Shown: positions 1 through 37,104 of the stretch, piece after piece
Layout of the letters: the number at the start of each line of letters is the position of its first letter
How positions within the stretch are numbered: the first letter of the stretch is position 1
Source of the DNA: a virus
Direction: 5' to 3' (one strand)
IMG/VR virus record: IMGVR_UViG_3300045257_000179
Location: 1-37,104 of that record
DNA length: 37,104 nt
Translations under genes and position numbers: made by a program
The notes under the pieces: model-generated
What the model was told of the DNA's origin: nothing
Databases searched by the model: none
Seen by the model: the letters and a program-made list of their open reading frames with translations, nothing else

Positions 1-30
1 TTAGTGCGCTCCTTCCACTTATAAGAAAGT
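1..30. repeat. Direct repeat of the window end (circular overlap)
   Basis: These 30 bases, beginning TTAGTGCGCTCC, are identical to positions 37075-37104. The HNH gene reads through the joint in frame. The simplest reading is that the window is a circular, or circularly permuted, genome cut at an arbitrary point with a 30-base overlap. A true 30-bp terminal repeat of the packaged DNA is not excluded, but it would lie inside a coding sequence. Confidence 0.9.
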
Positions 31-77
31 CTTCGTAATCCTTGTTTAACAAAGCTAAATAGTTCATTACTTTTCAT
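1..77 (-). CDS. HNH endonuclease, N-terminal part (continues at 37074)
   Basis: This is the 5' end of the HNH endonuclease gene annotated at 36783-37104. The ATG lies at 77-75, preceded on the minus strand by an AGGAAA-type ribosome site. Translation begins MKSNELFSFVKQGLRRLSYK and continues in frame into the part at the other end of the window, giving 122 residues in all. The gene begins 37 bases after the primase stop at 114 and so belongs to the same minus-strand operon. The arginine/lysine-rich N-terminal segment is typical of the short region before the first zinc cysteine pair in phage HNH proteins. Confidence 0.85.
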   Translation of the reverse strand, partial: MKSNELFSFVKQGLRRLSYKWKERT

Positions 78-113
78 CTATTTCCTAGATAATTCTTAAT
101 ATTCCAACTAAGT

Positions 114-896
114 TCATTTAAAGATACTTCTCACTATTTGTTCTATACATTCATCAGTTTTAGACTCTTCGAACATTTTATTAGTCTCAGATAACCACCA
201 ATAAGCAATGTCTATAGACACATTCTTTTCTTTTAATGCATACGCAAGTTTTACAAGCCTTGCATGACGTTGCCCGTTAAACTCTGGCACAGTATTCGCC
301 ATAACTTTAAGATTATCAAATACACTTTCATCTAATTTAACTGATTCGAACGATTGACTACTTTTAAGGGCAAATTCCACACTTGGCACTGACAAAGCTC
401 CACCTTTGTGCTCTGTAACAAGTTCTTTGTAACGACCCGATCCTTCGTGTAGTGTCCCCGGCAAACGGAACAGATGTAAGTGGGTATAGATACTGCTATC
501 ACATTGTGGGAAATGCGTTGTCGCCCAAGAACGATCTTGACTAGGTAAAAGATGGCTAGGAGGATTGCTACGCAAAATCCCAAAATGAGCCCCTTTTCCT
601 CCGCTGTCGTACCCCACAAAATCAAGCTCCATTTCATATAACTTCCTTTCTACTTTTTCGGCTTCTTCGTAACTGTCGACGTCAAGCCAGAGCCTTTCTG
701 ACCATACTGTACCTTTAAAGCCCGCCGTAGTGCCTGCTTGTCTAATCGCATTGGCGGTCTCCAACGTGACTGAATAAAGCGACGTGAACCCCTCTTTGCC
801 AGAAAGGCTAGAAAACCGTACCAAGTTAGGTTTGCTACCAAAAGACTTAGAGCTAGAATAAATGACCCACTCATACATTTCCCCTAATTTATTCAT
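114..896 (-). CDS. AEP-type (archaeo-eukaryotic) primase / PrimPol-like protein
   Basis: This 260-residue protein probably makes primers for phage DNA replication. The three motifs of the archaeo-eukaryotic primase fold can be read in order. Motif I is LDVDS (Asp72, Asp74). Motif II is SGGKGAHF (98-105, His104). A motif III-like Asp133 is followed by FRLPGTLHEGSGRYK (143-157). The C-terminal 80 residues look helical, and no helicase domain is attached. The gene begins 3 bases after the ClpP-like stop. The ATG at 896 has no clear ribosome site. An in-frame ATG at 878 follows AGGGGAA but at very short spacing, so the start is uncertain. It lies in an operon with the family A polymerase, and no DnaG or DnaB-type gene is seen, which makes this the likely sole primase. 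Catalytic competence is inferred from the motifs. Confidence 0.72.
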   Translation of the reverse strand: MNKLGEMYEWVIYSSSKSFGSKPNLVRFSSLSGKEGFTSLYSVTLETANAIRQAGTTAGFKGTVWSERLWLDVDSYEEAEKVERKLYEMELDFVGYDSGGKGAHFGILRSNPPSHLLPSQDRSWATTHFPQCDSSIYTHLHLFRLPGTLHEGSGRYKELVTEHKGGALSVPSVEFALKSSQSFESVKLDESVFDNLKVMANTVPEFNGQRHARLVKLAYALKEKNVSIDIAYWWLSETNKMFEESKTDECIEQIVRSIFK

Positions 897-898
897 GT

Positions 899-1729
899 TT
901 AATGAAAATTATTAAATACTCGTGTTGTGCCGTAATCTCTAACAAACTGTTCCTTATTATAAAGAAGTTTATAAATAACTTGCCTTGCTTCTTCAGAAAC
1001 ATTACTATTCTCAATAGATACAGACAGTGGCTCTGTAATTAAGGGGCATTTATGAAATACAATAGAAACAGAAATACCCATAAAAGACACGTTAGAAGGG
1101 TCTGCTGGGCCATTAAGAGAACTATCACACCTAATCCGCACCATCTCATCTGCAAACTTAAGCTCCACTGCATGAACTCCATGCATCCAGAGTTCATCTC
1201 TAGTTAAATTCTCATAAGTAATACGAGGCATATTGGCTCTTTCAGAAATCTTCTGGTCAAGATCTACAAACTCAGAAAGCAAATCAAGGGTACGAATAAC
1301 AAGATTTCCTGGTACTTGTCCTTCCATACCCCCTGCATAAGCTCGATGACTCATCATAACACCAGTTTCAATAATATACCTTTTATCAAGAAATTGACTA
1401 ATAATAAAAGACATAGAGGCACTAAAGATAGAAACAGTATGAACAGATTTATTTAGTCCTTTAGCGGTCTCAATAATTTTATATCCATCTGAAACATTTC
1501 CTCCTGGACTATTAAGAACTAAGTAAATATTGCTCGCTTTACTATCCATTAAACTTTGTTGAATATTACCAGCAGTGCGCCCTATAATAGGCAGGTTAAG
1601 ACTAATAGTATTCTCTGAAGTTAATACAATAGTTTTAAGTTCGTCACTATTAGCTTTACGGGATAATACAAAAAGAAACATCAAAGAAGCTAACAAAACT
1701 GCTAGTGCTGCTCGTTTAAAAGTATTCAT
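899..1729 (-). CDS. ClpP-like serine protease with N-terminal signal anchor
   Basis: This 276-residue protein has a ClpP/crotonase-fold protease core. The sequence NIYLVLNSPGGNVSDGYKI (67-85) matches the substrate-groove glycine loop. The likely nucleophile is Ser105 in SASM, the likely His is His128 in MMSHRA, and the likely Asp is Asp178 in TRDELWMHG. A hydrophobic segment (about residues 7-23) after a basic start predicts a signal peptide or membrane anchor, which cytoplasmic ClpP lacks. About 75 extra C-terminal residues with no recognised domain follow the core. The ATG overlaps the polymerase stop (ATGA) and has a strong AAAGGAG ribosome site inside the polymerase gene, so translation is coupled. 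Phage ClpP-like genes usually sit in head modules as prohead proteases, whereas this one sits between polymerase and primase. Its substrate is unknown. A role at the membrane or in the periplasm is inferred. Confidence 0.8.
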   Translation of the reverse strand: MNTFKRAALAVLLASLMFLFVLSRKANSDELKTIVLTSENTISLNLPIIGRTAGNIQQSLMDSKASNIYLVLNSPGGNVSDGYKIIETAKGLNKSVHTVSIFSASMSFIISQFLDKRYIIETGVMMSHRAYAGGMEGQVPGNLVIRTLDLLSEFVDLDQKISERANMPRITYENLTRDELWMHGVHAVELKFADEMVRIRCDSSLNGPADPSNVSFMGISVSIVFHKCPLITEPLSVSIENSNVSEEARQVIYKLLYNKEQFVRDYGTTRVFNNFH

Positions 1730-3702
1730 TCATCTCCTTTAAGGCCAGCTAACGTTTGAAATGTCTTTATTTCAGCTTTTATTGTAACAGATAAACTTAA
1801 AAAGTCATTAACTTCTTTTAATGCATCTTTATATACTTTGATTAACTCATCTTTTTGCTCAATAGGGCACTGATTAGAAGTGGAATCGTGACAATCAAGT
1901 AAAGCTGGTTTAATGTCAATTTGGCGGGCTTTTGACAAGCGATAGATTGTCAATACCCACAGAATAAGTACGTCATGGGCACTAGACTGTATAAACCTAT
2001 TTGGTAAATCTTTATAGTCAGGGTTAGGTACTCTGATGATACGCCCAATTACATTTCTAATCTGTCCTTCTTTCCTATAACATTCTCGTAAACGATAATT
2101 AAACTCAGCTACTTTTCTAAACTTCTTCCAATAGGCTCTAACATAACTATCAGCTTCCGACCTTTCGGTAGGAATGCCTTCTTTATTGAGATTTTTAGCC
2201 ACTGTGACGCCTGTTCCGGTGTACTGAACTGCGAGCTGAATAACCTTCGATATCTTTCGCTCTTTAGCGAACCTTTCTTTGATTTCTTTTGTAATTGGCA
2301 CACTTGGATCATAACCATCCTGCAACTCCTTGTTATCTGGAAATAAGGTTAAAGCTAGGTCAAGATATATGTCCCCCAATTGTTTTCCAAACACCTTATA
2401 CAAACTGGGGTCTTCAGAGTAGTGGGCTGTGATTGTTGGCTCGATCGCACTAAGATCAGCATGTATTCCTGTGTATCCTTTGTTACATTGCAAATGCTGC
2501 ATAACTTCTTTTTCTTCAAAAGGCGCGTTGAGTAAGTAAGGTTTAAATCCTGATAAACGGTAAGACACAGTTCCACAAACATTAAAACCAGGGTGAAGCC
2601 TAGAATCAACAACACTGCTAAGAAGATAAGGACTAGAAAAGCTGGAACTGATTGTGTTAAAGTATTCATAATTTAAATATTCTTTTACTGCCTTAACCAG
2701 TCTGGTATCTCCGATTTTTCCAATACTTGCTTTAAGGGCATCTGCCGAGGTGGAAGGCTTTCCGCCTTCAGTGCTGTCACACACTGGAAGTCGAAGTTTG
2801 GCATAAAACATCTCCCTTTTATGGAGATCAGAGTTTGGGTTAAAACGTTGCCATCGTTCTGGTGACGCCAAGTAGTGTACTTTGTTATATGGCCGTTTAT
2901 ACTCTGCCACTCTACGATCTTTCCAATCTTCTTCAAGACTGTTTACCTCCGATTTTAGCAAAGTTAAAAATCTATTTCTTGACTTTTCTTTTTGTTTTAC
3001 CAACTTTTCATGAGACTTTTCTAAACCTACTCTATCAACTTTGACTCCTTGATAAGTATTTGCTTCAAGAAGCAAGTTGTAATCCATCGATTGCTTTAGC
3101 ATCCACCAGTAATCATTCTTATCAAAAAATGGTTTAAACTTTACATATAACTGATATGTAGAAAATGCATCAAGACAAGCATACTTTGCTAGTATCTCCA
3201 AGTCAGCCTTATAATGCTCACCTTTCCTTAAAGATCCTCCCTTAGTCTTTACATTTATTTCTAATTCTTTTTCATTAGTGGTGGGCCAGCCCAAAACCTC
3301 TTTTTGCGCATCCTTCAATCCATACGGCTTAGGCCCTTCAGGAGCTGCTTGAAGATGATACATCAACCGAGTGTCAGCTTCCCATCTTGAATCTATCTCA
3401 AAAAACGAGTCAATAAAGCTCTTGTCATAAGAAAAATTGTGACCAATAAAGCTCCGGTTGCTAAGCCAGTTTCGAAGGAATATTCGGAGATCAGTTGTAA
3501 GTATATTTTTCCAACTTTCTGAATAAACCCATATAGGAATGTATATACTTTCAATTTGTCCTCCTTTGGTTTCGCCAGAAACTGACATACCAAGTAACTT
3601 CTTTGTTGATTCCCAGCGTAATCCAAATGTTTCGGTGTCGAGGGCTAGTAACCCCTCAAATTTCGGAAGATCTTCAAATTTATATATAATCTTCCATTTC
3701 AT
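1726..3702 (-). CDS. Family A DNA polymerase with 3'-5' exonuclease domain
   Basis: This is a replicative DNA polymerase of 658 residues. The N-terminal DnaQ-like exonuclease has Exo I LDTET (Asp22, Glu24), Exo II NFSYD (Asp93) and Exo III YACLD (Tyr174, Asp178), so proofreading is expected. In the polymerase domain, motif A is ADLSAIEP (Asp416, Glu421). Motif B runs R482-x3-K486-x3-L490-x3-Y494 and motif C is CHDS (His605, Asp606, Ser607). Two positions are unusual. The O-helix residue equivalent to E. coli Phe762 / T7 Tyr526 is Leu490, and the Glu that normally follows the motif C Asp is Ser607. No 5'-3' exonuclease domain is present. It lies in the minus operon, upstream of and overlapping the ClpP-like gene. 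A structured gap of about 250 bp precedes the start. Confidence 0.95.
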   Translation of the reverse strand: MKWKIIYKFEDLPKFEGLLALDTETFGLRWESTKKLLGMSVSGETKGGQIESIYIPIWVYSESWKNILTTDLRIFLRNWLSNRSFIGHNFSYDKSFIDSFFEIDSRWEADTRLMYHLQAAPEGPKPYGLKDAQKEVLGWPTTNEKELEINVKTKGGSLRKGEHYKADLEILAKYACLDAFSTYQLYVKFKPFFDKNDYWWMLKQSMDYNLLLEANTYQGVKVDRVGLEKSHEKLVKQKEKSRNRFLTLLKSEVNSLEEDWKDRRVAEYKRPYNKVHYLASPERWQRFNPNSDLHKREMFYAKLRLPVCDSTEGGKPSTSADALKASIGKIGDTRLVKAVKEYLNYEYFNTISSSFSSPYLLSSVVDSRLHPGFNVCGTVSYRLSGFKPYLLNAPFEEKEVMQHLQCNKGYTGIHADLSAIEPTITAHYSEDPSLYKVFGKQLGDIYLDLALTLFPDNKELQDGYDPSVPITKEIKERFAKERKISKVIQLAVQYTGTGVTVAKNLNKEGIPTERSEADSYVRAYWKKFRKVAEFNYRLRECYRKEGQIRNVIGRIIRVPNPDYKDLPNRFIQSSAHDVLILWVLTIYRLSKARQIDIKPALLDCHDSTSNQCPIEQKDELIKVYKDALKEVNDFLSLSVTIKAEIKTFQTLAGLKGDE

Positions 3703-3955
3703 ATAAATTATCAGCCCGGGCTTGATTCCGGGTATGACAGGTGAGTTAACTCCTCACAATCTTCCATGTACTATCATGGAACTTTGTCTTTAAGCTACTG
3801 TCATTGCCTTACAGAGTGTACTACCATTATAGGCTCTTTGGTTCATCTCTTGCGTGTCCTCAACCTTCGATTAATAAAAACCGAAATCTTCGCTCATTTT
3901 GTTTTGCGCAAGCAAAACAAGCTCCACGCCGCTGATAATTTGTTTACAAACAATA
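3703..3955. other. Structured intergenic gap upstream of the polymerase gene
   Basis: This is the only long gap inside the minus-strand operon, and I see no convincing gene in it. It contains five dyads. CCCGG/CCGGG lies at 3715-3732, the palindrome GAGTTAACTC at 3743-3752, and TTCCATG/CATGGAA at 3762-3781. A perfect 9-bp stem, TTGTTTTGC/GCAAAACAA with a 4-base loop, is at 3899-3920, and TTGTTT/AAACAA is at 3940-3953. A TATAAT occurs on the minus strand near 3830 but has no acceptable -35. The structures may set polymerase expression, mark RNA processing sites or encode a small RNA. None is followed by a clear U-run on the minus strand. Confidence 0.5.
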
Positions 3956-4459
3956 CTAGTCGATAGGGTAAACAGAAGCAACTTGCTTATATAGTTTACC
4001 CATATAAGTGCGATCTTTAAGATAAACAACAACATGAGCGCCGGCTAAACTACTAAAATCAGCATTAGTTTCTTTAGAAAGAAGCCCGATTGCTTCTAGC
4101 ACTTCATTAGATTGAAGTCCCACTGCTTGAAACCGTCTCTTAAGAGAACTTTCTCCAAAACGCGTGGCACTTCGGGTTCCGTCATCGTTCTGAGAAGAAA
4201 ACAGCACAATATTTTCGTAGACTGCTTGTGAAAGTCCAGCCACTTGGTACTTAATCTTAACTCCTGTGCTGCCAGTAGAGAAGGTGGTGGGAGTAATTGA
4301 CTCTACTACTGCTTCATGTCTAGTACCACGATTATTAGTCTTTTCTTTTTCACTAGAAATCGGCACTGCCTTTACCGCTGCCTTTTGCCTATTAGCCCAA
4401 TTAGTTTGCTGACGCAGCCCTGGTCCGTTTGCATTATTCGCTGATTGTTCTTTACTCAT
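3956..4459 (-). CDS. Candidate ssDNA-binding / replication accessory protein
   Basis: This 167-residue protein has a low-complexity polar N-terminus (about residues 1-45, rich in N, Q and K). A beta-rich middle and end follow, with alternating hydrophobic strands such as HEAVVESITPTTFSTGSTGVK and AHVVVYLKDRTYMGK. The start chosen is the ATG at 4459. It overlaps the upstream nuclease stop by 8 bases (ATGAGTAA) and has GGAGAAG upstream. A longer frame to 4489 has no such support. A beta-barrel-like protein between a recombination-type nuclease and a polymerase suggests a single-stranded DNA-binding protein of the kind phages keep beside such nucleases. I do not recognise a specific family, and the C-terminus is not the acidic tail of bacterial SSB. 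The function is inferred mainly from position. Confidence 0.45.
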   Translation of the reverse strand: MSKEQSANNANGPGLRQQTNWANRQKAAVKAVPISSEKEKTNNRGTRHEAVVESITPTTFSTGSTGVKIKYQVAGLSQAVYENIVLFSSQNDDGTRSATRFGESSLKRRFQAVGLQSNEVLEAIGLLSKETNADFSSLAGAHVVVYLKDRTYMGKLYKQVASVYPID

Positions 4460-5324
4460 TTTCTTTCTTCTCCTTCTTATATTGGTCACAGAAATTCGCT
4501 ACTGGGCAATATAAATTACACCGAGTAGAAACTCCTGGGCGTTTTATCACTTCATATTTTTCTTTTTCAAGAGATTCAAGGATCATTATAGCTGCTTCGT
4601 TTGTATCAGTCAAGCGGTAAGCTTTTTTCTGTCCTTTTTTTATAACTGCATACTTGTCATCTTTAGCCCAACGCTCTTCTTTTGTGCATAAGGGAAGGTT
4701 AATAGTAGCTTCCTGGTGACTTTCAATTCGACTTAGAATGAAATCAATTACTTCCTCTGAGGAAATCAAAGGAACATCTAGTACTTTTACTTGATGCTCA
4801 GGATAAGTGCCATACTCATCGCGTTCATATTCGCCTTTTGACCAATCTCTTAATATTGCTACAATTTGCAATTTATTAATAGTATAACCATTTTGACGCA
4901 TAATCTCTGCTTGAATGTTCATCTGCTGCGCATACTCTTCTTTTGGACCGTCTTTTACTGAGTATACACTAGTAACTTTGTAATCTTGCAATATACCTGT
5001 TTTTGGGTCGTATATGTCTATTTGAGCTCCTATTTTTTTTCCTTTTAAAGTAATATAAAATCTTTCTTCTGCAATAAGACCTGCTTCTTTAAGATTCTTA
5101 GCAGCTCTTTCAAGTATAGTATGAATACTTTGCCCTTGAAGAGAGTAAATAAGAGAAGATGCATCTTCTTCAAGCTCATCCTCATGCTTTCGCTTTAGCG
5201 TAAATATACGACTAGGCTCTATCAGTTGAGTGGCTGTAAAGTCACTTTCTCCCCTAGAGTATGAGTTATTTGTTACTGCTTCTACTATAGCAAGAGGTAA
5301 GCCTAGCTTATTGGTTATCTTCAT
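4452..5324 (-). CDS. PD-(D/E)XK nuclease, Cas4/RecB-like
   Basis: This 290-residue protein belongs to the PD-(D/E)XK exonuclease superfamily. The signs are GQSIHTILE (64-72, His68), Asp103 in GAQIDIYD, the core QDYK (Asp114, Lys116), and the downstream helix with Gln134 in YAQQMNIQ. The C-terminus carries Cys269, Cys273 and Cys279 (CNLYCPVANFC), which with Cys213 could hold an iron-sulfur cluster as in Cas4/AddB nucleases. Its probable role is 5' or 3' resection for phage recombination or degradation of host DNA. I chose the ATG at 5324, with AGG about 9 bases upstream, over an upstream TTG at 5348. It overlaps the next gene by 8 bases. There is no CRISPR context, so a replication or recombination role is far likelier than spacer acquisition. 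Confidence 0.8.
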   Translation of the reverse strand: MKITNKLGLPLAIVEAVTNNSYSRGESDFTATQLIEPSRIFTLKRKHEDELEEDASSLIYSLQGQSIHTILERAAKNLKEAGLIAEERFYITLKGKKIGAQIDIYDPKTGILQDYKVTSVYSVKDGPKEEYAQQMNIQAEIMRQNGYTINKLQIVAILRDWSKGEYERDEYGTYPEHQVKVLDVPLISSEEVIDFILSRIESHQEATINLPLCTKEERWAKDDKYAVIKKGQKKAYRLTDTNEAAIMILESLEKEKYEVIKRPGVSTRCNLYCPVANFCDQYKKEKKENE

Positions 5325-5387
5325 GAAATAGTACCTATTAAGAGCCAAAATGCTAAAAATATAATAACCGCTAGATAAGTAAATTCA

Positions 5388-5600
5388 TTAAATAACTTCA
5401 TACATACCTGCTAACTGTTCTTGAAATTGTTTATCAAGCTCTTTTAATGCTGCCAAACGAAATTCTTCAGTGTTGGGCACTATAATACTTTCTTCTGTTC
5501 TAACTATAAGCTCTAAAAGAGTATAGGTATCTGAGGATTGAGCCTCAATCTCATAAAAATTACCGTCTGCTGCTTCGTAAAGAAAGTATAGATCTAGCAT
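5388..5600 (-). CDS. Small acidic protein, first gene of the minus-strand operon
   Basis: I do not recognise this 70-residue acidic protein. It starts MLDLYFLYEAADGNFYEI and has a hydrophobic, mixed-strand first half and a helical second half. The ATG at 5600 has a good ribosome site (AAAGGAAAAACAAATG); a TTG eight codons upstream is less likely. It lies about 61 bases downstream of the predicted start point of the minus promoter at 5668-5696. It would therefore be the first product of early transcription, a position phages often give to host-takeover proteins. Any such role here is inference from position alone. Confidence 0.6.
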   Translation of the reverse strand: MLDLYFLYEAADGNFYEIEAQSSDTYTLLELIVRTEESIIVPNTEEFRLAALKELDKQFQEQLAGMYEVI

Positions 5601-5660
5601 TTGTTTTTCCTTTCGTATAATCAAAGAGGATGCAACTAGGTTGCCAAAGAATTTAGCTAG

Positions 5661-5696
5661 CAGTTAGATTGTAATATATATAGAAGTTTTAGACAA
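5661..5696 (-). promoter_or_regulatory. Predicted sigma-70 promoter, proximal, for the minus operon
   Basis: Read on the minus strand, a -35 of TTGTCT (5696-5691) is followed by a 17-base spacer and a -10 of TACAAT (5673-5668, 5 of 6 matches). Transcription would start near 5661, about 61 bases before the ATG at 5600. Confidence 0.55.
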
Positions 5697-5942
5697 TAAG
5701 AAAAGAAAGGTTGGTAGTGGGGGGTGTAAATATAAGTATATTAATTAGTTATATTATTTTAGTTAATTTTTATTCAGTGTAAAATTTTTATTCGACCGTA
5801 TATGTAGGTATATTATAATATAATTATGTAGTATTTTACTTATTTTTACTTCTTTTAAGCAGTAATTTAAAGCTAATTAAACAACCTACAGGTTGCAGTC
5901 AATGTTTATTGGCTTCCATTTCTACCTTATATCAGGTTTATC

Positions 5943-5989
5943 CATGTATATCTAAATCTTAATAAACTTATATAACTTTGATATACATG
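5943..5989. repeat. Inverted repeat CATGTATATC / GATATACATG
   Basis: These are perfect 10-base arms (5943-5952 and 5980-5989) separated by 27 bases, in the divergent control region. They could be two half-sites for a regulator or an initiator protein, or a weak stem in the long leader of the distal minus-strand transcript. Confidence 0.6.
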
Positions 5990-6078
5990 AAAACATCTAA
6001 AAGATGCTTATTGGCCGCTATCGATAACGTCTATCTTGTATTTTAATCGAAGATTTTTCAATACAACTCTGTAATATG

Positions 6079-6183
6079 CTTCTTAAGAACTATTCTTCTA
6101 ATACATGTATTATATATATTATATATATATATATATATACCCCACTACTATACTTCTTAAGAAGTATATTACTAAGAAGTATA
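6079..6183. repeat. TTCTTAAGAA dyads flanking an (AT)n tract
   Basis: TTCTTAAGAA occurs at 6080-6089 and again inside the 20-bp perfect palindrome TATACTTCTTAAGAAGTATA at 6149-6168. A further half-site AAGAAGTATA lies at 6174-6183. Between the dyads is a long alternating A/T run (about 6109-6139). The pattern of protein-binding dyads around a melting tract suggests an origin core, with the primase and polymerase genes encoded nearby. Confidence 0.6.
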
Positions 6184-6210
6184 TAATATATACTACCCCC
6201 GCCCCCTACG

Positions 6211-6246
6211 TTTCACTAGGATAGCACGTATATTTGATCTTGTCAA
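6211..6246 (-). promoter_or_regulatory. Predicted sigma-70 promoter, distal, for the minus operon
   Basis: Read on the minus strand, a perfect -35 of TTGACA (6246-6241) and a 17-base spacer precede TATCCT (6223-6218), with TG one base upstream of the -10 (extended -10). The start point would be near 6211, which gives a leader of about 600 bases before the first gene at 5600, running through the dyads and AT tract. Confidence 0.6.
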
Positions 6247-6370
6247 CAATTATTTTCATTAATGTGTAGTATTTTTTATATATTAGTAATATTAAGTAGT
6301 TATATATGAAAATAGTTTGTAAAATAGGGGTATTTTAAAATATATTGCTTGACTTTGATAAATTTCTTTC

Positions 6371-6406
6371 TTGACTTAGCTTATCTTCTATGGCATGATA
6401 CTTGTA
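6371..6406 (+). promoter_or_regulatory. Predicted sigma-70 promoter for the plus operon
   Basis: A -35 of TTGACT (6371-6376) and a 17-base spacer precede CATGAT (6394-6399), with an extended TGG just before the -10. A second TTGACTT lies 22 bases upstream at 6349. The predicted start point (about 6405-6406) coincides with the ATG at 6406, so any product read from it would be leaderless. This is the only strong promoter-like sequence I see ahead of the 26-kb plus unit. Confidence 0.5.
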
Positions 6407-6534
6407 TGAGAGCAGTTTATACAAGTAAACTCTTTAAAATCGTTTATAGGCTCTTCTTATCTTTTTTGAAGGGTAAGTATGCTATTAACCTAAACCGAGG
6501 GCTCCTAGGGGCCTTTAAACGCATTATACGATGA
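6406..6534 (+). CDS. Possible short leader peptide coupled to the first plus gene
   Basis: This 42-codon frame starts MRAVYTSKLFKIVYRLFLSF and is basic with a hydrophobic first half. Its TGA overlaps the ATG of the next gene (ATGA). That would explain why the next gene has no ribosome site at 6531. The ATG lies at the predicted transcription start, so translation would be leaderless. The base composition is that of the AT-rich control region, so coding is not certain. The same stretch contains AACTCTTTAAAA (6428-6439), which resembles a boxA antitermination element, so this could equally be an untranslated leader. Confidence 0.3.
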   Translation: MRAVYTSKLFKIVYRLFLSFLKGKYAINLNRGLLGAFKRIIR

Positions 6535-6779
6535 ACAGACACCAGCGTAGAGCCCTCAAAGCAAGAGGATTTAAAATGTCTAGTAAGAGAACTAAAGAAG
6601 AATTGCAGAACGTGTATAACGAAACTTGTGCTAAAGCAGGGGAAGTGCAGTATGTCATCGCAAGCTTGGAACTTTCTTTAAAAGAGCTTAATAAAAAACT
6701 ACTTGAGATTAATAAAGAACATCAAGAGTTGCAGGAAGAAGAAGCTTCTAAGAAAGCTCAAGAAGATAAGAAAGAGTAG
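6531..6779 (+). CDS. Small basic coiled-coil protein
   Basis: This 82-residue protein has a basic N-terminus (NRHQRRALKARGF), like the short Arg-rich starts common in small phage proteins. A long charged helix from about residue 20 to 82 follows, with heptad-like leucines, and it predicts a coiled coil. The ATG at 6531 overlaps the stop of the upstream short frame. An internal ATG at 6579 follows AAGAGGATTTAAA, a better ribosome site, so the product may be only 66 residues. Function is unknown. It is the first well-supported gene of the plus unit. Confidence 0.6.
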   Translation: MNRHQRRALKARGFKMSSKRTKEELQNVYNETCAKAGEVQYVIASLELSLKELNKKLLEINKEHQELQEEEASKKAQEDKKE

Positions 6780-6781
6780 TT

Positions 6782-7057
6782 ATGAAAAGAAAGTTACCGC
6801 AAACTCAAGAAGCTATGGATAAGGAGGCAGATAAGTTCTTGTTATCTAATGGGTTTCCTTCTGACTTTGAGTATACTAGGATGTTTGGGATGTGTGTACA
6901 AGGACTGCCTGAAAAACAAGACTGGTATGATCCTAAACTTTTTGCTAGACAGATTAGGAAAGCAGTGGCTAATGAGCTAGCCTTTTACTTGATTAAGCCT
7001 GAAAGGCGTTCTAAGAAAGACGAAACACCTAATGAGCCTCAAGTCAAAGGAATTTAA
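6782..7057 (+). CDS. Hypothetical protein
   Basis: This is a soluble 91-residue protein with no motif I recognise. It begins 2 bases after the previous stop. Its sequence is mixed and charged, with two aromatic patches (FEYTRMFGMC, DWYDPKLFARQ), and its C-terminus is lysine- and proline-rich. Its last 26 bases overlap the next gene in another frame. Position in the early or packaging segment suggests a phage-specific accessory role; nothing more can be supported. Confidence 0.6.
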   Translation: MKRKLPQTQEAMDKEADKFLLSNGFPSDFEYTRMFGMCVQGLPEKQDWYDPKLFARQIRKAVANELAFYLIKPERRSKKDETPNEPQVKGI

Positions 7058-7379
7058 AGCACTTCAGAGTAAATGGTATAGAAAGTTGGAAAAAGAGGGG
7101 TTTGAAGACGTTGAGGATGGAGAGAAATACTTAAAGCAGTATCACAGCCATTACTTTCAAGATCATTACAAAGTTAATGGGTTTACTTCTAAGCAACGTT
7201 ACTTTCAACTAGCATCACATTTTCTTCATGATCACCAGTTTCCTTCTAAGACTGACAGAAAGATTTGGGAGATGCACTCCGAAGGAGCTACTCTAATAGA
7301 GATTCAACAAGTAACTAAAATTAGTAAGATCACTTTAGCTAAGAAAATTCATTATTATGCGAGTTTTATAAAATGCTAG
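7032..7379 (+). CDS. Helix-turn-helix protein, possible terminase small subunit or regulator
   Basis: This 115-residue protein has a basic, tryptophan-containing N-terminus (KEFKALQSKWYRKLEKEGF) and a C-terminal helix-turn-helix-like segment at about 79-112 (DRKIWEMHSEGATLIEIQQV followed by TKISKITLAKKI). That layout fits a sigma-region-4-like or terminase-small-type DNA binder. It lies about 1.2 kb before the large terminase, so recognition of the packaging site is plausible. The competing candidate is the 78-residue helical protein directly before terL. The start overlaps the previous gene by 26 bases and has no clear ribosome site, so translation may be coupled. Confidence 0.5.
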   Translation: MSLKSKEFKALQSKWYRKLEKEGFEDVEDGEKYLKQYHSHYFQDHYKVNGFTSKQRYFQLASHFLHDHQFPSKTDRKIWEMHSEGATLIEIQQVTKISKITLAKKIHYYASFIKC

Positions 7380-7771
7380 AGCTTATAGAGTTACGAGAAG
7401 GAAGACAAGAAGACTTTAAGTTTATTACTAAAACCTTTACTAGTGGCCTATACTTTGGTAATGACTTCTTTAAAGAGGTGCCAAAGGAGATTTTCTTTAA
7501 CTACTTTCCTATTCTTGTAAACGAGCTCTTATCTGTTTCCTCAGTAAAGGTTGCGTGTTTGAAGGAAGATCCAGACGTAATTCTTGGTTATTCCTTGTTT
7601 AGAGGGTCTAGGCTTCATTGGATATATGTTAAGCAAGCTTGGAGAAAGAATGGTATTAGTAAGTTACTAGTTCCGTTGGAAATAAATACTTGTACTTATT
7701 TGACAAAAGTAGGTAAGTCGCTAAAACCTAAAGAATGGATATTTAATCCTTTTTTGATTGGAGAAAAATGA
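7373..7771 (+). CDS. GNAT-like acetyltransferase-fold protein (first of two)
   Basis: This 132-residue protein resembles the GNAT fold. It has an N-terminal strand and helix (MLELIELREGRQEDFKFITK), a central VILGYSLFRGSRLHWIYV strand pair, and KQAWRKNGISKLLV, which resembles the acetyl-CoA loop (R-x-x-G-x-x-x-x-L) before its helix. The pyrophosphate loop is degenerate, so binding of acetyl-CoA is uncertain. The ATG overlaps the previous stop by 7 bases. Short GNAT-like proteins beside terminase genes recur in podoviruses, but their substrate is not known. Confidence 0.6.
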   Translation: MLELIELREGRQEDFKFITKTFTSGLYFGNDFFKEVPKEIFFNYFPILVNELLSVSSVKVACLKEDPDVILGYSLFRGSRLHWIYVKQAWRKNGISKLLVPLEINTCTYLTKVGKSLKPKEWIFNPFLIGEK

Positions 7772-7992
7772 AAGTAAAATCAGCTCAAGTAACTAGGCCA
7801 GTAGGGTTGGCAGGCACGAAGTTTAGCGCCGCCACTTCTATTACCCCAACGAAGTATAACGGGCTTAAGCTTACGCTTATTCCAGAGGGGTTGATCGTGG
7901 AAATTGAGGGAAAAATGGGTTTAGTGCCTTTGTCTAACCTTGATTTTGTTGTATTGGAGCCAGAGGATGGAAGACTTAAACCGACTGCTTAA
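7768..7992 (+). CDS. Small beta-rich conserved-type phage protein
   Basis: This 74-residue protein overlaps the previous stop (ATGA). A polar N-terminus is followed by a short beta-meander (GLKLTLIPEGLIVEIEGK and GLVPLSNLDFVVLEP). The size and fold suggest a small SH3- or OB-like barrel, but I recognise no family. It sits two genes upstream of the large terminase in a string of overlapping small genes, so co-expression with packaging functions is likely. Confidence 0.6.
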   Translation: MKVKSAQVTRPVGLAGTKFSAATSITPTKYNGLKLTLIPEGLIVEIEGKMGLVPLSNLDFVVLEPEDGRLKPTA

Positions 7993-8203
7993 AGAAGCCT
8001 CTAAGGCCGTAGAAAGAGACATTAAACACATCTTCTTAGAGGTGATGAAAGGCAAGCTAGCCCCAACATCTAGTAGAGATCTAGTATCATACGTAAAGCT
8101 TTTATCTGATGTGCTAGATAAGCAGAAAGAAGTTGAAAAAGGCTTATCTTCTATTCCAGAAGAAGACTTGAAGCAGATGGCCAAAGATCTTCTTAAGAAA
8201 TGA
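7967..8203 (+). CDS. Small all-helical protein, candidate terminase small subunit
   Basis: This 78-residue, almost wholly helical charged protein begins MEDLNRLLKEASKAVERDIK. The ATG at 7967 has GGAGCCAGAGG upstream, better support than the longer frame from 7940. It overlaps the previous gene and ends about 50 bases before terL. A short helical protein directly upstream of the large terminase is the usual position and shape of a small terminase subunit. There is no obvious DNA-binding motif, so the HTH protein at 7032-7379 is a rival for the role. Confidence 0.5.
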   Translation: MEDLNRLLKEASKAVERDIKHIFLEVMKGKLAPTSSRDLVSYVKLLSDVLDKQKEVEKGLSSIPEEDLKQMAKDLLKK

Positions 8204-8222
8204 TTAATATAGTATTTATTAT

Positions 8223-8235
8223 AAATTTCCAAATA
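8223..8235. repeat. 13-bp direct repeat, copy upstream of terL
   Basis: AAATTTCCAAATA occurs here in the short gap before terL and again at 9686-9698 in the gap after it. Chance occurrence is possible in AT-rich gaps. A packaging or regulatory site, or a trace of gene insertion, are alternatives. Confidence 0.4.
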
Positions 8236-8255
8236 GAGTATCTACAAGAATTAGT

Positions 8256-9671
8256 GTGAAACCTAAGCTAGAACAAGTAGTGGCTGAGTTGAATAAGAGG
8301 AAAACCAAGCCTTTTCTATTAGAGAATTATTTGTTTGATAAACAACTTGCTTTTGTCAAAGACAACAGTCCTTTCAAAGTAGCTGTTACAACAAGGAGAG
8401 CTGGGAAGACAGTATCATGTAGTGCCGATCTTATATACACAGCAATAAATAATGTAGAAGTAGTATGTTTATACGTAACCATGTCTAGGGCTACGGCTAA
8501 AAAGATTGTATGGCCAGAACTTAAACGTATTAATCGTATTTTCTCTCTTAAGGGAAAGTTTAATGAGTCTGATCTATCCATTACCTTTCCTAATGGAAGT
8601 ATTATTTACTGTTCTGGCGCCAGTGATAGAACAGAGATTGAGAAGTTTAGAGGTCTTGCTTTTAAACTGGTTTATATCGATGAAGCGCAAAGTTTTCCTA
8701 ATTACATAGAGGAGTTGATCGATGATGTTATTGCTCCGGCACTTATGGATTACGCAGGCACTCTCTGTCTTATTGGCACTCCTGGCCCTATTCCATCCGG
8801 ATATTTCTATACCGCTAGTAAGAATGCTAGCTCTGCTAAATTTTCTTGGACTTTTTGGGACAACCCTTATATCGCTATTAAGTCGGGATTGACGCATCAG
8901 CAGGTATTTGACAGAGAGCTTAAAAGAAGAGGAGTTGATGCTTCTAACCCCAGTGTTCAGAGGGAGTGGTTCGGTAGGTGGCTTTTAGACACTGATAGTT
9001 TGGTTTACAAATATGAAGAAAGTAAGAATCATTTTGATGAGTTGCCTAAAGGAGACTGGCAATACCTTCTTGGTGTGGATATTGGGTTTAATGACGCCGA
9101 TGCTCTTGCGGTTTTGGCTTGGTGTGATGGTTCCCCTAACACTTATATGGTGGAAGAACTCATTACCAGGAAACAAGGTATTACTGAACTTGTCCAACAA
9201 ATTGATGCATTTAGCAAGAAGTATGGAATTACTAAGGTGGTCATGGATCAAGGCGGGTTGGGAAAAAAGATTGGAGAAGAAATTATACGTCGTTACAAGA
9301 TATCCGTTCAGCCAGCTGAAAAAATAAGGAAAGTGGAGTATATTGAGTTAATGAATGATGCCCTTAGAACGGGTGTTTTAAAGGCCCGTAAAACATCTAG
9401 GTTTGCCCAGGATTGCTTAAAAGTAGAGTGGGATAGTGATAAGTCTACCCCCGATAAGAAAGTTATCTCAAGCAGGTTTCATAGCGATATATGCGAAGCA
9501 GTGTTGTATGCCTGGCGTGAAAGCTATTCTTTTACCTATGAAAAACAAAAGAAGAGACCTAAACTTGGGTCTGAAGACTGGGGTAAAGAAGAAGCAGAAC
9601 GTATGGAAGCAGAGGCGGAAGAATACTTTCGAAAGATAGAAGAAGCCACTAAAGAGAATGAAGGCTACTAG
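8256..9671 (+). CDS. terL: Terminase large subunit (packaging ATPase-nuclease)
   Basis: This is the DNA-packaging motor of 471 residues. The ATPase has a deviant Walker A TTRRAGKT (45-52), Walker B LVYIDEAQ (138-145, catalytic Glu143) and coupling motif LIGTPGP (172-178). The RNase H-like nuclease has Asp275 (LLGVDIGF), Asp331 (VVMDQGG) and Asp411 (FHSDICEA). The start is GTG at 8256, since a stop lies upstream in frame and no ATG intervenes; the ribosome site is weak. The C-terminal 40 residues are highly charged. The gene is flanked on both sides by the 13-base repeat AAATTTCCAAATA. It probably acts with the portal encoded two genes downstream. The packaging mode cannot be told from this sequence. 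Confidence 0.95.
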   Translation: MKPKLEQVVAELNKRKTKPFLLENYLFDKQLAFVKDNSPFKVAVTTRRAGKTVSCSADLIYTAINNVEVVCLYVTMSRATAKKIVWPELKRINRIFSLKGKFNESDLSITFPNGSIIYCSGASDRTEIEKFRGLAFKLVYIDEAQSFPNYIEELIDDVIAPALMDYAGTLCLIGTPGPIPSGYFYTASKNASSAKFSWTFWDNPYIAIKSGLTHQQVFDRELKRRGVDASNPSVQREWFGRWLLDTDSLVYKYEESKNHFDELPKGDWQYLLGVDIGFNDADALAVLAWCDGSPNTYMVEELITRKQGITELVQQIDAFSKKYGITKVVMDQGGLGKKIGEEIIRRYKISVQPAEKIRKVEYIELMNDALRTGVLKARKTSRFAQDCLKVEWDSDKSTPDKKVISSRFHSDICEAVLYAWRESYSFTYEKQKKRPKLGSEDWGKEEAERMEAEAEEYFRKIEEATKENEGY

Positions 9672-9685
9672 TGTTTAAACCTATA

Positions 9686-9698
9686 AAATTTCCAAATA
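9686..9698. repeat. 13-bp direct repeat, copy downstream of terL
   Basis: This is the second copy of AAATTTCCAAATA, 15 bases after the terL stop (first copy at 8223-8235). Confidence 0.4.
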
Positions 9699-9722
9699 AA
9701 ATCATAAGTTAAAAGATTTTTT

Positions 9723-9748
9723 ACTCTCTTTTATACATATTTGAGAGT
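9723..9748 (+). promoter_or_regulatory. Dyad ACTCTC / GAGAGT before the 9752 start codon
   Basis: Six-base arms separated by 14 bases end 3 bases before the ATG at 9752. The right arm contains GAGAG, the only ribosome-site-like sequence there. Pairing would hide it and could lower translation. Confidence 0.35.
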
Positions 9749-9751
9749 ATT

Positions 9752-10288
9752 ATGCCCCTTTTGCCTGGAAAATCCCCCAAATCTTTTAGTAAAAATGTAA
9801 AAACTGAAATTGATGCCGGTAAACCACAGAAACAAGCTGTGGCTATTGCTTATGCAGTGCGTAGAAAAGCACAGCATAAAGCTATGGGGGGTGAAGTTCA
9901 GAATCATAAACTCCATCCTAATGAGGAACACGTGAGACCTAAGTATCCTGAAAGCCATATTAAACATGACCCCCACGACCCACAATGTATGTGTGAAGGT
10001 TGTATGGCAGGGTATTCAGATGGTGGAGAAGTTCAGCCAATTGAACGCGATAGTGATGATTATGAACCTCATGAGGAATATGAACAAGAAGAGGGCTATG
10101 GGCTCCAAGATGAACCTATTGGCAATGATCAGGAAGCAGACGAGTTTTTAGCTCACTCTAACGGGATGCAAACTGATCAAAACCACGATGAGTTTGACCC
10201 AGAACTGAAAAAAAACAGGCTGCAAAGAATTATGGACGGTATTCGGCGTGGCAAGATGTTTAGAAGTCGGGCTAACGATAAATCGTAA
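9752..10288 (+). CDS. Conserved phage protein of the 'GKPQKQAVAIA' type
   Basis: This is a 178-residue protein. Its first 36 residues (MPLLPGKSPKSFSKNVKTEI, then DAGKPQKQAVAIAYAV) match a short module found at the start of many podovirus proteins near the portal gene. After it come a His- and Glu-rich middle with CMCEGC (about 79-84, two close Cys pairs that could bind metal), an acidic stretch (about 95-165) and a basic C-terminus. It lies between terL and portal. Its role is unknown; a minor virion or assembly factor is plausible. Confidence 0.7.
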   Translation: MPLLPGKSPKSFSKNVKTEIDAGKPQKQAVAIAYAVRRKAQHKAMGGEVQNHKLHPNEEHVRPKYPESHIKHDPHDPQCMCEGCMAGYSDGGEVQPIERDSDDYEPHEEYEQEEGYGLQDEPIGNDQEADEFLAHSNGMQTDQNHDEFDPELKKNRLQRIMDGIRRGKMFRSRANDKS

Positions 10289-10390
10289 ATTGCAATTAGC
10301 GATTTATGAACCATAAAGATTTAGAAAAATTATTGCGGCTTTGCCGCAAGTACGGGGTGTCGGCTTTAAAAACAACTGACATTCAGTTGT
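10278..10390 (+). promoter_or_regulatory. Cluster of three perfect hairpins around a small gene start
   Basis: Three perfect dyads lie within 113 bases. ATAAATCG/CGATTTAT (10278-10285 and 10300-10307) has a right arm covering the first two bases of the ATG at 10306. TTGCGGC-TTT-GCCGCAA lies at 10333-10349, and ACAACTG-ACATT-CAGTTGT at 10372-10390. The last two are inside the coding sequence. The cluster could be an RNA element controlling portal-operon translation or a DNA site for packaging. Which of these it is cannot be decided from sequence. Confidence 0.5.
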
Positions 10391-10503
10391 CGTTGTCCCA
10401 TGAGATGCCCCCCACTATTAAACCTCCTGAAACTAAAGAAGTAAAACCAACCACAGAGTATTCTGAAGAAGACATGCTCCTGTGGTCTAGTACTACAGTT
10501 TAA
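10306..10503 (+). CDS. Small protein preceding the portal
   Basis: This is a 65-residue protein. A helical N-terminus (DLEKLLRLCRKYGVSALKT) is followed by a strand (TDIQLSL) and a proline-rich acidic tail. Small genes of this size and pattern recur just upstream of podovirus portal genes, but no function is known to me. Its stop overlaps the portal start (TAATG), so the two are translationally coupled. Two perfect hairpins lie inside the coding sequence and a third covers its start codon, which suggests that this DNA or RNA has a second role. Confidence 0.65.
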   Translation: MNHKDLEKLLRLCRKYGVSALKTTDIQLSLSHEMPPTIKPPETKEVKPTTEYSEEDMLLWSSTTV

Positions 10504-12392
10504 TGCCCAAAATAACTAAAAGTAAGCGTAATTTAGAACGGGATACTGTTGTTGTTAAGACAAAGAAGTACAACCCTTCTGGAGCTCGGAAATGGTGGAA
10601 AGGTGACACCAAAGAAGAACGGGGAATACAACTTTTAGAGACTGCAAGTTTTCTAAAGGAGCAGCTTCAATATCGATATCGACAAGCTTCCATCTATACC
10701 CGGTTATATTCGAATATACCTCTCTTTGGTATAGCGGGCACTAACATGAGCAAGATGACTTATAATAGCCAGCTTCCTCTTGATCGCCCCACCATGAATG
10801 TTGTCAGTTCTTGTGTCGATACTTTAGTAAGCCGTCTCACGCAGTCTAGGCCTAGGCCAATTTTTCTTACAGATAATGGGGATTATAAAGAACGCAACCT
10901 AGCTAAACAACTTAACAACTTCATAATGGGAGAGTTCTACTATTCCAAGGCATACCAGTTAGGTGAGTTAATTCTTAGAGATGCCTGTGTTTTGGGCACA
11001 GGATGCTTGAAAATTTATGAGAGCCAGGATAAACGTGTTTGTTTGGAGAGAGTTCTTTATACAGAGTTGTTAGTTGATCCAAATGATTCCTTATACGGAG
11101 ACCCAAGACAATTATATCAGTTGAAGTTGGTGGATAGGGAAGTTTTGATTGAGATGTTTCCTGAAAAAAAATCCCTTATACAAAGAGCTGAGCAAGCTTA
11201 CCCGGATACTGCAGGAGACAGTAGCAAAACCGTTTCTGACCAGATTATGGTAGTGGAGGGATGGCACCTACCCTCGGGACCCGAAGCTTCTGATGGGAAG
11301 CATGTTATTTCCTGTACCAATGGGCCTCTATTCGAAGAAGACTATGAAAAAGATAAGTTCCCTTTTGTATTTCTTCATTATAGTCCTCGATTGTTAGGGT
11401 TTTTTGGACAAGCTCTCTGTGAGCAACTTATGGGCACTCAGATTGAGATAAATAAACTTCTTATGACCATCTGTAGAGCTATTAATATTGTGGGAGTGCC
11501 CAGAGTATTTGTTGAAGATGGTTCTAAAGTAGTTAAGTCTCACTTAAATAATGATGTAGGTTCGATTATAACTTATAGAGGAACTAAGCCAATATATGAG
11601 GTGGCTCCCTGCGTTCCTCAAGAAATTTATGCACAACTGCAACGACTCGTGGACTATGCCTATCAACAATCAGGAATCAGTTCCCTCGCTGCTGCTAGTC
11701 AAAAACCTGCTGGATTGGATTCTGGTGCCGCCCTCAGAGAGTATGATGATCTACAGACAGATCGTTTTGCTGCCTTATCCAAACGGTACGACAATTTCTT
11801 TATTGACATCGCATATCAAGTTATCGACAAAGCCAAGGATATCGCTGAGCGGGATGGTGAATACACCACGGTGTACCCTAATAAAAATGGGACAAAAGAG
11901 GTAGACCTTCCAAAGGCAGAGATGCTTAAAGATAGCTATGTTATTCAATGTTTTGATGCCTCGAGTTTACCTAGGGACCCTGCTGGTAGGTTGCAAAAAG
12001 TAACTGAGATGATTCAATCTGGTATGGTTACTGTGCAGGAAGGGCGCAGGATGCTTGATTTTCCAGATCTTGAGCAGAATGAGAAATTAGTTAATAGCAG
12101 CGAAGAGAGAATACTACAAATTTTAGATAAAATTGTTGAAGATGGGGAGTATACTCCGCCAGACTCTTTTATGAACCCACAGTTGGCTATCCAGTTATCT
12201 AATCAATACTATAACTTATATATATCAGCGAAGTTAGATGAAAATAAAGCAGAGATGTTGCGTACTTTTAACTCTCAAGCCATTGCATTACAAGCCGAGG
12301 GGCAACTGGCTGCCATGCCACAGCCGGCTTCTCCACAATTGGCCAACCCTCTCCCTCTTCCTAGCTCTTCTCTGATGCCCCAAGGCCAGTAG
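10503..12392 (+). CDS. Portal protein (head-tail connector)
   Basis: This 629-residue protein forms the dodecameric ring through which DNA enters and leaves the capsid. The identification rests on length, position between terL and scaffold/capsid, and a portal-like pattern. It has an early segment NVVSSCVDTLVSRLTQSRPR that occurs in this form in phage portals, a helix-rich stem region, and a late segment KSDSYVIQ-like core (YVIQCFDASSLPRDPAGRLQ) followed by a helical crown. The tail end is Pro/Ala/Gln-rich. The start overlaps the previous stop by one base. Confidence 0.85.
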   Translation: MPKITKSKRNLERDTVVVKTKKYNPSGARKWWKGDTKEERGIQLLETASFLKEQLQYRYRQASIYTRLYSNIPLFGIAGTNMSKMTYNSQLPLDRPTMNVVSSCVDTLVSRLTQSRPRPIFLTDNGDYKERNLAKQLNNFIMGEFYYSKAYQLGELILRDACVLGTGCLKIYESQDKRVCLERVLYTELLVDPNDSLYGDPRQLYQLKLVDREVLIEMFPEKKSLIQRAEQAYPDTAGDSSKTVSDQIMVVEGWHLPSGPEASDGKHVISCTNGPLFEEDYEKDKFPFVFLHYSPRLLGFFGQALCEQLMGTQIEINKLLMTICRAINIVGVPRVFVEDGSKVVKSHLNNDVGSIITYRGTKPIYEVAPCVPQEIYAQLQRLVDYAYQQSGISSLAAASQKPAGLDSGAALREYDDLQTDRFAALSKRYDNFFIDIAYQVIDKAKDIAERDGEYTTVYPNKNGTKEVDLPKAEMLKDSYVIQCFDASSLPRDPAGRLQKVTEMIQSGMVTVQEGRRMLDFPDLEQNEKLVNSSEERILQILDKIVEDGEYTPPDSFMNPQLAIQLSNQYYNLYISAKLDENKAEMLRTFNSQAIALQAEGQLAAMPQPASPQLANPLPLPSSSLMPQGQ

Positions 12393-12423
12393 TTTTTATT
12401 AAAACCAATCCATAGGAGTGTAA

Positions 12424-13245
12424 ATGGATCAAGACGTTAAAGTACCCCCCACTGCAATAGTGGAAGGAGTAAAACCAGAACCCGCTGCTTCCCCTACAGA
12501 GGAAGCAAAGCCTAAGGAAGTACCTCAAGACAGCTGGGCTCAGCTTGCTCGTAAAGAGAAAGCTCTTAGATATCAAGCAAGACAGCTTCAGCAACAGCAG
12601 AAAGCTTTCCAAGAGCAGCAGGCTAAGGTGGTTCCTCAGCAAGACTGGAAAGAACGTATTAAATCTGATGCTATTGGTATGCTTGCTGAAGCTGGTCTTA
12701 GTCATGAAGATCTTACCCAATTAGTTTTGAATTCCAAGCCCGAAGACATTCAACTTCGTCAGCTTAAAGCTGAGATGCAGTCTATCAAAGATAGTCAAAA
12801 AAATACTTTGAGTCAGGTAGAACAGAGTCAGAAACAAGCTTATAATCAGGCAATTAAACAGCTTACAAGAGAAGTAAAGATGCTTGTAGATGGTAATGAT
12901 GCCTATGAAACCATCGGTGCCACGGGCTCTCAAAGCGCAGTGGTAGCTCTAATCGAGCAAACTTATAAGGAAGATGGTATTTTGCTGAGTGCTGAGGAAG
13001 CTTCTTCCCAAGTTGAAGATTACTTGGTGGAAGAAGCACTGAATCTTTCTAAATTGAAGAAGATTCAGTCTAAACTCTCACCCCCGGTTGTGGAACAACC
13101 ACAGAAGACAACCCCAAGCCAGAAGACCAATGTACAAACAAAAACGTTGACCAATGCAATAACGCAAAGGACAACAACTCCGTCAAGTGCTAAAGCTTTG
13201 CGCGAACGCGCTATAGCTGCATTTAATGGACAACTTAAAGGATAG
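12424..13245 (+). CDS. Capsid assembly scaffolding protein
   Basis: This 273-residue protein lies directly before the major capsid gene. An acidic, proline-rich N-terminus is followed by long glutamine-rich helices (about 38-70 and 110-150) predicted to coil. The C-terminus is basic (SSAKALRERAIAAFNGQLKG), the usual capsid-binding end of scaffolds. A clear ribosome site (TAGGAG) precedes the ATG, and the stop lies 3 bases before the capsid start. No protease domain is fused. The ClpP-like protease encoded elsewhere might cleave it, but that one carries a signal anchor, which argues against the idea. Confidence 0.8.
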   Translation: MDQDVKVPPTAIVEGVKPEPAASPTEEAKPKEVPQDSWAQLARKEKALRYQARQLQQQQKAFQEQQAKVVPQQDWKERIKSDAIGMLAEAGLSHEDLTQLVLNSKPEDIQLRQLKAEMQSIKDSQKNTLSQVEQSQKQAYNQAIKQLTREVKMLVDGNDAYETIGATGSQSAVVALIEQTYKEDGILLSAEEASSQVEDYLVEEALNLSKLKKIQSKLSPPVVEQPQKTTPSQKTNVQTKTLTNAITQRTTTPSSAKALRERAIAAFNGQLKG

Positions 13246-13248
13246 TTT

Positions 13249-14553
13249 ATGGCTATTTTTGCCACAGCTTCCAACCAGGTAGCAGCTCTTAAGGAGCTCT
13301 ATACTGGCGATGAATTCATGAAGGATTTGGTCTATAAGAAGAATCCTCTTCTGGCCCTTATCCCGAAAGATGAGTCTCCGTCAGGCATGGCTGGAAAGTA
13401 TATTCCAGTTCCTTTGGTGTATGGTACACCTCAGGGACGATCTGCGACGTTTTCTAATGCGCAGAATAACCAAACAGCCCCTTTTCTCTCGAGCTTTTTC
13501 GTATATCGAGTGTCTAACTACCAGTTGGCCACGATTACAAACGAATTGCTCGAAGCCACTAAAGATAACGCGGCAGCCTTTGTAGACGAAGCTAAGCTAG
13601 TTATGGATACGGCATTCCGAAATATTTCGAATGATCTAGCCCATGACTTGTTTGGCAATCCTCAGAGTTATCGCGGCACTTATGGGCTAAGTTCTGGGTC
13701 TATCGCTGTGGGTGTCATTATTCTTGACAACCCTCAGGATATCGTGCAGTTCGAAGTGGGCATGTCCCTAGTGTCTTATAGCGTCAGCGGTTCTACTGCT
13801 ACGCAGAGCACTGGCGCAGCTATCGGGTACGTGATTGCAGTTAATCGCTCTAGTGGGCAGTTGACTGTGTCTGCTACACCGGGCGGCGCAGCGGGCACTC
13901 CCACCAACTGGTCTACTGCATTTCCATACTTGGCAGTTCAGGGAGATATTAACTTTGCTGTTAATGGTCTTCAGTCATCCAATGTTGGAATGCTTAAAGT
14001 ATCGGGCCTTGGCGCTTGGCTTCCTACTGTTTCCCCTGTTACTGGTGACAGCTTTTGGGGAGTCGATAGATCTGTTGATGTAACCAGACTAGCTGGTGTT
14101 CGCTTTGATGGCTCTAGTGAGACTATTGAAGATGCACTTATTGATTCTTCGACTCTTGTGGCGCGTGAAGGCGGAATGCCTGAGATGTGCTTTATGAGCT
14201 TTGCGTCATATGCAGCTCTTGAAAAGTCTCTAGGAGCTAAGGTTCAGTATGTGGATGTGAAGCACGATGAGGCAGACATTGCGTTTGCTGGTATTCGTGT
14301 TCATGCCCCGTACGGGCCTATTACGGTTATTCCGGATCGTAACTGTCCAGCACAGACAGCGTACCTCCTTCAGATGGATGTGTGGAAACTTCGCTCTTTG
14401 GGCAAAGCTCCTCATATCTTGACGTATGGTCTCGAGGGGCTTGAAGGCCTTCGAGTAGGAAATGCCGATGCTCTGGAGATTCGAATTGGGTACTATGCAA
14501 ACTTAGTTTGCTCGGCCCCCGGTTGGAACTGCACAGTTAAGCTTTCTAGTTAA
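13249..14553 (+). CDS. Major capsid protein
   Basis: This 434-residue protein is assigned as the main shell protein from its place after the scaffold, its size and its HK97-like pattern. The N-terminal arm has FMKDLVYKKNPLLALIPKDE, a helix-rich spine follows (about 90-135), and a long beta region lies in the middle. A C-terminal axial-domain-like end reads VHAPYGPITVIPDRNCP. AAAGGATA lies upstream of the ATG. Codon use looks less AT-biased than in neighbouring genes, as expected for a highly expressed protein. A hairpin terminator follows directly, isolating it from the next gene. Confidence 0.85.
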   Translation: MAIFATASNQVAALKELYTGDEFMKDLVYKKNPLLALIPKDESPSGMAGKYIPVPLVYGTPQGRSATFSNAQNNQTAPFLSSFFVYRVSNYQLATITNELLEATKDNAAAFVDEAKLVMDTAFRNISNDLAHDLFGNPQSYRGTYGLSSGSIAVGVIILDNPQDIVQFEVGMSLVSYSVSGSTATQSTGAAIGYVIAVNRSSGQLTVSATPGGAAGTPTNWSTAFPYLAVQGDINFAVNGLQSSNVGMLKVSGLGAWLPTVSPVTGDSFWGVDRSVDVTRLAGVRFDGSSETIEDALIDSSTLVAREGGMPEMCFMSFASYAALEKSLGAKVQYVDVKHDEADIAFAGIRVHAPYGPITVIPDRNCPAQTAYLLQMDVWKLRSLGKAPHILTYGLEGLEGLRVGNADALEIRIGYYANLVCSAPGWNCTVKLSS

Positions 14554-14568
14554 AAGTTAATAGCTTAA

Positions 14569-14610
14569 TTAAGGGCTCTGGCTGCGTAGCGGTCAGGGCC
14601 CTTAACTTTA
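14569..14610 (+). terminator. Hairpin after the major capsid gene
   Basis: TTAAGGGCTCTG (14569-14580) and CAGGGCCCTTAA (14594-14605) form a 12-bp stem with one U-G pair, followed by CTTTA. The U-run is short, so it may be a leaky terminator or an RNA-stabilising 3' end that raises capsid mRNA over downstream genes. Confidence 0.6.
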
Positions 14611-14707
14611 TATACACTTATATAAGCCTAGGCTAACCTAAGGCAGCTCCCGTCAGGCCATCCCTGCTAACCTGCGGTGAATAATTGGCAGGTGATTAGG
14701 TAATATA

Positions 14708-15994
14708 ATGGCTAATAGAAGTTTTAATCAATTTTTTCGAACTCTTCATAACTACCCGGTTTTGCTTGACTGTAATTTTATTGTAGACAGTCAAAATATC
14801 AATGGGTTGGGTATTCGTAGTTTAAAAGGTCCTGGCATTAAGGCTGTGTACATGAATTCCAGCGCAGCCCCTGCAGGTAGCCCCAACCTAGGCCTTGCCC
14901 GCACTTATGGCCTTTTTGGCGCTTCTGCGATTACCAATACCGGCAATACGGTTGTAACTGGTAACTTGGGACTTACTCCCGGGTCATCTATCACTGGCTT
15001 TCCCCCGGGAACTTTCTCGGGAGTGGAAAACATAGACAATTCTGCAGCTGTATCGGCTAAGGCACAGGCTCAAGCGGCATACACAGATATGCAATCCCGG
15101 TCTTCGACTCCTATTTCTTCTACACTCGATGGACAAACTCTTACTCCAGGCGTTTATAGCGAATCAAGCGGTACTTTTAATCTAGCTCAGTCTGGTAATG
15201 GAACTCTTACTTTAAATGGAAATGGAGTTTACATCTTTAAGTGTAGCAGCACTCTAACTACCGGAGCGGGAGGAGTTCCTACTATTAATCTTACAGGGGG
15301 AGCTCAAGCTTCTAACGTTTATTGGGCAGTTGGCAGTTCGGCTACTATCAATTCGGGCTTTTCTGGAGTATTTCAGGGCAATGTTGTCGCCAATACCAGT
15401 ATTACGGATACTCTGGGCGGCACTGTTAATGGGAGTTTAATCGCTCTTAATGGAGCAGTTACTCTTAGTGCAGCTTCTATTGTGAACGTTCAACCTCTGG
15501 CAGGAACTCCTGCTCAGGGCAATCCTAATCCCAATCCCGGTACTATCATGGTTGTTTTACAGGATAACTATAATAGATATTATGGCGGATTTTCACAATT
15601 TACGAGCCCGCTTAGTGGAAGTCAGCTAACCTCTGTTGTGGCAGGGAATCCTTATGTTATCTTTAGTCTAGGTACGGCTACTTTAGCTCAATGGCAAGCC
15701 GTTGGGCTTCCAGTTGGCATTACTCCTGCAGTTGGGGCTGCGTTTGTAGCTACTAGCAGTGGCAGTATCGGAGGGTCTGCTTCAGTTGAACTTTCAGCTG
15801 CTTCCGGGGTTGACCATATCGAAGTTGTGGGAGACCCTAATCAGACGCTTTATCCACAACCATCTAATACACAGGGCGGGCAGATTATCTTGAATTGTAT
15901 TCTGGCAGGCGCAGTATCAGCCCCCACCGACGGCACACTTATTAGTCTTTCTCTTTATCTTTCCAATAGCGCCCTTCTTCTTTCGGGCGAATAG
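14708..15994 (+). CDS. Minor structural (capsid decoration-type) protein with inserted DUF3494 ice-binding-like domain
   Basis: This 428-residue protein is made of two parts. Residues 1-58 (MANRSFNQFFRTLHNYPVLL...) and about 271-428 look like one continuous phage structural protein, broken at a Pro/Gly/Asn loop (PAGSPN before, PAQGNPN after). Between them, residues about 61-263 match the DUF3494 / ice-binding-protein beta-solenoid pattern. LGLARTYGLFGASAITNTGN and TVVTGNLGLTPGSSITGFPP are followed by AQAAYTDMQ, TLTPGVY, GNGVYIFK, STLTTG and GGAQASNVYWAVGSSATINS. The domain ends with GNVVANTSITDTLGGTVNGSLIALNGAVTL. In cells such domains bind ice or act as adhesin modules; here display on the virion is inferred. 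The gene follows the capsid gene after a terminator-like hairpin. Confidence 0.8.
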   Translation: MANRSFNQFFRTLHNYPVLLDCNFIVDSQNINGLGIRSLKGPGIKAVYMNSSAAPAGSPNLGLARTYGLFGASAITNTGNTVVTGNLGLTPGSSITGFPPGTFSGVENIDNSAAVSAKAQAQAAYTDMQSRSSTPISSTLDGQTLTPGVYSESSGTFNLAQSGNGTLTLNGNGVYIFKCSSTLTTGAGGVPTINLTGGAQASNVYWAVGSSATINSGFSGVFQGNVVANTSITDTLGGTVNGSLIALNGAVTLSAASIVNVQPLAGTPAQGNPNPNPGTIMVVLQDNYNRYYGGFSQFTSPLSGSQLTSVVAGNPYVIFSLGTATLAQWQAVGLPVGITPAVGAAFVATSSGSIGGSASVELSAASGVDHIEVVGDPNQTLYPQPSNTQGGQIILNCILAGAVSAPTDGTLISLSLYLSNSALLLSGE

Positions 15995-16015
15995 TATCTT
16001 TGTTGCGCAACTAAT

Positions 16016-16048
16016 GGGGACCTGGGCTTAAAACTCCCAGGTCTCCCC
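16016..16048 (+). terminator. Strong GC-rich hairpin between structural genes
   Basis: GGGGACCTGGG (16016-16026) pairs with CCCAGGT-CT-CCCC (16036-16048) around a 9-base loop, with a 2-base bulge. No real T-run follows (CTCCTTG), so it may be an attenuator or RNA stabiliser more than a full terminator. Confidence 0.55.
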
Positions 16049-16067
16049 CTCCTTGTAGAAAGTTTAA

Positions 16068-17114
16068 ATGCCAACAATAGCTCCGCCAATCCCACAAAAC
16101 TTCATTCTTCAGCAGGGCAATGGCCAGATCCTATTAAATTGGGATTTAATTGCAGGTGTTACTAACTATGTTGTTCAGCGCTCTTTAGATGGCATTACCT
16201 ATAGTACTATAGCTAGCCCCATTGTTCCTCAATACCTGGATGTTGCCGTAACTCCAGGTACTAAGTATTTCTACCAGGTAGCAGCAGTAAACTCTTCTGC
16301 TACCAGCCCTTTTACACCTCCTCAGTCTATTGTACCTACTTTATCGGCTAGCTTATCTCTTGGGCAGCTCAGGTTGATGGCGCAACAGAGAGCTGATAGA
16401 GTAAACAGCCAATTTGTTACGATTCCTGAATGGAACACCTACTTAAACCAGTCAGCTTTTGAACTTTACGACTTATTGGTTACTTTGTATGAGGATCAGT
16501 ATACAGCGCCCCCAACGTTGTTTCAAACCGACGGGTTAACTTTTCAGTACCCACTTCCAGATGGTGCCCGCACCTACTTAACTCAAGCGGGACTTACTTT
16601 TACCCCTCCTCCCTTCTATAAACTTTTAGGCGTAGACCTTGGCTTAGACCTATCAACTAATGCTTGGATTACTCTACGTAAGTTTGACTTTATAGCTAGG
16701 AATAGATATGTATTCCCCAATATTACCTCTACTTTCTTAGGAGTATTTAACCTTCGGTACAGGTTATTCGGTAATACTCTATATTTCATTCCCACTCCCT
16801 CTGCGGGTCAGTTTGTTAGGCTGTGGTATGTGCCAAGAATGGCACAGTTATTGAAGGATACAGACCAATTGGATGGTGTAAGTGGCTGGACGGAATATGT
16901 AATTATAGACGCAGCTATTAAGGCCCTTCAAAAAGAAGAATCAGATGTTTCTGTGCTACTTGCCCAGAAGCAGATGATAATTGATCGTATTAATAGTTCA
17001 GCTATGAACAGGGATGCAGGGTCGCCCGATACTATCAGTAATACTAGGAGTTGGGGGGAACGCTGGGGCGGATATGGAAGTCCAAATGGAGATGGTTCAT
17101 ACGGGGGCTATTGA
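16068..17114 (+). CDS. Head-tail adaptor protein with N-terminal FN3 domain
   Basis: This is a 348-residue protein. Residues about 3-92 are a fibronectin type III domain: IPQNFILQQGNGQILLNWDL, then VTNYVVQRSLDG, then TKYFYQVAAVNSSATSPFT. The remainder has a helical start (LGQLRLMAQQRADRVNSQFV, IPEWNTYLNQSAFELYDLLV) and a beta core, the layout of podovirus head-tail adaptors that dock under the portal. It ends in a Gly-rich tail (GGYGSPNGDGSYGGY). FN3 domains on phage virions are often exposed and are thought to aid weak contact with cell-surface glycans. The stop overlaps the next start by one base. Confidence 0.7.
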   Translation: MPTIAPPIPQNFILQQGNGQILLNWDLIAGVTNYVVQRSLDGITYSTIASPIVPQYLDVAVTPGTKYFYQVAAVNSSATSPFTPPQSIVPTLSASLSLGQLRLMAQQRADRVNSQFVTIPEWNTYLNQSAFELYDLLVTLYEDQYTAPPTLFQTDGLTFQYPLPDGARTYLTQAGLTFTPPPFYKLLGVDLGLDLSTNAWITLRKFDFIARNRYVFPNITSTFLGVFNLRYRLFGNTLYFIPTPSAGQFVRLWYVPRMAQLLKDTDQLDGVSGWTEYVIIDAAIKALQKEESDVSVLLAQKQMIIDRINSSAMNRDAGSPDTISNTRSWGERWGGYGSPNGDGSYGGY

Positions 17115-17419
17115 TGTCTCTTCCTATTTTTCAAAATGGAGACCGAGACTTGCAACTGTTGCAAACTTCTTGGGCTCAGCAACTTAATCCAGTAATTGAA
17201 CTTCCTACTAATAAAGGCCATATCTTAAAAGAAATTACCTTGTCTATCGGCCCTAACTCAATTAACCATCTTTTAGGAAGAAAGCTTCAAGGTTGGTACA
17301 TAGTTAGGCAACGAGCAGCTTCTTCCTTATATGATCTTCAAGACTCTAACCAGATTCCTTCTTTTACTTTGATTCTTAATTCATCTGCAGCAGTTACTGT
17401 GGATATATTTGTATTTTAA
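17114..17419 (+). CDS. Conserved podovirus structural protein, small
   Basis: This 101-residue protein is read from the ATG at 17114 (overlap TGATG); a longer frame from 17051 is a shadow. The pattern GDRDLQLLQTSWAQQLNPVI, then INHLLGRKLQGWYIV, then FTLILNSSAAVTVDIFVF matches a small beta-rich protein family found in many podovirus structural operons between adaptor and tail genes. The place and fold suggest a virion-associated connector or tail component. The precise role is not known. Confidence 0.65.
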   Translation: MSLPIFQNGDRDLQLLQTSWAQQLNPVIELPTNKGHILKEITLSIGPNSINHLLGRKLQGWYIVRQRAASSLYDLQDSNQIPSFTLILNSSAAVTVDIFVF

Positions 17420-17460
17420 TTTATGAATATTAATAGTTTAAATTTTGGAATAAATTAAAA

Positions 17461-18744
17461 ATGCCCAATACCCTTAGCCCTAACATGTCTTTAATCCTAC
17501 CTACAGTAGGGCAAGAACCCTCCCCAACCTGGTCTTCTGACCTTAACTCTAGCTTATCTATTATAGACCAACACAATCATTCTGCTGGGGCGGGAGTTCC
17601 TATTACCCCTTCGGGAATTAGTTTAACTTCAGACCTATCCTTTCTTTCTAATAATGCTGTTCAGCTTAGGTCAGTTAGATTTATTCCTCAAAGCAGCCCT
17701 TTAACTGGATCCCTAGACCTGGGATGTTTGTATGAGAATGGTGTAGATCTTTTTTACAATGATGGGAATGGCACCCAGATAAGGATTACACAGAGTGGGG
17801 GTATTGTTGGCACCCCCGGATCTATTGGGGGACTAGTTCCTCCTGCCTCCGTTACTTATGTTTCTGCCACACCTGCATTTGTATTTCAATCCAATGTTAA
17901 CACAGCCGCCAATTTAGATGGTGGCTCTATCACTCTTAGAAACATAGTATTAAATAGTAAGGGGATTACAATTAATCCTCCTGCCTCTCTTCCTGCTAAT
18001 TATTCTATAACACTGCCTAGCAACCCACCTGCTAGTATTAAAATAATGACAATGGATAGCAGCGGGAATATTGGGGTTACCTATGATACAGACAATGTTA
18101 CACTGCAAGTTTCAAGTAGTTTACTCGGGATTATCCCAAAAAGTGTTGGAGTAGCTCAACTTACTGATCACGTTATTACCGGCACTCAACTTACTAATAA
18201 TATAACCTTAGCTGGCACTCTTAGATTAGGGGGGGCTGGTGGGACTCTCTTGTCTGACTCTAATCTATCAGGGTTTGGTGTTGATGCTCTTTTAATCCAA
18301 GGGGGAGGCTCTTTATCAGGAGGAGTGCAGTTTAATACGCCTGGGGGAGCCATTATAGTCGAAGCCCCCTCTGTTATTAACACAGTATCGGTTGTTCACG
18401 GCACTACGGGCGTAAGACAAAATGTTGTTACTTCCTACCCTAGTAGCAGTGATTTTGGTCTTAATATAGTTAGAGGGACCATAGATACTAGCGGCGGTAT
18501 TGTTAGTGGGGAGGGCTTTACTTCTGTTAGAAATGGAGCTGGAAATTACACTATTACTTTTATTCAATCTTTTGGGGATTCCCCTTCAGTTGTTATAACT
18601 CCGGTGGGGTCTTTTAGTAGCCCCGGAATTATAATTAATGCTATTAATAGCGGGAGCGTCACCTATCAATTTACTCAATTGGGCGGGCCTACCGACATAA
18701 CTGTGAATTTTATAGCCATGGGCTTAAGAGGCGGGTTTGTTTAA
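17461..18744 (+). CDS. Tail-associated protein (fibre or appendage type)
   Basis: This is a 427-residue protein. The N-terminus has PNMSLILPTVGQEPSPTWSS, then LNSSLSIIDQHNHSAGAG, then GISLTSDLSFLSNNA. This resembles the start of phage tail proteins that have a repeated Asn/Ser-rich strand pattern and a collar contact. The rest is glycine-, serine- and valine-rich beta sequence, with a C-terminal sandwich-like domain (YTITFIQSFGDSPSVVITPV) as in fibre tips. Distal tail position is inferred. No enzymatic motif is visible. Confidence 0.6.
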   Translation: MPNTLSPNMSLILPTVGQEPSPTWSSDLNSSLSIIDQHNHSAGAGVPITPSGISLTSDLSFLSNNAVQLRSVRFIPQSSPLTGSLDLGCLYENGVDLFYNDGNGTQIRITQSGGIVGTPGSIGGLVPPASVTYVSATPAFVFQSNVNTAANLDGGSITLRNIVLNSKGITINPPASLPANYSITLPSNPPASIKIMTMDSSGNIGVTYDTDNVTLQVSSSLLGIIPKSVGVAQLTDHVITGTQLTNNITLAGTLRLGGAGGTLLSDSNLSGFGVDALLIQGGGSLSGGVQFNTPGGAIIVEAPSVINTVSVVHGTTGVRQNVVTSYPSSSDFGLNIVRGTIDTSGGIVSGEGFTSVRNGAGNYTITFIQSFGDSPSVVITPVGSFSSPGIIINAINSGSVTYQFTQLGGPTDITVNFIAMGLRGGFV

Positions 18745-21700
18745 GTGCCCCTTGTTAAACAAAATCTATCTCTTCCATTTGCCCAAGGTTTGGACACTAA
18801 AACTGACCCATGGCAGGTAGCTCCAGGTAAGATGCTTTCCTTGGTTAACTGCATTTTTACTAAGGGAAAGTTGCTTCAGAAAAGAAATGGGTTTCAACAG
18901 CTGACCTCCTTACCTATGGGGGCAAGTGCAACAACTCTCACTACTTTCAACGGCAACTTAACAGCCATTGGAATGAACTTATTCGCGTATAATGAGTCTT
19001 CTTCACAATGGGCGAATAAGGGAATTACCCGCTCTATCTCTTTATCTGTAGAGCCTATAGTAAGAACGAGCTCTTCTCAAGTAGCTCCAGACATAGCAGT
19101 GGCGGGCACGTTATGTTGTGCCGTTTTCAAAGATGGAGACGGGAATTATAAATACACTATCTTAGACCCCCTTACTGGTCAGTCTTTGATCGGTATTACT
19201 TTTCTTCCTAACACAAGCAGCCAAGCTAGAGTTTTTGTACTAGGAAATTACTTTGTAATTACCTTTCTGGTAAATGTGGGGGGAACCCCGCACCTACAAT
19301 ATATAGCTATTCCTCTTACTAATATCTCTAGCCCGTTTGCTCCTAGAGATTTAAGTACTCAAGTGAGCAGTTTAACGGCAGGTTATGATGGGTTTGTTTC
19401 AGGTGGCATGCTTTACATAGCTTGGGATGGCTCTGATGTTGGTAATGCCATAAGAGTTACTCGATTAGATTTAAATTTAATTCAGCACAATACTGTTGCT
19501 ATTCCTACGTATTCCTCACAGTACATGAGCGTTACTGTGGATTCTACCCAATCTACCGCTGTTGTTTGGGTTACTTTCTATAATGGGAGTAGCCATAATA
19601 CCTATACAACGGCCTTAAATCAAAACTTACTGACAATACTGGCCCCAACCTTATTGGTTAGCTCTACCGTCATAACAGAGTTAACAAGTGTGGCGCAGAA
19701 TATGCTGATGACAGCATTTTATCAGGTTACTAACTCATACTCTTACGCTGCTATCAGGACCGATTACATCTCTTCTAATACTTGTACTCAAGCGGGTGTT
19801 GTAGGCACGCCAGTAATAGTTGTTAGATCAGTGGGCCTTGGAAGTAAATCTTTTCTTTACAAAACAGTGCCTTATCTAGTTGCTTCCTATGGAGGAACCT
19901 TCCAACCTACGTATTTCTTACTGGATTCCCAAGGCAATGTCTTGGCTAAATACGCCTATTCTAACGGGGGAGGATATTACACCACTCAAGTGTTACCTTC
20001 AGTAACTTTAACTGGCGATATAGCTCAAGTAGGATATTTATTTAAAGATCTTCTTCAACCTGTTAATAAGTCCGTGAACCCGGCTTCTTCAAGCAGCATT
20101 TATAGCCAAACTGGAGTAAACTTAATAACGTTCAACTTGAACAGCACTAATCTAGTTACTTCCGAGATAGGCTCTAACTTACAAGTAGCTGGGGGGATAC
20201 TTTGGGCTTATGATGGGGTTAAGCCCGTAGAGCAAGATTTTAATGTATGGCCAGAAGATATAGCAGCCACTACCAGCGTTTCTGGAGGCTTCCTAACTGC
20301 CCAGCAGTACTTTTATCAGGTGACTTACGAGTGGACAGATGCCCAAGGAAACTTACACAGGTCTGCCCCGAGCATTCCTTTGGCAGTAATTACTACGGGC
20401 AGCACCTCTTCCAATACTCTTAATATCCCTACCCTAAGGCTTACTTATAAGATAACCCCCAATATAGTTAGGATTGTCATATATAGATGGTCTACTTCTC
20501 AGCAAGAATTTTTTCAAATAACTAGTATAACCAGTCCATTGTTGAACGATACCACTGTAGATTCTGTTACTTATGTGGACACTCAAGCAGATTTTTCTAT
20601 AGTTGGAAACGAGTTAATCTACACAACGGGAGGAGTTGTAGAAAACATAGCTCCCACAGCCACGGGCATTATATCTCTGTATAAAAATAGACTGTTCTTA
20701 GTAGATGCGGAAGACCCAAACCTTCTCTGGTATAGCAAGCAAGTTATAGAAAATACCCCAGTGGAGATGTCTGATCTATTTACACTATTTGTTGCGCCTA
20801 CCTCGGGAGCCCAAGGAAGCACGGGAGCTGTCACTGCATTAGCTCCCCTCGATGATAAGCTAATCATATTCAAGAGGGATGCTATCTATTACATTACTGG
20901 CAACGGTCCTGACAATACTGGGGCTAACAATGATTTTAGCGACCCTATCTTCATCACAGCTACGGTGGGATGCAGTAATCCCCATAGTATTGTTTTCTCT
21001 CCGCAGGGACTTATGTTTGAGTCAGATAAGGGAAAATGGCTCTTAGGACGCAACTTAAATACTAGTTATATTGGTGCTCCTGTAGAGGCTTTTAATGCCA
21101 ACCTAGTATTATCTTCCTTAAATGTGCCTGGCACGAACCAAGTGCGGCTTACCTTGTCTAACAATATTACATTAATGTATGACTATTACTATGAACAGTG
21201 GGGGCAGTTTTCTGGAATTCCTGCTTTATCTTCAACACTTTACAAGGAATTGCATACTTTTTTAAATAGTTTTGGTCAAGTATACCAAGAGCTGCCAGGT
21301 ACATATATGGACGGTCCAAATCCTGTTCTTATGTCCTTCACAACCGCTTGGATGAACTTAGCTGGATTACAAGGATATGAAAGAGCTTACTTTTTCTACC
21401 TACTCGGGCAATATTATTCTCCTCACTTCTTGGGAGTGAGCATCTCTTATGATTATAATCCGAGCCCTAGCCAAGAAGTGATTATAGCTCCCACAAACTA
21501 TGCTCCTCCTTATGGGGATGTTTTAAATGGAAACTATGGGCAATTAGGTCCTTATGGGGGTCCTGGCAACGTGGAGCAATGGCGGATCTTTCTAAAAAGA
21601 CAGAAGTGCCAAGCATTTCAAATAGCTTTAAATGAAACATTCGATCGTAGTTTTGGCACTTTACCTGGAGCTGGTCTTAGTTTTAGTGGTTTAAACCTAG

Positions 21701-21756
21701 TGGTTGGAGCAAAGAAAGCTTACAAACCACAAAAAGCAGCAGAGAGTATTGGATAA
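18745..21756 (+). CDS. Large tail protein, nozzle-like (T7 gp12-type beta-propeller suspected)
   Basis: This 1003-residue protein starts at GTG directly after the previous stop, with AGAGGCGGG upstream. The opening VKQNLSLPFAQGLDTKTDPW followed by GKMLSLVNCIFTKGKLLQKR is the characteristic start of the very large podovirus tail protein: a strand, then 'N..F..G..lQKRNG', in which each virion copy reads out from the head-tail junction. Repeated beta blades follow through the chain, with an FN3-like segment around residues 520-615 (AQQYFYQVTYEWTDAQGNLH). This is consistent with the tubular tail or nozzle protein that closes the tail. The propeller fold is an inference. It overlaps the next gene by one base. 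Confidence 0.7.
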   Translation: MPLVKQNLSLPFAQGLDTKTDPWQVAPGKMLSLVNCIFTKGKLLQKRNGFQQLTSLPMGASATTLTTFNGNLTAIGMNLFAYNESSSQWANKGITRSISLSVEPIVRTSSSQVAPDIAVAGTLCCAVFKDGDGNYKYTILDPLTGQSLIGITFLPNTSSQARVFVLGNYFVITFLVNVGGTPHLQYIAIPLTNISSPFAPRDLSTQVSSLTAGYDGFVSGGMLYIAWDGSDVGNAIRVTRLDLNLIQHNTVAIPTYSSQYMSVTVDSTQSTAVVWVTFYNGSSHNTYTTALNQNLLTILAPTLLVSSTVITELTSVAQNMLMTAFYQVTNSYSYAAIRTDYISSNTCTQAGVVGTPVIVVRSVGLGSKSFLYKTVPYLVASYGGTFQPTYFLLDSQGNVLAKYAYSNGGGYYTTQVLPSVTLTGDIAQVGYLFKDLLQPVNKSVNPASSSSIYSQTGVNLITFNLNSTNLVTSEIGSNLQVAGGILWAYDGVKPVEQDFNVWPEDIAATTSVSGGFLTAQQYFYQVTYEWTDAQGNLHRSAPSIPLAVITTGSTSSNTLNIPTLRLTYKITPNIVRIVIYRWSTSQQEFFQITSITSPLLNDTTVDSVTYVDTQADFSIVGNELIYTTGGVVENIAPTATGIISLYKNRLFLVDAEDPNLLWYSKQVIENTPVEMSDLFTLFVAPTSGAQGSTGAVTALAPLDDKLIIFKRDAIYYITGNGPDNTGANNDFSDPIFITATVGCSNPHSIVFSPQGLMFESDKGKWLLGRNLNTSYIGAPVEAFNANLVLSSLNVPGTNQVRLTLSNNITLMYDYYYEQWGQFSGIPALSSTLYKELHTFLNSFGQVYQELPGTYMDGPNPVLMSFTTAWMNLAGLQGYERAYFFYLLGQYYSPHFLGVSISYDYNPSPSQEVIIAPTNYAPPYGDVLNGNYGQLGPYGGPGNVEQWRIFLKRQKCQAFQIALNETFDRSFGTLPGAGLSFSGLNLVVGAKKAYKPQKAAESIG

Positions 21757-22169
21757 TGCCTCATTTAATGCGCTTAGCTACCCCACAATCGATTGTTAAG
21801 GTGCATAGAGATCACATGCCTCTAATTGAGGAATGGTACTCAGCTAGAGGGCGTAAACCGCCTAAAAAGGGCATGCTCTCGAGCATGGGGTTTATAGCGG
21901 ATAATCGTGTGGCTGGCTGGCTCTACCTTACAGACAGTAACATTGCAATAGTAGAGGGCATCATAGCAGACCCTAATACAGTGCCCAGCCTGCGTCGAAC
22001 TAGTTTAAGAAAATTGTGTGGGTTTCTAGTTGATACAGCTTTAATGCTTGGTTACACGGAAATTGTCGGTATGACAGAACACCCAATGATTGAAGATATC
22101 TGTAAAGAGTTGGGATTTAGCCCCACAAAATTAAATGTGTGGGTATTAAGCGAAAGCGAAGAAGAATAA
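21756..22169 (+). CDS. GNAT-like acetyltransferase-fold protein (second of two)
   Basis: This 137-residue protein has a GNAT-like layout. An N-terminal helix (HMPLIEEWYSARGRKPPKKG) is followed by paired strands (MGFIADNRVAGWLYLTDSNI, AIVEGIIADPNT) and SLRRTSLRKLCGFLVDTA at the position of the CoA loop and helix. Next comes a strand plus a C-terminal LGF element (CKELGFSPT). The canonical R/Q-x-x-G-x-G/A loop is not clear. It sits between tail and internal virion genes, an unusual place for an enzyme, so modification of virion proteins or of a host target at entry are both possible. Sequence identity to the GNAT-like protein at 7373-7771 is low by eye. Confidence 0.6.
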   Translation: MPHLMRLATPQSIVKVHRDHMPLIEEWYSARGRKPPKKGMLSSMGFIADNRVAGWLYLTDSNIAIVEGIIADPNTVPSLRRTSLRKLCGFLVDTALMLGYTEIVGMTEHPMIEDICKELGFSPTKLNVWVLSESEEE

Positions 22170-22172
22170 TTT

Positions 22173-23231
22173 ATGGGATTTATAGGTTCTCTTTTAGGAA
22201 TTGGGGGTAGTAATGGAGCTAATTTTCAAGCCCAAGGTACCAATTTACAACAGCCCACTACCAGTGATCAAGCAAATCAGGCAGCCTTAGGAGCTCAGCA
22301 GGGTCTTAACCAGCAGCAGGGATTTACCAATGCAGTTTTAGGCCAGAACGGCTTGGGAAACCAAGCCAACGTGTTTAACCAGCAGCAAAATTTAGCTAAC
22401 CAGCTGCAAGGGGTGGCGAGCGGAACTGGACCAAACCCTGCTTTAGCCCAGTTAAATCAAACTACAGGGCAGAACGTAGCTAACCAAGCAGCTCTTATGG
22501 CCTCTCAGAGAGGTGTGGGAGCAAACCCCGGATTGTTAGCTAGACAAGCGGCCATGCAAGGAGCTGGAATTCAGCAGCAAGCAGCAGGACAAGGTGCCAC
22601 ACTAGCCGCTCAGCAGCAGTTAGCCGCTATGGGCCAACTTCAAGGTCAGCAAGCCAACATGGCTAACTTAGCTTCTCAGCAAGTGGGCCAGCAACAAGGC
22701 GCTCTTAATGCCTTTAACTCAGCTCAGCAAGGAGAACAAGGGCAACTCCTTAACTCGATAGCCCAGCAAAACCAAGCTAATGTAGGCATGCAATCCAACA
22801 TAAATAATGCCAATGCAAGCATAGCTCAACAGAATGCCAAGGCGCAAGCGGGCGGTCTAGGGGGGCTTCTTGGCGGAGTAGGCACTGCATTAACAGGTAT
22901 TCCTTTTAATGAGGGAGGAACGGTTCCTCCTGTGAGTCACTATCGTACAGAGGGGCAGCATACTGCAGGCAGGTGGGCAGAAGGGGGGTTGGTCCCTTCT
23001 TCTAAGGCCGGGCAATTTTTATCGAACAAGATGTCAAATGGTGGGATGATGGCTGAAGGCACTAGAAGAGTACCCGGCAAGCCTGAAGTAAAGGGAGACA
23101 GCCCTAAGAATGATAAAGTACCTGCCATGCTCTCCCCTGGAGAGATAGTAGTGCCTAGGTCAGCTTCTAGTGACCCCGAGAAAGCTGCTGCTTTTGCCAA
23201 AGCTGTAGTGATGCGTAACCGAAAGAAATAA
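22173..23231 (+). CDS. Internal virion / ejection protein, Gln-Ala-rich
   Basis: This is a 352-residue protein. Residues 1-235 are dominated by Gln, Ala, Asn and Gly with few charges, a low-complexity helical region like podovirus ejection proteins. A Gly-rich segment (GGLGGLLGGVGTALTG, about 227-242) could insert in membrane. The C-terminal part has GDSPKNDKVPAMLSPGEIVV, a motif shared by many phage internal or tape-measure-like proteins. A basic end follows. It is first of three consecutive large genes between the tail and fibre modules, the usual place for proteins that leave the capsid with the DNA. Confidence 0.65.
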   Translation: MGFIGSLLGIGGSNGANFQAQGTNLQQPTTSDQANQAALGAQQGLNQQQGFTNAVLGQNGLGNQANVFNQQQNLANQLQGVASGTGPNPALAQLNQTTGQNVANQAALMASQRGVGANPGLLARQAAMQGAGIQQQAAGQGATLAAQQQLAAMGQLQGQQANMANLASQQVGQQQGALNAFNSAQQGEQGQLLNSIAQQNQANVGMQSNINNANASIAQQNAKAQAGGLGGLLGGVGTALTGIPFNEGGTVPPVSHYRTEGQHTAGRWAEGGLVPSSKAGQFLSNKMSNGGMMAEGTRRVPGKPEVKGDSPKNDKVPAMLSPGEIVVPRSASSDPEKAAAFAKAVVMRNRKK

Positions 23232-23232
23232 G

Positions 23233-24831
23233 ATGGTAGATCTTAAGGATTTCAAGAAAGTAGCCAGCACCAAGACACACACAATATTTGAGCATCCGGA
23301 AGGGCACACTATCCGCATTGCTCATGACAAGCTTGCACCTGAACACGTGGCTAGTCTTAAGGAGCTGCCTAAATATGACCAAGGAGGCCCAGTAACAGCT
23401 CCACAAAAGCCTAGTCAGCCCACTGCTAGCCCTTCTCCTCAACCGCAGCCTCAGTCTAGTGATGTGGCAAAGCAAATAGCAGCTGGTTTTAAGAAAGCTA
23501 CTGGATTTGCCGAAGGAGGTCCCGTTTATCCCAAGGCAGATGAGAAAACTATGTCTGGGGAACCTGGCGCAACAGCTGTGGAAAATCCTTACTACCAACA
23601 ACATGGTATCTTCAATGCGATGCCTTTTCACCCAGACTCAGGTACTGACGAGATGGCTCAATCGGCACAAAAGCCAGAAGAACCCCAGAATTATGATTTA
23701 TCACAATTAATGCAAAATAAATCCTCTCAACCACAGGGGGATATCTATGGAACTGAGTCTTACTTAAAAGCTTACGGGCAAGGGCTGGGAGAAACTAAGG
23801 CTGGCATCCAACAGCAAGCTCAAGCTGAGGGACAACTTGGTAAGGCTCAAGCTTTCCAGTCTGAAGCAGCTGCATCTCATCTAGAGAATTTAAACAATGA
23901 CTATGCAAAACATGTTTCAGACCTTAACCAAGAGCGCCAGAGTCTTATACAGGATATTCAAAATCAGCACATTGACCCTAATCATTTTTTAGGCAGCAAA
24001 GATACGCTTAGTAAAGCTTCCACAGCAATTGGACTTATCCTTGGTGGATTGGGGGGAGGACTTTCAGGTCAAGAAAATCCTGCACTTAAGTTTCTTAATG
24101 AACAGATTAACCGAGACATTGAGGCTCAAAAGCTTAACTTAGGTAAATCACAAAATCTTCTATCAGCTAACATCCATCAATACGGCAATCTTCGCGATGC
24201 TACCGATATGACTCGCGTGATGCAGATGGACCTTCTAAGCTCTCGCTTAAAAGCTTCTGCTGCCAATGCTCAGGACCCAATGGCTAAGGCAAGGGCTCTG
24301 CAGGCAGCCGGGCAGTTGGACATGCAGTCGGCGCCTATTGTGAGTCAAATGGCTGCCCGTAAGGCTCTGATGAGCGGGCAACAGGGCGGAAATTTAGACC
24401 CAGCCCTAGCTATACGATTTCTAGTGCCTGAAAATGAGCAAGTTAAGGTTTCAGAGTCTTTAGGAAAGATAAACGAACTAAATGCCCTTCACAAGGAAGC
24501 CTTAAATAGTTTTAATGATATTCGCGGTAAATTTATGAACGGGGCTCTTTCCCCTAATGATGTGTCTTCTGCTAAAAACTTACTGGCCGGTAAGCTGAGC
24601 CATGCAACAGCAGGAAGGTACAACCAACAAGAAGCTGAAAAGTTAATCTCTAGTGTATTTCCTCAGATTAGTGATATCTCTGATAAAACTGTTAATAACA
24701 AGATGGAACGACTTAACTCTCTTTTTAATGCCATGAAACAAGAGCAGATGCCACAATTGCAGCGATTTGGCATACATGTTCCAGGTATATCAGTTCCTGC
24801 TACGCCTCGCAAGGCCCCATACAATAAATAA
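23233..24831 (+). CDS. Internal virion protein 2
   Basis: This is a 532-residue protein. A short N-terminal module (MVDLKDFKKVASTKTHTIFE, then HPEGHTIRIAHDKL) leads into a Pro/Gln/Ser linker (about 55-80), repeated 'GGPV' turns and then long helices (about 170-250, 290-350). A glycine-rich hydrophobic stretch (ASTAIGLILGGLGGGLSGQ, about 260-278) could cross or enter a membrane. This fits a protein that forms part of an ejection channel. It overlaps the next start by one base. No lytic transglycosylase motif is seen in any of the three internal proteins. Confidence 0.6.
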   Translation: MVDLKDFKKVASTKTHTIFEHPEGHTIRIAHDKLAPEHVASLKELPKYDQGGPVTAPQKPSQPTASPSPQPQPQSSDVAKQIAAGFKKATGFAEGGPVYPKADEKTMSGEPGATAVENPYYQQHGIFNAMPFHPDSGTDEMAQSAQKPEEPQNYDLSQLMQNKSSQPQGDIYGTESYLKAYGQGLGETKAGIQQQAQAEGQLGKAQAFQSEAAASHLENLNNDYAKHVSDLNQERQSLIQDIQNQHIDPNHFLGSKDTLSKASTAIGLILGGLGGGLSGQENPALKFLNEQINRDIEAQKLNLGKSQNLLSANIHQYGNLRDATDMTRVMQMDLLSSRLKASAANAQDPMAKARALQAAGQLDMQSAPIVSQMAARKALMSGQQGGNLDPALAIRFLVPENEQVKVSESLGKINELNALHKEALNSFNDIRGKFMNGALSPNDVSSAKNLLAGKLSHATAGRYNQQEAEKLISSVFPQISDISDKTVNNKMERLNSLFNAMKQEQMPQLQRFGIHVPGISVPATPRKAPYNK

Positions 24832-27578
24832 TGCCAGTTTTAATTAACAAGTCATCGGGCCTAGCGGAGGATCTTCAGTCAGATCTTGCCAACTCAGCAC
24901 TTCAAGCTGAAACCCATGAGATTCCTTTTAACGACCCACAAGGGAACGCTGCTAGTGGGGGGCTATCGCAGGCCCAAGATCTTTTGAGCCAGGGATACAC
25001 GCAGCCCACTGCCAACAATCTTCAAGACTTACTTAAGCAAGCGAAGTATTCTTCCCCAAGTGAACAAGTTAAATCTGCACTATCTGGAATTGGAAAGGGA
25101 GCTACCTTTGGTTTAAGCTCAGCCTTAGAAGACCCGGAAGCTCATTTAGCTAGAGAGCAGGTTAATCCTGGACTTTCCAAAATAGGAGAACTGGCTGGAT
25201 TAGCTGGGTCTTCTCTTATTCCTGTTGTGGGAGAGGCCAATATATTGGGAAAAGCCGGCCGAGCTGCTTCTGAAATAGCGGGGGTAGGCGAAGCATCTAC
25301 TCTTGCAGCTAGAGCAGCGGCCTCAGCAGTTAAGCAGATGACTGAGATGGCCATGTTGCAGGGAGGAGACGAGGTGTCAAAGGCCTTCTCTTCCGACCCC
25401 AACCAATCCATGGAAACAGCTTTAGTCGACATCGGTTTAAGTGGATTACTAGGGGGAGCCCTTGGTGGGGCCGGAAAAGCTGGGAGCGAGGCCTTATGGG
25501 GGGCTACACAGGGCCCAAAACTAGCTTCATTTCTCACGATGGTGAAAAATAAAGTTAACGGCGTAGAAGTATCTAACATTGCTGCAGATATGGCTCAACA
25601 GGCCGGTTTACAACTTTCTCCCGAAGTTCAGGCTGCTATGTCGGGAGAATCTAAAGCAAAGCAGCTAGCCCAGGCTTTGCAAGAAAGTGGTAGTGGTAGT
25701 GGTAATAAATTTAGGAAAAGTGTGGAATCTTTTAAAAGAGATGCTAATGAGTCAATTCTAAAGGCCCTGGGGCGAACTCCAGGGGACTTGGAAGGACTTT
25801 CTGACTTCCAGTCTGGGGAAGGGGTTAAAAAGACTCTAGCTAGCGAGCTTGAAGCCATTACGGGACCCGTCTCAGATCAGTTTGAGCCCATAAAGGGAAG
25901 GTTTAGTGCAACTCCTTTGCCAGAAGCTATGCATCAGTCTTTAGCAGAAGATTTGGGTCAACTAGCCTTGAAAGAGGGCTATAACCTTAGCGAAAGTTCT
26001 CCCGCCTTAAAAGAAATTAATCGTATAATTGGGGATTTGCCAAACCTTAAAACTTTGGAAGATTTGCGTAAATACCAAGCAGTGGCGCGTGACAATATAT
26101 TTGCCTCAAACATACCTCGTTTAGGTAAACAAGTGTCGAGCATCCTTAGAGAAGGAGAGGAGAACGCGCTTAGTCAAATGCTTGGAAAAGAGGCTCCAGA
26201 ACTTATCGAGCAGCATGCGGCAGCTAGGGCTGATTATAAGAAAGTAATGGAAACTATTGAGGACTTAAATGATCGCTTGCGGGTGGGCAAGTACTTTGGC
26301 CCGCAATCTTTTATATCTTCTTTGAAAGAGATGGCCCCGGAAGATGTGTTAAAACGCCTTAAAGGGTCTAATGATGCAGGACTGCTTAGTTTATTGGATA
26401 AAGAATTTCCTAGTACAGCTTTGGAGATGAGAGATTACCATGTTAATTCCTTGCTGTCTAAATCTTTAAAAGGTGAAGAGTTAAATTCAAAGGCATTCTT
26501 TAATAGTCTGGACAAGATGACCCCCGAACTTAAGCAGTTTTCTGTGCCAGAAGAAGCTTCTCAACAACTAGAGGCAATAAAAGGTTTACTCGGCTCTCTT
26601 CCAGAACGAACCAATCCTTCGGGCACTGCCCGCACTTTAGATACTCTTTGGAAGGAGCTGCCTGGAGGCGCCGGAGCTATGATCAGCATGCTTTTGGGTC
26701 ATAATCCGATTGCAGGATGGGCTCTAGGAAAGCTCGGACGTTACTTAGGACGTGAGTTTCCCGATGCAGCGAAGTTATCTCTTCTTAAGTTTCTTGGCAG
26801 TGAGGCCGAGGCCAACCCAAGCGGGTATAAAGCCCTTTATAATAGTATTTCTTCAGTTTACAAAGGTACTCAAGCAATAAATCGAGCTTCTAGGTCACTA
26901 TTTACTGCTTCAACAGAGATCTTGCCTCGCTCTCTTTTGCCCAGCGAGGCTCAACAAAGGTCTTTAGTGGGGGGTTTAAAAGCAGCCCAAGTTGACCCAG
27001 AACTTCTTCTTAGCGCTACAGGTAATATGGGACTTTATGCCCCAGAGCACGCAGAAGCAATGGGATCTGTGGCGGCCAGGGCCTCCTCTTATCTAAACTC
27101 GCTTACTCCCTCTTCTGATAAACCAGGTATTTTGGACAACCCTCGCCAACCCTCTGCTGTAGAAAAAGCCAAGTATGAACGAGCACTTAGCATTGCTGAG
27201 CAACCCCTATTAATACTACAACATGCTAAGGATGCTACTATCACCCCAGGCGACCTAGCCACCATAAGTACCATTTATCCTAATCTTACCAAACAGTTAC
27301 AGGCTAAAGTATTAACATCATTGGCAGATCATGTCAGCAAGGGAGGCACAGTTTCATACAAGACTCGCTTAGGCCTTAGTATGTTTCTTGGTCAACCCTT
27401 AGACAGCTCTCTTAGTCCTAGAAACGTTTTAATTAACCAACAGGTAGGTAACCCTGCCCCCCAGCCCCAAGGAGTTCCTGGTAAGGCTTCTAAGGGCTCT
27501 AAATCCGCTTTAAACAAGCTTCCTAGCATGTCGGCTACGCCCAACCAAGCTAGGGAGCAACAAAGAATGAGTAAATAA
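24831..27578 (+). CDS. Internal virion protein 3 (largest)
   Basis: This 915-residue protein is mostly helical. There are hydrophobic, glycine-rich segments at about 115-145 (LAGLAGSSLIPVVGEANILG) and 195-225 (LVDIGLSGLLGGALGGAGKA), then long charged helices. A further amphipathic stretch (GAGAMISMLLGHNPIAGWAL, about 614-633) follows. It resembles podovirus internal-core proteins such as the largest T7-type ejection proteins in composition, but no enzyme signature is visible. The basic C-terminus (SAKGSKSALNK-like) ends just before the next ATG. The role in DNA ejection is inferred from position and composition. Confidence 0.6.
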   Translation: MPVLINKSSGLAEDLQSDLANSALQAETHEIPFNDPQGNAASGGLSQAQDLLSQGYTQPTANNLQDLLKQAKYSSPSEQVKSALSGIGKGATFGLSSALEDPEAHLAREQVNPGLSKIGELAGLAGSSLIPVVGEANILGKAGRAASEIAGVGEASTLAARAAASAVKQMTEMAMLQGGDEVSKAFSSDPNQSMETALVDIGLSGLLGGALGGAGKAGSEALWGATQGPKLASFLTMVKNKVNGVEVSNIAADMAQQAGLQLSPEVQAAMSGESKAKQLAQALQESGSGSGNKFRKSVESFKRDANESILKALGRTPGDLEGLSDFQSGEGVKKTLASELEAITGPVSDQFEPIKGRFSATPLPEAMHQSLAEDLGQLALKEGYNLSESSPALKEINRIIGDLPNLKTLEDLRKYQAVARDNIFASNIPRLGKQVSSILREGEENALSQMLGKEAPELIEQHAAARADYKKVMETIEDLNDRLRVGKYFGPQSFISSLKEMAPEDVLKRLKGSNDAGLLSLLDKEFPSTALEMRDYHVNSLLSKSLKGEELNSKAFFNSLDKMTPELKQFSVPEEASQQLEAIKGLLGSLPERTNPSGTARTLDTLWKELPGGAGAMISMLLGHNPIAGWALGKLGRYLGREFPDAAKLSLLKFLGSEAEANPSGYKALYNSISSVYKGTQAINRASRSLFTASTEILPRSLLPSEAQQRSLVGGLKAAQVDPELLLSATGNMGLYAPEHAEAMGSVAARASSYLNSLTPSSDKPGILDNPRQPSAVEKAKYERALSIAEQPLLILQHAKDATITPGDLATISTIYPNLTKQLQAKVLTSLADHVSKGGTVSYKTRLGLSMFLGQPLDSSLSPRNVLINQQVGNPAPQPQGVPGKASKGSKSALNKLPSMSATPNQAREQQRMSK

Positions 27579-27579
27579 C

Positions 27580-27951
27580 ATGTCTTCTAGACCTTTAATT
27601 AACCCCACGCCAGTATTTGTTAATACTAGCATGACTTCTACCATACATAGCGAGCCTCTCCATATTGAGATGCTTTCTTTTGTAGGGTTTGACATTTCTT
27701 GGACAGGGTCGCCCACCGGCACCTTCTCTGTAGAGGTGTCTAATACCTACACACTAAATGCCGATGGATCTCCAGGTAAACCCGGCAACTGGACGGCTTT
27801 GACCCTATCAGCTGCAGTTACTGCATCTGGATCTCCCGGAAATGCCTTTATTGACATCGACGCAATATCAGCAGCGTTCATTAGATTGACATATACTCCT
27901 TCTTCCGGAACTGGAACGCTTAATGCTGTAGCTACCGCTAAGGTGAGCTAA
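27580..27951 (+). CDS. Small beta-sandwich virion protein
   Basis: This 123-residue protein is built of beta strands. An N-terminal NPTPVFVNTSMTSTIHSEPL leads to IEMLSFVGFDISWTGSPTGT, and a C-terminal IRLTYTPSSGTGTLNAVATA closes the fold. This layout (a strand, then 'W.G.p.Gtf.vevs', ending 'vRl.yt..sGtG.l.a...') is seen in small virion proteins that precede tail-fibre genes in podoviruses. A jelly-roll or carbohydrate-binding-like sandwich is likely. Whether it decorates the tail or helps fibre assembly is unknown. Confidence 0.6.
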   Translation: MSSRPLINPTPVFVNTSMTSTIHSEPLHIEMLSFVGFDISWTGSPTGTFSVEVSNTYTLNADGSPGKPGNWTALTLSAAVTASGSPGNAFIDIDAISAAFIRLTYTPSSGTGTLNAVATAKVS

Positions 27952-27974
27952 TGTTTTTACGAAAGGGCATGTAA
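27951..27974 (+). CDS. Possible 7-codon micro-ORF in the tail-fibre leader
   Basis: ATG at 27951 overlaps the previous stop (TAATG) and reads MFLRKGM before TAA at 27972-27974, seven bases before the tail-fibre ATG. Ribosomes terminating upstream could restart here and disrupt the surrounding hairpin. No protein function is claimed. Confidence 0.25.
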   Translation: MFLRKGM

Positions 27975-27980
27975 AAACAT
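27951..27980 (+). promoter_or_regulatory. Perfect hairpin with ribosome site in the loop before the first tail fibre
   Basis: ATGTTTTTAC (27951-27960) and GTAAAAACAT (27971-27980) form a perfect 10-bp stem around the 10-base loop GAAAGGGCAT. The only ribosome-site-like sequence (AAAGGG) lies in the loop and the start codon follows the stem directly. It is not followed by Ts, so it is more likely a translational control element than a terminator. Confidence 0.6.
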
Positions 27981-29762
27981 ATGTCTCAGTACGCTAGATA
28001 TCCTTTTTCTAACGGGATATTAAGCATTAATGGTGATACTGCTGCCAACCAACTTATAGTAGGTGGTTCAGGCATAACAGTATCTACTACAGGCGGCACT
28101 ACCACTATCTCTTCTACAGGAGGTACTGGAACAGTAACCAGTGTTGGCCTATCTCTGCCTGGAAGCGTGTTTACAGTATCGGGAAGCCCTGTTACAACGT
28201 CAGGCACCCTAACAGGTTCATTTAACACTCAATCGATACACACAGTGTTTTCTGGTCCCTCCTCTGGCGGCCCCTCAGCTCCTACATTTAGATTGCTCAC
28301 TTCAGGTGACATACCCCCTTTACCTTATGCATTAGATTCTTTTACTATAATGCAAACGCCGCTAGGCACCAGCCCTACGGCATCCTCTTCTACTGACACA
28401 CTTACTTTTGCCAATACTGATGGTACTTTGTCTATTACGGGCAATTCTGTTAGTAAATCTATAACGTTTAATACTATTGGTTTACAGCCAGCAGGTAACT
28501 ATATTACTGCACTGACTGGAGACGTAACAGCTACAGGACCTGGCAGTGTGCCAGCTACTCTGGCCACTGTAAACAGTTCTCCAGGAACGTATACTTATGC
28601 TACCTTAACTGTTAATAGTAAAGGATTAGTTACTTCTGCTTCTTCAGGTATTAGCCCAGTTACTTCTGTAACTGCAGCAGGGCCAATTATTTCTAGTGGG
28701 GGCGCCACTCCTTCTATTTCTATAGGAGTGCTAAACACTGCTAATATTCTTTATGTTTCTCATGATCTTGGGAATGACTCGACTGGAGACGGGTCATTTG
28801 CACATCCATATTTTACTATCCAAAAAGCTATTGGCATAGCCCAGGCTCGGCCATCTACCTATAATACCCCTATAAAAATATCCGTAGCCCCTTCTGGAGC
28901 GGCTAATGTTTACGCAGAGAATCTATCAATCACGCAGCAAGGAATTATACTAGAAGCTGCGAGCTCGGTCTACCACAATAACTCTGTAATTTTATATGGA
29001 AATCATACAATTAATTTAACTGGAACTGCCGGAGATGGTAACTTTTATGCAGGAGACAATGAAGTATCTATTAATGGGTTTCAACTGGCTGCTTCCAATG
29101 GTAGTCCAATAATTGATTTTACTGGGTCTGTACTTCAACGACTTTTTCTAAATAATTGCATCTTATACTCCACAGGGACTAATTCAGCCATTACAGTTGA
29201 GAGTACTGGAAATAGTGGTGGCTCTTTTTCTACGGTAACAGTAAGAGATTGTGACTTTACGAATGGCAGCGCTAGTGTTCCTACCATTAAGGTGACATCA
29301 GGAAATATATTTATTGCTGGAGCAAACCCTTCCGTTGCAAACACTACCTCAGGTGGACCTGCAATAACCAACAGTGGAACAAAAACTGTCACCTTAAATA
29401 ATGGAAGTGTTACAGGTACAGTAAGTAATTCCAGCACAGGGTCAATAATTCTCGCTAATAGTGCAATTGCAGCCACAACAACTGGAGGTGTGATATCAAA
29501 TACATCCACAGGTTCAGTTATAGTAGAAGCATGTGCAGTTACCAATAACACATCTACTGGTTCTGGGATTGTTGAAAGTAATGCTGCAGGAACAGTAACC
29601 GCAGCGGAAGTCTTATTCAACATAGGTACTGGTAGTGGGGCTTATGTAGCTAAAGGTACTGGTGTATATGTGTATGCGGCAAACGCATATGTTTCAAATA
29701 AAAATTTACAGAATACACTAACTATAGTACCACTTGCTACTACACCTACGACTGGGCCGTAA
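27981..29762 (+). CDS. Tail fibre / spike protein 1 with beta-helix C-terminal half
   Basis: This is a 593-residue protein. Residues 1-115 have SINGDTAANQLIVGGSGITV, then GTVTSVGLSLPGSVFTVSGS and a 'P-FR-L-DIP' turn. These elements form a module widespread in phage fibres. From about 250 a pectate-lyase-like parallel beta-helix begins (LYVSHDLGNDSTGDGSFAHP, FTIQKAIGIAQARP), running through short repeats (NTSTGS, NNSTGS-type rungs) to about 540. No catalytic acids can be assigned, so depolymerase activity is uncertain. The N-terminal module is shared with the fibre at 30076-31725. Host recognition is the inferred role. Confidence 0.75.
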   Translation: MSQYARYPFSNGILSINGDTAANQLIVGGSGITVSTTGGTTTISSTGGTGTVTSVGLSLPGSVFTVSGSPVTTSGTLTGSFNTQSIHTVFSGPSSGGPSAPTFRLLTSGDIPPLPYALDSFTIMQTPLGTSPTASSSTDTLTFANTDGTLSITGNSVSKSITFNTIGLQPAGNYITALTGDVTATGPGSVPATLATVNSSPGTYTYATLTVNSKGLVTSASSGISPVTSVTAAGPIISSGGATPSISIGVLNTANILYVSHDLGNDSTGDGSFAHPYFTIQKAIGIAQARPSTYNTPIKISVAPSGAANVYAENLSITQQGIILEAASSVYHNNSVILYGNHTINLTGTAGDGNFYAGDNEVSINGFQLAASNGSPIIDFTGSVLQRLFLNNCILYSTGTNSAITVESTGNSGGSFSTVTVRDCDFTNGSASVPTIKVTSGNIFIAGANPSVANTTSGGPAITNSGTKTVTLNNGSVTGTVSNSSTGSIILANSAIAATTTGGVISNTSTGSVIVEACAVTNNTSTGSGIVESNAAGTVTAAEVLFNIGTGSGAYVAKGTGVYVYAANAYVSNKNLQNTLTIVPLATTPTTGP

Positions 29763-29779
29763 TATGAAACCAACCTTAC

Positions 29780-30067
29780 ATGGCTAAAGTAGTAATATTT
29801 AATAGTAATGGGGTCGGGGCTCGAATAATACACACAGACCAACCCAGCTCTTTTAAAAGAACTCCCTTCACTTTGGTGGACCCTACATTTCCAAGAGGCC
29901 TTCCTCCAGATCAATGGTTGTTAAAAGATATGCAAATTGTACCGATAAACAGTACTTTTGTACCACAAAATAATATCTTATGGAATAAAGCCACCATTAT
30001 AAATATTGCAATTTTATTAGCAACAATTTTATTAGAAGTGGCCCTACGCACTAATTTTTTTAAGTAA
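29780..30067 (+). CDS. Small protein with C-terminal membrane segment between fibre genes
   Basis: This is a 95-residue protein. The N-terminal two thirds are soluble (VVIFNSNGVGARIIHTDQPS, with a proline-rich middle). Residues about 72-90 (IINIAILLATILLEVALRTN) form a hydrophobic helix near the C-terminus, so it could be tail-anchored in the membrane. It lies 17 bases after fibre 1 and 8 before fibre 2. I recognise no family. A fibre chaperone or lysis helper are possible, without evidence for either. Confidence 0.55.
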   Translation: MAKVVIFNSNGVGARIIHTDQPSSFKRTPFTLVDPTFPRGLPPDQWLLKDMQIVPINSTFVPQNNILWNKATIINIAILLATILLEVALRTNFFK

Positions 30068-30075
30068 GGAATAAT

Positions 30076-31725
30076 ATGTCTGAATACGCAAAATACCCCA
30101 ATACAGGCGGCAGTGGGGTGGCTAGTATCAATGGGGATACCAATAGTGCCCAGTTAATAGTTGGAGGAACGGGAATTTCTGTTGCCACCTCGAGCGGCAC
30201 TACCACTATTACTAACACTAGCCCTTCTTCTGGAGGCACGGTTACTAGTGTGGGGCTTTCTGCCCCTAGCTCTATATTATCAGTAAGCGGGAGCCCGATC
30301 ACAAGTTCGGGAACAATCTCTTTATCTCTTACTTCACAAACCGCTAATACTGTATTTGCTGCTCCCAATGGTTCTAATGGTGTTCCTAGCTTCAGGTCTC
30401 TAGTTTCCGCAGATATCCCAGCCTTGCCCTATGTTACCAGCGTGTCTTTAACTATGCCTGGTATATTCTCCGTGGCTGGATCTCCGATTACAAGCTCCGG
30501 CACTCTAGCAGTAAGTTTAGTCTCAGAGACTGCTAATCAAGTATTTGCAAGTCCTAGCGGATCTTCAGGCGTTCCTACTTTCAGAACCTTAACTTCGGCA
30601 GACTTGCCCACCTCTACGGCCAACAGAGTAAGCTTCTATAATAGCAGCGGGGTGCTGACAGCTAGCGACATGGCCTACGCAGGACCAGCGGCCTCTCTTT
30701 TCTTGCCTGGGTCTGAGATTGTGTTTGGACCTTCTGGATCAACAAGCAATGCTGATATACGATGCAACAATGACACAGACAGCCTCGCACTAACGGGGGG
30801 CGGCACTGGAGCTCAGTTAATACTTTACGGGCAAACCCATGCTACCTTCCCTAATCAAGCTAGATTTATAAATGGAGCTTCTAGTTTAGTGCAGGGGTCT
30901 ACAGATGCAAATGGTAAGTGGACCTTAGGGGCTTCTGGAGGCACCCAAGTCCATGTTGTAAACGGCAGTTTAGCAGTAACAGGGGCCACTGTAAACCTTT
31001 CTCTAGGCTCTCTTACTGCTTCAACAGCCTTAGCTTCCGATGCTAGTAAAAACATAGTGTCGTCTACGACGACGTCTACCGAGTTGGGTTTCGTGCACGG
31101 AGTTACCTCTGCCATTCAAACGCAGATTAATGGCAAGGCATCCCTCACTGGCGCTAACTTTACTGGTACCGTATCTGTAGCTAGCAATGCTACTAATCAA
31201 CAGTTGAGAGTAACTTCCACCAATACTGGCGGCACCTCTCTTTCATTGACTAATAGTTCTACAGGAGGACAGCAATGGCTTGTTACTTCTACAGGGTCTT
31301 CCTCAGTCTCAGGAGCAGGTAATTTTGTAATAACTGACCCTGTATCTACTAACGATGTAATCTTTATACAGACAGCCACTGACTTTGTTGGTATAAATAC
31401 AGACACCCCCTCCTCTAGATTTACTGTAAACGGGGACATCAGCACATCTGGAAATGTACTTATCTCAGACATAGGGGGCGGGATTAGTATTGCTGAAGGC
31501 AGCAATGCTAGGATGGGCTTAGCCACCCTAGTTGCCGGCACCGTCACTGTTAGTAATACAACTATCACAGCAAATACCCGCATATTTTTGACAACCAACG
31601 CTCCCTCGGGCACCGTGGGTTCTCCTTATGTGTCTGCAACAAGCGCGGGAGTTTCATTTACGATAACATCCACGCAGGCGGCGGATACTTCCAGTGTTGC
31701 TTGGCTTTTAATAGAACATACTTAG
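30076..31725 (+). CDS. Tail fibre protein 2 with duplicated N-terminal module
   Basis: This is a 549-residue protein. It has the same start as fibre 1 (SINGDTNSAQLIVGGTGISV) and two tandem copies of the 'TSV-SL-P---SVSGSPITSSGTL...ANTVFA-P...P-FR-L-ADIP' module (about 54-118 and 119-178). A middle domain and a 'VGINTDTPSSRFTVNG' element (about 435-450), common near fibre tips, follow. The C-terminus (IFLTTNAPSGTVGSPYVSAT, then SFTITSTQAADTSSVAWLLI) matches a compact tip domain found at the ends of many fibres. It is likely a trimer that contacts the host receptor. Confidence 0.78.
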   Translation: MSEYAKYPNTGGSGVASINGDTNSAQLIVGGTGISVATSSGTTTITNTSPSSGGTVTSVGLSAPSSILSVSGSPITSSGTISLSLTSQTANTVFAAPNGSNGVPSFRSLVSADIPALPYVTSVSLTMPGIFSVAGSPITSSGTLAVSLVSETANQVFASPSGSSGVPTFRTLTSADLPTSTANRVSFYNSSGVLTASDMAYAGPAASLFLPGSEIVFGPSGSTSNADIRCNNDTDSLALTGGGTGAQLILYGQTHATFPNQARFINGASSLVQGSTDANGKWTLGASGGTQVHVVNGSLAVTGATVNLSLGSLTASTALASDASKNIVSSTTTSTELGFVHGVTSAIQTQINGKASLTGANFTGTVSVASNATNQQLRVTSTNTGGTSLSLTNSSTGGQQWLVTSTGSSSVSGAGNFVITDPVSTNDVIFIQTATDFVGINTDTPSSRFTVNGDISTSGNVLISDIGGGISIAEGSNARMGLATLVAGTVTVSNTTITANTRIFLTTNAPSGTVGSPYVSATSAGVSFTITSTQAADTSSVAWLLIEHT

Positions 31726-31729
31726 TATT

Positions 31730-32104
31730 ATGAAACAACTGCTATTAAATTTGGTTTTATCTACTCTATTAATATTTTCCCCCGTCAAGGCTACTTTATT
31801 TGCAGTAATAGCCCTTTCCCTAATAGACCTACTTTCTGGTCTTTTGGTAGCAAAAAAACGAGGAGACCCTATAACCTCTAGCGGTCTCAAACGCACTATA
31901 GTTAAACTTTTAGTCTATGAGATGGTGGTATTACTGGGCTTTATTACCCAGCAATATTTAACTGGAGACCTAATACCTTTAGTTAAGATTTTAGCAGGCC
32001 TTATAGGAATTACTGAACTTAAGAGTGTATTAGAAAATATTGAAGAATTGACCGGACTATCCTTAATTAAACTGCTCATTGACAAATTGTCCCAACAACA
32101 ATAA
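31730..32104 (+). CDS. Holin (phage_holin_4-like)
   Basis: This is a 124-residue membrane protein with hydrophobic segments at about 3-20, 24-40 and 57-75, possibly with a weaker one near 85-98. The short loop DLLSGLLVAKKRGDPITSSG followed by LKRTIVKLLVYE has the pattern of the phi29/TcdE-type holin family (a D-x-L-x-G motif followed by a basic loop). It is 16 bases upstream of the endolysin, the classic lysis pair. It would form the timed membrane lesions that release the endolysin. No anti-holin dual start is obvious. Confidence 0.82.
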   Translation: MKQLLLNLVLSTLLIFSPVKATLFAVIALSLIDLLSGLLVAKKRGDPITSSGLKRTIVKLLVYEMVVLLGFITQQYLTGDLIPLVKILAGLIGITELKSVLENIEELTGLSLIKLLIDKLSQQQ

Positions 32105-32120
32105 GACTATAACCTGATTT

Positions 32121-32549
32121 ATGACAGCATCAGATAAGGCCATAGCCTTAATTAAACAGTGGGAAGGCTGTAAATTAGAGGCATACACAGATTCCGCAGG
32201 AATCTGGACAGTGGGCTACGGCACCACAGGGCCCGGTATTCAAGAAGGTACTACTATAAGCCAGCGCACAGCTGAAGGTATGCTTTTAGACCGTGTACAA
32301 ACTTTAGTTTATCTTATTAGTGATTATGTAAAGCCTATATTGACTCAAAATCAGTTTGACGCTCTTGTGAGTCTTGTTTATAACATAGGTATAACGGCCT
32401 TTAAGGGCTCTACGTTGCTTCGATGTATCAACTTAAGGCAATGGTCCCAAGCAGCAGGAGAGATATTAAGGTGGGACCACGTAGGCGCTTTAGAGTCTGA
32501 AGGTTTGAAAGCTAGGCGGAAGGCTGAGAGCGCCTTGTTTATGTCTTGA
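32121..32549 (+). CDS. Endolysin, GH24 lysozyme
   Basis: This 142-residue muramidase cleaves the beta-1,4 bond between MurNAc and GlcNAc. The E-x8-D-x5-T catalytic triad of T4-type lysozymes is intact (Glu15, Asp24, Thr30 in WEGCKLEAYTDSAGIWTVGYGTT-type context), and the later helix motif (FDALVSLVYNIG) is typical. There is no signal peptide or SAR segment, so release through the holin is expected. Its last 60 bases overlap the end of the minus-strand glycosylase-like gene, so the two operons converge with coding overlap and no terminator between them. Confidence 0.92.
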   Translation: MTASDKAIALIKQWEGCKLEAYTDSAGIWTVGYGTTGPGIQEGTTISQRTAEGMLLDRVQTLVYLISDYVKPILTQNQFDALVSLVYNIGITAFKGSTLLRCINLRQWSQAAGEILRWDHVGALESEGLKARRKAESALFMS

Positions 32550-32909
32550 ATATCTCTTATAAAGCTCTATATACACTCTACAGTCAGTCAGACACTTATC
32601 TAGATACTTCTTATTGTTAAGTTTTCTGTTTAAACCAGATGGATGTGGCATAGAAAATTTAGGCACATTGATCTTGTCCAGCGCTTTAGCGGCATTAATA
32701 CCCAAGGCTATCACAACAGCTCCCGCCTCATGGAACATGATAGCTATGTGTGCAAACTGAGGATGCACACTGTTTATCACTGCAACGTCGTCTTTAATGC
32801 CCATTCTTTCTATCCAACCATAAAGAACTAGGCCCGACCTAGACCCAATGAAGGCCCAGTTTGGATCTATGTTAACTTTAGAAGGCTTATCTCCTACGAA
32901 TAAGATCAT
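32490..32909 (-). CDS. Uracil-DNA-glycosylase-superfamily-like protein
   Basis: This is a 139-residue protein. The motifs run in the order of family 4 type glycosylases: GDKPS (6-10), a FIGSRSG loop (20-26), VINS (44-47), VVIALG (65-70) and HPSGLNR (89-95). The acidic catalytic residue usually found in or after the first motif is missing, so it may bind or regulate DNA without excising uracil, or may act on another base. The final 20 codons overlap the endolysin gene on the other strand. Its start overlaps the preceding stop (ATGA). In phages such proteins are sometimes tied to unusual-base metabolism, but none of the required enzymes are visible here. Confidence 0.6.
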   Translation of the reverse strand: MILFVGDKPSKVNIDPNWAFIGSRSGLVLYGWIERMGIKDDVAVINSVHPQFAHIAIMFHEAGAVVIALGINAAKALDKINVPKFSMPHPSGLNRKLNNKKYLDKCLTDCRVYIELYKRYSRHKQGALSLPPSFQTFRL

Positions 32910-33211
32910 CTTTTATAACCACAGCCTTCATGATGGCCGTTTAGTAACGTGACACACTTGCATAACTCTTCTTGTTGCGGGGCAACAACACTCGATTCGT
33001 CAGAATCGAACCAATCTGTTACTTCCCAGTTATACCAAGTCCAGTTTAAAGTAAAAGTAATTCTCTCATAAAAATAATCATATATTTCTTTTTCATTGAC
33101 TACTACAAACACCCAATCAGGTGCAAGAGGCATTGTTGTTGAACGCACAACAAAAGGTCTATTACCTACTACAGCAAATAGTTCTTCGAAGTTTTTTGGA
33201 GTAACCTTCAT
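32906..33211 (-). CDS. Hypothetical aromatic-rich protein
   Basis: This is a 101-residue protein of unknown function. A start VTPKNFEELFAVVGNRPFVV is followed by beta strands and a region very rich in Trp, Tyr and Phe (IYDYFYERITFTLNWTWYNW). The end has a Cys/His cluster (CKC...HHEGCGYKR) that could bind metal. It overlaps both neighbours by a few bases and belongs to the small-gene tail of the minus operon. Confidence 0.55.
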   Translation of the reverse strand: MKVTPKNFEELFAVVGNRPFVVRSTTMPLAPDWVFVVVNEKEIYDYFYERITFTLNWTWYNWEVTDWFDSDESSVVAPQQEELCKCVTLLNGHHEGCGYKR

Positions 33212-33423
33212 TTTTTATTATCCAAAATGGCCAACAACTCGTCATCCTCTGATTCTATATATTCTCGTCCACAATGATTGATACGGGTACTTTGACTCCA
33301 CCACGAATCTCTTTGCCTTCTGCACCGGCGGAGGGCGGCGAGGAGCAGCATTAAATCCTCGCAAAACTTGTTCTTCTCAATCTCCTTCAGCTTCGCTTCG
33401 AGGTTTTTATTCGCTTCGCTCAT
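33208..33423 (-). CDS. Hypothetical small coiled-coil protein
   Basis: This is a 71-residue charged protein. An N-terminal coiled-coil helix (MSEANKNLEAKLKEIEKNKF) is followed by a Leu/Arg-rich helix (DLMLLLAALRRCRRQRDSWW) and an acidic end. The stretch 33300-33400 is locally GC-richer than its neighbours by eye, which may mark recent acquisition. I recognise no family. Confidence 0.5.
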   Translation of the reverse strand: MSEANKNLEAKLKEIEKNKFCEDLMLLLAALRRCRRQRDSWWSQSTRINHCGREYIESEDDELLAILDNKK

Positions 33424-33427
33424 AAAA

Positions 33428-33725
33428 TTACTTCTCTTCTTTTTCGTCAGAAAAAGAAATCTCCTTGAGAGCGGCGATTGCTCTTTGCCGTTTCCACCCC
33501 CCCGGCAGCCTTGGATCCATAGTCCTCTTTCGCGATATCTTCTAACGCTTCCACAGCTTTTCTGAGCTTCGTGCAGAGGTCGAGGACGACGGTTGGACTA
33601 CAGGCAGAGACAAACTCCCCAACTATTGTGACGAAATTATCAATCCCGCGGTTGCAGTTTTTCTTAAAATCAGTTACTGCCTTAGCCTTCGTTTCCAACT
33701 CCGCAATCTGTTCGAGTAGGGTCAT
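33428..33725 (-). CDS. Small phage protein with an apparent frameshift at a G7 tract
   Basis: As read, the frame from 33725 stops at 33447 (92 residues). After KEDYGSKAAGG the sequence crosses seven Gs (33497-33503 on the plus strand as Cs). Removing one G gives the alternative continuation WKRQRAIAALKEISFSDEKE, then EK and a stop at 33428-33430, four bases before the next gene. That 98-residue version looks far more natural: many phage proteins end with an 'ALEdIA...GG-WK..RAI.AL.EI' repeat. The break may be a sequencing or assembly error, a real mutation, a phase-variable tract or programmed slippage. The N-terminal half is helical with three Cys. Function is unknown. Confidence 0.55.
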
Positions 33726-33910
33726 TTCTCCTCCTTTGGATGCTCAATAACAAGCTCAAGTCTTTGATTAACCTCAAGCATTTGATCTCTTATCTCTTCT
33801 TTAAACTTCTCGAATTCCTTCTCCTCGCGCCTATGGCGCGAATACCAGCATAGCTCTATGATCATACAAACAATGAAAACTAATATGTCAAACGCCTCTC
33901 CCCAACTCAC
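33722..33910 (-). CDS. Small membrane protein with coiled coil, possible inner spanin
   Basis: This is a 62-residue protein. A transmembrane helix at about 8-22 (ILVFIVCMIIELCWY) is followed by a charged coiled coil (RREEKEFEKFKEEIRDQMLE). That shape (N-terminal anchor plus helical periplasmic arm) matches inner-membrane spanin subunits, and the gene directly before it encodes a lipoprotein. It is short for an Rz-type protein, and the pair lies on the opposite strand from the endolysin, so spanin assignment is tentative. Starts overlap by ATGA with the previous gene. Confidence 0.45.
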   Translation of the reverse strand: MSWGEAFDILVFIVCMIIELCWYSRHRREEKEFEKFKEEIRDQMLEVNQRLELVIEHPKEEK

Positions 33911-34140
33911 TTGCCACTACGAACTTCCTTCTCAAACTTAACCATGTCACAATAACACTGCAACCGTTCTATCTTTTGTCCCCCGCTCTTATCCACACAT
34001 CCTAGGTAGTAAGATCGTTTAGCTACGTTCACAGTGCGCTCATATATTGAAATAGAAGAACACCCCGTCAATGTCACAATTAGCACACATTTTATAAATG
34101 TGATAAAAATGTAACAAAATGTAATTAGTTTTTGTGACAC
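33907..34140 (-). CDS. Small lipoprotein, possible outer spanin
   Basis: This 77-residue product starts at GTG (34140). A hydrophobic segment leads to a lipobox LTGC (24-27), so the mature protein would start at Cys27 and be lipid-anchored. Cys-rich mature sequence (YLGCVDKSGG, LQCYCDMV) follows. It precedes a small membrane coiled-coil protein, which together could form an o-/i-spanin pair, although o-spanins are usually proline-rich and this one is not. A superinfection-exclusion or envelope role is an alternative. Confidence 0.5.
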   Translation of the reverse strand: MSQKLITFCYIFITFIKCVLIVTLTGCSSISIYERTVNVAKRSYYLGCVDKSGGQKIERLQCYCDMVKFEKEVRSGK

Positions 34141-34144
34141 AGTT

Positions 34145-34435
34145 TTACCAAAAAATAGTTATTTCAAACCAAGGATGCTTTAAATACTGTTCAGCCAATA
34201 CTCCATACTGCAAGCTAGTCTTTACAGTGTAGCCGGCTTCTTTAAGAGCTTTTAGAGCCTCGTCAAGCTCAATAGTAGGCACGCTGATAGGCAATGTTAC
34301 ACAAGTAGAGAACAACTTGTTGTCTATGGCTTTATTGATAGTATCTAGCAAGCATACCTTAAGATTATAAATAGTGGGGGGCTTTGGGCCCTCAGTTAGC
34401 TTTCTAGCCTCACTTGCTTTCATCAATTGAGTCAT
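34145..34435 (-). CDS. Hypothetical protein of the 'MKASEARKLTE' type
   Basis: This 96-residue soluble alpha/beta protein starts MTQLMKASEARKLTEGPKPP, a beginning I have seen in small accessory proteins of many phages. There is a helix with LLDTINKAIDNKLFSTCVTLP and a later ALKALKEAGYTVKTS helix-strand. The start overlaps the small upstream gene by 26 bases. Function unknown. Confidence 0.55.
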   Translation of the reverse strand: MTQLMKASEARKLTEGPKPPTIYNLKVCLLDTINKAIDNKLFSTCVTLPISVPTIELDEALKALKEAGYTVKTSLQYGVLAEQYLKHPWFEITIFW

Positions 34436-34583
34436 CTATAGTCTCCTTTATGGCCCTAAGGGCCTCTTTAACACGGCCCACTTCTACAATCTTGTTCCAT
34501 TCGCCGTTTACTGTTATAGATGCAGTGTATGTGCCAAGGCACACTCTAATGATATTGCCCTTGTATTCAGTGTGTCCTACCAT
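34410..34583 (-). CDS. Small beta-rich protein (57 residues)
   Basis: This small gene reads from the ATG at 34583 to the TGA at 34410-34412. The product is M-V-G-H-T-E-Y-K-G-N-I-I-R-V-C-L-G-T-Y-T and onward, with a beta hairpin (TASITVNGEWNKIVEV) and a C-terminal helix (GRVKEALRAIKETIDDSID). It fills an otherwise empty gap, starts 2 bases after the upstream stop, and overlaps the next gene by 26 bases, as expected for the packed operon. The strand-helix layout resembles small DNA- or nucleotide-associated phage proteins, but no family is assigned. Confidence 0.6.
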   Translation of the reverse strand: MVGHTEYKGNIIRVCLGTYTASITVNGEWNKIVEVGRVKEALRAIKETIDDSIDESK

Positions 34584-34585
34584 AG

Positions 34586-34867
34586 TTAGTGACCAAAGAC
34601 TATACGTCCGACAGTCAGTCCTCCGATAAAGATCAAAGAAAAGGTTAACCAGTTAGGCAGGGCTGAGGTATCTTGTTGATCTGCTAGACGATCCTCCAGA
34701 GTCTTTACATCTCTCTTAAGTCCTTGAATTTCTTGGTCTTGCTCGTTTACTAAGCTTTCACAAGCTTTAACAGCACTCTTGCATGCTAAGCAAACTTTTC
34801 CTTCTTCTATACCTTTCGAAGGTATACCGCTGAAAATTAAGAATAAAATCAATAACTTCCTAATCAT
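34586..34867 (-). CDS. Exported coiled-coil protein with C-terminal membrane segment
   Basis: This is a 93-residue protein. A signal peptide (RKLLILFLIFSGIPSKG, about 3-19) precedes a short Cys pair (CLACKSAVKACESL), a coiled coil (QDQEIQGLKRDVKTLEDRLA) and a C-terminal hydrophobic helix (WLTFSLIFIGGLTVGRIVFG). Two membrane ends with a periplasmic coil between them fit an envelope-associated protein, perhaps a spanin-like or phage-exclusion factor. The start overlaps the preceding gene by ATGA. Confidence 0.5.
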   Translation of the reverse strand: MIRKLLILFLIFSGIPSKGIEEGKVCLACKSAVKACESLVNEQDQEIQGLKRDVKTLEDRLADQQDTSALPNWLTFSLIFIGGLTVGRIVFGH

Positions 34868-35121
34868 AGCTCACCTCCAGCCTTATTATACTCTTGCAAA
34901 GCTTGAACATAAGCATTCTTAGCTGACATAACAAGCTGGTCTGCTTTATCCGTATTTGCGTTTAAACGGGCTGCCAAGAGCATAACTTGAGCACGATGGA
35001 GCTTTCCCCCTTGAATCCTTAAAGCTATCAATAGTAAGCCAACTAGGGCCGTTAAAAGAGCCAACAACCATTGACTTAAAGTTAGCTTGATACTGGCAAA
35101 AAACGACAGCATTGTGCTCAT
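34864..35121 (-). CDS. Small membrane protein with helical tail
   Basis: This 85-residue protein has one transmembrane helix (about 18-34, WLLALLTALVGLLLIAL) and an extended charged helix (KLHRAQVMLLAARLNANTDK). With the neighbouring exported coiled-coil protein it could form a pair spanning the periplasm. Starts and stops overlap by 4 bases with both neighbours. Function is not established. Confidence 0.5.
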   Translation of the reverse strand: MSTMLSFFASIKLTLSQWLLALLTALVGLLLIALRIQGGKLHRAQVMLLAARLNANTDKADQLVMSAKNAYVQALQEYNKAGGEL

Positions 35122-35345
35122 TTTAACACCTTTTTCTTTAAAATCACTGACTTTAAGATGCTAAAAACCTTTGAGTTGTGGTCTGCTGTGCCGTCTGCGT
35201 TCAACCAACTGGCCAACTCATAGGTTTTAGGAGTTATAGCTATCAAGCGACCAATACATTCTATGTCTATAGGACCAAGTTCTCCCACTCCGTCCCTCTC
35301 TACATGGTCTGAAAAAGTTATGCTTACAATACTTCCTAATTTCAT
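35118..35345 (-). CDS. Small conserved-type phage protein
   Basis: This is a 75-residue beta-rich protein. It has a start LGSIVSITFSDHVERDGVGE, a strand CIGRLIAITPKTYELASWLN and an ending DHNSKVFSILKSVILKKKVL. The layout (a short strand, 'W-x-D--H', then a later 'ASW' and 'F-IL--I') is found in small phage proteins encoded beside nucleotide-metabolism genes. It overlaps the DUF3310 stop by one base. Role unknown. Confidence 0.55.
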   Translation of the reverse strand: MKLGSIVSITFSDHVERDGVGELGPIDIECIGRLIAITPKTYELASWLNADGTADHNSKVFSILKSVILKKKVLK

Positions 35346-35563
35346 TATTTTTCTCTTTTTAGATACTTAATATATCTAGATAAATACCAAGAACCTTTCT
35401 CAAGATCTTCGATAAATTTAGAGGAATCTTTCCTACCCGCCCTAGACAAATACTTAATAGTATTGCCTAGATGATAATTAAAACCCTTGTCTTCTATAAA
35501 ATCAATTGTTTCGATTTTACTGTTGGTATAATGTTTGGGCTTTTTTACTACATGATACTTCAT
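35345..35563 (-). CDS. DUF3310 family protein
   Basis: This 72-residue protein shows the DUF3310 pattern clearly: a 'KPKHYTNSKIETIDFIE' start (P-x-H-Y-x-x-x-x-I-E), then YHLGNTIKYLSRAGRKD (G-N-x-I-K-Y-x-x-R-A-G-x-K), then DLEKGSWYLSRYI. The family is often annotated as a predicted nucleotide kinase, but no biochemical role is settled. The gene abuts the metallophosphoesterase (one-base overlap) and precedes a small unknown gene, consistent with a nucleotide-handling cluster. Confidence 0.82.
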   Translation of the reverse strand: MKYHVVKKPKHYTNSKIETIDFIEDKGFNYHLGNTIKYLSRAGRKDSSKFIEDLEKGSWYLSRYIKYLKREK

Positions 35564-36282
35564 TACTTCTTCCTCTTGGACCCACTTGAAATGGGTATAA
35601 ACCTTGGTCCTAGCTCATCAATAATTCCCATACCATGTGTCCAATACTTACGAGATTGCTCCCCATATTGAAGAGGACCCTGAGTCAAGTCCCCGCTATA
35701 CCCACAGTTAAGCTCAAACTTGATGCCGTCTGCATAACCTTTAAACACTACGCCACCTATGTGAGAATGGCCCACTACCGTGGATTGCTGGTTAAAAAGC
35801 AGGTGTGCGCCAAGTTGGCTCCTATGTCCATGGTGAAACAAGATCCGATTTCCGTTAATGCTAATCTCCAACTCTTGGCGGCTATTATGTATGGTAGTGA
35901 CCCCCTTAAACTCGAACAGTCCTTTAAGACTTTCTCCAATAAATGGCTCGAGTTCCGGAGCCCTCTCAAGCATCCTTTTGTATGGCCTGTCGTCGTGATT
36001 TCCCTTTATTTGATAACATACTGCTCTTGGCGCTAACTTATGAATATTATTCCAAAACTTCTCGGCCTGTCGTCGCCCTATCTTAACCTCCACCTCAGGA
36101 ACAAAGGTTAGCATACTCTTAGGGTAACGGCTAGCGTGCCAAAAGTCATAAAGATCGCCTATTTGTACTATGCAGTCAGGCTTTTCCCTTGCTATAATTT
36201 TCATTATAGCTCGTGAAACTGACACATCTTCATATGGAAGATGCTTGTCCCCCAATATCGCCACCTTTTTAAAGTTTTTCAT
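35563..36282 (-). CDS. Calcineurin-like metallophosphoesterase
   Basis: This is a 239-residue protein. The full set of two-metal phosphoesterase motifs can be seen: GDKH (11-14), GDLYD (42-46), GNHDD (94-98), HGH (151-153) and GHSH (171-174). The first motif, D-K-H, retains Asp12 and His14. It is likely active on a phosphodiester or nucleotide substrate. It starts 3 bases after the CYTH stop and ends in the DUF3310 start. The pairing with a triphosphate-binding CYTH protein and an HNH nuclease suggests a nucleotide- or DNA-metabolism cluster. Substrate unknown. Confidence 0.88.
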   Translation of the reverse strand: MKNFKKVAILGDKHLPYEDVSVSRAIMKIIAREKPDCIVQIGDLYDFWHASRYPKSMLTFVPEVEVKIGRRQAEKFWNNIHKLAPRAVCYQIKGNHDDRPYKRMLERAPELEPFIGESLKGLFEFKGVTTIHNSRQELEISINGNRILFHHGHRSQLGAHLLFNQQSTVVGHSHIGGVVFKGYADGIKFELNCGYSGDLTQGPLQYGEQSRKYWTHGMGIIDELGPRFIPISSGSKRKK

Positions 36283-36285
36283 ATA

Positions 36286-36786
36286 TTACCCAAAAAAGAT
36301 CTGATATAAAGATCTGGGCTCAATTGTTAAATCAAACTTTGTACCTAAATATTTAGATAACTGTTCAACCATGCCAACAGTGGGGGCTTCTACCTCTAGA
36401 TAAATAGTAGCACTACCTTCTACCATATACAAAGAAACTACTCCTTCATTAAGGAAATAAACTGTATAGGCTTTAGTAAGCATGCCGATCGATTTTCCAA
36501 ATACTGCCGTAGCCCATCGCGCAGCATCCTCTATTCCCTCTACTACTAAATTTTCTTCAATCCTATCTTGAGTAGAGCCCTTATCGCTTACTTTAACTGT
36601 TAATTCTTTTGTATTTTCACGTAATCTAATAAAGTCCACCCCTTCTTGAGCCCAAAAAGTGTCAGTGGAAACCCCATTTTCTACTTTTTGAATAAAAGGA
36701 AGTATATCACTAAGAATCAGGTGACATTCCTGATAGTTTAGGCCACTAATAATATACTTATTCTCAATTTCTCTTTTAAAGATCAT
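36286..36786 (-). CDS. CYTH-domain protein (triphosphate tunnel family)
   Basis: This is a 166-residue protein. The N-terminal E-x-E-x-K signature is intact (Glu6, Glu8, Lys10 in KREIENKYII). Later basic and acidic residues of the tunnel follow in order: FIRLRENT (Arg54, Arg56), ELTVKV (Lys65), DRIEENL (Arg75, Glu77, Glu78), LTKAY (Lys105) and the YLEVEAP strand (Glu131, Glu133). The family includes inorganic and thiamine triphosphatases and class IV adenylyl cyclases, which cannot be told apart here. The ATG overlaps the HNH stop by 4 bases, and a metallophosphoesterase follows 3 bases later. The pair could act in turn on a triphosphate or a cyclic nucleotide. Confidence 0.8.
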   Translation of the reverse strand: MIFKREIENKYIISGLNYQECHLILSDILPFIQKVENGVSTDTFWAQEGVDFIRLRENTKELTVKVSDKGSTQDRIEENLVVEGIEDAARWATAVFGKSIGMLTKAYTVYFLNEGVVSLYMVEGSATIYLEVEAPTVGMVEQLSKYLGTKFDLTIEPRSLYQIFFG

Positions 36787-37104
36787 TTTTTATCTCTTGA
36801 TATAACCTTTCGAGTTTTTCTATTACATTTCTTAACTTTAACTCTAAGAGAATTTTCTTTGATTGTTTTAGAATCATGGCATGGTCTACACAACACTTGG
36901 AATCCTTCGGACCTACAGAACAGTCGTAAGATATATTCATCCCAGGTTGTGAAGCCTCGTTTTGGGTCGATGACGGGCTGTATGTGGTCAAGCTGGATGT
37001 CTTTAGCTCTAAAACTTTGTTTACAGCCTGCGCATAGGTACACTCCACGTTCGATTCTTGCTTGTCCCAGGGCATTAGTGCGCTCCTTCCACTTATAAGA
37101 AAGT
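36783..37104 (-). CDS. HNH endonuclease, C-terminal part (starts at window position 77)
   Basis: This is most of a 122-residue HNH nuclease whose first codons lie at 77-31 at the other end of the window. Numbered from that start, it has a zinc pair CAGC (40-43), the catalytic IQLDHIQPVID (His56), Trp70 in FTTWDEY, and CRPCHDSKT (Cys88, Cys91, His92). This is the C-C...DH...C-x2-C-H layout of phage HNH proteins that often accompany terminases and may trim or cut DNA at packaging. Here it lies in the replication operon, between the primase and CYTH genes. Shorter frames with a GTG start at 37043, or in other frames, are shadows. Confidence 0.88.
   Translation of the reverse strand, partial: LSYKWKERTNALGQARIERGVYLCAGCKQSFRAKDIQLDHIQPVIDPKRGFTTWDEYILRLFCRSEGFQVLCRPCHDSKTIKENSLRVKVKKCNRKTRKVISRDKK

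Follow-up and report, generated by a model that had tools for sequence, protein, structure and literature searches.

The 428-aa open reading frame (ORF) at 14708-15994 on the plus strand of the window (the whole 37,104-nt stretch of DNA analysed, from the record of an uncultivated bacteriophage) encodes a protein of a capsid-adjacent family into which a DUF3494 (PF11999) domain has been inserted. The reading that fits best, and which we consider likely, is that of a mobile virion-display domain that grips a surface through its flat B-face; presence on the virion and adhesion are inferred, and there are no binding data. The fused gene and its parts are as follows.

14708..15994, plus strand: fused gene, protein of a capsid-adjacent family (about 220 aa) plus DUF3494 domain (ORF call, Pfam, relatives without the insert)
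14708..14875, plus strand: N-terminal part of the carrier, residues 1-56 (alignment with plain relatives; model)
14879..15502, plus strand: inserted DUF3494/PF11999 domain, residues 58-265 (Pfam, phage DUF3494 HMM, Foldseek)
15041..15097, plus strand: long helix of the DUF3494 fold, residues 112-130 (DSSP on the AlphaFold model)
15503..15517, plus strand: flexible junction between domain and carrier, residues 266-270 (pLDDT < 50)
15509..15991, plus strand: C-terminal part of the carrier, residues 268-428 (host-family HMM match to residues 265-428)

The inserted domain belongs to DUF3494/PF11999. It matches the Pfam Ice_binding profile over residues 71-258 (E 5.1e-41, 141 bits against a cut-off of 28.7), and phmmer aligned residues 60-258 with solved ice-binding proteins, the best being 6eio (E 2.7e-31), an ice-binding protein from an Antarctic consortium (PDB), with AnpIBP (7bwx) at E 1e-24; an HMM built from phage DUF3494 domains spans residues 58-265. 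In an AlphaFold model (mean pLDDT 89.7) whose input alignment comprised 60 sequences from the window and the loci, the inserted part is a beta-solenoid with a long helix at residues 112-130, and strands in the N-terminal part of the carrier occupy residues 17-26, 36-40 and 44-49. All 31 PDB matches of the model at E <= 0.001 (Foldseek) are ice-binding or antifreeze structures, with target TM of 0.82-0.88 for the best three (6eio, 7bwx and 7bwy). Structurally, the family is marked by a discontinuous beta-solenoid that a long alpha helix braces; the insert has both in the model, which is a prediction and not an experiment. A sequence-only reading had proposed a DUF3494 ice-binding-like domain at 14888-15496 (residues 61-263); the identity held, the boundaries held to within a few residues, and the structure check, which might have refuted the fold, found a beta-solenoid with a helix. 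The signal peptide of secreted microbial ice-binding proteins is absent from the window protein.

In alignments, relatives about 212-278 aa long cover residues 1 to about 57 and about 268 to 428 of the window protein and have nothing between. Eleven loci with short proteins (216-259 aa) matching both ends of the query were found in a first IMG/VR scan, and 80 loci out of 136 relatives were kept from a profile scan. DUF3494 is absent from 66 of the 73 distinct family ORFs (a few of them partial) and present in seven, and in all seven carriers it lies in the same loop, between the third conserved strand and an NPNP motif. Because 66 of the 73 distinct relatives lack the domain, the DUF3494 segment is an insertion and not an original part of the carrier family. 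The earlier proposal that both flanks belong to a single ordinary protein, split by the insert, held, as shorter relatives align to both ends, and homologues that could have shown the segment to be original show an insertion; the accompanying impression that the insert is GC-richer failed. The insert is not compositionally foreign: its GC content of 0.465 lies between the 0.400 of the 180 nt upstream and the 0.478 of the gene's downstream half, and when windows of 609 nt were taken across the structural half, 21% were at least as GC-rich. A GC anomaly as a sign of recent import is rejected. Where a target-site duplication was sought, at the boundaries of the insert, there were only short repeats at chance level.

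The domain has been gained repeatedly within the carrier family. When the insert was removed and a tree was built on the carrier part only, five changes were required to account for the seven carriers, three or more of them forced by supported branches, and a one-change history was found in no bootstrap tree. Forcing the seven carriers into one clade cost 167 log-likelihood units (AU p 3.9e-8), and a single insertion followed by descent is rejected on this basis, barring recombination; recombination between phages could mimic some of the gains. The decorated copy stands alone in the window and in locus L088, and has a plain copy directly upstream in L014, L015/L084, L050 and L069. The same loop holds a different insert of about 80 aa in L051 (6001-6924) and L091 (6001-6948), and therefore tolerates cargo. 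Unnamed inserts occur in other loops of the family (L093:5941-7068, L095:4442-5521 and L096:5947-6882). With varied inserts in several loops, the carrier family looks like a cargo platform.

The window insert is closest to other viral copies, with which it shares about 60-70% identity. Among 68 bacterial and archaeal loci, the highest identity is 46-48%, and the nearest cellular copies are scattered over many phyla, with no particular donor resolved. A 46-member set of exclusively viral copies (SH-aLRT 99) takes in all seven inserts. By a crude heuristic, signal-peptide-like starts are present in 71 of 82 cellular DUF3494 ORFs versus 5 of 82 viral ones, and of those five, L017 alone looks genuine. 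The fused gene might be an artefact, either a misassembly of bacterial and phage genes or a product of contigs that are not viral. In favour of this explanation, all records are uncultivated IMG/VR contigs, and the cultured phages of a 50,697-record collection gave no match to the fused protein, to the plain family or to two other DUF3494 queries, leaving three DUF3494 queries unmatched; Synechococcus phage S-SKS1, mentioned as a viral homologue in PMC11515562, was not recovered by the cultured-phage queries. Against it, the fusion recurs beside conserved phage genes in seven distinct ORFs that come from several samples, the GC content of the insert matches the gene, and the nearest relatives are viral and closer than the best bacterial or archaeal copies. 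An artefact can be dismissed almost entirely.

The neighbours of the fused gene bear on the nature of its carrier part.

13249..14553, plus strand: major capsid protein, SU10 type, directly upstream (PF17236, E 8e-7; a relative upstream in 59 of 93 loci)
16068..17114, plus strand: conserved downstream virion-type gene, 348 aa (weak tail-protein PHROG match, E 5e-5; downstream in 82 of 93 loci)

The relative of the major capsid protein is mostly 15-240 nt from the carrier gene, and in about 20 loci up to 4.8 kb away. One mark of a head-decoration protein, a gene placed in the head module and adjoining the major capsid gene, is present, and the carrier is probably a head-decoration protein, an inference from synteny without proteomics or electron microscopy. 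The designation rests on synteny because the carrier fold has no confident solved match: there is no PDB match at E <= 0.001, and the best match in BFVD (E 4.6e-4) has a TM of about 0.2, which is not a confident one. As these searches gave no fold shared with a known decoration protein, the carrier is not assigned to any known decoration family. In a second phage group (L010, L028, L060-L065 and L090), a plain carrier relative lies inside a different head cluster, and those of L060, L062, L063, L065, L028 and L010 have signal-peptide-like N-termini. Such proteins do not fit a simple virion role for the whole carrier family and are unexplained. The proteins of L130 and L124 gave only marginal scores as distant members of the family and are not counted as such.

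Other genes were observed in these regions. Between the capsid and carrier genes of L015 (2912-5175), an ORF read from sequence alone as a MoxR-like ATPase is followed by a 385-aa ORF that is possibly its VWA-type partner. Two large ORFs of the window (27981-29762 and 30076-31725) have a common N-terminal domain, phrog_9625, and the latter ends in a stretch matching a polysaccharide deacetylase PHROG and a minor tail protein family. The window also contains genes for a DNA polymerase I-type protein (1726-3702, minus strand), an endolysin (32121-32549, plus strand) and a metallophosphoesterase (35563-36282, minus strand); no tRNA genes were found in it.

Other viral proteins also carry DUF3494. 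A scan that used a DUF3494 alignment as query yielded 79 viral loci, and in all 91 distinct viral DUF3494 ORFs form 20 carrier groups when sorted by their non-DUF3494 parts. PHROG profiles identified a tail sheath in 9 of 44 scanned DUF3494 ORFs and a tail fibre, minor tail or head decoration protein in a few; the largest carrier group (31 ORFs) is mostly unnamed by profiles, and its members are suspected, by inference, to be baseplate proteins. The L166 protein is a jumbo-phage sheath with DUF3494 at 254-449; at both ends it aligns with sheath proteins from cultured jumbo phages (Agrobacterium phage Atu_ph07, Pseudomonas phage PA5oct and their kin). In four ORFs the domain is circularly permuted, with the helix part first and the N-terminal part last.

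L130:7833-8882: circular permutant, C-terminal profile part preceding N-terminal part
L133:7419-10256: circular permutant, same order
L137:2287-5052: circular permutant, same order
L144:3-2096: circular permutant, same order

L130 comes from a phage close to that of the window (capsids 74% identical), and its permuted domain is in a different small protein in the same slot between the capsid gene and the downstream gene. Decorated and plain copies of other small proteins lie near the capsid gene in L124 and L107. A 171-kb viral contig (L013) has four DUF3494 domains in separate ORFs, at 75659, 90357, 162311 and 170447. What the sequence-only reading described for one gene is broader than stated, comprising repeated insertions, tandem plain and decorated copies, many carriers and circular permutants. 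Its suggestion of display on the virion is still an inference from synteny and carrier identity, without proteomics or electron microscopy, now backed by the tail-sheath carriers.

Alternatively, the fused gene could be an auxiliary gene, its product made during infection for freeze protection of the host and not placed on the particle. Three PF11999 genes in Arctic vOTUs were presented as host-cryoprotection auxiliary genes (PMC11515562), one viral antifreeze gene is reported in PMC8407431, and the plain relatives with signal-peptide-like starts in another phage group point the same way. However, the window protein lacks a signal peptide and has its domain internal to a capsid-adjacent protein, other DUF3494 copies are inside tail sheaths, and an ice-binding protein confined to the cytoplasm would have no contact with extracellular ice. 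An auxiliary gene should encode a stand-alone or secreted product outside the particle modules, which the window protein is not, and this explanation is considered improbable.

The ice-binding site of AnpIBP is listed in PMC7277481, where changing S153 or T156 of the B-face cuts activity to 17%. The B-face was mapped on the window protein through its phmmer alignment to AnpIBP and that publication, with one strand omitted because its alignment is ambiguous. The following segments are supported by the mapping and by conservation.

14924..14941, plus strand: B-face strand 1, SAITNT, residues 73-78
14984..14995, plus strand: B-face loop segment, SSIT, residues 93-96
15248..15265, plus strand: B-face strand 3, STLTTG, residues 181-186
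15335..15352, plus strand: B-face strand 4, SSATIN, residues 210-215
15395..15412, plus strand: B-face strand 5, TSITDT, residues 230-235
15452..15469, plus strand: B-face strand 6, GAVTLS, residues 249-254

The two residues needed by AnpIBP for full ice binding, S153 and T156, have Ser and Thr equivalents in strand 4 of the window protein; at S210, S211, T213 and N215 the 46-member phage clade shows no variation (100% conservation). When entropy was computed for this clade (43 members after 90% clustering), the 20 outward B-face positions averaged 0.52 versus 1.31 elsewhere, and 0 of 10,000 random sets were as low, whereas cellular copies showed no contrast (1.75 versus 1.73). Column 4 of the face is Thr in 90% of the phage clade compared to 72% in cells, column 2 is a mix of Ser, Ala and Thr, charged residues are practically absent and bulky ones almost absent. 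These patterns indicate that copies in unrelated proteins have retained one flat face for some purpose; conservation does not identify the ligand. They bear on a further alternative, that the domain is a passive passenger, a mobile self-folding unit tolerated in loops with little function of its own. Its occurrence in many unrelated proteins and in several topologies, including the four circular permutants, is compatible with this alternative, but across unrelated carriers the B-face is constrained far more strongly than the remainder of the domain, and a passive role is very unlikely.

The preferred reading, a virion-display adhesin, can be put as a mechanism. The DUF3494 beta-solenoid, inserted in an exposed loop of a capsid-adjacent and probably head-decoration protein, would stand out from the virion on its flexible junction, once per carrier copy, and its flat Thr/Ser-rich B-face would bind a regular surface. 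Many weak contacts per particle may add up to firm adhesion, as is thought for Ig-like domains on phage particles. In freezing habitats, binding to ice or to the ice-water boundary would keep particles within the liquid veins in which hosts become concentrated; alternatively, ice binding may protect the particles from recrystallisation.

The earlier suggestion of tethering to ice or to other surfaces is supported insofar as the conserved B-face speaks for a retained ligand face, but the data do not name the ligand. Ice ranks as the most likely single ligand, ahead of polysaccharide or mineral, yet we stop short of favouring it outright: it is plausible, not shown, and the habitats of the contigs are not established, their IMG sample numbers having led to no paper. 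The fold alone is no proof of ice binding because DUF3494 occurs in many ice-free habitats and is also described as substrate-binding (PMC12337378). The main rival on this point is a virion adhesin with a non-ice ligand, the same flat face binding a host or biofilm polysaccharide or a mineral or peat surface. It is favoured by the presence of DUF3494 in many ice-free environments and its description as substrate-binding or adhesive, by column 2 of the phage copies, which is nearer to the rock and frozen-sediment pattern than to the Ala-rich polar-marine one (PMC12337378), and by T4 Hoc, a comparable device on the capsid for which binding to bacterial surfaces and to mucin glycans is reported (PMC10385173). 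On the other hand, the conserved face is the ice-binding face of AnpIBP, with the Ser/Thr equivalents of both tested residues kept, and it has no charged and almost no bulky residues and 90% Thr in column 4. A non-ice ligand is a real possibility, though not one that we would put above an even chance.

A bolder reading, advanced tentatively and with rather more doubt than belief, is that the DUF3494 module has been repeatedly grafted by uncultivated phages into head-adjacent, sheath and other particle proteins, in some cases in circularly permuted form, so that particles bind ice, and that viral PF11999 "cryoprotection" genes are often virion ice adhesins. If phages do carry DUF3494 on their particles, this would be a direct and testable mechanism for the distribution and survival of viruses in frozen or freeze-thaw habitats, and the habit of annotating PF11999 in a virus as a host-cryoprotection gene would need correcting. 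The beta-solenoid would be added to the few accessory domains that phages shuttle between particle proteins, and the natural circular permutants and conserved-face variants may be material for engineering ice-binding display. A search of the open-licence literature found no report of phage DUF3494 or of an ice-binding tail sheath, and viral PF11999 only as an auxiliary host-cryoprotection gene; this absence is no proof.

Known ice-binding proteins are made by cells, which either secrete them or keep them anchored. The window domain resembles known DUF3494/PF11999 proteins (6eio; AnpIBP, 7bwx/7bwy) in its profile, its beta-solenoid with a long helix and its Thr/Ser-rich flat B-face, but those proteins are cellular and mostly secreted, whereas the window domain is internal to a phage structural-type protein without a signal peptide. 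The viral PF11999 auxiliary metabolic genes of PMC11515562 belong to the same Pfam family and also lie in viral contigs; they were read as host cryoprotection, whereas carriers of the window type are particle-type proteins (the PMC11515562 genes themselves were not compared). In Marinomonas primoryensis, MpIBP (PMC5014055) similarly places an ice-binding domain on a surface anchor that holds a particle at ice, but the particle is a bacterium and the ice-binding domain is not DUF3494 and lies within a 1.5 MDa adhesin. Phage Ig-like domains (T4 Hoc; the Ig-like insertions in capsid proteins of Fraser 2006, cited in PMC10385173) are likewise modular beta domains on particle proteins, sometimes with two versions per phage, and weak multivalent adhesion has been proposed for them. 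They differ in being Ig sandwiches, in contrast to the beta-solenoid inside a loop of the window protein, and the likeness is of role only, with no known relationship. The use of DUF3494 in an accessory role of this kind on phage particles appears to be new.
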